From a virus: a DNA stretch of 38,995 nucleotides. A model generated the notes under the pieces. It had not been told where the DNA came from and searched no databases. It worked only from the letters and a program-made list of their open reading frames with translations. The stretch spans positions 1 to 38,995 of the IMG/VR virus record IMGVR_UViG_3300010371_000023; one strand, 5' to 3'. A program made the translations under genes and the position numbers. Positions 1 to 38,995 of the stretch are shown one piece after another (within the stretch, counting starts at the first letter, position 1; every line of letters starts with the position of its first letter).

Positions 1-123
1 CTATATGGATCAGTTCAATGAAGAAATAGTTCCAGGAATTGCTCAAAGATTCGCTGGTATGGGTACAGGAGCTGGTGCTGGAAGTTCATCAGGATTAAAT
101 AATTCTTTGGCACAAGCAGGAAA
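1..123. repeat. terminal redundancy, left copy
   Basis: Bases 1-123 are identical to 38873-38995. The repeat lies inside a coding sequence and the reading frame continues across the join, so the contig closes into a circle with 38,872 unique bases. A repeat this short is typical of assembler overlap on a circular or circularly permuted molecule. It does not by itself prove physical direct terminal repeats. Confidence 0.95.
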
Positions 124-445
124 AGGCTTACAGACTAATTTGGCACAACTTCGTGGTAATATGCAGCTACAAGCCCTTCCACAAGCTTTAGCATATGCTC
201 AGCAGCCTTATAGCAATCAATTAGCAGGACTTGGATTAAGAACAACAGAAAATATCAATAGACCAGGAAATGAAGGAATGTTTGGTGGTTTGCTAAATGC
301 TGGTCTTCAAGGTGCTGCTACAGCATTTGGAGGTCCTTTAGGTGGAGCATTATATAGTGGAGCATCCAGTTTATTTAATAAAGGTTCTTCTGGTGTAGGT
401 GGATTAAACAATTTTCAAAATTCAATTCAGAGTGCAGCTTACTAA
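1..445 (+). CDS. putative ejection/internal virion protein, C-terminal part (gene spans the contig join)
   Basis: This is the C-terminal part of a 214-residue protein whose start codon is at 38673. The first full codon here is at base 2. The ATG at 5 is internal: 68 in-frame codons precede it across the circle. The protein is rich in Gly, Ala, Ser and Gln, with a Gly/Ala-rich helical segment near the C terminus and no enzymatic motif. It sits just before two longer Q/A-rich genes and after the tail genes, the position held by P22-type ejection proteins (gp7/gp20/gp16). The role as a DNA-ejection protein is inferred from composition and position only. Confidence 0.6.
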   Translation, partial: YMDQFNEEIVPGIAQRFAGMGTGAGAGSSSGLNNSLAQAGKGLQTNLAQLRGNMQLQALPQALAYAQQPYSNQLAGLGLRTTENINRPGNEGMFGGLLNAGLQGAATAFGGPLGGALYSGASSLFNKGSSGVGGLNNFQNSIQSAAY

Positions 446-454
446 GAGGTAAAA

Positions 455-1660
455 ATGGTTACACAACTTCCAGCAAAACAAACTGTAGGATCTAGACTAG
501 GCTCTGCACTTGGTCAAGGTGCCCAAATTGGCATTCAGCAAGGAATTCAGCAAGCACAACAACAGAATCAGCAGCAACAACAATCTGTCATGCTTAACGA
601 AGCATTAACACAAGCACAACAGATTTATGCTAATCCTAATCTTTCACCTGAGCAAAAGCAAATAGGACTTTATCAAGCACTAGCGCATAGGCCAGAAATA
701 GCCCAGCAATTGAATAATCAATATATTGAATCGCAGAAAGCACAAGCGCAGAATGTCAATGCTCAAGCTAATCAAGTGAAAGCAAACAGACCTGTGGCAC
801 CAAAAGCACCCGCAGGTGGTCTATCAGGTCAGCCAGTTCCTCCAGAAGTTTCTTCAAAAATCGAAGAAATAATTGATGACTCTAAAGATTTAAATGCCGA
901 TCAATTAGCTGTAAAACTAGATAAAGCACATATTCCTAGAGCTTATTCAAATAGCTATATAGAAAGTCGTAGAAGAAAAGATGACCAATCAAGTAAAAGA
1001 CATGCGGATGCCTCTGATAAAATATTAGATGAAAACGAAAAAACTCGTGCTTCACTTATAAAAAAAGACCAGGCATTAGCTTTACAAGATGATGCAGTTG
1101 CTAAAAAAGATTTATCATTTTTTTCTAGAGATAATTTAGCGGATATAACAGGAATCGAGGGTTTTAGATCTACTGAAGGGGCTATCTATAAAGCAGCGGG
1201 TAAAGAATATTTCTTGGGAAGTATTAGTAAAGCCGGTGCAAGGCCCAATCAATGGATTGAACAGCAGATTATGGATATGATGGGTCAAGTTGGTAGATCA
1301 ACTGAAGCAAACTTATCCGTGAATCGCGCATTGAGAAATGAATTAGATTTAGAAAAAGAACAAGTTAGATTGACTGATGATCTTTCACAAAAATTAGAAA
1401 AGGAATTAGGTTATGTTCCTAGAAATATAGGACAAATGGTTCAAAAAGAGCTAACAATATATGCCGAGAATAAACAAAAAGAACTCTTCAATGACTTAAG
1501 GGCTATAAAATCAATTGGTGAAAATTCTACGCAAAAATTTATGAGTGTAGCACCAGGAACACCAGTTTCTAAATTCGTTGCACAAGCTTTATTAAATAAA
1601 TTTGATAATGATCCCCAAAAAGCAGAAGCTGAAGCAAAAAGATTAGGATATATTTTCTGA
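455..1660 (+). CDS. putative ejection/internal virion protein (Q-rich, coiled coil)
   Basis: A 401-residue protein. Residues about 20-110 are very rich in Gln and Ala with runs of Q. Residues about 135-400 are charged and mostly helical, with coiled-coil character. No signal peptide or catalytic motif is seen. The start has an AGAGG site about 5 bases upstream, and the stop overlaps the next ATG by one base (TGATG), so the two are translationally coupled. Low-complexity Gln/Ala-rich helical proteins downstream of the tail genes are typical internal ejection proteins of podoviruses. This assignment rests on context, not on recognised homology. Confidence 0.55.
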   Translation: MVTQLPAKQTVGSRLGSALGQGAQIGIQQGIQQAQQQNQQQQQSVMLNEALTQAQQIYANPNLSPEQKQIGLYQALAHRPEIAQQLNNQYIESQKAQAQNVNAQANQVKANRPVAPKAPAGGLSGQPVPPEVSSKIEEIIDDSKDLNADQLAVKLDKAHIPRAYSNSYIESRRRKDDQSSKRHADASDKILDENEKTRASLIKKDQALALQDDAVAKKDLSFFSRDNLADITGIEGFRSTEGAIYKAAGKEYFLGSISKAGARPNQWIEQQIMDMMGQVGRSTEANLSVNRALRNELDLEKEQVRLTDDLSQKLEKELGYVPRNIGQMVQKELTIYAENKQKELFNDLRAIKSIGENSTQKFMSVAPGTPVSKFVAQALLNKFDNDPQKAEAEAKRLGYIF

Positions 1661-3198
1661 TGAGCATATTTCAAACTCTAGCCAAAAATAAAGAATTTAA
1701 TGATTTTTCTACTGTTCAATCTAATGGAGAAAAAAAAGAAAACAATAAATTCGATATTTCTAATCCACAAGAAAATGAAAATATATTTCAATCCTTATCT
1801 CAAAAAAAATCAGAGAAAAATTTCTCGTTTTTAGATACATTGAAAGATGTTGGTCAACAAATATTATCTAAAGGTGCTTCTGGATTAGCTGGAGCTTATG
1901 GAGATGTAACAGGTGTCCTAGGATTAGGAACCAAAGAAACATTACCAGGTGAAGAGATTAGAAGGCGTGCAGGTTTTGAAGATCCAACCTCTCAATTAGC
2001 TCAAGATGAAGATTTAATTCCTAATTACACTAATCTTCCTACTTCCTCAGATGTTAAACAAGGAATCGAATCACTTACAGGAATAGGAGAAGGTGAGACA
2101 CCCGCAGGAAGAATAGCTGGAAGGGGTGCTGAATTTATTGGTGGTGCTTTATCAATGCCGGGAAGTGGTTTAAAATCATTAGCCACAGCAGCTGGATCAG
2201 GAATAGCAGGACAAAGTTTAAGAGAGATTGGTGCCCCAGAAGCTTTAGCAACCGGAACTGAAATAGCATCTTCTATTATTCCTTCTGCAATATCCGGAAA
2301 ATTAGAAGCAGGGAAAAAGACAAAAAATCTAGTTGATGCAGGACGAAGAATTGGTTTATCTGAAAATCAAATAACACCATTAATACAATCCGAGAAGAAA
2401 ATTGCGACAATTGGAAAGATTGCGCACAAGGGAGAACGAACAAAAGAATTATTTACATCTATTAAAGATACACTTGGAAATTCTTATGATAATGTAAAAA
2501 ATTCGGTCGCAAATTTAGGTAAAGTTAATGCTTCAAATAGTCAACTTCTACAAAATAAATTTACAGCCATTAGAGATGATCTTTTAAAAACCGTGAAAGC
2601 CTCTCCTGATAAAGAGGCAGCTATTAAATTCATTGACGAAGCAATTGATAAAATATCTAAAACAGGTGCATCTCCTGAAGAGTTAGTGAATTTCTGGCAG
2701 GATATAAATAAATCCGTGCGCTGGAATAGTCTTCAGGGTGGAAAAAAATCATTAACAAGATTAAAAGAACCAATTTCAGAAGTCTTAAATAATGTTGCCC
2801 CACAAGCAGCCAAAGACTTTGAAATGACTAATGAACTTTATTCTAAATATGCTCAAATATCCAAAAAACTTAAACCTGATTTGGTTGATAGTTTTGCCAA
2901 TAAGGGTGAAATGCTTGCGGCAGCACCAGCAGCATTAGCTTTAGTTTGGGGTAATTTAGCACCTCTTGCAGGATTGGCTTCAGAATTTGCTTTGAGAAGA
3001 CTTGCAAGAGAAATGATAGTAAATCCTCTTTTCCAAAATATAGGAAGAAAACTTGTTAAAAACCTTAATGGTTCAAGTGTAAATGGAATTAAACAATCTC
3101 TCCAACAAGCTAAAAGAATTATGGAAAAAAAAGTACCAGAAGAAAACTGGGATTTTTTAATCAGTGGCGATACAGAAGAAAATAAAAAAGGTGAGTAG
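1660..3198 (+). CDS. putative internal virion / DNA-transfer protein
   Basis: A 512-residue protein. The first 60 residues are Lys/Asn/Glu-rich and probably disordered. Residues about 65-210 are Gly/Ala-rich with amphipathic character, residues about 250-410 are helical, and a hydrophobic Ala/Leu-rich stretch near residues 420-445 could insert in a membrane. This is the usual architecture of large podovirus ejection proteins that form a conduit across the cell envelope. It is the last gene of the rightward ejection trio. Its 3' end overlaps by 42 bases a small membrane gene on the opposite strand. Function is inferred. Confidence 0.55.
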   Translation: MSIFQTLAKNKEFNDFSTVQSNGEKKENNKFDISNPQENENIFQSLSQKKSEKNFSFLDTLKDVGQQILSKGASGLAGAYGDVTGVLGLGTKETLPGEEIRRRAGFEDPTSQLAQDEDLIPNYTNLPTSSDVKQGIESLTGIGEGETPAGRIAGRGAEFIGGALSMPGSGLKSLATAAGSGIAGQSLREIGAPEALATGTEIASSIIPSAISGKLEAGKKTKNLVDAGRRIGLSENQITPLIQSEKKIATIGKIAHKGERTKELFTSIKDTLGNSYDNVKNSVANLGKVNASNSQLLQNKFTAIRDDLLKTVKASPDKEAAIKFIDEAIDKISKTGASPEELVNFWQDINKSVRWNSLQGGKKSLTRLKEPISEVLNNVAPQAAKDFEMTNELYSKYAQISKKLKPDLVDSFANKGEMLAAAPAALALVWGNLAPLAGLASEFALRRLAREMIVNPLFQNIGRKLVKNLNGSSVNGIKQSLQQAKRIMEKKVPEENWDFLISGDTEENKKGE

Positions 3199-3285
3199 AA
3201 ATCCCGTAATTCCCATAGGGATTCCTTGAAATATTGCTGCTGAAAGTCCTACAATCAAACTTGGTATCATCGTAAACGAAAACAT
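3157..3285 (-). CDS. small hydrophobic membrane peptide (42 aa), holin candidate
   Basis: A 42-codon reading frame on the minus strand, ATG at 3285-3283 and TAA at 3157-3159. Its start overlaps the stop of the upstream gene as TAATG, with an AGGAG site directly upstream inside that gene, so translation is well supported. The peptide is almost entirely hydrophobic, with Gly/Pro in the middle (around GIPMGITG), and could form one long or two short membrane segments. It is the last gene of the SPFH operon. It could be a holin or a small membrane effector. No family is recognised. Confidence 0.6.
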   Translation of the reverse strand: MFSFTMIPSLIVGLSAAIFQGIPMGITGFLLTFFIFFCIATD

Positions 3286-3512
3286 TATTTCTTCTCCTTA
3301 TTTCTATCTTCTAAAACACAAAGTCTTCCATGATGGTCCTTCACGCAGTTTTTTAATTCTGTAATCTCTTTTCTGATTTCAGAAATATCATTCTTAACTT
3401 CGTTCTTCATTTCTCTAACGGCATTGTCTGATCTACTCATAAAGAATAGACATAGACCCCAAGTTCCGGTGAATCCACCACCTAATATCCATAGTAATAC
3501 TGTTAATTCCAT
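3285..3512 (-). CDS. membrane-anchored coiled-coil protein (75 aa)
   Basis: A 75-residue protein with one N-terminal transmembrane segment (about residues 4-25, Gly-rich) followed by a highly charged heptad-like helix (about 30-72, KNEVKNDISEIRKEITELKN). This layout resembles small phage lysis-associated or membrane-scaffold proteins, but no family can be assigned. The start has a GGGAG site about 9 bases upstream, inside the 3' end of the SPFH gene. It lies between the SPFH gene and a hydrophobic peptide, so the three products probably act together at the membrane. Confidence 0.65.
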   Translation of the reverse strand: MELTVLLWILGGGFTGTWGLCLFFMSRSDNAVREMKNEVKNDISEIRKEITELKNCVKDHHGRLCVLEDRNKEKK

Positions 3513-3513
3513 A

Positions 3514-4368
3514 TTATTTAACTCCCATTGGAATAATTATTGATGAATCTTTTCCCACAACCTGAGGTAGGTGGCCATTCCATTTTTGAGTAGCTTGCCA
3601 TTGTATAAGCTCGGGTGTGATTGATTTAGCAAGTACAAGATTGGCTTTTGCTTCTGATTCTGCTTTTAGTATCGCACACTTAGCCTCACCTTCAGCATGG
3701 GCGATTTGTTTCTTAGCCTGTGCCTCGGCCTCACGTAACTCATTTTCTCTTTGCTGAGCGCGTTGTGTGGCTTCTATCTTAGCATTTAAAGCGTCAATCA
3801 CTCCTTTTGGGAATCCAAATCTTCCAATGAGATAAACCCTAGAAATATTAATACCCAAGGAACCGAGATCCCTTGCCACTCCGAGTTGTACTTGGTGAAA
3901 GAATTCCTCTTTACCTGATCCATAAAGATCTTCAATCGCCATTTTGCTAGCTGCTGAGTTGATAGCATCACGAATGTAGTTTCTAACAAAGAGATGAGAA
4001 ATCTCATCCATGCCGCGTCTGTATTTTTGAAAGATGCTAGGAACAAACTCTGGATGAAGATTGAAAGTAATCCCAACCGCAGCGTTAACCGCCATCCCTT
4101 CTTTAGTTTGAAAATTAAATTCTTCATTATCCTCCCATGTTATGTTCTGTTCGAAAATAGGAAATTCATACACCATTTTCCAAGGAGCAATCCAATGTAC
4201 ACCGGTATGAAGTTCTTTTGTTGATACACCTTGATTATCACCGAAATAGTTAACAACTACTCCAACATATCCTGGAGAGATCATTTTCAAGAAAAAGCAC
4301 CAAAAAATTAATACTATTGATGCTAAAAGACCCAAGTAAATCAATGGTTTTTTTAGGTTATTGTTCAT
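3514..4368 (-). CDS. SPFH/Band 7 (prohibitin/HflC-like) membrane protein
   Basis: A 284-residue protein. An N-terminal membrane segment (about residues 9-29) is followed by a Band 7 domain: the VGVVVNYFG strand, the GVHWIAPW motif and beta strands up to about residue 180. A long Ala/Glu/Lys-rich helix (about 185-245, with repeats such as AEAQAKKQIAHAEGEAK) follows, as in prohibitins, HflK/HflC and stomatins. The start is well placed, with AAAGGA upstream. Cellular SPFH proteins form ring-like membrane scaffolds, and HflKC modulates the FtsH protease, which in lambda controls CII stability. A phage copy could redirect FtsH or organise membrane domains; that is inference. It heads a three-gene leftward operon. 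Confidence 0.85.
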   Translation of the reverse strand: MNNNLKKPLIYLGLLASIVLIFWCFFLKMISPGYVGVVVNYFGDNQGVSTKELHTGVHWIAPWKMVYEFPIFEQNITWEDNEEFNFQTKEGMAVNAAVGITFNLHPEFVPSIFQKYRRGMDEISHLFVRNYIRDAINSAASKMAIEDLYGSGKEEFFHQVQLGVARDLGSLGINISRVYLIGRFGFPKGVIDALNAKIEATQRAQQRENELREAEAQAKKQIAHAEGEAKCAILKAESEAKANLVLAKSITPELIQWQATQKWNGHLPQVVGKDSSIIIPMGVK

Positions 4369-4532
4369 GACTAATTCCTTTGAATTATTGTTTATATTTA
4401 CATCTTATCATGAATGTATACATGTATGCAAACAAAATGAATTTATTGATAGTATTTAAAATAATTATTTGATAGTTTGTGACTGAACCTTCAGATAGAA
4501 GGAAACGAACTTAAACCTACCCAGAGGTATAT
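4369..4532. promoter_or_regulatory. divergent control region between the SPFH operon and the tail-fibre operon
   Basis: On the minus strand, TTGCAT (4431-4426) and TAAGAT (4407-4402) are 18 bases apart and form a plausible sigma70-like promoter for the SPFH operon. The palindrome ATGTATACAT (4414-4423) lies in the spacer and could be an operator. On the plus strand the sequence is AT-rich with a repeated TTGATAGT (about 4445 and 4471). An AGAGGT site lies just before the first fibre gene. No strong rightward -10/-35 pair is evident. The same -35 hexamer and spacing occur at the other leftward promoter (22205-22176). Confidence 0.45.
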
Positions 4533-5264
4533 ATGAGCGGCAGAGATCCAGTCCCACAAAGTCAAAGTTATGAAGGCGTCAGAGCAACAAATCCACCAGA
4601 TATTATCCAATCTCCACAAAATCAACAAGGTACAGGAAGAAATCCAACTTCCAACGATAAAAAATATCGTATTGGTACCATTTGGATTAACAAGACTTTG
4701 AATACAGTTTGGATGCTCACAAGTGCTTCTGGAGGTACTGCAACATGGCAGGAACTAGATAATAGCGGGGGAACTGGTTCTTTTACAAACGTTATTGCTT
4801 CTGGTACTGTTACAGCTGGAACAGGCATCACATCTACTACAGGTAATATTGTTGCAACTGCAGGTCAAGTAAATGCTGGAACTAGTATGACTGCTGGTAC
4901 AAGCATTACAGCAACAGCAGGAAATATTACAGCCACAAACGGTAACTTAGTTTTAGGAACAGCAGGAAATAAAATTGTAAGCACATCTGTTGCTACCACT
5001 ACTACAGCGGGAGCCAATTCATTTGGTAGCGTAACTTTAGTTTCTGGAACTGCAACAGTTGCCACAACTGCTGTAACAGCTAATTCTCTTATTGTTATTT
5101 GGAGACAATCAATTGGAGCAACTGGAGCCGCTGCTTTAGGTCAATTAACTGTAGGAACCATTACAGCAAATACATCATTTGTTATTAATGCCGCCTTAAC
5201 AGCAACCGCAACTTCATTGGCTACAACTGATGTTTCTGTTGTTGGTTGGATGATCATAAATTAA
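4533..5264 (+). CDS. tail-fibre/appendage protein A1
   Basis: A 243-residue protein. Residues 1-40 are polar and Pro/Asn/Gln-rich. Residues about 44-76 form a compact module with the pattern IGTIWINK, W and WQEL that recurs in the gene at 5635. Residues about 80-175 are a Thr/Ala/Gly-rich repetitive beta stretch, and the C-terminal 70 residues form a more ordered tip-like domain. Repetitive Thr/Gly shafts with an N-terminal attachment module and a C-terminal head are typical of trimeric phage fibres. It starts the seven-gene rightward fibre cluster. Receptor binding is inferred. Confidence 0.6.
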   Translation: MSGRDPVPQSQSYEGVRATNPPDIIQSPQNQQGTGRNPTSNDKKYRIGTIWINKTLNTVWMLTSASGGTATWQELDNSGGTGSFTNVIASGTVTAGTGITSTTGNIVATAGQVNAGTSMTAGTSITATAGNITATNGNLVLGTAGNKIVSTSVATTTTAGANSFGSVTLVSGTATVATTAVTANSLIVIWRQSIGATGAAALGQLTVGTITANTSFVINAALTATATSLATTDVSVVGWMIIN

Positions 5265-5274
5265 TAGGCTAACT

Positions 5275-5613
5275 ATGGTTTTTTCTAATAAGTTTACTGC
5301 TGAACCATTGAAATCTTTAGCTTTTGGATCCATTAGCGGTACATATGCCGCTATTGGAACAGCTTCTATTCATGCATGGGATCAATGTGTAATTAATAAT
5401 ACAACCGATCAAGATATCACAATATCTTTTGATGGAACAAATGATCATGTGCGTTTAGGGACTAACCAGGTTTTAGCTTTAGGTCAAGGTGAATTAAGTA
5501 TGCTTAGAGAAAATGGTAAAATTCCTATGGGAACACAATTTTATGCTAAGCAATCTACCGTAACAGCACCAACTAAGAACGCTATAATTGTAATGGGATT
5601 TTACTTTTCCTAA
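5275..5613 (+). CDS. small fibre-associated protein B1 (112 aa)
   Basis: A 112-residue beta-rich protein, paralogous to the gene at 7953. Both share a pattern of SG(T/S)Y(A/V)A(I/L)GT, then a histidine, then a beta hairpin with TIS(F/I)DG(T/V)ND, and a similar length. It sits directly between two larger fibre genes that share an N-terminal module. It could be a fibre tip, a fibre chaperone or a small decoration protein. It ends close to the start of the next fibre gene (AAAGGT site). No known family is recognised with confidence. Confidence 0.55.
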   Translation: MVFSNKFTAEPLKSLAFGSISGTYAAIGTASIHAWDQCVINNTTDQDITISFDGTNDHVRLGTNQVLALGQGELSMLRENGKIPMGTQFYAKQSTVTAPTKNAIIVMGFYFS

Positions 5614-5634
5614 AGTATTTAATTAAAGGTTTAA

Positions 5635-7305
5635 ATGGGAATACCTCCTACAAGTACTTTTGCAACATATTCAGATAGCCCTAGAAATCCAAATAGATAT
5701 TTAGGACAAGACTACCGATTTGCTCCATGTTATTTAAGAAATAGAGATCCTTTTACCCCTCAGAGTGCATCTACAGATACAAGGCCAAAAGAAAATCAGG
5801 GAAAATATCCTGTTGGTTCTTTTTGGTTAAATATCAATAATCGAAATTTATGGGTTTTAGTTAGCTTACAAGCTGGAGCTAGTCGAAATTTAGCTGAATG
5901 GACATTGATTTCACAAGGTATCAATGCAGGTCCAGTTTTAAGTTTATCAGATACAGCAAATACTGTAGTTCTTCCTTCAGTAGCAGCACCATTAGGTAAT
6001 ATACAATTAATAGCTGGTAATGCAGGTATTTCGATTACCTCTAATCCTGGAACAAATTCTTTAACATTTTTAAATACCGCAGCAGCAGGAGCTCTTAATA
6101 GTCTTACTCCTGATGCAGCTACAGCTCCTGGAACAAGCCCAACTTTACCTAATGGCGCTAATACTATTATCGTTGAAGGGGGCATACATTACGCTACAGG
6201 AACAAGAGCTAGACCTATTAGGACAAATTCGCTTGCTGCAAATACTATAGATATAGAAATACAAGATGCTGGTTCTAATCCAGCCGTTTCGACAGCAAAT
6301 AATTTTGGAGTTGCTCAATTTGATTCAAATCAATTTTTAGTCACTGCTGGTTTTGTGCAACTTAAGGGCGGTGGTATAACGCCAGCGCTTACAAAATTAG
6401 GAATGAATACAGGTACAAACCCAATTGTTGCAGATGCAACAGGCTTAATTAGTTTAACAGGTGCTCAAGTAGCAAGTGGTGTCGTTGGTGCAAATGTTAT
6501 AAGAACAGATGGGACGGGTGCAAATACCGGAACAATAGAAATTCAAAGATCTACTGCAGTAGCTGCAACAGATTCAACAAAAAATGGTGTATCTCATTTC
6601 AATAGTGGTCAATTCACAGTTGATGGAAATGGTTTTGTTTCATTATCTGGTGGAGGATCTGCAGTTGATAGTTTTAATACAGATGTAGCAGGACCAGTAG
6701 CACCAGATGTAAACGGAAATGTAAAAGTAACAGGTGCTACAAATATATTTTCTGATGGCTCAGTTTTAAATACTCTTAGATTAAATGTACAAAGTGCTGC
6801 AAATACTTTCCTACTTGGTGCAGGTGCAAACGTTGCTTCTACAACTCTAGGTCCCTTAACAAATGGACAAGTGATAATTGGTACAACAGCAGGCGCACCA
6901 GTTGCTGCTAACATAACCGGAAGTGGTGGTGTAACAATTACGAATGGGCCTGGTTCTATTAATGTAAGCGTTTCTGGTTCAGGTATTACTTGGTCTTTGA
7001 AAACAGCTAATTTCGTAATGGCCCCAAATAATGGTTATATCTGTATTGCTCCAGGTGGTGCATTAACTGCTGCATTACCAGCTGTATCAGTTTTAGGTGA
7101 TATAATTGAATTAGTCTTAGATGGAGCTACCTCATGGCAAATAACCATGGGAGGAGGTCAGCAAATACGAATAGGAGCTAACCAAACTAGCGCAGGCGGA
7201 ACTTTAACTAGTACTGCACAAGGTAATTCAATCAGATTAGTTTGTGAATTAGCTAATATTAGATGGGTTGCAACAGGTATGCAAGGTGTTATAACATTTA
7301 CTTAA
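5635..7305 (+). CDS. tail-fibre protein A2 (556 aa, repetitive shaft)
   Basis: A 556-residue protein and the longest fibre. Residues about 57-93 carry the same attachment-like module as A1 (YPVGSFWLN, then LWVLV, then AEWTLI). Residues about 95-450 are a Gly/Ala/Thr/Asn-rich repetitive shaft with recurring short units such as GVxxFxSxQFxV (near FGVAQFDSNQF and GVSHFNSGQFTV). The C-terminal 100 residues look like an ordered beta domain. Domain order suggests particle-proximal attachment, shaft and receptor-binding tip. No enzymatic (depolymerase) motif is visible. Confidence 0.65.
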   Translation: MGIPPTSTFATYSDSPRNPNRYLGQDYRFAPCYLRNRDPFTPQSASTDTRPKENQGKYPVGSFWLNINNRNLWVLVSLQAGASRNLAEWTLISQGINAGPVLSLSDTANTVVLPSVAAPLGNIQLIAGNAGISITSNPGTNSLTFLNTAAAGALNSLTPDAATAPGTSPTLPNGANTIIVEGGIHYATGTRARPIRTNSLAANTIDIEIQDAGSNPAVSTANNFGVAQFDSNQFLVTAGFVQLKGGGITPALTKLGMNTGTNPIVADATGLISLTGAQVASGVVGANVIRTDGTGANTGTIEIQRSTAVAATDSTKNGVSHFNSGQFTVDGNGFVSLSGGGSAVDSFNTDVAGPVAPDVNGNVKVTGATNIFSDGSVLNTLRLNVQSAANTFLLGAGANVASTTLGPLTNGQVIIGTTAGAPVAANITGSGGVTITNGPGSINVSVSGSGITWSLKTANFVMAPNNGYICIAPGGALTAALPAVSVLGDIIELVLDGATSWQITMGGGQQIRIGANQTSAGGTLTSTAQGNSIRLVCELANIRWVATGMQGVITFT

Positions 7306-7311
7306 GGTATT

Positions 7312-7938
7312 ATGGTAGCAACAAATTCAATAGATTTAACAACCACTGGAGTTGTAGGCTATACAGGAACAGCTTTTACAGCTAGTCCTACCACGCAATT
7401 TAATGTACAAATTGGGGGAGCCACTTCAAGTACATTAGCAAACGTAGCAAACGGAACGGCTGGTCAAGTGCTTACTTCTAATGGTGCAGCAGCTCCCACA
7501 TGGCAAACATCACCTATAAATGTCGTAACAGTAATTCTAACATCAGCACAAATAAAAGCATTGAATGCGACACCAATTCAAATGGTAGCTGCTCCCGGAG
7601 CTGGAAAAGTCCTTACGATTTTAGCTCCTATTTACGCTGAATTTTTATATGGCGGAAGTAACGTATTTGTAGCAGCCGCAGCTCAATCAATAAGAATATA
7701 CTGGGGAACTGGTACAGGAACTCCGGCCGCCCAAGTAGTAAATAATACTGTGCTTACTGGGTCACAAAGTCAATATACAATTCAAAACGTAACTACTTCC
7801 ACTGGACTTGTTACACCCTTTTTTGAGAATTTACCCATTAATTTATGGAATGACACTGCCACTGAAATATCTGGAAATGCAGCCAATAATAATACAATAG
7901 GTGTAACACTAGTTTATACCACAACTACACTTCATTAA
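7312..7938 (+). CDS. fibre/receptor-binding-like protein C (208 aa)
   Basis: A 208-residue protein. The first 70 residues are shaft-like (Gly/Thr/Ala-rich, with NGTAGQVLTSNGAAAPTW, a motif frequent in fibre shafts). The last 130 residues are a mixed beta domain without obvious repeats. The start has AAGGT about 4 bases upstream and follows the A2 stop closely. It lacks the WLN attachment module, so it probably assembles on another fibre part. The receptor-binding role is inferred from composition and neighbourhood. Confidence 0.55.
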   Translation: MVATNSIDLTTTGVVGYTGTAFTASPTTQFNVQIGGATSSTLANVANGTAGQVLTSNGAAAPTWQTSPINVVTVILTSAQIKALNATPIQMVAAPGAGKVLTILAPIYAEFLYGGSNVFVAAAAQSIRIYWGTGTGTPAAQVVNNTVLTGSQSQYTIQNVTTSTGLVTPFFENLPINLWNDTATEISGNAANNNTIGVTLVYTTTTLH

Positions 7939-7952
7939 AATAAGGCATTTAA

Positions 7953-8285
7953 ATGAGCTATACGAACAGAGTCAATTGGGAAACTTTAAGATCAGTCAAT
8001 TCAGCATCATTTTCCGGTTCTTATGTCGCTTTAGGAACACCACTAGTTCATCCTTCATATATTTTAAAATTGGTTAACAATTCAAATATTTTGGTGACCA
8101 TATCTATTGATGGTGTCAATGATATTGATGTAGCTCCTGCCAATTCATTCTGGCTATATGATGAAAGCAAAATGGGTTTAAATGCTGAATATCCAGCTTT
8201 GCAGGCGGGAACACAAATTTATGTTAAGGGACCTGTTGGTGTTGGTTTAGTATATTTAGTATCTCAATATGTTATCTTAGGTTAA
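7953..8285 (+). CDS. small fibre-associated protein B2 (110 aa)
   Basis: A 110-residue paralogue of the B1 gene at 5275, aligned over nearly its full length (SGSYVALGT, a histidine-proline pair, VTISIDGVND, and a C-terminal TQIYVKG strand against TQFYAKQ in B1). The two copies have diverged strongly. Its recurrence after larger fibre genes suggests that B proteins pair with, cap or fold those fibres. No catalytic residues are seen. Confidence 0.55.
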   Translation: MSYTNRVNWETLRSVNSASFSGSYVALGTPLVHPSYILKLVNNSNILVTISIDGVNDIDVAPANSFWLYDESKMGLNAEYPALQAGTQIYVKGPVGVGLVYLVSQYVILG

Positions 8286-8288
8286 TGA

Positions 8289-8837
8289 ATGTCTCAAGCG
8301 GGAATAATTAGCATTGCAGGTGGTGGTGGAGGCGGTTCACCAATTGAAACAATTACCGGAGATAGCGGAGGTCCTGTACCACCAACAGCTAATAATATTA
8401 ATCTACTTGGTGGTACTTCAACGGTTAATAATAACAATGGAATTACAACCGTTGGTAATGCTGGTACTTCTACCGAGACTATAACTTTAACAAACAGATT
8501 TCAAGGTACCGGTTCAACTATAGGGGCCACAACGGCTGATATTGTGACTTTTGCATTAGGTGTGACTCCCGGAACCTATACTTTAAATTTCTTTTTATCC
8601 GGTTTTGATGCTGTTACACCCTCAGGTGTACAATATACTATTTCAGGTGGTGTAAGAACTACTGGAGCCGCCGCTACATTGATAGGACGCAATATTGATG
8701 TAAATTCAGAAGCAGCTTTAGTCGCATCTATTGCGGATTTAGTAATTTCTGCAAACAATGTAATTTTGAGAGTTACAGGAGTAGCTGGTTTAACAATTAG
8801 TTGGTCTGCAGTTGGATCATATGTGAGGGCAACCTAA
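8289..8837 (+). CDS. fibre-like protein D (182 aa, Gly-rich N terminus)
   Basis: A 182-residue protein with a poly-Gly tract at residues about 11-16, followed by a motif ITGDSGG that recurs as ITGNSGG in the next gene. A beta-rich C-terminal domain of about 110 residues could be a tip. Its stop overlaps the next start as TAATG (8835-8839), so D and E are coupled and probably made in fixed ratio. Structural role inferred. Confidence 0.5.
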   Translation: MSQAGIISIAGGGGGGSPIETITGDSGGPVPPTANNINLLGGTSTVNNNNGITTVGNAGTSTETITLTNRFQGTGSTIGATTADIVTFALGVTPGTYTLNFFLSGFDAVTPSGVQYTISGGVRTTGAAATLIGRNIDVNSEAALVASIADLVISANNVILRVTGVAGLTISWSAVGSYVRAT

Positions 8838-10021
8838 TGTCTAGTGGTTTAGAAAATGATGTATTAGTTGCAGCCAACGTAAATTTTAATAATACCGGTG
8901 CTAAGCCTCACACAGGAATAATAACAACCGATGGTCAACTTTTAATAGGATCTACCGCAGCCCCAAAAATTCAGGCTGGTACTTTAACATCTACTGATTC
9001 TTCTATAACAATTGGATATTCTTCTCCAAATATTACATTACAGGTGGCAGGTGGTACAACAGTTGGTAAAACAATTACCGGAAACTCTGGTGGTGCTTTA
9101 TCTCCAACTGCAGGCAATTGGAATATACAAGGAACTGGAAGTATTACTACATCAGGAGCAGGAAGTACGTTAACAGGTCAATTGACAGGTTTAACAAATC
9201 ATAGTGTTCTAGTTGGTGCAGGCACAGCAACTATAACCAAAGTAGCTCCTTCGGCAACTAGTGGAGTACCTTTAATATCGCAGGGAGCTGCTGCGGATCC
9301 GGTTTTTGGAACCGCTGTGGTAGCTGGTGGTGGTACAGGTGCCACTACGCTTACAGGAGTTTTAACAGGTAATGGAACATCAGCTATAACAGCTAATGCA
9401 GTTACTAATCATGGTATTTTACTTGGAGGAGCATCCAATGCAGTATCAAGTTTAGCAGTTGCTACAAATGGGCAATTACCTATTGGTTCAACTGGAGCAG
9501 ACCCAGTTCTTGCAACTATTTCTCAAGGAAATGGTATTACTGTTACAAACGGAGCAGGAACAATTAGTATTGCTGGATTTGCAATACAACAAGTCAGAAC
9601 TTTGACTAGTTCTTTGCTGCATATAACCAGTACTCATACTGTAACAGAAGATGTTATTCCTCAAAATACCTATGGCACTGAAGTAATGACAGTGACAATT
9701 ACTCCAAAAAGTGCAACATCTATACTTATTATCGAAGTTCATGTATTTGGTTTTATAAATGCTGGTGGTGCATCTGCTGGTATGGGTCTTTTTCAAGATA
9801 GTACAGCAAATGCTCTAGCAATGGTTGCAACTAGCGTAGCATCAAACTATCACAATATAGTTATTAATCACAGTATGACATCAGGAACAACATCGGCTAC
9901 AACTTTTAAAATTAGAATATGGCCTGATGCTGCTAGCTTCGATGTTAATGGCGCTAATAACACCAGGGTCGGTGGAGGAGTTGCTTCAACATCAATAATC
10001 GTAACGGAATATGCAAGTTAA
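8837..10021 (+). CDS. tail-fibre-like protein E (394 aa)
   Basis: The start chosen is the ATG at 8837 that overlaps the previous stop (TAATG). An upstream in-frame ATG at 8801 lies inside the preceding gene and would add 12 unlikely residues. The protein has a repetitive Thr/Gly/Ala shaft (about residues 60-260) with units such as LTGNGTSAITAN and NHGILLGGASNAV, then a C-terminal domain of about 130 residues resembling a jelly-roll-like tip. It is the last gene of the fibre operon and ends at a small convergent gene and a terminator. Confidence 0.6.
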   Translation: MSSGLENDVLVAANVNFNNTGAKPHTGIITTDGQLLIGSTAAPKIQAGTLTSTDSSITIGYSSPNITLQVAGGTTVGKTITGNSGGALSPTAGNWNIQGTGSITTSGAGSTLTGQLTGLTNHSVLVGAGTATITKVAPSATSGVPLISQGAAADPVFGTAVVAGGGTGATTLTGVLTGNGTSAITANAVTNHGILLGGASNAVSSLAVATNGQLPIGSTGADPVLATISQGNGITVTNGAGTISIAGFAIQQVRTLTSSLLHITSTHTVTEDVIPQNTYGTEVMTVTITPKSATSILIIEVHVFGFINAGGASAGMGLFQDSTANALAMVATSVASNYHNIVINHSMTSGTTSATTFKIRIWPDAASFDVNGANNTRVGGGVASTSIIVTEYAS

Positions 10022-10206
10022 TCTTGATCGTGATATTTGTAATAAATGTCTTGATAAGCAGCTATTCTACCTAAAACATTGGCACCATCTTTACCAATTT
10101 TTTCGTTAAATTCCATGTTGTTGAATTCTTGGAAATGCTCGACCATTTTATTTTTCAAATATTCTTTCTCATGAATTAAAGTATTTGTTATACATATATC
10201 TATCAT
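10018..10206 (-). CDS. hypothetical protein (62 aa)
   Basis: A 62-residue, charged, probably helical protein on the minus strand. It has a good AAGGAG site about 5 bases before its ATG. Its end overlaps the last codons of fibre gene E on the other strand. It stands alone between the fibre operon and the rightward small-gene cluster. No family is recognised. Confidence 0.5.
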   Translation of the reverse strand: MIDICITNTLIHEKEYLKNKMVEHFQEFNNMEFNEKIGKDGANVLGRIAAYQDIYYKYHDQD

Positions 10207-10226
10207 ATACTCTCCTTAGTATGTGG

Positions 10227-10255
10227 GCCCCTGAGCGCATCAGGGGCACGTTTTT
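10227..10255 (+). terminator. Rho-independent terminator
   Basis: A perfect 8-bp GC-rich stem GCCCCTGA (10227-10234) / TCAGGGGC (10240-10247) with a 5-base loop, followed after ACG by TTTTT (10251-10255). It is well placed to end rightward transcription from the fibre operon before the next rightward gene at 10276. Confidence 0.85.
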
Positions 10256-10275
10256 AAAATCACAGGAACATTATC

Positions 10276-10461
10276 ATGACAGAAAAAAAAGATAAAGCTA
10301 AAAAGAAAATTTCAAAAGTTATGAAAGAATTCAAACACGGGGAACTTCATAGTGGTTCTAAACACGGCCCTAAAGTCACTAATCCTAAACAAGCAATTGC
10401 TATATCGCTTTCAGAGGCACGTAAATCTGGTGCAAAAATTAAAAAGCCAAAAGCAAAATAA
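10276..10461 (+). CDS. small basic protein, DUF6496-like (61 aa)
   Basis: A 61-residue, Lys-rich protein. Its core has the pattern MKEFKHGELHSGSKHGPKV followed by NPKQAIAISLSEARKSG, which I recognise as a small conserved family of unknown function (DUF6496-like) common in phage and bacterial genomes. A nucleic-acid-binding role is possible from its basic character but unproven. It is coupled to the next gene as TAATG. Confidence 0.65.
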   Translation: MTEKKDKAKKKISKVMKEFKHGELHSGSKHGPKVTNPKQAIAISLSEARKSGAKIKKPKAK

Positions 10462-10649
10462 TGTTAGATAAATTATATCACGCAATGCGATTAGATGAAG
10501 ATGATGGTTATGGAAGAACTTTAGCCTTGGTTGATATGCTTGAAAGAACTCTGAATAATATCAAACCAGGTAAGCTTAAAAATAATCAGAAAAGAATTGA
10601 GGCAATTGATGCCATCATAGAAATTTTAGAACATGAAAAAACAAAGTAG
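10461..10649 (+). CDS. hypothetical protein (62 aa)
   Basis: A 62-residue charged helical protein whose ATG overlaps the stop of the preceding gene (TAATG). Nothing diagnostic is visible in the sequence. It lies in a run of short rightward genes between the fibre terminator and the GroES-like gene. Confidence 0.5.
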   Translation: MLDKLYHAMRLDEDDGYGRTLALVDMLERTLNNIKPGKLKNNQKRIEAIDAIIEILEHEKTK

Positions 10650-10654
10650 GTATT

Positions 10655-10906
10655 ATGTCATCACCAAATCCGAATTTAATGGACTATCCTTCTTATATTG
10701 TTGAGAAGGCAAAATATGAGCGCAGAGCTAAAGAGTTTCAGGCTATGCATAATCCTATGAAAATGAGTCCATTTGAACAAATGCAAGCTAAGAAGGAAGT
10801 ACAAAATCGTAAAGATACAAGAAGTGATTATACTAGAGGAATTCAAGGTCGAGATGGTGGATGTACACCAGGACAGCAAGAATCTCAATTTGATACAATG
10901 TTTTAG
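10655..10906 (+). CDS. hypothetical protein (83 aa)
   Basis: An 83-residue polar protein rich in Met, Gln, Lys and Arg, with no hydrophobic core or membrane segment, probably partly disordered. An AGGT site precedes the start. No family is recognised. Its neighbours are equally short genes read in the same direction. Confidence 0.5.
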   Translation: MSSPNPNLMDYPSYIVEKAKYERRAKEFQAMHNPMKMSPFEQMQAKKEVQNRKDTRSDYTRGIQGRDGGCTPGQQESQFDTMF

Positions 10907-10913
10907 GGGATTT

Positions 10914-10991
10914 ATGAAAAAAAAAGAAGTTAAGAAAGAAGTAAAAGTCGTTAAAGAAAAAGAAAAAATGAAGATGAAGAAAGGGTGTTAG
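10914..10991 (+). CDS. tiny Lys/Glu-rich peptide (25 aa)
   Basis: A 25-codon frame with AGGGG about 5 bases before the ATG. The product is almost all Lys, Glu, Val and Met and ends in Gly-Cys. Its good ribosome site and tight spacing to the previous gene favour translation, but its composition gives no clue to function. Confidence 0.35.
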   Translation: MKKKEVKKEVKVVKEKEKMKMKKGC

Positions 10992-11056
10992 TGTTATAAA
11001 TTATTTGAACCGATGTAAAGCAGCGGTACATGAACCTTTTAAATGAGGTATAATTT

Positions 11057-11161
11057 ATGCAAATACCAAACGACGAATCAGACACAGTAATGTTCGGTCT
11101 TGCCTGCGTAGTGCTTGGCATGCTCATAGTAATTATTGTTGGTGGATTGTATTTAATGTAA
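11057..11161 (+). CDS. single-pass membrane peptide (34 aa), possible holin/antiholin
   Basis: A 34-residue peptide with an acidic N terminus (residues 1-10) and one hydrophobic segment (about 11-33) rich in Val, Ile, Leu and Gly. A GAGG site lies about 10 bases upstream, and TATAAT at 11049-11054 could be a -10 element, although no clear -35 is seen. It is followed directly by a lipoprotein gene. A membrane peptide plus lipoprotein pair is a possible lysis or superinfection-exclusion module. This is inference. Confidence 0.5.
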   Translation: MQIPNDESDTVMFGLACVVLGMLIVIIVGGLYLM

Positions 11162-11179
11162 CTTTAACCTAAGGAATGT

Positions 11180-11389
11180 ATGAAACTAATACAGATTGCT
11201 ATGCTTAGCCTAATGACCGGATGTGCAGGAATGGATTCATTCTTCAACAATGCTGAAGAAGTATTAACAGATGGTGTAGTTCAAGTCCAGGTTGATAAAG
11301 AGGCTTTTACCAATGATGATGTAAATGTGCATGTAGCGGTAGACATTATAAACAAAGACCAACCCGCCCCAGCTTCGGTAACGAAATAA
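11180..11389 (+). CDS. small lipoprotein (69 aa)
   Basis: A 69-residue protein with a lipoprotein signal peptide: Lys2, hydrophobic residues 3-12, then a lipobox LMTGC with the acylated Cys at residue 15. The mature part is about 54 residues, acidic and beta-prone, with no coiled coil. Phage lipoproteins act as outer-membrane spanin subunits or as superinfection-exclusion proteins of the Cor/Llp kind. A spanin partner with a long periplasmic part is not evident next to it. The AAGG site is about 6 bases upstream. Confidence 0.65.
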   Translation: MKLIQIAMLSLMTGCAGMDSFFNNAEEVLTDGVVQVQVDKEAFTNDDVNVHVAVDIINKDQPAPASVTK

Positions 11390-11404
11390 ATCACTTGATT
11401 AAAA

Positions 11405-11587
11405 ATGACACCAATTGAAAGGGAATATTTAAACAAATGTCCTTGTGGTTGTGAAGATAATCTTGAGGAAATTTATCCATTTATTTGTAATCATTGCAAA
11501 GGATTCTATGATTGTGATGTGGTAATCAATGGATTTTGTATTTGTCCAGAGTGCGAAAAAGATAAATATATTTTAGCTAAAATATAA
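11405..11587 (+). CDS. Cys-rich zinc-ribbon-like protein (60 aa)
   Basis: A 60-residue protein with three Cys groups (CPCGC near residue 12, CNHC near 30, CICPEC near 47), suggesting one or two zinc sites. The start lacks a clear Shine-Dalgarno site. It sits 8 bases before the GroES-like gene. A DNA- or protein-binding role is possible. No family is recognised. Confidence 0.5.
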   Translation: MTPIEREYLNKCPCGCEDNLEEIYPFICNHCKGFYDCDVVINGFCICPECEKDKYILAKI

Positions 11588-11595
11588 GGAAATCC

Positions 11596-11880
11596 ATGAG
11601 ACCATTAGGTAATCGAATATTAGTCAAAAGAATAGTTCCAGAAGCAAAGAAAGGCACCGTCTTGCTTATATCATCTGAAGAAAAGGTAAAGACTGGAATC
11701 GTGATTGAAATAGGACCAGGAAAGCCTGATAGAGATGGGTTTCCTATGAATATGAATGTATATAAAGACGATAGGATAATATTCCCGATGTATTCAGGAA
11801 CACCCGTCATCGTGGATGATACAAATGACGAGTATTTGATTATTTCCGCTGATGAAATTCTTGCTGTTTTGGAAGATTAA
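11596..11880 (+). CDS. GroES-like co-chaperonin
   Basis: A 94-residue protein, close to the usual 95-100 of GroES. It has the N-terminal RPLGNRILVKR strand, a segment at residues about 16-33 equivalent to the mobile loop with hydrophobic GTVLLI for GroEL contact, the GIVIEIGPGK turn, YKDDRIIFPMYSG (the GDIVIF strand of GroES) and the closing LIISADEILAVLE. AAGGA precedes the start. GroES caps GroEL. Phage versions such as T4 gp31 replace the host cap so that the capsid protein can fold. Here it probably helps fold the major capsid protein or another large virion protein (inference). Confidence 0.9.
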   Translation: MRPLGNRILVKRIVPEAKKGTVLLISSEEKVKTGIVIEIGPGKPDRDGFPMNMNVYKDDRIIFPMYSGTPVIVDDTNDEYLIISADEILAVLED

Positions 11881-13034
11881 CCATTTGTCCGATCTCGGAT
11901 AAGATTATTATATTTTTGAACCCTAAAATATATTAATTGCCAAGAACAACCTAATTTCTTTGCTATTTGATTCATATTCATACCGTTTTCCAATAAATTC
12001 TTTATATCATCATCAGAAACATTCTTATTCCTATTTTGCTTTATATCTTCCTTTCTTAAATTAACTCCACTTTTAATTAATTGGTATCTTAAAACATCTT
12101 GTTGTATTCCTGTTATTTTATATATTTCCGTTTGTGTTTTTCCTGAATTATATAAATCAATGATATTTTCTAGTAAACTAGGATCTCTTAAAAACATATG
12201 TTTAGTAAACTTAGATTCAAATGCTTTTTCAACAGATTGAAATCTTGTTAACTTTTTTCTTAGCATTTCAGGATTGACATCCAAAATCTTGGACCACATC
12301 GAAATTGAATGCGTTTCACCTTTATAAGTAACCTGAAAGCCATTTTTTAAACCAATATCAGTTCTGAATTGACTTTCTGAAATCATATAACAATTACCCG
12401 GATTAAATTCTTTACATCCATCTTTCAAACAAATGACATCTCCTTCTTGCCAGCCATTCTCAATAGCCCATTCATACATGTCCTTAGCGCCATTTCTCCA
12501 TAAATCGCAAACCGTAATTCCAATTCCTCCAAATTTAGGATAACTCACATTTTTTTCATTATAACATTTATGAATGAGAGCCGTTTTCATTGCATAAAAA
12601 CGACTCCCAGACAATAAATGCTTAGGAGGATACAAAGTTGTATTAATATGTTTAGATTTCATTTTTCTTCCCAAACATCCACAACTTTGTGATTTTCCTT
12701 GTCTTCCAAGACAATAAGATGAAACCAAACCTTCATTTCCACAATCACATTTGCAATGCCATTGTGTTTTATTAAAATTATCAAATTGTCTTTTTAAGAC
12801 AGTCCAACGACCAAATTTTCTACCAATTAAATCGATACCTCTTTTTCTTTCAAATACGCATTCCTTACATTCAAATTTATCTCCTCTATTTCTAAAATTT
12901 GCCGACCAGCAAGTAAAATTTTTTCCACAATCGCATTTGCATTTCCAATAAGTACCTCCAGATCTTATTTCGATTAGCTCTAAAACATTTACTCTGCCAA
13001 TTTTCCTTCCAGCATAATCAATAAATTTCGGCAT
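11877..13034 (-). CDS. HNH-like (homing-type) endonuclease with tandem zinc modules and HTH repeats
   Basis: A 385-residue protein. Two tandem N-terminal modules (residues about 9-62 and 70-123) share G(R/I)KxGRxxVL, WxCKCDCG and a later Cys pair (CKEC; CGC), as in zinc-binding repeats that precede phage HNH nucleases. Residues about 140-225 match the associated HNH-type domain (YPKFGGIGITVCDLW, then NPGNCYMIS), but the usual LDRID segment is replaced by CLKDG, so catalysis is uncertain. Residues about 235-280 resemble a modular DNA-binding motif, and two helix-turn-helix segments follow (about 297-330 and 350-380). The ATG overlaps the annealase stop (TAATG) with GGAAGG upstream, so it is the coupled last gene of the leftward operon. 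Confidence 0.75.
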   Translation of the reverse strand: MPKFIDYAGRKIGRVNVLELIEIRSGGTYWKCKCDCGKNFTCWSANFRNRGDKFECKECVFERKRGIDLIGRKFGRWTVLKRQFDNFNKTQWHCKCDCGNEGLVSSYCLGRQGKSQSCGCLGRKMKSKHINTTLYPPKHLLSGSRFYAMKTALIHKCYNEKNVSYPKFGGIGITVCDLWRNGAKDMYEWAIENGWQEGDVICLKDGCKEFNPGNCYMISESQFRTDIGLKNGFQVTYKGETHSISMWSKILDVNPEMLRKKLTRFQSVEKAFESKFTKHMFLRDPSLLENIIDLYNSGKTQTEIYKITGIQQDVLRYQLIKSGVNLRKEDIKQNRNKNVSDDDIKNLLENGMNMNQIAKKLGCSWQLIYFRVQKYNNLIRDRTNG

Positions 13035-13912
13035 TACTTACCTTCCGCTAGTTGGTTGATCTTCCATTCATTAAAATTAGGCTGAAACTTCTCTTCAAAT
13101 TGATTTATCGCCCCATGAATAATTTGAATCTTTGTCTTCTGCTTGTATGTATCTGCAAGCATATTGATGTATTTGTAAATCAAACCTTCATCTTCCCGAG
13201 CACACATACCACAAAGTTTTAACATTGCATCTTCTTGCTCTTCTTTAGTTTCAGGTAACTTTTCAGGTATTTTCTCAGGTGTAATAACGATATCAGGATT
13301 ATCTAAATTCTCGGCATTGATAATCGTAGAACTATTTGAAGCTTGTTGCATCTCTTCGTGAGTATAAACAGATGAAAAGTTAGCAGGAAATGCTTTGCGT
13401 AAAGCTAATGCTTCTGCACATTTCGCAGTTTGACTATTTGGCATCTTTGCCCAAAATGTATTAGGTTTTCCGTCGAATTTAGTTTGTACATATTCCGAAT
13501 AAAAAGCCGTTGCAGCTACTTCATGCCAAGAACCATCTTGTGTCTGTTTTTTAACATAAGCAGTAGCAGAAATCAATTTACCTTTATCATCAAATGTAAA
13601 TGTGGGTTCTCTTCCTGGCGCATATTTACCAGTTCTTTCAGCAATGAGTCTGTAACCATCTATACCAGTTTGTACGGTCATTGTTATTTTATTTTCTTTA
13701 TTATCTTTTCTAAGAACTGGATAAATCTGTTTCATGGTAGGGTCTAGACCACAATGTTTACATATATGCATAAACATAAGAAAATCTTCGTTTGATGCAC
13801 CCTTATTTTTGAAATATAAATTTTTAAGTAGTTCAACTTTATCTATGGCAAAATCAGCTATTTCTCTAGAAAGTTCATTTTTGGTTTGTGTAGCTGGAAG
13901 ATTGGCAGTCAT
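13034..13912 (-). CDS. bet: Bet/RecT-family ssDNA-annealing recombinase
   Basis: A 292-residue protein of the phage recombination Bet family. Residues about 25-190 hold the conserved core: GLDPTMKQIYPV, the VGIDGYR-equivalent QTGIDGYRLIAERTG, and the later TAKCAEALALRKAFP helix. The C-terminal third (about 200-290) is charged and probably recruits partner proteins. It anneals complementary single strands and works with an exonuclease for end-joining, repair and concatemer formation. The nuclease gene lies upstream in the same operon. The start has AAGGA about 5 bases upstream and is overlapped by a 19-codon leader frame. Confidence 0.88.
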   Translation of the reverse strand: MTANLPATQTKNELSREIADFAIDKVELLKNLYFKNKGASNEDFLMFMHICKHCGLDPTMKQIYPVLRKDNKENKITMTVQTGIDGYRLIAERTGKYAPGREPTFTFDDKGKLISATAYVKKQTQDGSWHEVAATAFYSEYVQTKFDGKPNTFWAKMPNSQTAKCAEALALRKAFPANFSSVYTHEEMQQASNSSTIINAENLDNPDIVITPEKIPEKLPETKEEQEDAMLKLCGMCAREDEGLIYKYINMLADTYKQKTKIQIIHGAINQFEEKFQPNFNEWKINQLAEGK

Positions 13913-13968
13913 AAAAATCCTTGTGTTAAATTGTATTGGTTAATAGTATCAAGGATGTCTAACTTCAT
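13909..13968 (-). CDS. 19-residue leader peptide coupled to the annealase start
   Basis: A 19-codon frame (MKLDILDTINQYNLTQGFL) with a strong AGGAG site (13981-13977) 8 bases before its ATG at 13968-13966. Its TGA overlaps the annealase ATG in the form ATGA. The ribosome site and exact overlap support translation. It may deliver ribosomes to the annealase start or serve as an attenuator. It is separated from the upstream nuclease genes by a GC-rich hairpin. Confidence 0.5.
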   Translation of the reverse strand: MKLDILDTINQYNLTQGFL

Positions 13969-14003
13969 AGATTAGACTCCTATTGTTAGTGGTTAATGTA
14001 CTT

Positions 14004-14031
14004 AGGCCAGGTCTGTTTCCTGGCCTTTTTT
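14004..14031 (+). terminator. Rho-independent terminator (rightward) inside the leftward operon
   Basis: Stem GGCCAGG (14005-14011) / CCTGGCC (14019-14025), extended by an A-T pair, with a 7-base loop, followed by TTTTTT (14026-14031) on the plus strand. As a terminator it acts on rightward transcription, although the flanking genes are leftward. Read leftward it is a strong hairpin with no following T-tract, lying in the leader of the annealase mRNA. Confidence 0.75.
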
Positions 14032-14230
14032 ATTCAAATGAAAAATATAAATTTTTCAAATCAATTTCTTCTTCAATGATCGAAAAAAAACCAGGAAAAA
14101 TCACATCAATATTAATTATTTTTCTTTTTGGCTTTATAGGTTTAATCGATAAAACTAAATTCAAATTGGTGTGATTCGAAATTTTCCAAAATCCAGTATG
14201 CATTTTTTCTACAGAAAAACCCGATTTCAT
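14030..14230 (-). CDS. hypothetical protein (66 aa)
   Basis: A 66-residue basic/hydrophobic protein whose ATG overlaps the nuclease stop (ATGA at 14230-14227), indicating translational coupling. No motif is recognised. Its stop codon overlaps the T-tract side of the hairpin at 14004-14031. It could be a small partner of the nuclease or annealase. Confidence 0.45.
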   Translation of the reverse strand: MKSGFSVEKMHTGFWKISNHTNLNLVLSIKPIKPKRKIINIDVIFPGFFSIIEEEIDLKNLYFSFE

Positions 14231-14793
14231 AAATCCTCCCAGTTAATCTCTTCTTTCCCGTTCTTGAAGCTGTGACGGTATACGTCTAGATATGCCTTGA
14301 ACAATGGAAAATTATATTCATATTCATAAATTTCAGGGTATTTACCATATTTATTTAACTTTACAAATGTACACCCTTCAATTTCTATATCCATGCATTT
14401 TGAAGCTAGGTATTGGTATGCAGAACCTTGCAGTTCCCACATTTTACTTTCTTTTAAAGATGTTTTAAAATCGAAAATCCTCCCATAAATGGGATTGGTT
14501 AAAAGATACCTATCGATTTCACCAGTAATCATTAATTCATCACAATAAAAACGAGGTGGAGCAGGTAATAACTTTTTATCTAAAGCCCAAAGTTTAAAAG
14601 AATCAATGTAGCCCTTATGTTCTGGTTCAGAAAAGTCACCAAGGCCATTTAATATTCCTTCAATCGCATTATGCACATCTGATCCTCTTGAACATGCCCT
14701 AGCTAAAATATCTGGTGGGATCTTATCCACACCAGAAGCAAAAGAAAGAACCGAGGTCACACGATCATAACCTTCCTTGATAATATCGCTCAT
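14227..14793 (-). CDS. PD-(D/E)XK (RecB/Cas4-like) nuclease
   Basis: A 188-residue protein with the RecB-type nuclease pattern: H41 and E45 in the first helix (RGSDVHNAIEG), GEID at 91-94 giving the metal-binding Asp, DFK at 108-110, and WELQGSAYQYL (about 119-129) giving the QxxxY motif. It is compact compared with lambda Exo or YqaJ proteins (about 220-320). It lies upstream of the Bet-family gene in one operon, the usual exonuclease-annealase pair (SynExo). It probably resects dsDNA ends to make 3' ssDNA for Bet. Confidence 0.82.
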   Translation of the reverse strand: MSDIIKEGYDRVTSVLSFASGVDKIPPDILARACSRGSDVHNAIEGILNGLGDFSEPEHKGYIDSFKLWALDKKLLPAPPRFYCDELMITGEIDRYLLTNPIYGRIFDFKTSLKESKMWELQGSAYQYLASKCMDIEIEGCTFVKLNKYGKYPEIYEYEYNFPLFKAYLDVYRHSFKNGKEEINWEDL

Positions 14794-14894
14794 GCCACCC
14801 CAACCTTGCTATAAGTAGCCTTACAAGCTAAACAAATACACGTCGACTTATACACAATCAATACCTTGCATCCGCAGTTATTGCATGCTGTCAT
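14790..14894 (-). CDS. zinc-ribbon microprotein (34 aa)
   Basis: A 34-residue frame with two Cys pairs (CNNCGC and CICLAC) fitting a minimal zinc ribbon. A strong GGAGG site precedes the start, and its TGA overlaps the nuclease ATG (ATGA). Its 5' end overlaps the preceding gene by 17 bases. It could be a small DNA-binding accessory of the recombination operon. Confidence 0.6.
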   Translation of the reverse strand: MTACNNCGCKVLIVYKSTCICLACKATYSKVGVA

Positions 14895-15183
14895 ATTGGG
14901 CCTCCCCATCTCTTTCTTCTTTTTCTCTTCGATAACAATCTCGGAAATTTAAGAAATCGCCTTCTAAGGCCCAAAAATGTATTTCACTTAATTCTAAGTC
15001 CTGTGCTATCTTTAGCGCGCTCTCTTGTTCTTCAATCCAAGATGAGAATAACATATTTGAAAAGTCCTTGATTAAGCTGGGATGAACCAATTTTGCAATT
15101 ACATATTCAGCATGCATTGCATAATCATTCATCTCAGCTAGTATCAGCTGCTTCTCGTTGTCAAAGTCTGGTTCATTTCTCAT
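14878..15183 (-). CDS. hypothetical protein (101 aa)
   Basis: A 101-residue acidic helical protein (rich in Glu, Leu and Ala), with no membrane segment or Cys pairs. Its ATG overlaps the stop of the preceding 58-residue frame. It belongs to the run of short genes leading to the nuclease. Families of such acidic early proteins often inhibit or modify host proteins, but nothing specific can be said here. Confidence 0.6.
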   Translation of the reverse strand: MRNEPDFDNEKQLILAEMNDYAMHAEYVIAKLVHPSLIKDFSNMLFSSWIEEQESALKIAQDLELSEIHFWALEGDFLNFRDCYRREKEERDGEAQYDSMQ

Positions 15184-15356
15184 AACATGTACTCCTGAAT
15201 AGATTTAAGGTCATTCGCCAATCTATACATTTCCCAGCTATATCTTTCAAGCTGTAATGCAATCTTGTCGCATAATCTTTTGTCTTCGTTGGCTACTTCA
15301 TCAAGCCTCTTACATAAGAGATTTGAAGTTTCGATTAATTCTTCAATGTTTGTCAT
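15180..15356 (-). CDS. hypothetical coiled-coil protein (58 aa)
   Basis: A 58-residue frame starting at ATG 15356-15354 with GGAG about 6 bases upstream and ending in TGA that overlaps the next ATG. It is helical and charged throughout with Leu at heptad-like spacing, so a small coiled coil is likely. No family is recognised. Confidence 0.6.
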   Translation of the reverse strand: MTNIEELIETSNLLCKRLDEVANEDKRLCDKIALQLERYSWEMYRLANDLKSIQEYML

Positions 15357-15364
15357 ATATACTC

Positions 15365-15634
15365 CTAATAAGCAAATTTAAGTTGATTTTGTAGGATTGT
15401 AATACAATTCTTACATCCTTCTATTTTCCTTTCCTCCGTATGTTTTGGAAGACTAGATTCAAGTTTTGCTAACATTTCTTTTGCATCTTCAACAGTCATT
15501 TCTTTGTTAAAAATTGTCATGTATTTTTTTGATGAAGGAATCATTTTTTCATGTGGGTTGTAACCTTCACCACCTTCATTCATAAAGTCATTATATTTTT
15601 TCCATTCTGGATTTATTTTTAATGCCTTCCACAT
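15365..15634 (-). CDS. hypothetical protein (89 aa), first gene of the leftward recombination operon
   Basis: An 89-residue protein with a charged helical C-terminal half and a single Cys pair (CKNC) near residue 74. It is the promoter-proximal gene of the leftward operon, divergent from the XRE regulator at 15728. First genes of early operons are often host-takeover proteins, but that cannot be shown here. Confidence 0.55.
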   Translation of the reverse strand: MWKALKINPEWKKYNDFMNEGGEGYNPHEKMIPSSKKYMTIFNKEMTVEDAKEMLAKLESSLPKHTEERKIEGCKNCITILQNQLKFAY

Positions 15635-15727
15635 ATTTGCTCCTTGACTTAAATGTTGTTGATGAATTTAAATATATCGCAACATGGAATTTAACGCAAC
15701 GCATTTATAAAAAAAAAGAAGGAAATT
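15635..15727. promoter_or_regulatory. divergent control region at the XRE regulator
   Basis: This 93-bp AT-rich region lies between the leftward recombination operon and the XRE gene. TTGACT (15644-15649) is a possible rightward -35, with an AT-rich -10 zone (TTTAAATATA) about 17-20 bases later. Two CGCAAC units (near 15679 and 15695) and a flanking TGTTG could be regulator half-sites. An AAGGA ribosome site serves the XRE gene. The promoter assignment is tentative. Confidence 0.4.
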
Positions 15728-15964
15728 ATGGATTTACGAGTATATTTAAAAGAAAAAGGTATCAAAAAAGGATTTTTTGCCGAAAAAGTTGGTATAAGTG
15801 CTGTAACTTTAACAAGCATAATTAACGGAAAAGCCTTCACAATAGCTACTGCAATGGCAATTGAGGATTATACAAAAGGGGAAGTTAGTGTCATGGATTT
15901 GATTAATAATTATAAAGAAAAACCTTCTCCTCTGAAGAAAAAGAAAGAAGTCAAATTGTCTTGA
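15728..15964 (+). CDS. XRE-family HTH regulator (Cro/CI-like, 78 aa)
   Basis: A 78-residue protein with an N-terminal helix-turn-helix of the XRE kind: LRVYLKEKGIKKGFFAEKVG as helices 1-2, then ISAVTLTSIINGKAF as the recognition-helix region. The C-terminal 25 residues are Lys-rich and there is no dimerisation or cleavage domain, so it is closer to Cro than to CI. AAGGA lies 5 bases before the ATG. It probably acts on the adjacent divergent region to set the balance of leftward and rightward early transcription. Confidence 0.75.
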   Translation: MDLRVYLKEKGIKKGFFAEKVGISAVTLTSIINGKAFTIATAMAIEDYTKGEVSVMDLINNYKEKPSPLKKKKEVKLS

Positions 15965-16136
15965 AAATAAGTCCTGAAAGAATTATTCAGGTCTAATGCC
16001 AAAATGAGGACCAACTCCTGCAAGAGGTGGCCCTCGGGATAATGTAGAACACACATTGTCATAGTTTATATGTCATTACGTGTATTTTTTTCTACATTTC
16101 CTTAAATTAAAATAATTACTTTACAAGGAAATTAAT
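15965..16136 (+). promoter_or_regulatory. structured intergenic region with two hairpins and an AT-rich promoter-like element
   Basis: A hairpin CCTGAA (15973-15978) / TTCAGG (15986-15991) is followed by a longer imperfect stem (16006-16017 with 16024-16035, 10 of 12 pairs). There is no T-tract, so they are not simple terminators. Downstream, TAAATTAAAATAA (16103-16115) is shared with the region before the small terminase gene. The next gene starts with GTG at 16137 after an AAGGA site. The region may hold a small RNA or a leader. Confidence 0.4.
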
Positions 16137-16436
16137 GTGAAAAACACCGTCATCCCACAAGAATTCCCTCCCTTATTATATTGGGAACAGGTTTGTAAGA
16201 ATTGCCCTAAAGCTGCAACAATTTACATTCACCTATGGCGAATTCGTGATAAAAAAAACAAAATCTCTATAAAAAACGAAGAAATTCGTTCGACTTTTTT
16301 AACATCTAGACAATCTTTTTCTCACAACATGCTTCTACTAGCTCATGAAGGGCTTATTAGCGTTCACGAGACGCCTACAGGCTTGTCAATTGAATTAGTT
16401 GGATGGGATCATGATGAAAACATGCTTACATTATGA
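16137..16436 (+). CDS. winged-helix-like protein (99 aa), replication region
   Basis: A 99-residue protein read from GTG with AAGGA about 6 bases upstream. The pattern (YWEQVCKNCPKAATIYIHLWR, then an NEEI helix, TSRQSFSHNMLLLAHEGLI and a beta wing) is that of a small winged helix-turn-helix fold of the kind used in replication and plasmid-partition regulators. It precedes the initiator gene by two small genes. It may be a DNA-binding regulator of early genes. Function inferred from fold prediction by eye. Confidence 0.55.
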   Translation: MKNTVIPQEFPPLLYWEQVCKNCPKAATIYIHLWRIRDKKNKISIKNEEIRSTFLTSRQSFSHNMLLLAHEGLISVHETPTGLSIELVGWDHDENMLTL

Positions 16437-16744
16437 TTCAGATAGGGTTTTGCCATCAATGCTTTGATCCAATTTATGAGAAGGATAAAAGGTTATATTT
16501 TCTACATATTTTCTTTTGTGAAAATTATGTGATCAATGATTTAAGACCTTTTTCCATAAGTATTTGGGATAAAAAAGCAATCCAACTTGAGTCCCTAGGG
16601 TATTTGGTCAGCCATGAAACGGATGAAGACATGCTAATTAAGCCATTAGGCCATGAAAAAGAATCAGAAAAAATGCATTGGTTTTGCCTGAAAAATCACT
16701 TACAAGATGATGAGAAAGAGAATGAAGATGACATTAATAATTGA
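16433..16744 (+). CDS. Cys/His-containing hypothetical protein (103 aa)
   Basis: A 103-residue protein overlapping the previous gene by 4 bases (ATGA). It has a CHQC motif near residue 7, a later Cys and a closing HWFCLKNH segment that could together hold zinc. The C-terminal 15 residues are very acidic. It is co-transcribed with the winged-helix-like gene and is probably an early DNA-transaction accessory. No family is recognised. Confidence 0.55.
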   Translation: MIQIGFCHQCFDPIYEKDKRLYFLHIFFCENYVINDLRPFSISIWDKKAIQLESLGYLVSHETDEDMLIKPLGHEKESEKMHWFCLKNHLQDDEKENEDDINN

Positions 16745-16892
16745 AGTTGATAGAGTGCTAAATGAAAATGGTCAGCTTAGCCGGCTGACCATTTATCTGT
16801 GCCTGGAGGGGCACCTATGTCGTAGTGATATCGATATAGTAGCTCCTGGAAGGATTAACGTCAATCATCTTTTGGGGGACTATGTGCAATAA
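16728..16892 (+). CDS. hypothetical protein (54 aa) encoded over two RNA hairpins
   Basis: A 54-residue frame. The ATG at 16728 is preferred to an in-frame ATG at 16707, which lies deeper inside the preceding gene. It overlaps the genes on both sides (17 bases upstream, 11 bases with the initiator). It encodes a plausible small beta-rich protein, but its DNA contains two strong hairpins, so its coding status is uncertain. Confidence 0.4.
   Translation: MTLIIEVDRVLNENGQLSRLTIYLCLEGHLCRSDIDIVAPGRINVNHLLGDYVQ
16767..16814 (+). other. two consecutive RNA hairpins upstream of the initiator gene
   Basis: Hairpin 1: a perfect 10-bp stem AATGGTCAGC (16767-16776) / GCTGACCATT (16784-16793) with loop TTAGCCG. 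Hairpin 2: GTGCC (16799-16803) / GGCAC (16810-16814), whose loop carries the SD-like GGAGG. Seven bases after the GGAGGGG tract is ATG-TCG-TAG, a two-codon frame. The element could attenuate or tune expression of the initiator that begins at 16882. Confidence 0.45.
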
Positions 16893-17667
16893 CTACGTTA
16901 AATATTCTAGAGATCTTCATAACGATCCTGTTTTCAAAAGTTTTTCTTATGACTACCGTCATATTTTTTTAACTATTCTTGTTAACTCAGCTTTCAAACC
17001 CATTACTTTAAACGATCATGGTGTCATGATTGATCTTCAAGCTGGTCAATTAATGACCACAATTCGAGATCTTGTAAGGTTATGTGATGAACCCACTGTG
17101 GATAAGTCTAAAGTGGAGAGAGCATTAGCGTTGTTCGAAAAGTGTCAATTTTCGAGACAAGAAACGAGACACAGAAAAACAATAATAACTATCACATTAT
17201 CAAACATTTACGACAAACGTAAAAATGAAAACGAGACAACAATCGAGACTAAATCGAGACAAGATCGAGACAAGATCGAGACACAAAAGAAGAATGATAA
17301 GAATGATAAGAATAATAATTTATATGTCCCAACCCCTTCCGGGTTGCGACTTTCCAATCTTCTTCATCAGTCAATTTTAAAATTTCAATCCACTTTTAAA
17401 GCTAAATCTTTAGATTCATGGCCAAGGCATATTGATGATATGATTCGTCTTGATAAACGAACCGAATTAGATATTGAATCAGTCATCAATTGGCTGCAAA
17501 CCTCTGATTTTTGGAAAAAAAATATTCTTTCCACTTGCAAACTACGTGATAAATTCGACCAACTTCAAATTCAAATGAGCATTGAAAAAAAAGAAAAAGA
17601 ATTAAAAAGTAATTTACGATCTACTTTAGGCGGTATAGAAGTTACGGAGTACAATAAAGTATGGTAG
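16882..17667 (+). CDS. replication initiator / replisome organiser
   Basis: A 261-residue protein. Residues about 1-110 look like a winged-helix DNA-binding domain typical of phage replisome organisers (SFSYDYRHIFLTILVN, then AGQLMTTIRDLVRLC and VDKSKVERALALFEK). Residues about 115-150 are a polar low-complexity linker encoded by repeated DNA. The C-terminal 100 residues are helical and probably contact the helicase loader. It lies directly before a DnaC-like ATPase, overlapping it by 7 bases, like lambda O-P or DnaD-like/DnaC pairs. It carries iterons inside its own gene, as lambda O does. Confidence 0.72.
   Translation: MCNNYVKYSRDLHNDPVFKSFSYDYRHIFLTILVNSAFKPITLNDHGVMIDLQAGQLMTTIRDLVRLCDEPTVDKSKVERALALFEKCQFSRQETRHRKTIITITLSNIYDKRKNENETTIETKSRQDRDKIETQKKNDKNDKNNNLYVPTPSGLRLSNLLHQSILKFQSTFKAKSLDSWPRHIDDMIRLDKRTELDIESVINWLQTSDFWKKNILSTCKLRDKFDQLQIQMSIEKKEKELKSNLRSTLGGIEVTEYNKVW
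17153..17325 (+). other. candidate replication origin: CGAGAC iterons plus AT-rich unwinding stretch
   Basis: The hexamer CGAGAC occurs at 17153, 17165, 17232, 17244, 17255, 17266 and 17277. The last four are spaced exactly 11 bases apart and share (A/G)ATCGAGAC, so they lie on one helical face. They are followed by a near-pure A/T/G stretch with three AAGAATRAT units (about 17283-17325), suitable as a DNA unwinding element. The arrangement inside the initiator gene mirrors the lambda origin within O. Function is inferred from layout. Confidence 0.65.
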
Positions 17668-18221
17668 AAAATTATCGACACGGGATACCGCCAAATTATT
17701 TTGGAGCTCAGTGTGCTCTTATTAAAAACCTAGATGAAAAACAAAGAAAAATCTTAATTGATTGGGCTAAAAACCCTCAGAATTTCATGCTTTTTGCTGG
17801 ATTGACTGGAAGAGGAAAAACTTACGCTTCTATCGCATTGATGTATCTTTTTGAAAAAGTTAGAGGAATCGAATGGGATGATCAAATTTTCCAAGAAATA
17901 AGTCTTTTAAATCAAATTTGGCTGGCAAACTTCTCAAGGAATGAATCTTCTGAAAACTTCGCTTTACTTCAAAAAATGCAGAAATGTAAAGTGTTGGTAT
18001 TGGATGATCTGGGTATAAAAACGCCTTCAGATTCATTTTTTGATTATATTTATTGCTTGCTAAATCACAGATCAAACGATAATAGCTTGATTACGATTAT
18101 AAATACGAATTGCAATTCCGAGGAATTGAATAAAAGCTTTGGTCCAAGAATTGTAAGTCGGATATCTCAAGGAAAGGTTGTTAAATTCGAAGGCCCAGAC
18201 CTCAGGATAGTGAAATTCTAA
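17661..18221 (+). CDS. DnaC/IstB-like AAA+ helicase loader
   Basis: A 186-residue P-loop ATPase. Walker A GLTGRGKT lies at residues 47-54 and Walker B VLVLDDLG at 111-118. The segment LITIINTNCNSEELN (sensor-1 region) and GPRIVSRISQGKVVKFEGPDLR near the C terminus (arginine finger/sensor region) match DnaC-type loaders. It is shorter than E. coli DnaC (245) because it lacks an extended N-terminal domain. It probably loads the host replicative helicase at the origin inside the preceding gene. No phage helicase or polymerase is found, so replication must use host enzymes. Confidence 0.85.
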   Translation: MVENYRHGIPPNYFGAQCALIKNLDEKQRKILIDWAKNPQNFMLFAGLTGRGKTYASIALMYLFEKVRGIEWDDQIFQEISLLNQIWLANFSRNESSENFALLQKMQKCKVLVLDDLGIKTPSDSFFDYIYCLLNHRSNDNSLITIINTNCNSEELNKSFGPRIVSRISQGKVVKFEGPDLRIVKF

Positions 18222-18291
18222 ACAGGTTAAGTCTTTGGTCAAAGTTTAACTAAACTAGCTAGAAACGCAAGGAAATGCGAAATTGAGGCAT

Positions 18292-18441
18292 ATGAATAAA
18301 AAAGATAGAGATTCGTTGACAATCACTAGTCCTATGCCTAAAAGTTTGTTGGACTCTATTCGGCAAATTGAGAAAAAAAATAAAATTTCAGAGGAATTAT
18401 TTAGAAAATATAGAAAGAGAAAATTATATGAATCAAGATGA
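18292..18441 (+). CDS. hypothetical basic protein (49 aa)
   Basis: A 49-residue frame, ATG at 18292 with a GAGG site about 4 bases upstream. It is Lys/Arg-rich. The segment SLTITSPMPKSLLDSIRQIE resembles a ribbon-helix-helix beginning, but the protein is too short to be sure. It overlaps the next start by 14 bases. Confidence 0.45.
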   Translation: MNKKDRDSLTITSPMPKSLLDSIRQIEKKNKISEELFRKYRKRKLYESR

Positions 18442-18700
18442 AAGAATCAAGTGCGATATATGCGAATACTTTTCTGGTCCAATGACCGAAAACTATTTCG
18501 ATCACTTTTCAGGAATGCCCGAAATTCGCATTTGCAGGCACTGCCAGCTTGAAGCAGAAGATCCAGAATGTCATTTGAGGTTTGAAGTACAAAACACGCT
18601 AGAATCGCTTGGAATTGATTTTGATAATTTATTGAAAGAAGATAAAGAACTTGAAAATCTTAGTGAAGAAACTGCAAATAAATCGGAGGACTTGTCATGA
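18428..18700 (+). CDS. zinc-finger-like hypothetical protein (90 aa)
   Basis: A 90-residue protein. The start at 18428 is chosen over an in-frame ATG at 18368, which would lie within the previous gene. It has two Cys pairs (CDIC near residue 9 and CRHC near 36) that fit a zinc finger, followed by a long acidic helical tail. It overlaps the next gene as ATGA. The role is unknown, possibly DNA or RNA polymerase binding. Confidence 0.55.
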   Translation: MNQDERIKCDICEYFSGPMTENYFDHFSGMPEIRICRHCQLEAEDPECHLRFEVQNTLESLGIDFDNLLKEDKELENLSEETANKSEDLS

Positions 18701-19071
18701 GGATAATCACTTCTTGTTCTGCTCCTCCATGTTTAATGCAACTGGATCCATTGATGCTATCAAAGCCAATGTCTAAATGGCGTGATGATAGTGAAACGAT
18801 TAATGAAATATATCAATACATTCGACATAAACTTTTGCTTAGGCATGGATGTATAAAAAAAAGAATAAAATATGAAAAATTAAGAGAAAAATATAAGGAA
18901 CTTTATGAGCGGATTAAAGAGAAAGAAAAAGAGCTTAAAGAAAAAGGATCACACCATACTCAAGGACCCTTGTACTTCTTTAAAAATCCTGATTGCAGTT
19001 ATGGAAGATTATTTCCAAGACTTAAATTCGCCAGAAATAAAACCAATAAGCACAACCGGTGCTACTTATAG
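18697..19071 (+). CDS. hypothetical coiled-coil protein (124 aa)
   Basis: A 124-residue frame coupled to the previous gene (ATGA). The middle (about residues 50-88) is a highly charged helix of Lys and Glu with coiled-coil character. The last 40 residues look less protein-like, and a second frame overlaps there (ATG near 19001, ending at 19114). The 3' boundary or even a small frameshift is therefore possible. No family is recognised. Confidence 0.4.
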   Translation: MRIITSCSAPPCLMQLDPLMLSKPMSKWRDDSETINEIYQYIRHKLLLRHGCIKKRIKYEKLREKYKELYERIKEKEKELKEKGSHHTQGPLYFFKNPDCSYGRLFPRLKFARNKTNKHNRCYL

Positions 19072-19095
19072 AATGCGAAGATTTAATGAGGAACT

Positions 19096-19230
19096 ATGCC
19101 AAGACACGCAATAATCCGATTCGAGTGCCCTAACTGCAAATCTTTAGATGCTCATTGGGAGCACAGAATGGATGAATGGGTTTGCCCCTATTGCAAATAT
19201 AAACACAAAAAGGAGAAGGTAAATGAGTAA
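19096..19230 (+). CDS. zinc-ribbon microprotein (44 aa)
   Basis: A 44-residue frame with two well-formed Cys pairs, CPNC (residues 11-14) and CPYC (30-33), separated by an aromatic/charged loop: a minimal zinc ribbon. AGGAAC precedes the ATG. It overlaps the next gene by 8 bases. It is probably a small nucleic-acid or protein-binding accessory. Confidence 0.6.
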   Translation: MPRHAIIRFECPNCKSLDAHWEHRMDEWVCPYCKYKHKKEKVNE

Positions 19231-19438
19231 CTGGAGAAAGTTTGGAGATCGAATTATCGACGTTAGTAAATTTATTCGTTTTGGAGTTGGATCAACTGAA
19301 TATTCAAAAGGAAAATTTCTAATTTTTTCAGATACTGATAGAGATCTTGCATTTTCTGGATTTAATTTAACTTTTGATACAGAACAAGAAGCTATGGAAT
19401 ATTTAATCAAAGCACTAAGAGAGGACATATGCCCCTAG
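19223..19438 (+). CDS. hypothetical protein (71 aa), replication region
   Basis: A 71-residue protein with a strong AAGGAG site and an alternating beta/alpha pattern (FIRFGVGS, KGKFLIFSDTD, then EQEAMEYLIKALRE). It overlaps the SSB-like gene by 10 bases, so the two are probably translated together. No family is recognised. Confidence 0.55.
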   Translation: MSNWRKFGDRIIDVSKFIRFGVGSTEYSKGKFLIFSDTDRDLAFSGFNLTFDTEQEAMEYLIKALREDICP

Positions 19439-19857
19439 AAATACAAAACTACAAACACCTTGGTAAGGGTTACTTACAAGGAACTTGCGATATCAAAATA
19501 CCTCTATGGGGTAATTTCATAATCTATGGGATATCAATTTTTGAAAAAGATGGTAAAAAATGGATTTCATTCCCATCCAGAGAGTATGAAAAAGAAGGTC
19601 AAAAGAAATGGTTTCAGCACTGCCGTTTTGAGAGTGAAAATATGTCCGAAGCTTTTCGTAATGAATTCTTTAAGGAACTAGATAAATATCAAAAAGCAAA
19701 TAATCCAAGCGTGTTTGATGTTTCTGAAAAACAACCCAAAACTTTTGCAGGTGGTGTTTTAGATACAGATAAATTTGCGAGTCAAACAAGCACACAATTT
19801 CCATCAAATATCCAAGGCAAAGCTAAACCATCAAAAGAAGAGGAATGTCCGTTTTGA
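19429..19857 (+). CDS. putative ssDNA-binding protein with SSB-type acidic tail
   Basis: A 142-residue protein. Residues about 1-95 form a beta-rich domain (the GKGYLQGTCDIKIPLWG, FEKDGKKWISFPSREYE and WFQHCRFE segments) of a kind found in phage replication modules. Residues about 95-135 are a polar linker. The protein ends in KEEECPF, closely matching the acidic ...PF tip of bacterial SSB that recruits RecO, RecQ, PriA and others. Together with its place between the helicase loader and RusA this points to an SSB-like role. The OB fold itself is not proven here. Confidence 0.6.
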   Translation: MPLEIQNYKHLGKGYLQGTCDIKIPLWGNFIIYGISIFEKDGKKWISFPSREYEKEGQKKWFQHCRFESENMSEAFRNEFFKELDKYQKANNPSVFDVSEKQPKTFAGGVLDTDKFASQTSTQFPSNIQGKAKPSKEEECPF

Positions 19858-20030
19858 AAACCGATAGCAATAACTCAAATTCAAATGAGGATTTTATAGA
19901 TATAGAAAAGTTTCTGTTTTCTCATATTTTGCGAAAAATTGATAAAATAGAAATTGATCCCGTTCGTTTTGAATCTTCTCCTATTAGAGAAAAAGCAAAA
20001 GCTTCACAAGAAGAAGAATGCCCGTTTTGA
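19845..20030 (+). CDS. 61-residue protein repeating the SSB-like C-terminal tail
   Basis: A 61-residue frame whose ATG lies inside the last codons of the SSB-like gene. It has no room for an OB fold, but its last 13 residues (EKAKASQEEECPF) closely copy the end of the preceding protein (GKAKPSKEEECPF), and the DNA of the two tails is also similar. It looks like a tail duplication grafted on a short helical segment. It might compete for host SSB-tip partners. Confidence 0.55.
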   Translation: MSVLKTDSNNSNSNEDFIDIEKFLFSHILRKIDKIEIDPVRFESSPIREKAKASQEEECPF

Positions 20031-20034
20031 TAAA

Positions 20035-20069
20035 AAAATCTACTAATTTGACATTCATTAGTAGATTTT
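20035..20069 (+). terminator. AT-rich hairpin, possible terminator or operator
   Basis: A perfect 12-bp inverted repeat AAAATCTACTAA (20035-20046) / TTAGTAGATTTT (20058-20069) with an 11-base loop, just after the stop of the tail-repeat gene. The right arm ends in TTTT, but the stem is AT-rich and no longer T-tract follows. Termination is weak or partial at best, and a protein-binding site is equally possible. Confidence 0.45.
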
Positions 20070-20093
20070 GACATGATTAAAATTTGGAGAAAT

Positions 20094-20282
20094 ATGCAAA
20101 AATTCACACATTTAAATAAAAAATTAATTCCCATAGATGATGGTGGAGAAATTCCTTCCGTTCACAGAATAGATACCAATGCAGAAGAAATGAATATTTT
20201 ATTTCCTCCAGATTGGTTAAATAAACCTTGTCCAATAGAGAAAGCAATAAAGGAACTCGAGGAATATGAAAAAAATCATTGA
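20094..20282 (+). CDS. hypothetical protein (62 aa)
   Basis: A 62-residue frame. ATG 20094 with GGAG about 4 bases upstream is preferred to ATG 20073, which has no ribosome site. It overlaps the RusA gene by 17 bases. Nothing in the protein is diagnostic. Confidence 0.5.
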   Translation: MQKFTHLNKKLIPIDDGGEIPSVHRIDTNAEEMNILFPPDWLNKPCPIEKAIKELEEYEKNH

Positions 20283-20640
20283 TTGGAGACTGCCAATAAG
20301 GCTTGTCTCCGAAGCTAACAACAATGATCATTGGACTAAGAAACGTAAGAGATTCCGAGCTCAAAAGGATTGGATTACTATGCGCCATCGACTTGATGGC
20401 TCTCCAGAAATTCCTCTTGATTGCATCGTTGTTGTTACTAGAATTGCTCCTAGAGAACTGGATGAAGACAACATGTATTCATGTTGCAAACATTTAAGGG
20501 ATTATATTGCGGATTTAATTAGACCAGGATTAGCACCCGGGCGCGCGGATGACTCAAAAACAATCGAATGGAACTACAAACAAGAAAAAGGACAGCCTAA
20601 AGAATATGCTGTTAAGATTGAGATTTTTGTTCAGGATTAA
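20266..20640 (+). CDS. rusA: RusA-family Holliday junction resolvase
   Basis: A 124-residue protein, matching RusA length (about 120). It shows the N-terminal DWRLPIRLVSEANNNDHW segment, the acidic motif LDEDN (D66, D68, N69), D79 in the following helix, and the late motif DDSKTIEWN (D95, D96) that together form the metal site. RusA resolves four-way junctions as a dimer. In phages it debranches replication and recombination intermediates before packaging. It is the last gene of the rightward early cluster and converges on leftward genes at 20637. Confidence 0.88.
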   Translation: MKKIIDWRLPIRLVSEANNNDHWTKKRKRFRAQKDWITMRHRLDGSPEIPLDCIVVVTRIAPRELDEDNMYSCCKHLRDYIADLIRPGLAPGRADDSKTIEWNYKQEKGQPKEYAVKIEIFVQD

Positions 20641-20729
20641 TGTCTAAAAATATCAATTGCAAAAAGAACCATAACGATTGAAGCACAAATTAAAAAAATA
20701 CAAGTACAACATGTAACCAATTCATTCAT
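20637..20729 (-). CDS. single-pass membrane peptide (30 aa)
   Basis: A 30-residue frame, ATG 20729-20727 and TAA 20639-20637. It overlaps the stop of the 61-residue gene upstream, with a GAGG site about 8 bases before the start. The peptide is one hydrophobic segment (residues about 9-26) with three Cys residues near its beginning and a basic tail. It is the last gene of the leftward early operon. Confidence 0.45.
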   Translation of the reverse strand: MNELVTCCTCIFLICASIVMVLFAIDIFRH

Positions 20730-20907
20730 TATTTAACCTCTTTTCTAACCACTCATCTATAAATTTATCATGATTTCCGGATTTCGGATCACTAACCATA
20801 TCTTTTACAAAATCTAAAATTAATTTTTTTTGAAAATCTCTGTCTATAGATATTAGACATGTATTTCCGATTATATCTATGCCATTTCCAAAGGTTATTT
20901 TTGACAT
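20722..20907 (-). CDS. hypothetical protein (61 aa)
   Basis: A 61-residue protein with a beta-prone first half and a charged helical second half (FIDEWLEKRLNNE). An AGAGAAG site precedes the start. It is part of a run of short leftward genes. No family is recognised. Confidence 0.55.
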   Translation of the reverse strand: MSKITFGNGIDIIGNTCLISIDRDFQKKLILDFVKDMVSDPKSGNHDKFIDEWLEKRLNNE

Positions 20908-20922
20908 AATCTTCTCTAAATA

Positions 20923-21072
20923 TTAAGTTTTACAAGAAAAATAATCTAGAATCTCTTTGTCTATAGCATATCCATTCTGGATCAATGCAGGATAAATCAT
21001 TTTCCACATTTCTTGATCTCCTTGCACAATACAATGCAAATATGCCCACTTTAATTCTTCTGCATTAAACAT
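20923..21072 (-). CDS. hypothetical protein (49 aa)
   Basis: A 49-residue frame, ATG 21072-21070 and TAA 20925-20923. GAGAGG lies just before the start. The product is helical with several Trp/Tyr residues and resembles a short helical-bundle protein. No family is recognised. Confidence 0.5.
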   Translation of the reverse strand: MFNAEELKWAYLHCIVQGDQEMWKMIYPALIQNGYAIDKEILDYFSCKT

Positions 21073-21083
21073 AAACCTCTCTT

Positions 21084-21374
21084 TTATCTCTCCTCAAAAT
21101 ACAGATGTTTGAAGTAATAATTTTCAAAGATAGGCTCGAGATTTTCCTTCTCTAATTCAAACTCATAATTCATAGACTTGAATGGAGAATCCATATCTGG
21201 AAACTTTCCAAGAGGAAGTAGAGCATTGCTACATACCATCTTCTTTCTAATTCTATAAGTCCTACCACAGTAAAAATTTCCAGGACGCACTTCTTCCGAC
21301 TTCCATCCCTTAATATCCGTTAAGTGGAGAATCGTTCTAATCACAACTATTGGACCTAATTTTTTTTCTGACAT
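21084..21374 (-). CDS. hypothetical protein (96 aa)
   Basis: A 96-residue protein, with beta strands in the first half and an acidic second half. The two Cys residues (near 36 and 48) do not form a clear zinc site. It overlaps the upstream gene by 19 bases, as is usual in this operon. Confidence 0.55.
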   Translation of the reverse strand: MSEKKLGPIVVIRTILHLTDIKGWKSEEVRPGNFYCGRTYRIRKKMVCSNALLPLGKFPDMDSPFKSMNYEFELEKENLEPIFENYYFKHLYFEER

Positions 21375-21556
21375 AAACCTCTCTCAATTGCCTCTAATCT
21401 CGAATCTATATCCATTACAATCTGATAAACCTCTCCATGCTTAGCAAACAATGCTTTACGGACTCTATCGGTTGAAAGATGAATGGCACGAATCTTGTCC
21501 CGCATATCTTTCATCTCGCTCTGCTCTGGACTCTCAAAAAAATCAAGCTGGATCAT
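21356..21556 (-). CDS. hypothetical helical protein (66 aa)
   Basis: A 66-residue, almost fully helical protein beginning MIQLDFFESPEQSEM and continuing with charged helices (KDMRDKIRAIHLSTDRVRKAL). Small proteins with this start are common in early regions of phages and their function is unknown. It overlaps both neighbours. Confidence 0.6.
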   Translation of the reverse strand: MIQLDFFESPEQSEMKDMRDKIRAIHLSTDRVRKALFAKHGEVYQIVMDIDSRLEAIERGLCQKKN

Positions 21557-21755
21557 CTATCACCTTACCTCTAAATACATTCCGTATCTGCTCCAAATAC
21601 TGGTCGAACAACTCTTCCGTAAATCCCTCAGCTCTCATAGTATCACACATACATACAGCAAATAAGCTAACAACTTGGTGGCTATCTAAATTCTCTTTCT
21701 TGATATATTTGTTTATCATGTAGACCAATCGCTTATATTTATTTGCGTGATTCAC
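21543..21755 (-). CDS. hypothetical helical protein (70 aa)
   Basis: A 70-residue helical protein with two Cys residues (CMC) in a hydrophobic helix (VVSLFAVCMCDTMRAEG). It overlaps the genes on both sides by about 14-17 bases, indicating translational coupling. No family is recognised. Confidence 0.55.
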   Translation of the reverse strand: MNHANKYKRLVYMINKYIKKENLDSHQVVSLFAVCMCDTMRAEGFTEELFDQYLEQIRNVFRGKVIDDPA

Positions 21756-22014
21756 GGCGTTCCTTAATTTTTTCCATCAATTCATCGGCGTTTTCATAAA
21801 TTTTTTTATGTATCTGCTTTTTACAGTCTTCATATATTGTCGCCAGCTCTACAACAATTTCCGCGAAATGATCTTCATCTATTTGTGCAGCCACACAACC
21901 ACGTATAAAACAATTTGATAAACTCTGTATCAAAACTGATGGACTAGGTTTACTTACTATAATCACTTCACCAATCTTATTCGATAAGGTCTCGATTTCC
22001 TCTTTGTCGCTCAT
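21739..22014 (-). CDS. hypothetical helical protein (91 aa)
   Basis: A 91-residue protein, mostly helical, acidic in the N-terminal half and basic at the C terminus (KIKERRESRK). Its start overlaps the ribbon-helix-helix gene stop (ATGA). No motif is recognised. Confidence 0.55.
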   Translation of the reverse strand: MSDKEEIETLSNKIGEVIIVSKPSPSVLIQSLSNCFIRGCVAAQIDEDHFAEIVVELATIYEDCKKQIHKKIYENADELMEKIKERRESRK

Positions 22015-22157
22015 TTCTCAATCCTCTTCAGCTCGTTCTCAATAGAATTGATTACCCAACTCATCATCGACATCTTCTTCTCAATCGCAGATTTCTTTAT
22101 CTTATCCCGCAATTCAATCGGAATACGTACACATAACATGATTATCTCTCTTTTCAT
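22011..22157 (-). CDS. ribbon-helix-helix (Arc/MetJ-type) regulator (48 aa)
   Basis: A 48-residue protein. ATG 22157-22155 with GAGG about 5 bases upstream is chosen; a longer in-frame reading to 22205 would run through the promoter. It has an N-terminal beta strand (IIMLCVRIP), helix A (ELRDKIKKSAIEK), a turn and helix B (MSWVINSIENELKRI), the layout of Arc/MetJ dimers that bind tandem operator half-sites. It heads the leftward early operon directly next to a tandem 16-bp repeat, so autoregulation is likely. Confidence 0.8.
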   Translation of the reverse strand: MKREIIMLCVRIPIELRDKIKKSAIEKKMSMMSWVINSIENELKRIEK

Positions 22158-22175
22158 CTTTACCTCGTTTATTTT

Positions 22176-22205
22176 ACTATAACTAGCATACATGATTTCA
22201 TGCAA
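22176..22205 (-). promoter_or_regulatory. leftward early promoter
   Basis: Read on the minus strand, TTGCAT (22205-22200) and TATAGT (22181-22176) are separated by 18 bases, giving a good sigma70-like promoter for the operon starting at 22157. The -35 lies within the first copy of the tandem repeat at 22191-22222, so a bound repressor would block it. Confidence 0.6.
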
Positions 22206-22222
22206 TCATGATTTCTTGCAAT
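22191..22222. repeat. tandem 16-bp direct repeat, candidate RHH operator
   Basis: CATGATTTCATGCAAT (22191-22206) is followed directly by CATGATTTCTTGCAAT (22207-22222), identical at 15 of 16 positions. A partial third TTTGCAAT occurs near 22241. The repeats overlap the leftward promoter and sit next to the ribbon-helix-helix gene, and such proteins bind tandem sites cooperatively. Confidence 0.6.
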
Positions 22223-22257
22223 TTTCTCTACACACTTAATTTGCAATATGCTACACC

Positions 22258-22270
22258 TAAATTAAAATAA
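22258..22270 (+). promoter_or_regulatory. AT-rich motif shared by three transcription-unit starts
   Basis: TAAATTAAAATAA lies here, is repeated exactly at 16103-16115, and its core AAATTAAAAT recurs at 29333-29342. In all three cases the core starts 33-37 bases before the first start codon of a gene cluster (16137, 22295, 29370). It could be a promoter -10/UP-like element or an early-region leader signal. TTGCAA (22241-22246) is a possible -35 here. Confidence 0.4.
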
Positions 22271-22294
22271 ACATTTGACAAAAATAGGTGATTA

Positions 22295-22786
22295 ATGGCT
22301 GTTAGTTCTACTAGCTTTTCTAAGGATAAACCTAATCCTACTGCTTTCAAACCAGGACATACTCAAGGTTTTCAGCCTGGCGTTATTAATCATAATAATG
22401 CTATGGACAAAGAAGAATGGAGACTAAAACTTGTTGCATGGGGTGAAAAAGATAATAGTCACAAATTAAATGAATTCTGCGCATCCCATAAAATAGACCC
22501 CAAACGCATTTCTGACTGGGCTAAAGCTTGCCCGCACTTTGCGGAATCTCTTAGGTATGTCAAATCCATGATAGCTTCTAGAAGGGAAATGTATGTTAAT
22601 TTAGGAGAGATGGATAAGGGTAATTATAACAGATATCAGAGAATGTATGATTATCATCTACAAGAGCATGAAAGGGAAGAAATGGAGTTTGAGTATAGTT
22701 TAAAGAACGATGTTGCAACTGCTCCTGTTCAAATAAATCTTATCGAAAAGCCTTATAGAAAGACAAAAGACTCTAAGGATGAATGA
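22295..22786 (+). CDS. terS: putative small terminase subunit
   Basis: A 163-residue protein directly before the large terminase, overlapping it by 8 bases. After a polar N terminus, residues about 45-85 have a helix-turn-helix character (HKLNEFCASHKIDPKRISDWAKACP), followed by a long helical oligomerisation region with many Tyr/Arg residues and a short C-terminal tail. This order matches small terminases that recognise phage DNA and form a ring. Assigned from position and architecture. Confidence 0.7.
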   Translation: MAVSSTSFSKDKPNPTAFKPGHTQGFQPGVINHNNAMDKEEWRLKLVAWGEKDNSHKLNEFCASHKIDPKRISDWAKACPHFAESLRYVKSMIASRREMYVNLGEMDKGNYNRYQRMYDYHLQEHEREEMEFEYSLKNDVATAPVQINLIEKPYRKTKDSKDE

Positions 22787-24143
22787 CAACTCTATTGATA
22801 TTCCTTATAAGTTTGAATGTCGTGATTATCAAATACCTGCTTGGGAGGCGTTGATAGCGGGTAAAAAGAGAATAGTCTGTTGCTGGCATAGGGGTGCGGG
22901 CAAAGATTTATTTGCTTTGAATTATTTCATTTACAGAATGATAAGAGAGCCAGCAGTTTATTTACATTGCTTTCCACAATATTCCCAGGGCAAAAAAGCG
23001 ATATGGAACAGCGTACATAAGACAGACGATGGCGAATCAATGGGATACCTTGAGCACTTCCCAAAAGATCTTATCAAATACAAAAACAGTCAAGAGATGC
23101 GTATAGAGCTATTTAATGGTTCTATTTATTGTGTGATGGGGATTGATGGTAAGAATGCTCAATTAGCTCGTGGTATGAATCCAACGCATGTTATAGTTTC
23201 TGAATATGCTTATATGGATCCGGAAAGCTGGGCCACAATAGAGCCTAGGGTTATTAACAATAAAGGGACGGTATTATTTCTTAGCACTCCTAATGGTAAG
23301 AATCATTTTTTTGACCTCTACAATTACGCTTCAAGAGGAGTTGATGATAGTTTTTTTGCAAGTATTATTACTAATAATGATACTAATATCAATAGCCCCG
23401 AAGACATACAAAGAGTAAGAGATCAAGGAAGACCAGAAGACTTTATTCAACAAGAATTCTTTTGTGATTTCAGTAGAGGAGCTCAAGGATCATACTATGG
23501 TAACCTTATTAGCGCAGCTAGGAAAGATGATAGGATATGTAATATTAACGTGCATAGCGATATTCCTGTTTGTACTGCTTGGGATATTGGCTACGGAGAC
23601 TCCACATCTATCTGGTTTTTTCAGCACATGAGTAATGGTAATCTTCATTTTGTAAATTACTACGAGAATGCAAACGAGGGTTTAGATCATTATACAAGAT
23701 ATTGTGATGACTGGAAGGCTAAAAATAATGCCACATGGGGTACTCATTTTGTTCCACACGATATGCGTGTGCACGAATTTACCACTGGCGTAACAAGAAA
23801 TGATACAGCCCGTAAATTGGGATATCCAATGCAAGTTGTAGCAACACCTGAAGGTAGAGCATTTGGATTAGATGAAGGGATAAATACAGTAAGATCTACA
23901 TTACCTCATTGTATATTCAGCGAAAAGAACTGTTCACTAGGAATTAAGTGTCTGGAATTCTATCGTAAGAAGTGGAATGATAATCTAAAAGTATATTATG
24001 ATGAGCCTTTTCATGATCGATATAGTCATGGAGCGGATGCCTTTAGATATGCTTGTGTGGGAATTAAAGCATTTGGATCATCTCAAGGAAAACTTACTCC
24101 AGATAAAATTAAAGAAATGAGAATGAAAAACTATGGTTTTTAA
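22779..24143 (+). CDS. terL: large terminase subunit
   Basis: A 454-residue protein with both terminase domains. ATPase: Walker A WHRGAGKD at residues 36-43 and Walker B region VIVSEY at 138-143, where Ser replaces the usual first Asp before the catalytic Glu, then the coupling motif LFLSTPNGKNHF. Nuclease: AWDIGYGDST near residue 265, a middle acidic region and a final motif HDRYSHGADAFRY near residue 430. It drives DNA packaging through the portal and cuts concatemers. Length and motif order are typical. Confidence 0.93.
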   Translation: MNDNSIDIPYKFECRDYQIPAWEALIAGKKRIVCCWHRGAGKDLFALNYFIYRMIREPAVYLHCFPQYSQGKKAIWNSVHKTDDGESMGYLEHFPKDLIKYKNSQEMRIELFNGSIYCVMGIDGKNAQLARGMNPTHVIVSEYAYMDPESWATIEPRVINNKGTVLFLSTPNGKNHFFDLYNYASRGVDDSFFASIITNNDTNINSPEDIQRVRDQGRPEDFIQQEFFCDFSRGAQGSYYGNLISAARKDDRICNINVHSDIPVCTAWDIGYGDSTSIWFFQHMSNGNLHFVNYYENANEGLDHYTRYCDDWKAKNNATWGTHFVPHDMRVHEFTTGVTRNDTARKLGYPMQVVATPEGRAFGLDEGINTVRSTLPHCIFSEKNCSLGIKCLEFYRKKWNDNLKVYYDEPFHDRYSHGADAFRYACVGIKAFGSSQGKLTPDKIKEMRMKNYGF

Positions 24144-24387
24144 TGAGGTATGGTACCCAATAGGTAAAATATTTCCACCTGAGGGTCAAGAGGTATTATT
24201 TTATGATTCAGTATTTAAAGGTTATGCCCTAGGTTTTTTTGACTATAAATATGAAGATGATAACCCAAGCGCAGAACGTATAATACCTTTACAATATAAA
24301 ATTTGCATGGACAATAATAATATCTGCCCAACTCATTTTAAGCTTTTAGATGAACCTCAAACATTAAATATACAAGCAATAACTTAA
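24133..24387 (+). CDS. DUF551-like hypothetical protein (84 aa)
   Basis: An 84-residue protein starting within the last codons of terL. The pattern WYPIGKIFPPEGQEVLFYD ... THFKLLDEP resembles the DUF551 family (W-x-P...G-x-x-V-L...THW-x-P-L-P-x-P), a small domain common in phages with unknown role. Its placement between terminase and portal suggests a moron-like insert. Confidence 0.55.
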   Translation: MVFNEVWYPIGKIFPPEGQEVLFYDSVFKGYALGFFDYKYEDDNPSAERIIPLQYKICMDNNNICPTHFKLLDEPQTLNIQAIT

Positions 24388-24431
24388 AAAATTTTGCCTA
24401 AACTATCAATAAATTATTTGAAAAGGAATCT

Positions 24432-26486
24432 ATGATTACATCGAGCTCGAATCCAATTGCAAAGGAACTTGAAGATAGATGGCAAGAATCAAATGCATTA
24501 TGGCAGCAATGGCAATTCGAGGCTGATAGAGATACTAAAATGATGTGTGGTCTTCAGGACTATAATAATAATAGTTTAAATGTAAATATGCGTAATCAAA
24601 GGCAATTGCAGTTCAATAAGATATTGCGCGTTGTTAATATGATAGATGGATTTCAGCGAGATAATAGATTAGCTACTAAGATTACAGCTGGGGATAATGA
24701 CCCCGATACAGGTGAGACAGCAGATCAAAGATCAGAAGTGATGACTTGGTGTATGAATCAAGACAATACTTACGAAAAGATTAGCGATAGTAATTTTGGA
24801 TCACTTACATGCGGATTAAATCTATTAAGCGTATGGATGGACTTTAGAGAAGATCCCAAAAATGGTCAAATCAAGACTGATAGAATCCCTTTTTCAGCAT
24901 TTTTAATGGATAATTATTGGACCAAGCAAGACTTGAGTGATTGTGACTGGATTTGGACACGCAAATATATTACTAGGCCTCAGTTGCAAGGCTTGTTTCC
25001 TAAGCTTGGCAAAGATATTCCTACCTTGAATCAAGGATATGCTACTAAAGATGGTAAGTTTCAATTTTTGGCACAGAATTGGTACCAATATAATCAAGAG
25101 ATGTATGCATATGATGAATATTGGAAGAAAGACTATCGTAAGAAGCGACGTATATTAGATAAATCTACAGGTGAAGTTATCGATTGGAATGGTACAAAAG
25201 AGCAATTCCAGATCATGCAACGCTTTAATCCAAACTTAGATATAATCACAGTTTCAGTACCGACCGTTAGACTTTATATTTTAGTTAACAATCATGTGGT
25301 TTATGAAGAAAAAAGTCCGTATGGTCTTGATAGACTTCCCTTTGTACCGTTCGTCTGCTACCACTATCCTGAAGTGCAGAATTACTCTTACCGTTACCAA
25401 GGCGTTGTAAGAAACATACGGGATAGCCAAGTTGAATTAAACCGTCGTCGTAATGTTCTATTAGATATCATGGATGCTCAGATTCAAAGTGGTTTAATGG
25501 TAAAGGAAGATGCACTCGTTAATCCTGAAGATGCATTCTTTCAAGGTCCTGGTAAGATTTTATATTTCAAACAGACAGCTAATTTAGGAACAGACCAGGT
25601 TATCATTCCTCCTCCCCCAGTTGCCCAGGGATGGATGGAATTGATTGCTTCGATTGAAAAAGAAGTAATGGATATTGTAGGACCAGAAGAACTCTTTGCT
25701 CAGAATATGGGAGCAAAAGATATGTCTGGAATTATGATGAAGCTAAAGATGGGTGCGGGTCAAACTGGTCTTAGAAATATCTTTGATAGACTTAATCTTT
25801 CACAAAAAATTCTTGGTGAAATATTCGATGATCTTATTGTTAATAACTTTGAAGAAGGCCATGTTGAGCGTATCATAGGTAAAAAGGTATCTCCATACTT
25901 CTTCGATAAAGCATTTAGCAAATATAATTGCGTTGTTGAAGAAACAGACCTTACAAGTACTCAACGTCAACTCAAGTTTTTACAAGCTGTACAGCTTAAA
26001 CAAATTATACCTGATAGTATTGATGATGCATACTTACTTGAACAATCTACTCTGTCTGGTAAGAAAGAGATTGTGGAAGCGGCTAAACAAAGAGCCCAGC
26101 AAGCTGCACAAATGAATGAAGCAATGCAACAGCAACAAATGCAACAAGCTAAGATACTTACACGTAGCTTAGAAGCTAAAGCACAAAATGACTTTGCATC
26201 AGCCGAAGAGAAGATTAATAAAGGTGTATTGGATATTGCAGCAGCACAAGAGAAATCCAGTCAAGCAGTTCATGAAAGAGCAGCAGCTGCCTTGGATAAC
26301 GCAAAGGCTCTTCATGAGATTAAAGATATGGGAGAAGATCGGTTAATTAAATTAGCTACCTTTATTGTTGATCTCCAGCAAAAGCAAGCATCAATGCAAC
26401 AAAGTCAAGAAGCGCATGCGGTTGAACAATCATTAGCATTAAGTGGTGGTGTTGAGCAGTCGAAATTAAAGAGTCAAACAGCTTAA
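24432..26486 (+). CDS. P22-like portal protein
   Basis: A 684-residue protein, within the usual 600-750 of P22-type portals. The N-terminal half carries the typical wing/stem region (RQLQFNKILRVVNMIDGFQRDNR, then SFVPFVCYHYPEV-like RLPFVPFVCYHYP and RNIRDSQVELNRRRNVLLD). Residues about 415-460 fit the stem/channel region. The last 150 residues are a long Gln/Ala/Lys coiled-coil tail comparable to the P22 barrel. It forms the dodecameric ring at the capsid vertex, through which TerL pumps DNA. It has AAGGA 6 bases before the ATG. Confidence 0.9.
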   Translation: MITSSSNPIAKELEDRWQESNALWQQWQFEADRDTKMMCGLQDYNNNSLNVNMRNQRQLQFNKILRVVNMIDGFQRDNRLATKITAGDNDPDTGETADQRSEVMTWCMNQDNTYEKISDSNFGSLTCGLNLLSVWMDFREDPKNGQIKTDRIPFSAFLMDNYWTKQDLSDCDWIWTRKYITRPQLQGLFPKLGKDIPTLNQGYATKDGKFQFLAQNWYQYNQEMYAYDEYWKKDYRKKRRILDKSTGEVIDWNGTKEQFQIMQRFNPNLDIITVSVPTVRLYILVNNHVVYEEKSPYGLDRLPFVPFVCYHYPEVQNYSYRYQGVVRNIRDSQVELNRRRNVLLDIMDAQIQSGLMVKEDALVNPEDAFFQGPGKILYFKQTANLGTDQVIIPPPPVAQGWMELIASIEKEVMDIVGPEELFAQNMGAKDMSGIMMKLKMGAGQTGLRNIFDRLNLSQKILGEIFDDLIVNNFEEGHVERIIGKKVSPYFFDKAFSKYNCVVEETDLTSTQRQLKFLQAVQLKQIIPDSIDDAYLLEQSTLSGKKEIVEAAKQRAQQAAQMNEAMQQQQMQQAKILTRSLEAKAQNDFASAEEKINKGVLDIAAAQEKSSQAVHERAAAALDNAKALHEIKDMGEDRLIKLATFIVDLQQKQASMQQSQEAHAVEQSLALSGGVEQSKLKSQTA

Positions 26487-26549
26487 AGTAATTTCTACAT
26501 CTAGTCAAAAATGCATACATCATTTAATGTAGGTTAAATGAGGTATGCT

Positions 26550-26663
26550 ATGTCAACAAATTACATTCAATCATTTTTAAAAGAAAAAAAGCCTAAAAAG
26601 AAACCAAAAGACTTTAAGCATCCGTGGGGAGCGATTCAACCTAAAGGGGTACAAAGATCATGA
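26550..26663 (+). CDS. small Lys-rich protein (37 aa)
   Basis: A 37-residue frame ending in TGA that overlaps the next ATG (ATGA). It has a GAGG site upstream. It is Lys/Pro-rich in the middle and contains HPWGAIQPKG. An inverted repeat CTACAT (26495-26500) / ATGTAG (26527-26532) lies in the 63-base gap before it. No function is apparent. Confidence 0.5.
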   Translation: MSTNYIQSFLKEKKPKKKPKDFKHPWGAIQPKGVQRS

Positions 26664-27010
26664 GCATTCCGGAAAAAAGTTTTTGCGAGCGTTGGTTTGG
26701 TTGTGCATGTGCTTGTGACTGCGCTGATGATAATCCACCACCACAACCAGTTCAGCAAATTCCAAGGCCGGCTACTCCATCACATCCAGATGGTGTTGAT
26801 GCAGCAAATAATTTACAAAGAAAACTTAAGAAAAGACAAGTAAAACTAGCCTCAACCGATATGACAACTTTAAACAGTGTGATAGGTATGAGTGAAGAGC
26901 AATACAGGAAATATGTATCTGATCGATCTCCAAATGCTCAACAAACACAATCAGCAACAATAGAGCCTCTAGCAACATCAAGAAGATCAAAATCTAAGGT
27001 AGACGCATGA
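26660..27010 (+). CDS. Cys-rich N-terminus hypothetical protein (116 aa)
   Basis: A 116-residue protein with a Cys cluster near the N terminus (WFGCACACDC, residues about 13-22), then a Pro/Gln-rich linker and a helical polar C terminus. It might anchor to a structural partner or bind metal. It is coupled on both sides by 4-base overlaps (ATGA). It lies between portal and scaffold genes, so a head-assembly accessory is possible. Confidence 0.5.
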   Translation: MSIPEKSFCERWFGCACACDCADDNPPPQPVQQIPRPATPSHPDGVDAANNLQRKLKKRQVKLASTDMTTLNSVIGMSEEQYRKYVSDRSPNAQQTQSATIEPLATSRRSKSKVDA

Positions 27011-27297
27011 GTATCGAAATACCCAAACAATGCTGGATGTGCAACGAACTTCGTGAGTTTATGTTCTGCACAATGAAAGCTCCAAATGGACAAACAACTC
27101 TTGAGATATGCTCAAACAGATGTTTTATGGCCTACAAACTATCTAAAGAGCGAGCAGATGCATTTAATGTTGCAGTCATGCAATCTCCAGCCGCTACAAC
27201 AATGACAACTATTGGTAAAGTAAAACCTATTAAAGTAGCACTCAAAAGCCTACAGATTAATGCCAAACAAGATGATAAGAAGAAGAGTGGGAAATGA
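27007..27297 (+). CDS. zinc-ribbon protein (96 aa)
   Basis: A 96-residue protein with CWMC (residues 9-12) and CSNRC (about 35-39) forming a treble-clef/ribbon-like zinc site, followed by a helix (FMAYKLSKERADAF) and a basic tail. A partial relative with the pattern CSDKCLEEYKKF survives without a start at 29159-29281. Function unknown. Confidence 0.55.
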   Translation: MSIEIPKQCWMCNELREFMFCTMKAPNGQTTLEICSNRCFMAYKLSKERADAFNVAVMQSPAATTMTTIGKVKPIKVALKSLQINAKQDDKKKSGK

Positions 27298-27339
27298 TTG
27301 AACAAGGATTATGATTAAAAAATTTAAAGGAAAATGAAG

Positions 27340-27720
27340 ATGGGGATGTACTGTGCTTGTAAATGGAAAATGACTGGAAGTTTGCACATTGATATTCCTA
27401 ATAAAACTTCTACATATTATGAACCAGATCCAGTTGGATGTACTTGTGATTGGAATGGTTGGACAAGTATTTGTGATTGGCCTGATGAAAGAAAAAATAA
27501 AGATAAACCATTAGGTAATCCTTTAAGAGATGGAAAATACCTAGTAAGAATACAAAATCAATCTGGTGATAGATATGAAGATGAATCATATTTCACTTTG
27601 AAAACAAGAATAATCCAATGTGGATATACCGGATTCGGATTTGAAGTAAATTGGTCCGGAGATGATGAAGAACAACCTTATGCATGGAAGGAAATTGAAA
27701 ATGGACAAGTTGATAAATAA
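27340..27720 (+). CDS. Cys/Trp-rich hypothetical protein (126 aa)
   Basis: A 126-residue protein. ATG 27340 is preferred to ATG 27334 because the AAAGGA site is then 8 rather than 2 bases away. The first half is Cys/Trp-rich (CAC, CTCDWNGWTSICDWP). The second half is a beta domain with GKYLVRIQNQSGDRYEDESYF and EVNWSGDDEEQPYAWKEI, resembling small phage domains that act on unknown targets. It overlaps the next gene. Confidence 0.5.
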   Translation: MGMYCACKWKMTGSLHIDIPNKTSTYYEPDPVGCTCDWNGWTSICDWPDERKNKDKPLGNPLRDGKYLVRIQNQSGDRYEDESYFTLKTRIIQCGYTGFGFEVNWSGDDEEQPYAWKEIENGQVDK

Positions 27721-27856
27721 AGTAAAGAAGGACGAAAACAAAGCAGCAACAGCCCTCAAGAAAGGTCTTAAAGATACTAAGACGCTTCTAAAGGAAGATA
27801 AGAAATTTGATAAGAAAATAGAAAAGGCAGAGAAAGTTCTAAAAGGTAAAAAATGA
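27701..27856 (+). CDS. Lys-rich helical protein (51 aa)
   Basis: A 51-residue frame. The ATG at 27701 is preferred to one at 27662 deep inside the previous gene. About 40 percent of residues are Lys, in one long charged helix. It overlaps the next gene by 4 bases (ATGA). A DNA-binding or virion-DNA-associated role is conceivable. Confidence 0.5.
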   Translation: MDKLINKVKKDENKAATALKKGLKDTKTLLKEDKKFDKKIEKAEKVLKGKK

Positions 27857-28074
27857 AACGTGAACGAATCGAAGACTTGGGTTGCATAAAAATCCTTATC
27901 GAAGAGGCGCTTGATTGCGACTTATTCGAAGCAAATCCATCTATTGATTATTTATTAAGTGCACCTTATAAAAACGAAAAATGGGCTTATAGCCATTTTC
28001 TTCAAATCGATGAGCTAAAAATTAAGCTAAGACAGATCCAAGACTATGCCAAAGGGTTTGAAGATGGACCCTGA
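27853..28074 (+). CDS. hypothetical protein (73 aa)
   Basis: A 73-residue mixed alpha protein starting in an ATGA overlap with the previous gene. It includes two Cys residues (near 11 and 22) without a clear metal site. Nothing diagnostic is seen. Confidence 0.5.
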   Translation: MKRERIEDLGCIKILIEEALDCDLFEANPSIDYLLSAPYKNEKWAYSHFLQIDELKIKLRQIQDYAKGFEDGP

Positions 28075-28324
28075 AATGATTAAATCTAAATTACCTTGGG
28101 GTTTTGATATCCCTGTAAAATTTGTGACAAAAGAAGATCTATTATCGGATTTTCCAATGAATAGACGCGATGAAATTAAAAAAAAACTCAAATCCATATC
28201 CGAAGGCGATTTTCCAGGAGATGAGGAAAAAGCGCATATAGAAGCTGATAAATTATTACTCGAGTTGATAAATGATCCAGAAATTACTGAATATTTTAAC
28301 AACATTGAAAAGTGGTATGCATGA
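28064..28324 (+). CDS. hypothetical protein (86 aa)
   Basis: An 86-residue acidic helical protein. ATG 28064 has AAAGGG about 8 bases upstream; an alternative in-frame ATG lies at 28046. It begins with a conserved-looking LPWGFDIPVKFVTKEDLL segment. It overlaps the previous and next genes by 11 and 4 bases. No family is recognised. Confidence 0.5.
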   Translation: MDPEMIKSKLPWGFDIPVKFVTKEDLLSDFPMNRRDEIKKKLKSISEGDFPGDEEKAHIEADKLLLELINDPEITEYFNNIEKWYA

Positions 28325-28635
28325 ATAGACGCTGCGTAAGATGCAAATGCATACAATTTGAAACATCCTTCAAATTCCACGAACGAACATGCAAAAATCT
28401 AGACGCTCCATTTTATTGCAAACGATGTTACAAGAAAAAAGATGAGCCTATCGATCATGATCTTATCAAACAAAAGAAAAAACTACGACATCTCAAATTC
28501 CTTGAAAAGAAAATGGTTCAAGTCCAAAAACAGAAAACAGAAAATGGTCGGATGTTTAGATTATCTTACCAATTTAAAGAAAATTATTTGATACCTCGAC
28601 AGGTACTTGAGAACATGGTCAAAAATCCTTTTTAG
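28321..28635 (+). CDS. zinc-finger-like hypothetical protein (104 aa)
   Basis: A 104-residue protein. The ATG at 28321 overlaps the previous stop (ATGA) and is chosen over one at 28312. It has a Cys-rich N-terminal half (CVRCKC, then FHERTC, then CKRC) fitting a zinc finger of about 40 residues, and a Lys-rich helical second half. Probably a small nucleic-acid-binding protein. Confidence 0.55.
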   Translation: MNRRCVRCKCIQFETSFKFHERTCKNLDAPFYCKRCYKKKDEPIDHDLIKQKKKLRHLKFLEKKMVQVQKQKTENGRMFRLSYQFKENYLIPRQVLENMVKNPF

Positions 28636-28659
28636 TTCGCAAGATTTTCTAGGGGTAAA

Positions 28660-28689
28660 TTGATCTATCATCACAACTTAAGCTACATT
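28660..28689 (+). promoter_or_regulatory. possible promoter before the 28703 gene
   Basis: TTGATC (28660-28665) and TACATT (28684-28689) are 18 bases apart in the only substantial gap of this late region (67 bases). The match to sigma70 hexamers is moderate, so this is a tentative call. Confidence 0.3.
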
Positions 28690-28702
28690 ATCAGACGTAC
28701 AT

Positions 28703-28846
28703 ATGGAAAAAGACCCCTATATTCCAAAATCCTTTGAACAATTAGTTAAAGAAAAAGCTAGCTGTTTAGAATTCGCCATGAGTGGATTTATTCGTTTGTA
28801 TGAAGAAGGTCAAAAAAAATGTGAATGTAATAGCTGTAAGGACTAA
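28703..28846 (+). CDS. hypothetical protein (47 aa)
   Basis: A 47-residue frame ending in CECNSCKD, a Cys-rich end that may bind metal. The rest is a helical segment. There is no strong ribosome site, but it is in line with neighbouring genes and there is little overlap. Confidence 0.4.
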   Translation: MEKDPYIPKSFEQLVKEKASCLEFAMSGFIRLYEEGQKKCECNSCKD

Positions 28847-28848
28847 AT

Positions 28849-28914
28849 ATGGATGAAAATAATCATGATAAATTCGATATTTACGAAAAAAAAATAGTCA
28901 TTATCGAAGAATAA
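28849..28914 (+). CDS. tiny hypothetical peptide (21 aa)
   Basis: A 21-codon frame immediately after the previous stop (ATG at 28849, TAA at 28912-28914), of acidic/charged composition. It fits the packing of the cluster but could also be chance. Confidence 0.25.
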   Translation: MDENNHDKFDIYEKKIVIIEE

Positions 28915-28930
28915 TGATTAAGGATTAAAT

Positions 28931-29158
28931 ATGGAAAATGAAGAATTCTTACCTTGTCCTTTTTGTCATTGCACACATAGGTTATCGGTTTACGAAAATA
29001 AAATACAAAATGAAGATCACATGCTTTTTGGATCTTTATATTCCTATGTTTTCTGTGCAATATGTAGTACTCATGGACCTGCTAGTTATAATGTGGGTTC
29101 AGAAGAAGAATCAATCCAATATGCAATTGCCAATTGGAATAAAAGAAGTAAGTATTAA
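28931..29158 (+). CDS. Lar-like (restriction-alleviation family) zinc ribbon protein (75 aa)
   Basis: A 75-residue protein with the pattern LPCPFC (residues 7-12), a later CAIC (about 42-45), then G and an end motif YAIANWNKR, typical of the Lar-like family (CPFCG...C..C...G....A...WN.R). AAGGA lies before the ATG. E. coli Lar modulates type I restriction, but many phage members are uncharacterised. The anti-restriction role is therefore only suggested. A decayed frame follows directly. Confidence 0.65.
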   Translation: MENEEFLPCPFCHCTHRLSVYENKIQNEDHMLFGSLYSYVFCAICSTHGPASYNVGSEEESIQYAIANWNKRSKY

Positions 29159-29281
29159 CTATGGACTGATCAAAAAATTGCTATCTGCTCTGATAAATGC
29201 CTTGAAGAATACAAGAAATTCATAAGCATGCAATGTGCTTTCAAACCTATCATCGAAGAAAATCCAAAAGAATCTAAATAA
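29159..29281 (+). pseudogene. remnant zinc-ribbon-like frame without a start codon
   Basis: Following the Lar-like stop in the same frame there are 40 further sense codons to TAA at 29279, with no ATG at the start. The encoded text contains CSDKCLEEYKKF, which resembles CSNRCFMAYKLS of the zinc-ribbon gene at 27007. It may be a decayed gene, a stop-codon readthrough extension, or start-codon loss in a duplicate. Confidence 0.4.
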
Positions 29282-29294
29282 TTAAAAATTTGTC

Positions 29295-29342
29295 TTGAAA
29301 AATCCTCTCAAATGCGCTATGTCTTAGGTATCAAATTAAAAT
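29295..29342 (+). promoter_or_regulatory. possible promoter/leader motif before the scaffold-capsid cluster
   Basis: TTGAAA (29295-29300) and TATGTC (29318-29323) are 17 bases apart. Downstream, AAATTAAAAT (29333-29342) is the same core as at 16104 and 22259, and an AGGAG ribosome site serves the gene at 29370. This is the largest gap upstream of the head genes. Confidence 0.4.
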
Positions 29343-29369
29343 TTTAATTTACCATTTCAGGAGAAATGT

Positions 29370-29615
29370 ATGTCAGAAAGAGCAAGATCAGAAGCAAAAT
29401 CTCTAAAGCATTCTAACCCAGATAAAGGCCCACGTATGATTGAGGGCGCACATCATTTTGATAAGGGTTATGATTCTGATGATGAAGTTCTACAACGCAA
29501 ATCGGATTTTCCAGGTCAATCAGAGCGTGGAAATGAATATATGAAAATGCGTCATGAAATCGATGCTAGAGATAGTGCAAAGCTGAAAAAAGATAAATTT
29601 AGCAAGATTGCGTAA
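29370..29615 (+). CDS. hypothetical polar protein (81 aa)
   Basis: An 81-residue polar, charged protein rich in Ser, Lys, Asp and Arg, without hydrophobic core, probably intrinsically disordered. The AGGAG site is 6 bases before the ATG. It lies upstream of scaffold and capsid genes and could be a minor virion or assembly factor. Confidence 0.5.
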   Translation: MSERARSEAKSLKHSNPDKGPRMIEGAHHFDKGYDSDDEVLQRKSDFPGQSERGNEYMKMRHEIDARDSAKLKKDKFSKIA

Positions 29616-29618
29616 TAG

Positions 29619-30026
29619 ATGAGTTTATTACTACCTGCTGGTTATCAGAGCTCAGGTCAGCAATTAGGGGAAACGCGCCAGGAAATGACGCGTGACCTTA
29701 TGCAAAAGGATTTACAACCGATTATCGATAAGCTTAAAGATAAGAGGGATAAGTATTTTATTCTTGTGCATGCGAAGCCGTGGCCTAATAATCCAAATAT
29801 TATAAAGAAAAAAATCATGGTATTAGAGCGAAAGCCTCCCATGATGCTTTCTTGTATTTTGTTTGGTGTCGATAACGTCAAGGGTGATCTTACAATTGAA
29901 TGGTGCCTTCCTGGATCATGGCCAACATGGGCTTGTGAAGGAGCAAATGAACCTATTCCTGAAACTGTAGCTAGTTTAAAAGAACTTAGCAAGCAAGGGA
30001 ATATCGACAAGCTAATAGCTTATTAA
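29619..30026 (+). CDS. hypothetical protein (135 aa), head-gene cluster
   Basis: A 135-residue protein. The N-terminal 50 residues are helical and polar. The rest is a mixed domain with YFILVHAKPWPNNPNIIKKK and a Pro/Trp-rich end (WCLPGSWPTWAC). I recognise no family. It is a plausible assembly or minor structural protein because it directly precedes scaffold and capsid genes. Confidence 0.5.
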   Translation: MSLLLPAGYQSSGQQLGETRQEMTRDLMQKDLQPIIDKLKDKRDKYFILVHAKPWPNNPNIIKKKIMVLERKPPMMLSCILFGVDNVKGDLTIEWCLPGSWPTWACEGANEPIPETVASLKELSKQGNIDKLIAY

Positions 30027-30102
30027 ATCTTAGCGACTCGTATCAGAGATTGCTAAAAAAGTGGTGACTACTTTAAAGGTCATTGTCTTAAACGGGCTTA
30101 TC

Positions 30103-30119
30103 ACGTCGGAGCCGGACGT
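30103..30119 (+). other. short hairpin in the scaffold leader
   Basis: A stem ACGTC (30103-30107) / GACGT (30115-30119) with loop GGAGCCG lies directly before the AGGGAAA ribosome site of the scaffold gene. The roughly 100-base gap also holds TTAGC/GCTAA near 30030-30053. The hairpin could modulate scaffold translation. Weak evidence. Confidence 0.3.
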
Positions 30120-30129
30120 AAGGGAAAAT

Positions 30130-30828
30130 ATGACAGATGAAAATCAAGTGCAAGAGCAAAGTGCTCCTGTACAGGAAGAGCAAGTTCACGCAGAAAGTAA
30201 TCAACCTATTGAACAGCCAGTTGTAAAGACTGATGTTAATTGGGAAAAAGCTAATGAAGTCCTCAAAATGCAAAGACAGCAGATTGAAGAACTTCGTGCG
30301 CAAATGGCCCAAATGTCTCAAAAGCCTGAAGTGGTTGAAAAAGATGAGTTTGATGATTTAGACCAAGACGATGCATTGACTGTCGGTCAAGCACGTAAAT
30401 TAGCTGAAAAATTGTCCGAAAAAAAGGCCAAGGCAGCAGCTAAAGAAATGGTCGAAAAATATATCCAACAACAATCTGTAATCACCGCTGAAGAACAAGC
30501 TAGAGGCAAATATGAAGATTATGATTATGTCGTTGATAACTATGCAATTCCTCTAATTAAAAACGATCCTGCTCTAGCGTACCGTATCCAAAACTCTAAA
30601 AATCCTGCCGAGACCGCTTACAAATTAGGAAAGCTATCAGATCAATACGAGGAAGCTACTATGGCGCAGAAAACTAGCCCAAAGGCCGATAAAGTTCTTA
30701 AAAACAACTCAAGACCAGTAAGCTCGAATGCTGTAGGAAGTCCTTTAAAAACTGAAGCAGATAAATTTAGTAAGATGTCAAAAGAGCAGATATGGGCAGA
30801 GTCCCAAAAGTTCGCTAGACAGGCCTAA
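30130..30828 (+). CDS. putative scaffold protein
   Basis: A 232-residue acidic protein. ATG 30130 with AAGGGA about 4 bases upstream is chosen over a GTG at 30061. The N-terminal 45 residues are Gln/Glu/Pro-rich, followed by a coiled coil (about 45-75), a central charged helical region and a C-terminal basic helix. There is no fold of an enzyme. Size, composition and position just before the major capsid gene are those of podovirus scaffolding proteins. Confidence 0.75.
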   Translation: MTDENQVQEQSAPVQEEQVHAESNQPIEQPVVKTDVNWEKANEVLKMQRQQIEELRAQMAQMSQKPEVVEKDEFDDLDQDDALTVGQARKLAEKLSEKKAKAAAKEMVEKYIQQQSVITAEEQARGKYEDYDYVVDNYAIPLIKNDPALAYRIQNSKNPAETAYKLGKLSDQYEEATMAQKTSPKADKVLKNNSRPVSSNAVGSPLKTEADKFSKMSKEQIWAESQKFARQA

Positions 30829-30841
30829 AGAGGCAGTCTAA

Positions 30842-32005
30842 ATGACTATTACAACAAGTAACGCATTGCCACCTCCAGTACAGCAATGGTTCGACAACGT
30901 GCTTTTAAGCCGTCCGATGCCAAAACTGATTCACAAACAGATGGCGATGAAGAAAGAGCTTCCACCTAATAGTGGACGCATTGCTAGATATCGTAGATAT
31001 ACGAACCTACAAACTGCAACGGTTCCACTTCCAGATTCAGGACTTACACCTCCTGGTCAAGTACTTAATGCCGTTGATATTGATGCTAGAATAGACTTTT
31101 ACGGAACATATGTCACAATTACAGATTCCGTAATGTTTATCAATCAAGACCCTGTTCTTAACCAGACTGTGAGCTTACTTGCTCAGTCTATGAGAGAAAC
31201 AGAAGACGAGCTAATTAGAAACATGTTGGCATCTACAGCCTCTGTAATTAACTGTACAGGTGGTACAAATGGAGACAACCCAACAGAACTAGCTCGTAGC
31301 GATATTGATGCGACGATTTTAGCATTGCTCGGAAACGATGCGATGATGATTTCTGACAATATCGAAGGCTCTTTGAAATTTGGTACAGCGCCTAAAAAGA
31401 ATGGGCGCTTAAAATCTTCTCTGATTGACTTGGAAATCCGACAGGATGACAGGGCGCAAGCTTTATTAGCAGCGTGAACGACTAAGTGAGAAGACCTTGT
31501 AAGAGGATGCGATAGTCTGAACACTACGAATAAATAAAGGTAGTGAGGTTGATCCGAAGAGGTTGACCCGCCTAAGAGATCTTAGGTCATAAAAGTAACA
31601 GAAATGGTTCGAGAAGCGTTTTGGGGTATGATGAATACAGGTATTCTTGATGATCTTGAAGCTGTTACAGGCTTTATTTCACAAGCTCAGTATCCATCTA
31701 ACATGAACACTTTGAATGCCGAATGGGGTTCAGTAAGTAATATCAGGTTCTTGTATAGCTCTAAAGGTTCTACATCCCCAGCATCATCTTTAAATGGTAA
31801 CACTGTTTACAACATATTTGTAACAGGCCAAGAAGCATATGCAATGATTGACCTTACACAAGCCACAGCAAGCTTTATTTATACCCCTCCTGGTGGACCT
31901 ACCGATCCACTTCGCAGGTTGCAGCTAGGTGCATGGAAAATGGCGCAAGTACCTCGTTTATTGAATGATGCATGGCTCTTCAATCTACGTGCTACGCACT
32001 CATAA
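30842..32005 (+). CDS. major capsid protein, N4-gp56 family, split by a group I intron (exons 30842-31393 and 31607-32005)
   Basis: Exon 1 (184 codons) begins with TNALPPPVQQWFDN and contains GVTPP-like SGLTPPGQ, NQDPVLN and EDELIRNMLASTAS, characteristic of N4-gp56-type HK97-fold capsid proteins. Exon 2 encodes VREAFWGMM ... QAQYPS ... AEWGSVSNIRFLYSS and the C-terminal WLFNLRATHS. Joining CCT at 31391-31393 to GTT at 31607 gives KFGTAPVREAF, the conserved family junction, and a 316-residue protein of normal size. Unspliced, translation stops at 31475, giving 211 residues and losing half the fold. The start has AGAGG about 9 bases upstream. Confidence 0.88.
31394..31606 (+). ncRNA. group I intron in the capsid gene (213 nt, no ORF)
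   Basis: The predicted 5' splice site follows U31393. P1: exon GCGCCU (31388-31393) pairs with GGGCGC (31403-31408), with U.G at the splice site, extended by an A-U pair. P10: GAAU (31399-31402), adjacent to P1, pairs with exon-2 GUUC (31607-31610). P7: GACUA (31480-31484) with UAGUC (31513-31517). P9: CACTAC (31522-31527) with GTAGTG (31540-31545). A further hairpin is CCTAAG/CTTAGG (31571-31576/31581-31586). The intron ends in G31606 (omega-G). The core resembles phage introns such as T4 td. P3-P6 were not resolved by eye. Confidence 0.85.
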
Positions 32006-32023
32006 AATATAGGAGAATTACTT

Positions 32024-33067
32024 ATGCCTTTCGCAGAACATTTCATGATTCAGGGTACTTTTACAGTGCCTTCAACATTCGATGCTACTCATCCATTTTC
32101 TGTTAATGTTAACTGTGGTTTTCTACCAACGAAAGTTGAATTAATAGATGAAACACAATTTGGTACAAGCTCAGCTAACCAAAACATTCAAACAGTAAAT
32201 TGGAACTATTTGCAGCCAACACGTACGAAAGTACAATGGATGACAAATGGTGCTACAACTTTAAATAATAGTTTAGTCACAACTAACGGTATTAGCCTCT
32301 ATGATGGAACACAAAGCGTTCTTTTAGGTTCGGCTATTGCTGGTACTACTATTGTTAGAGGAACTGGTGTATTTACTACTGCAGCTCATGGCTTGCAAAT
32401 TGGTGATACAATCCAAATTACAAATAACGTTGTTATGAAGCAGCTCGGTGGAAATATTTTCACTGTAGCAACTGTTCCTTCAGCTACAACTTTTACAGTA
32501 TTTAACGGAGCACCTGGATTTTTTGCAGATGCTGGCTTTACTGCGGATGAAACTGGTTTTACCTTACGTAAAGTAATCGTTGGACCATTGTTCTATCCAC
32601 AAAGAGGATTAATTGTAGCTGCAACAAAAGCGGCTGGAATTGTCTTAAGTATAGCTCCAAACCATGGTTTAACTGTAGGTCAACAAGTAAGAATTCGCGT
32701 TCCTGCCTCTTTTGGTATGACACAAGCGAATAACTTACAAGGTGTCATTACAGCCGTTAGCAACTCAACAACAGTATCAACAATCACAATCGGAAGTATT
32801 AATTCAACTGCATTTTCTACATTTGTATGGCCAGCTGCTACAGCAGTACCACTACAATTTGCTTATATTGTGCCAGTTGGATCAGGTCCTTTCCCTGTGA
32901 CAACTCCTCCATTCTGGAGTGATGATACATTGTTAGACGCTACAGCAAACCAACAATTCCAAGGTTTCACAGTAGGAACTGGAATTTTTGCAGTTGGTGC
33001 AGCGGGTACAGTTGGTGTTCAAGCGGGTGATATTTTCACTTGGACAGCATGGAGAGCGGACGTTTAA
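32024..33067 (+). CDS. structural protein with two HGL-type beta domains (347 aa)
   Basis: A 347-residue virion-type protein. After an N-terminal beta region, two similar modules occur: TTAAHGLQIGD (near 118-128) and APNHGLTVGQQVRIRVP (near 211-227), each starting a small beta domain of the FCCH-like type often found in phage structural proteins. A GSGP motif follows near residue 286. It lies directly after the capsid gene and is probably a decoration or head-completion protein. AGGAG serves its start. Confidence 0.6.
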   Translation: MPFAEHFMIQGTFTVPSTFDATHPFSVNVNCGFLPTKVELIDETQFGTSSANQNIQTVNWNYLQPTRTKVQWMTNGATTLNNSLVTTNGISLYDGTQSVLLGSAIAGTTIVRGTGVFTTAAHGLQIGDTIQITNNVVMKQLGGNIFTVATVPSATTFTVFNGAPGFFADAGFTADETGFTLRKVIVGPLFYPQRGLIVAATKAAGIVLSIAPNHGLTVGQQVRIRVPASFGMTQANNLQGVITAVSNSTTVSTITIGSINSTAFSTFVWPAATAVPLQFAYIVPVGSGPFPVTTPPFWSDDTLLDATANQQFQGFTVGTGIFAVGAAGTVGVQAGDIFTWTAWRADV

Positions 33068-33079
33068 AAAAAGGTAGAA

Positions 33080-33475
33080 ATGACTTTTACACCAATAAGG
33101 AGCGATATAACTAATATAACTAATGCTAATCCAGCGGTTGTTACAACTGCTCAAGATCATGGGTTATATACAGGAAATGTGATTCGATTGAATGTGCCAT
33201 TTCAATATGGCATGTTCGAAATAGATAAATTGGTTGTGTCGGTAACCGTTTTATCTACGACTTCATTTTCTTGTCAGTTAAAGCAAGTTCCTACTGTTGT
33301 GAATTTAAATACTACATTACTCCCGGCGTTTGTCACACCGACAAACCCGGGTTATGTTGCATCTGTTATACCAATTGGCTCAGGCCCATCTCAAATTACT
33401 GATGTGGCATGGCAAGTCAATAATAACTTTGGCGACTCAACAATAAGCGATACGTTTTTAAATAACTCACTGTAG
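33080..33475 (+). CDS. structural protein with one HGL-type domain, paralogue of the preceding C-terminal half (131 aa)
   Basis: A 131-residue protein matching the second half of its upstream neighbour: HGLYTGNVIRLNVPFQYGM against HGLTVGQQVRIRVPASFGM, and VIPIGSGP against IVPVGSGP near the C terminus. This looks like a tandem duplication of one domain followed by divergence. It is probably a head or head-tail component. Confidence 0.6.
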   Translation: MTFTPIRSDITNITNANPAVVTTAQDHGLYTGNVIRLNVPFQYGMFEIDKLVVSVTVLSTTSFSCQLKQVPTVVNLNTTLLPAFVTPTNPGYVASVIPIGSGPSQITDVAWQVNNNFGDSTISDTFLNNSL

Positions 33476-33498
33476 TAATCCCTTTTAGGAGAAAAATC

Positions 33499-33876
33499 AT
33501 GGCAAAATTAATAGTACCAATGGAAGAAAGAAAAGACCCACTTATTCACAGAAAAAGTAATAAGTCTGTGGTAAATCCTGAATCTATAGAAGCAATCACA
33601 CCATCAACAGACAAGAAAGTACGTGGAACATTTGTAAATATCGAATGTCCAGGTCAACCAGCTAAGATATCTGCAAAGCTTTATAAGGGAATGGAGTACT
33701 TTTCACAAGTTTTAGAAGATGGTTTGTCTTATACAATACCTTGGTCAGTAGCCAGATATATCAATGAAAGAATCAAAGCCGATAAGCATAGCTATTTGAC
33801 CGATCCTAATGGAGTTCCGATCAAAGAAAATAAGCAAATTCCTCGATATAAATTTATGATAGAGCAATTCATATGA
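33499..33876 (+). CDS. hypothetical structural-region protein (125 aa)
   Basis: A 125-residue protein. The first 45 residues are polar and probably flexible. Residues about 45-125 form a small mixed domain (GQPAKISAKLYKGMEYFSQVLEDG, then IPWSVARYINERI). It has a very good AGGAG site and ends in an overlap with the next gene. It occupies the place of a small head-assembly or connector factor. No family is recognised. Confidence 0.5.
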   Translation: MAKLIVPMEERKDPLIHRKSNKSVVNPESIEAITPSTDKKVRGTFVNIECPGQPAKISAKLYKGMEYFSQVLEDGLSYTIPWSVARYINERIKADKHSYLTDPNGVPIKENKQIPRYKFMIEQFI

Positions 33877-35069
33877 GCACATGGGATCTGGCAAGAATAA
33901 GATATACTGTAAGAAAATTAACAGGTAAGTTTGACACGAATCAATTGCCTGATAATTCGCCAGCTGCTGGAGCGGTAACTGTTACCAATCCTCCTGGTAT
34001 TGATGATTACATCAATGACTTTTATCTTTATGACTTGCCAGAAAGCTTTAGGACATTGAAATTAAGACAATTCTATACCTTTACGACTGTGCCAAATTGT
34101 GGAACCTACACTTTACCACAATGGATTAATCAAGTTTACGATCCTATCTATGTAGATAATTATAGATTTGCTTGGTATCAATATCCTGAGCAATTTTATC
34201 AAGTGTGGCCTGAATTCAATCAAATTAAAAGATATGTTTTTTCTCCTGTAGATGGACAAAGAACATATACTTTTACTTTACCGCAAGCTACAAATTCATC
34301 AAATCCATCAGTGTCGTTAACAAATTCAGCAATTCAGCAAGGATCAGTTGTAATTGGTCTAACTCCAAATATTGATGGGCAAGTAGCTGGTGGATTAGAA
34401 ACATTTAGAGATAGAGATCAACCAATACCATTAGATGTTCCTGTTAATCAATACTTTGTAAACCCAGGAACTCTTACTGGTAACCAAGGAGGTACAGGAA
34501 CAATTGATTATCTTACAGGTGTAGTCAATTTAACCTATGCTAATCCTTTTACATCTGTTACTGCTCAAGCAATTCCAAGTGCACACTACCACGTTTATCA
34601 AGCAAGCAGATCTAGCGATATTCTCTATTGGCAAAACCAACTATTTTTAAGGCCAATTCCCAACGATACCTATTTGGTTAAGGTGATGGCCTATGTGATG
34701 CCAACAGTTGTGCTCAGTGCAGCAACAAATGCGACTGAATTACCATCCTTTACATCAACTTCATTAGCTCCAGGAAGTTCAAATACTGGTACTATTAATG
34801 GATTTGATGGATCTAACCCGCAAGGATTATCTGATCTTCCTAACTTTAGTGAATGGTGGCAGTTAATTGCATATGGGACTGCAAGAAAGATAATGATTGA
34901 AGAAGGGGATTGGGATGAAGTTTCAAAACTCGATATTATCTTTGAACAACAAAAGTTGTTAGCTCAGAGAAAAACATTAAAGCAATTAGGAAGTCAAAGA
35001 ATCCCCACACGATATTCGGATAATGTTCCTTATGGACAGGGTGGATCTAACATATTTCCTTACTATTGA
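33873..35069 (+). CDS. putative head-tail adaptor / tail-accessory protein (398 aa)
   Basis: A 398-residue protein starting in an ATGA overlap. Residues 1-60 resemble adaptor N-termini with a short helical region (WDLARIRYTVRKLTGKFD). A tyrosine-rich middle (YDLPESFRTLKLRQFYTF, then NYRFAWYQYPEQFYQVWPEF) and the C-terminal segment SEWWQLIAYGTARKIMIEEGDWD are features of podovirus tail-tube or neck proteins of the gp4/tubular-A kind. It probably links the portal with the tail hub encoded at 35917. Assigned from pattern and gene order. Confidence 0.65.
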   Translation: MSTWDLARIRYTVRKLTGKFDTNQLPDNSPAAGAVTVTNPPGIDDYINDFYLYDLPESFRTLKLRQFYTFTTVPNCGTYTLPQWINQVYDPIYVDNYRFAWYQYPEQFYQVWPEFNQIKRYVFSPVDGQRTYTFTLPQATNSSNPSVSLTNSAIQQGSVVIGLTPNIDGQVAGGLETFRDRDQPIPLDVPVNQYFVNPGTLTGNQGGTGTIDYLTGVVNLTYANPFTSVTAQAIPSAHYHVYQASRSSDILYWQNQLFLRPIPNDTYLVKVMAYVMPTVVLSAATNATELPSFTSTSLAPGSSNTGTINGFDGSNPQGLSDLPNFSEWWQLIAYGTARKIMIEEGDWDEVSKLDIIFEQQKLLAQRKTLKQLGSQRIPTRYSDNVPYGQGGSNIFPYY

Positions 35070-35075
35070 GGTTAA

Positions 35076-35240
35076 ATGAATCCGACATTTCAGAAATTAG
35101 GTACTAAAAAATCACAACCAACTATTGGTACTAAAGGTCATGGGCTTTCTAAGAGCGGAAGAATTTGGAAAAATGATCTTTTAGACACTGATTATACGGA
35201 TGTAACGCAAACTAGAGTAAAAATTAAAGAGGAATCATGA
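35076..35240 (+). CDS. small basic structural-region protein (54 aa)
   Basis: A 54-residue Lys/Thr-rich frame, ATG 35076 with GAGG upstream, overlapping the next gene by 4 bases (ATGA). It is probably flexible. It could be a small tail accessory or assembly factor. Confidence 0.5.
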   Translation: MNPTFQKLGTKKSQPTIGTKGHGLSKSGRIWKNDLLDTDYTDVTQTRVKIKEES

Positions 35241-35920
35241 CTCAATATAAGAATATTCCACAGCCTGGAGATAATAGAAACGTCTCGCAAAACGATATAT
35301 TACAAAACTTTCTCTATTTATCTAATCCTTTGACTGGAGCTCCGGGTGTAAATGGAATATTACCAGTAGATCATTCTGCGACTGGTGATAATGCAGCAAC
35401 GCCAAAAGATGGTTTTCATAATCAAGTGAGTTATATATCACAACCAATTAAAAATAACACAACCAATGCAGTTAATGGTCAAGTTGCTGATGGGATGACA
35501 TATGTCAAGCCCGGTCAAGGAAACTTTCCTCAAGAACTATGGTATATTTTCGGTAATGATGCTCCGGCAACAAACTATAAACAGGTACCTTTATCGGCGA
35601 TAAGAGGTTTAGCATATTGTAATCAAGCAGGTGGTTTTACCGGTACAGGACAATATAATATTGCCAGCAATGTTTATGCAGGTTCGGGAGTATATACAAT
35701 TACTTTTACAAATGGTTTTCCCACTGTTCCTTCAGAAAATACAAATTATATTGTTAATGTGAGTCCTGAAAGTACAACACTTTGCGCCTGGACCATTCTT
35801 CCTACTAATGGGATTAATGGAAAACATGCAGCATCATTTCAGATTCATTTTTTTAATCCTAATACAGGAAATAATTTGCAACCAACAAATTTTGGTATTC
35901 AGGTAATAGCAATTTTATGA
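35237..35920 (+). CDS. tail-associated protein (227 aa)
   Basis: A 227-residue protein, polar and Asn/Gly-rich, with a beta-rich C-terminal half (about 120-227: YTITFTNGFP, NTNYIVNVS and CAWTILP), resembling tail or fibre-head domains. Its start overlaps the preceding gene and its end the tail-hub gene, so it belongs to the neck/tail operon. A fibre-attachment or tail-tip role is inferred. Confidence 0.55.
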   Translation: MTQYKNIPQPGDNRNVSQNDILQNFLYLSNPLTGAPGVNGILPVDHSATGDNAATPKDGFHNQVSYISQPIKNNTTNAVNGQVADGMTYVKPGQGNFPQELWYIFGNDAPATNYKQVPLSAIRGLAYCNQAGGFTGTGQYNIASNVYAGSGVYTITFTNGFPTVPSENTNYIVNVSPESTTLCAWTILPTNGINGKHAASFQIHFFNPNTGNNLQPTNFGIQVIAIL

Positions 35921-38133
35921 CTTTTGAAGCAACACTTATAGCTCCATACAAAAGCGGTCTTAGCAAATACTATAAGCCATTTCTTATTGGAAATGATGCA
36001 TTTGTCGAATTAGACAATTGCTATTCTCAAAGAGGATTTATTCGCAAGCGTGAAGGCAGTGTTGTATTATCTAGAACAGATGCTTGGAAAGCTGCAACAG
36101 CTATAACAAATGCAACTCCACCTCAAGTTACAGCAAATGCCCATGGACTGCTTACTGGCGATATGGTTTATCTTGAAAATGTTGTTATGAATAATGGTGC
36201 CGTTTCGAATGTTACTACCGGAAATCAGACAATCGTTACCGTTGCAGGTGCTCCAGGCGTTGTTGCTTTTCAAAGCGTAATATTAAGCGGTGTGGTTGGA
36301 GTAACACAAACTAATGGTTCAGATATAAATGGAAAGCCATGGATTGTAGCATCTGTTGGAGCTAATTCTATTACTTTAAATGTCAGTTCATCCGGAGCAT
36401 ATATTGCCGGTGGAACCGTATTACTGGGCGCATTAGAAAAAACCGCTTTCTACATTACCAAGATAGATGCAAATAATTTTACTCTACAAATTTTAAATAG
36501 TCAATTATCTCCACCAGCCAATCAACCAGCTTCTGGATTAGCTTCATCAGCAAGCATTTATCTACCAATAGTCGGAACAAGAAATTTTATATTCAATACA
36601 ACAGGTCAGGAACAGTTAATCGTCTTCAATCCTAAACGAGCCTATTTATATAATACAGGGACTGGAACTTTAGATAATATTTCATTTAACAATGCCGCAA
36701 CACCTATTTTATGGGCCGGAACCAAAGATAATTTCTTTTACTCATCCAATTATGCCTCTGTAATGTGGGCTACAAACAATATTTGCAATACCACAGATCA
36801 ACCAGTCGGTATTAGATATTATAATGGTAGCTCAGCAAATGGGTGGACAGATTTTCAGCCTTTAATCAGTGGTACTGCTCCAGACCCTCAATCATATTTA
36901 AATTCTGCTTTAATGGTTATTCCTTATAAAGGCAGATTAGTAGCTTTAAATACTACAGAGGGAACGAATGCAGGACCACCTGCGCAAAATAATAAGAATT
37001 TCTATAATAGAGCCCGTTGGTGTCAGTTAGGAACCTCTTTTTTAAATAATCCTCCAGCTAATTATGGAACAGATCCTAATGCATGGAGAGATGATATTCC
37101 TGGAAAAGGTGGATACATTGATGCCGATACAAATGATAGAATAGTTAGCTGTGGTATCATCCAGGACACACTAATAGTATTTTTCCAATTCAGTACTTGG
37201 CGTTTAAGATGGACTTCAGACCCAACATTACCTTTTATTTGGGAAAGAATTAATACAAGTCTTGGATCGGAAGCAACATTTTCTACGGTTACTTTCGATA
37301 CAGATGCAGTCTCAATTAGTCGTAGGGGGATTGCTGCTTCAACATTTAACGATGTTGATAGAATTGATTTAGCTATTCCTGATGCTGTAAACGATATAGA
37401 AACTGGTCAGTTAGTTGAAGGACTCAATCGAGTGCATGGCGTAAGGGATTTTCAAAAAAGAATGGTTTACTGGATTTATGGAGATCAAAACGGTAATAAT
37501 CAAACACCTAATAAATTGCTTTGTTACAACTACCAAGATAAAACGTGGAGTACTTTCACACAGAGTTTTACAACTCTTGGAAATTATCATAAGATTTCGG
37601 ACAATACTTGGAGTACCTGGACATCTCCATGGAATGGTGATACTACTCAATGGAATACACCTCTTGAACAATCAAATACTATAACAATTGTAGCAGGGGA
37701 TGTTACAGGCAGAGTTTGGACAATCATGAACGATGATGTATCTACAGATAATGGAGTTAATTACAACTTTAGCATAACCACAAATGTGATTAATCCATAT
37801 TTCCAATCAGGAATGCGTTGCAAGTTAGCATACTATGATCTTTATATTGAAAATACGGACAACGGTCAAGTGATTGTGAAGCATTTTATTGATGATGATA
37901 GTGATGATCCGGTTTTGATTAAAACTGTAGATACTAATGATAATGCAATCGAAGCTAATCCTTCTAAGGCCGTAAAATATATTCGCGTGTTTTTAGGTAC
38001 AACCGCAAGGAATCATCAAATTACAATTACAATGTCAGCAGATCAACTGGCTGATCCTTTAATTGGTGGTAGTGATTTTCAGATGCAGGGTGTAGTGATG
38101 CATTTTAAACAGCAGGGTAGGATAAAAAAATAG
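35917..38133 (+). CDS. tail hub / DNA-stabilisation protein (738 aa, P22 gp10-like or tubular-B-like)
   Basis: A 738-residue protein. The start MTFEATLIAPYKSGLSKYYKPFLIGNDAFVELDN and the following QRGFIRKREGSVVLS are typical of podovirus tail tubular-B/gp10-like hub proteins that ring the tail tube. Residues about 60-90 carry an inserted HGL-type beta domain (TANAHGLLTGD) like those at 32024 and 33080. The rest is beta-propeller-like with repeated aromatic/Asp blades. It is the largest virion protein here. Overlaps at both ends couple it to the tail operon. Confidence 0.75.
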   Translation: MTFEATLIAPYKSGLSKYYKPFLIGNDAFVELDNCYSQRGFIRKREGSVVLSRTDAWKAATAITNATPPQVTANAHGLLTGDMVYLENVVMNNGAVSNVTTGNQTIVTVAGAPGVVAFQSVILSGVVGVTQTNGSDINGKPWIVASVGANSITLNVSSSGAYIAGGTVLLGALEKTAFYITKIDANNFTLQILNSQLSPPANQPASGLASSASIYLPIVGTRNFIFNTTGQEQLIVFNPKRAYLYNTGTGTLDNISFNNAATPILWAGTKDNFFYSSNYASVMWATNNICNTTDQPVGIRYYNGSSANGWTDFQPLISGTAPDPQSYLNSALMVIPYKGRLVALNTTEGTNAGPPAQNNKNFYNRARWCQLGTSFLNNPPANYGTDPNAWRDDIPGKGGYIDADTNDRIVSCGIIQDTLIVFFQFSTWRLRWTSDPTLPFIWERINTSLGSEATFSTVTFDTDAVSISRRGIAASTFNDVDRIDLAIPDAVNDIETGQLVEGLNRVHGVRDFQKRMVYWIYGDQNGNNQTPNKLLCYNYQDKTWSTFTQSFTTLGNYHKISDNTWSTWTSPWNGDTTQWNTPLEQSNTITIVAGDVTGRVWTIMNDDVSTDNGVNYNFSITTNVINPYFQSGMRCKLAYYDLYIENTDNGQVIVKHFIDDDSDDPVLIKTVDTNDNAIEANPSKAVKYIRVFLGTTARNHQITITMSADQLADPLIGGSDFQMQGVVMHFKQQGRIKK

Positions 38134-38666
38134 TGAATATAACACAATCAAACGTCTTATCAAATGAATTGCCAACGAATTTCGATATTCCAAATACAGT
38201 GGAAGGAATTAGAGATTTTTTGAATAAGCGTGAAAGATTGACTGCCAGTGTTGTAAATGCAAAAGAAACTGGTAAATATGAATTACAGGAATTGCAGACA
38301 GCACAACAATGGTTCACTGCAACAACAAGCGGAGCATTGAAAAGTAATGCAGTTTTTAGATTAACTTTTGATTTGGTTGCATTGAATAATAATGTTCCCA
38401 TTCCTGTAGGAGCAACAACATTAACATTAGCACCAAATAGCGCACCACCTTTGCTTCCATCATCGATTAATATACCGAATAGCATAAGTCCAGTGCATGG
38501 ATTTGGGGCAGCAAACAATGGCACTAATTTTTATTTTATTAATGATCCAAACTTGTATATTAGAACTAACGTTTGGAGTACTGCTACACAGCAAATCATC
38601 ATCCAGAATAATACTGGAGCTACATTGACTTATGCTGTATGGGTTCTTGAATATATGAAATTTTGA
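38133..38666 (+). CDS. tail-associated protein (177 aa)
   Basis: A 177-residue protein read from GTG that overlaps the tail-hub stop (TAGTG). Residues about 15-70 are helical and charged; the last 100 residues form a beta-rich domain (VFRLTFDLVAL, PVGATTLTLAP and QIIIQNNTGATLTYAVWVLEY). It lies between the tail hub and the ejection proteins. A tail-tip or plug component is inferred. Confidence 0.5.
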   Translation: MNITQSNVLSNELPTNFDIPNTVEGIRDFLNKRERLTASVVNAKETGKYELQELQTAQQWFTATTSGALKSNAVFRLTFDLVALNNNVPIPVGATTLTLAPNSAPPLLPSSINIPNSISPVHGFGAANNGTNFYFINDPNLYIRTNVWSTATQQIIIQNNTGATLTYAVWVLEYMKF

Positions 38667-38672
38667 GGTTTT

Positions 38673-38995
38673 ATGGGAATATTTGATTCTTTGTTTGGAA
38701 GTGACGATCCAGGAGTTGAGCAAGTCTCAACATTAAGTCCAATTCAACAAAAATATTTGAAAAAATATTTCAAGAATCCAATTGAAAAGAATGCCACATA
38801 TGGTGCTGGAAATGATTATATTCAAAGGTTATTATCAGGTGATCCAGAATTAATGCAGCAATTTACTCAGCCCTATATGGATCAGTTCAATGAAGAAATA
38901 GTTCCAGGAATTGCTCAAAGATTCGCTGGTATGGGTACAGGAGCTGGTGCTGGAAGTTCATCAGGATTAAATAATTCTTTGGCACAAGCAGGAAA
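38673..38995 (+). CDS. putative ejection/internal virion protein, N-terminal part (continues at base 1)
   Basis: The start of the 214-residue protein described at 1-445: ATG 38673 with GAGG about 5 bases upstream, and the frame stays open to the window end. The N terminus is polar and helical (MGIFDSLFGSDDPG) with a short helical region to about residue 65. Continuing the frame over the circular junction gives the protein ending at 445. Function as for the C-terminal half. Confidence 0.65.
   Translation, partial: MGIFDSLFGSDDPGVEQVSTLSPIQQKYLKKYFKNPIEKNATYGAGNDYIQRLLSGDPELMQQFTQPYMDQFNEEIVPGIAQRFAGMGTGAGAGSSSGLNNSLAQAG
38873..38995. repeat. terminal redundancy, right copy
   Basis: Exact copy of bases 1-123, in the same frame of the same gene. 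It supports circular closure. The physical ends of the packaged genome cannot be located from this. Confidence 0.95.

Follow-up and report, generated by a model that had tools for sequence, protein, structure and literature searches.

A putative ssrA-like degron in the read-through tail of a group I intron in a viral major capsid gene

The rarity of group I introns in bacterial protein-coding genes is attributed in part to coupled translation, which interferes with splicing and yields protein fragments; fragments of capsid protein can act as assembly poisons. Most group I introns close the reading frame at the junction, according to a review (PMC3073962). Introns in phage capsid genes are themselves already known: the major capsid gene of mycobacteriophage LittleE contains a group I intron, with splicing demonstrated by RT-PCR (Pope et al. 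2013, PMC3706429). For the Jug phages, metatranscriptomes back splicing for 37 of 76 predicted introns (PMC12363816). At the protein level, the E. coli ssrA tag is AANDENYALAA, and its terminal Ala-Ala is the most important element for ClpXP (PMC7652416).

The locus considered here lies in a window of 38,995 nucleotides, the whole stretch of the IMG/VR virus record IMGVR_UViG_3300010371_000023 that was analysed. A preliminary description of this DNA found the location of an intron in a capsid gene striking. The location stands, but since the introns of LittleE (PMC3706429) and of phage Tuc2009 are known, a capsid-gene intron as such is not new; what we propose as new is a function for the peptide encoded at its beginning.

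The interrupted capsid gene and its intron

The capsid gene has terminase and portal genes upstream, a gene order in keeping with its identity. Its ORF starts at 30842, runs past 31393 (after GCGCCU) out of conserved sequence and into an insert, and is closed by an in-frame UGA at 31475-31477; conserved capsid sequence picks up again, in frame, at 31607. Each half matches its own stretch of the PHROG 1357 (major head protein) profile, and the two stretches, 22-182 and 211-341 of 356, are adjacent.

30842..31393, + strand: exon 1 of the major capsid gene, 184 codons ending ...KFGTAP (PHROG 1357, E=2.9e-17; collinear with intact alleles)
31394..31606, + strand: group I intron of 213 nt without a homing-endonuclease ORF (missing from alleles 91-93% identical; covariation)
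31607..32005, + strand: exon 2 of the major capsid gene, starting VREAFWG... (PHROG 1357, E=1.5e-10)

Joining 31393 to 31607 gives a protein of 316 amino acids that aligns without gaps to intact alleles 91-93% identical to it. At the DNA level the joined sequence equals that of empty sites base for base, substitutions aside, with the empty sites continuous through the junction. The preliminary description had inferred the split and the restored 316-residue protein from the sequence alone, and both are borne out, as is the comparison with intronless alleles that it proposed: the insert is exactly missing from relatives with collinear DNA. Among 60 related viral contigs, the capsid gene is intact in about 40 and interrupted in about 15, the remainder being cut by contig ends. 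A repeat scan of capsid homologues for interrupted alleles covered only the best-scoring genes, all of which are intact, and adds nothing to this comparison. A sequence search of the PDB with the capsid protein found no relative, and the AlphaFold model of the protein is of too low quality for use (mean pLDDT 53).

The intron ends in AUG (31604-31606), in frame with exon 2, and because of this AUG gene finders call exon 2 as an ORF of its own starting MVREAF. Internal initiation at the 31604 AUG from unspliced mRNA is conceivable.

The elements of the intron RNA, all on the + strand, are the following; those from P3 to P9.2 rest on the covariation alignment.

31387..31393: 5' strand of P1, AGCGCCU, on the exon side with U at the splice site; pairs with 31403-31409
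31399..31402: P10 guide GAAU; pairs with GUUC of exon 2 (31607-31610)
31403..31409: 3' strand of P1 and internal guide, GGGCGCU; 7 bp with AGCGCCU
31415..31421: 5' strand of P3, UCUUCUC; pairs with 31488-31494, paired in 100% of 45 sequences, two-sided changes in 7/7 pairs
31429..31432: 5' strand of P4, CUUG; pairs with 31450-31453
31436..31439: 5' strand of P5, AUCC; pairs with 31444-31447
31455..31457: 5' strand of P6, CGC; pairs with 31472-31474
31460-31461 with 31469-31470: P6a
31478..31484: 5' strand of P7, A(c)GACUA with a bulged C; pairs with UAGUCU at 31513-31518, 100% paired
31488..31494: 3' strand of P3, GAGAAGA (45-sequence alignment)
31495..31506: P8 hairpin, CCUUGUAAGAGG
31523..31544: P9 hairpin; two-sided changes in 5/5 pairs
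31547..31586: P9.1 and P9.2 hairpins; 71-77% of cells paired
31606..31606: omega-G, the final intron base, from the sequence; exon 2 in frame from 31607

These elements include the hallmarks of a group I intron, namely a pseudoknotted P3-P7 core with P4-P6 and P8 and, in P7, a guanosine-binding site with a bulged nucleotide; in the window the 5' splice site is marked by the U.G pair in P1 and the 3' end by omega-G. P1 with its U.G pair, P10 (GAAU/GUUC), P7, P9 and omega-G are all present in the form in which they were first described, and the P3-P6 and P8 pairings, which had not been listed, are present as well.

Relatives were gathered with two DNA patterns from the intron core, and 45 of them were aligned for covariation. 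Across these, 93.4% of the cells of the canonical structure pair, 37 of 50 pairs show two-sided changes, and the covariation score is 0.489; none of 500 shuffles comes up to the observed level, and the score drops to at most 0.092 when partners are slid. In P3, P6, P7 and P8, 98-100% of cells are paired, and the outer pair of P7 beside the bulge covaries (A-U, G-C, U-A). The P1 of relatives was partly chosen by its pairing, which does not apply to the other helices, and the U.G pair served to place their splice sites, so that it provides no independent evidence there.

The Rfam model RF00028 (Intron_gpI) does not match the insert, neither by gathering score nor by the E-value thresholds used. 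The absence of such a match combined with the absence of a P3-P6 core had been named as grounds for refutation; the first is observed, but a complete P3-P8 core is present. We regard the Rfam model as insensitive here, because T4 nrdB and td likewise fall below the cut-off, which one other T4 intron and three from Twort exceed. A family covariance model of the core matches the insert at 118 bits (the insert itself being among the sequences of the model) and also picks up introns in isolates and in further capsid genes that are interrupted; its sole Twort candidate is weak (E=0.34) and lies inside a known group I intron. Folding of the single sequence, also suggested as a check, lends only weak support, the intron being mildly better than shuffles (z -2.7). 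Taken together, the anatomy, the covariation and the intronless alleles support the view that 31394-31606 is a group I intron splitting the major capsid gene, whereas the splicing of this copy is inferred.

The intron family and its open reading frame

The family set comprises 114 unique introns, for which the 5' splice site was placed by P1 and the frame by the upstream ORF; the search patterns make no demand on the host gene. Of the 114 introns, all with a clear upstream ORF, 86 lie in a homologue of this capsid protein (E<1e-6), spread over about 38 aligned positions, a figure that is approximate, some homologues being distant. Further hosts are capsid genes of PHROG 9953, 283 and 267 and genes for portal, tape-measure and ribonucleotide-reductase proteins. 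In 28 of 86 cases an intron and its nearest intron relative occupy the same site, where shuffling gives 4.4; we therefore conclude that the introns are passed on at a given site and also spread to other ones. The site of the window, GTAP^VREA, is seen nowhere else in the family set, and the closest intron relatives sit at other sites. Measured to the 3' GUAACA motif, family members span 183-244 nt, one truncated case excepted, and the 213 nt of the present intron, once thought to be near the minimum for a self-splicing group I ribozyme, are ordinary.

Several further observations concern these inserts and their possible mobility. Two or three group I introns occur per capsid gene in L160, L164, L171, L188, L237, L068, L077, L097 and L051, the last with one core-less insert and two full introns. 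Inserts of 56-59 nt follow FYG in the capsid gene of L037 (2943-3000), L038 (1129-1184) and L051 (487-545); they have a P1 of 7-8 bp with U.G, a 4-bp P10 and omega-G but no catalytic core, and some 48 nt downstream of each insert there is a complete intron core. Their P10 co-varies with a synonymous Thr codon of exon 2 (ACU-AAGU, ACC-AGGU, ACA-AUGU), and their in-frame tails read ...LLKAA, LLAA or LLIAA. They may be core-less mini-introns that are spliced by the neighbouring intron. Capsid introns of L038 (about 1300-1790) and L059 (about 2350-2830) seem, by eye, to hold an antisense LAGLIDADG-like ORF, comparable to what is reported for LittleE. An HNH endonuclease ORF at 11877-13034 on the - strand of the window (PHROG 374, E=3.6e-45) is possibly a free-standing homing nuclease; as a homing partner in trans it was rejected, with distant relatives (about 27-45% identity) in some other loci and nothing that links it to the intron. 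Family introns are also present in L237, L239 and L241, whose contigs were assigned to Parachlamydia or Chlamydiia MAGs, either as a true host or through mis-binning.

The first description called the intron ORF-less, which is correct for a homing-endonuclease ORF but not for the exon-1 frame, which remains open for 27 intron codons and ends ...AQALLAA-stop.

31394..31477, + strand: predicted read-through extension of exon 1, KKNGRLKSSLIDLEIRQDDRAQALLAA followed by a UGA stop (ORF translation; frame and tail statistics of the family)
31457..31474, + strand: proposed C-terminal degron QALLAA, overlapping P6 (family tails; comparison with ssrA, PMC7652416)

The openness of the frame is a property of the family. 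Introns inserted in phase 0 mostly have P1 loops of 9, 12, 15 or 18 nt, those in phase 2 mostly loops of 7, 10 or 13 and those in phase 1 mostly loops of 8 or 11, so that the insertion phase is offset by loop length and the reading frame is kept. This holds for 94 of 114 introns, where 57 are expected and the maximum among 20,000 permutations is 74 (0/20,000 reach the observed value); for 38 of 45 cluster representatives, against 19.9 expected; and for 27 of 35 introns when only phases 1 and 2 are considered.

Of 113 read-throughs among the 114 introns, 63 end in Ala-Ala and 78 in Ala; with one representative per 85% cluster, the corresponding counts are 23 and 30 of 45. The tail counts are not independent, because the introns are related. 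Of the 63 Ala-Ala tails, 44 have L, I or M at residue -3. The tail of the window, ALLAA*, fits the description of ssrA-like ends, which consist of a terminal Ala-Ala with, as a rule, a hydrophobic residue before it. Among ORFs of at least 150 amino acids in the same loci (n=1134), 62 end in Ala-Ala, and those listed with a preceding hydrophobic residue are mostly these intron read-throughs. The other two frames end in Ala-Ala 0 times and once; they provide no neutral null, because the conserved CUCUGAUUGA motif places UGA in both, and we rejected this comparison as sole evidence in favour of the phase/loop permutations and the codon variation.

The tail is located in P5, in P6 or in the P1 loop, depending on the intron. 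Tails in the P1 loop are KFG^KQENALAA* in L047, whose capsid gene is 93% identical, FALAA* in L107 and YFLLAA* in L244, the last being the end of a deposited GenBank 'P22 coat protein' fragment (MW202674). The region 2193-3708 of L244 (MW202674.1) is annotated with two 'P22 coat protein' CDS and a spurious hypothetical protein between them, and looks like one gene into which an intron of the present family has been inserted. The final Ala is missing in the portal-gene introns, in three out of the four capsid introns of PHROG 9953 and in roughly one fifth of those in PHROG 1357 capsid genes. The ribonucleotide-reductase introns of the family (L063, L111, L243) have a stop at or near the junction and no Ala-Ala tail.

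Among the tails that lie in P5, 44 are distinct; in these, the third positions of the Ala codons show all four bases and all three stop codons are used; only third positions are informative there, because positions 1 and 2 are fixed by the selection of the set. On account of the synonymous variation, the three stop codons and the phase compensation, the criterion for selection of the degron tail at the protein level appears to be met in these sequence comparisons, with the relatedness of the introns not fully removed.

Degron, RNA structure or the timing of splicing

The simplest interpretation, which we consider probable, is that the read-through tail is a cis-encoded, ssrA-like degron for the capsid fragments that unspliced mRNA would yield. 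In bacteria the capsid mRNA is translated during transcription, so that some ribosomes should arrive at the junction before splicing. Finding the exon-1 frame open, they would pass P1, P3 and P4 and meet a stop codon in P5-P6 (within the P1 loop in some introns) immediately after an Ala-Ala tail, here AQALLAA, that would mimic the tmRNA (ssrA) tag. The truncated protein could then be sent to ClpXP-type proteases, sparing capsid assembly from poisoning. The intron anatomy and covariation, the maintenance of the frame, the Ala-Ala enrichment and the synonymous variation are observed. Translation into the intron, proteolysis by ClpXP-type enzymes and the avoidance of a dominant-negative product are inferred, like the splicing of this copy, without RNA or protein data and for an unknown host.

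The main rival to the degron is RNA structure: this could be a plain group I intron in which Ala-Ala-stop is a by-product of P6/J6-7, or of a GNRA-capped P5 or P2 hairpin that spells GCN-GCN-UAA. In the subclass of the window the GCAGCGUGA string does belong to the conserved core at P6/J6-7, and because the last GCA GCG UGA coincides with this element, RNA structure may supply the Ala-Ala there and leave only the frame free; in several P5-class introns, as well as in LittleE and the mycobacteriophage BAKA, hairpins of the form CUGC-GUAA-GCAG likewise spell Ala-Ala-stop. However, introns with AUAA, UUAA, AUGA, AUAG or CUGA loops retain Ala-Ala-stop without a GUAA loop, the P1-loop tags of L047, L107 and L244 require no such hairpin, and the coupling of phase to P1-loop length holds exactly this frame, of which folding alone has no need. 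The P1-loop tags, the loop variants and the phase compensation argue against RNA structure as the whole explanation, which we judge unlikely without dismissing it.

An open frame could also serve the timing or chaperoning of splicing: a ribosome that reads as far as the P5-P6 stop would delay folding or mask the exon, and the amino acids would be irrelevant. Translation of the upstream exon does affect the splicing of a T4 intron, and in-frame stops have been viewed as ribosome barriers (PMC3984707, PMC3073962), but such a role predicts fixed stop positions and not fixed final residues, whereas the stop ranges from the junction to P6 and Ala-Ala recurs with different codons. Moreover, reviews describe stops immediately past the junction, the opposite of what this family has, and we give the timing of splicing little credence as an account of the tail. 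That the insert is translated or bypassed (as an in-frame insertion, an intein or a hop) instead of being spliced is scarcely credible, for although the exon-1 frame is open for 27 codons, there is the in-frame UGA at 31475, P1, P10 and omega-G accompany a covarying core, and intact alleles lack exactly the insert.

Returning to the degron, we think it likely, with a little less assurance than for this intron alone, that introns in the virion genes of phages carry a protein-level quality control, in which a cis-encoded ssrA-like degron destroys the truncated product made before splicing. Such degrons would have arisen at different places in introns and in unrelated lineages, and would help introns persist at dozens of sites where fragments are dangerous. 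The family appears to turn an unavoidable translation into a disposal signal, the opposite of closing the frame at once. If true, this helps to explain the survival of an intron in a very highly expressed gene, it means that a selfish RNA repays its host phage at the protein level, and it offers a signature, an open exon frame with an Ala-Ala-stop end, for finding introns that covariance models miss.

Comparison with known systems

A search of the open-access literature brought up no paper that connects group I introns to ssrA, ClpXP or degrons in the sense meant here; it did not extend to subscription papers or most preprints. As far as could be found, the intron-encoded read-through degron is new.

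The nearest counterpart is the intron of LittleE. Like the intron of the window it interrupts the capsid gene, and in our own reading its read-through ends in an Ala tail, ...WNSVATAAA*, on which the available portion of PMC3706429 makes no remark. It differs in its length of 819 bp, its antisense homing endonuclease and its phage group. The intron in a tail gene of BAKA, with splicing proven by RT-PCR, reads through to ...LSDDLAAAAA*. The introns of LittleE and BAKA belong to another lineage and, as an outside test on introns with demonstrated splicing, speak for the importance of the tail; they were examined after the hypothesis had been formed and share intron sequence with each other. Mycobacteriophage genomes are Ala-rich.

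Other phage introns resemble the present one in RNA or in host gene but not in the tail. The intron of lactococcal phage Tuc2009 also splits a capsid gene, but it holds an HNH ORF and has a stop right past the junction, without an Ala-Ala tail. T4 td, nrdB and nrdD and the Twort introns are likewise group I introns of phages, and P7/P9-type strings, e.g. AUAGUCUGAAC, recur in Twort; in these introns, hosted by nucleotide-metabolism genes and one Twort virion gene, the exon frame is closed at the junction or within a few codons of it, and there is no Ala-Ala tail. The group I introns of the Jug phages are similar in size (about 206 nt on average), and most homing nucleases stand alone there; they lie in terL, nrdD and other genes, and no read-through tag is reported in the part of the source that was available (PMC12363816).

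With tmRNA, the proposed tail shares the marking of incomplete proteins by a C-terminal Ala-Ala that is read by ClpXP (PMC7652416). The tail differs from the ssrA tag in that it is encoded by an intron in cis, serves one protein, ends at a normal stop codon and involves no ribosome rescue. We regard the intron as a variant of the group I intron for which a new function is proposed.
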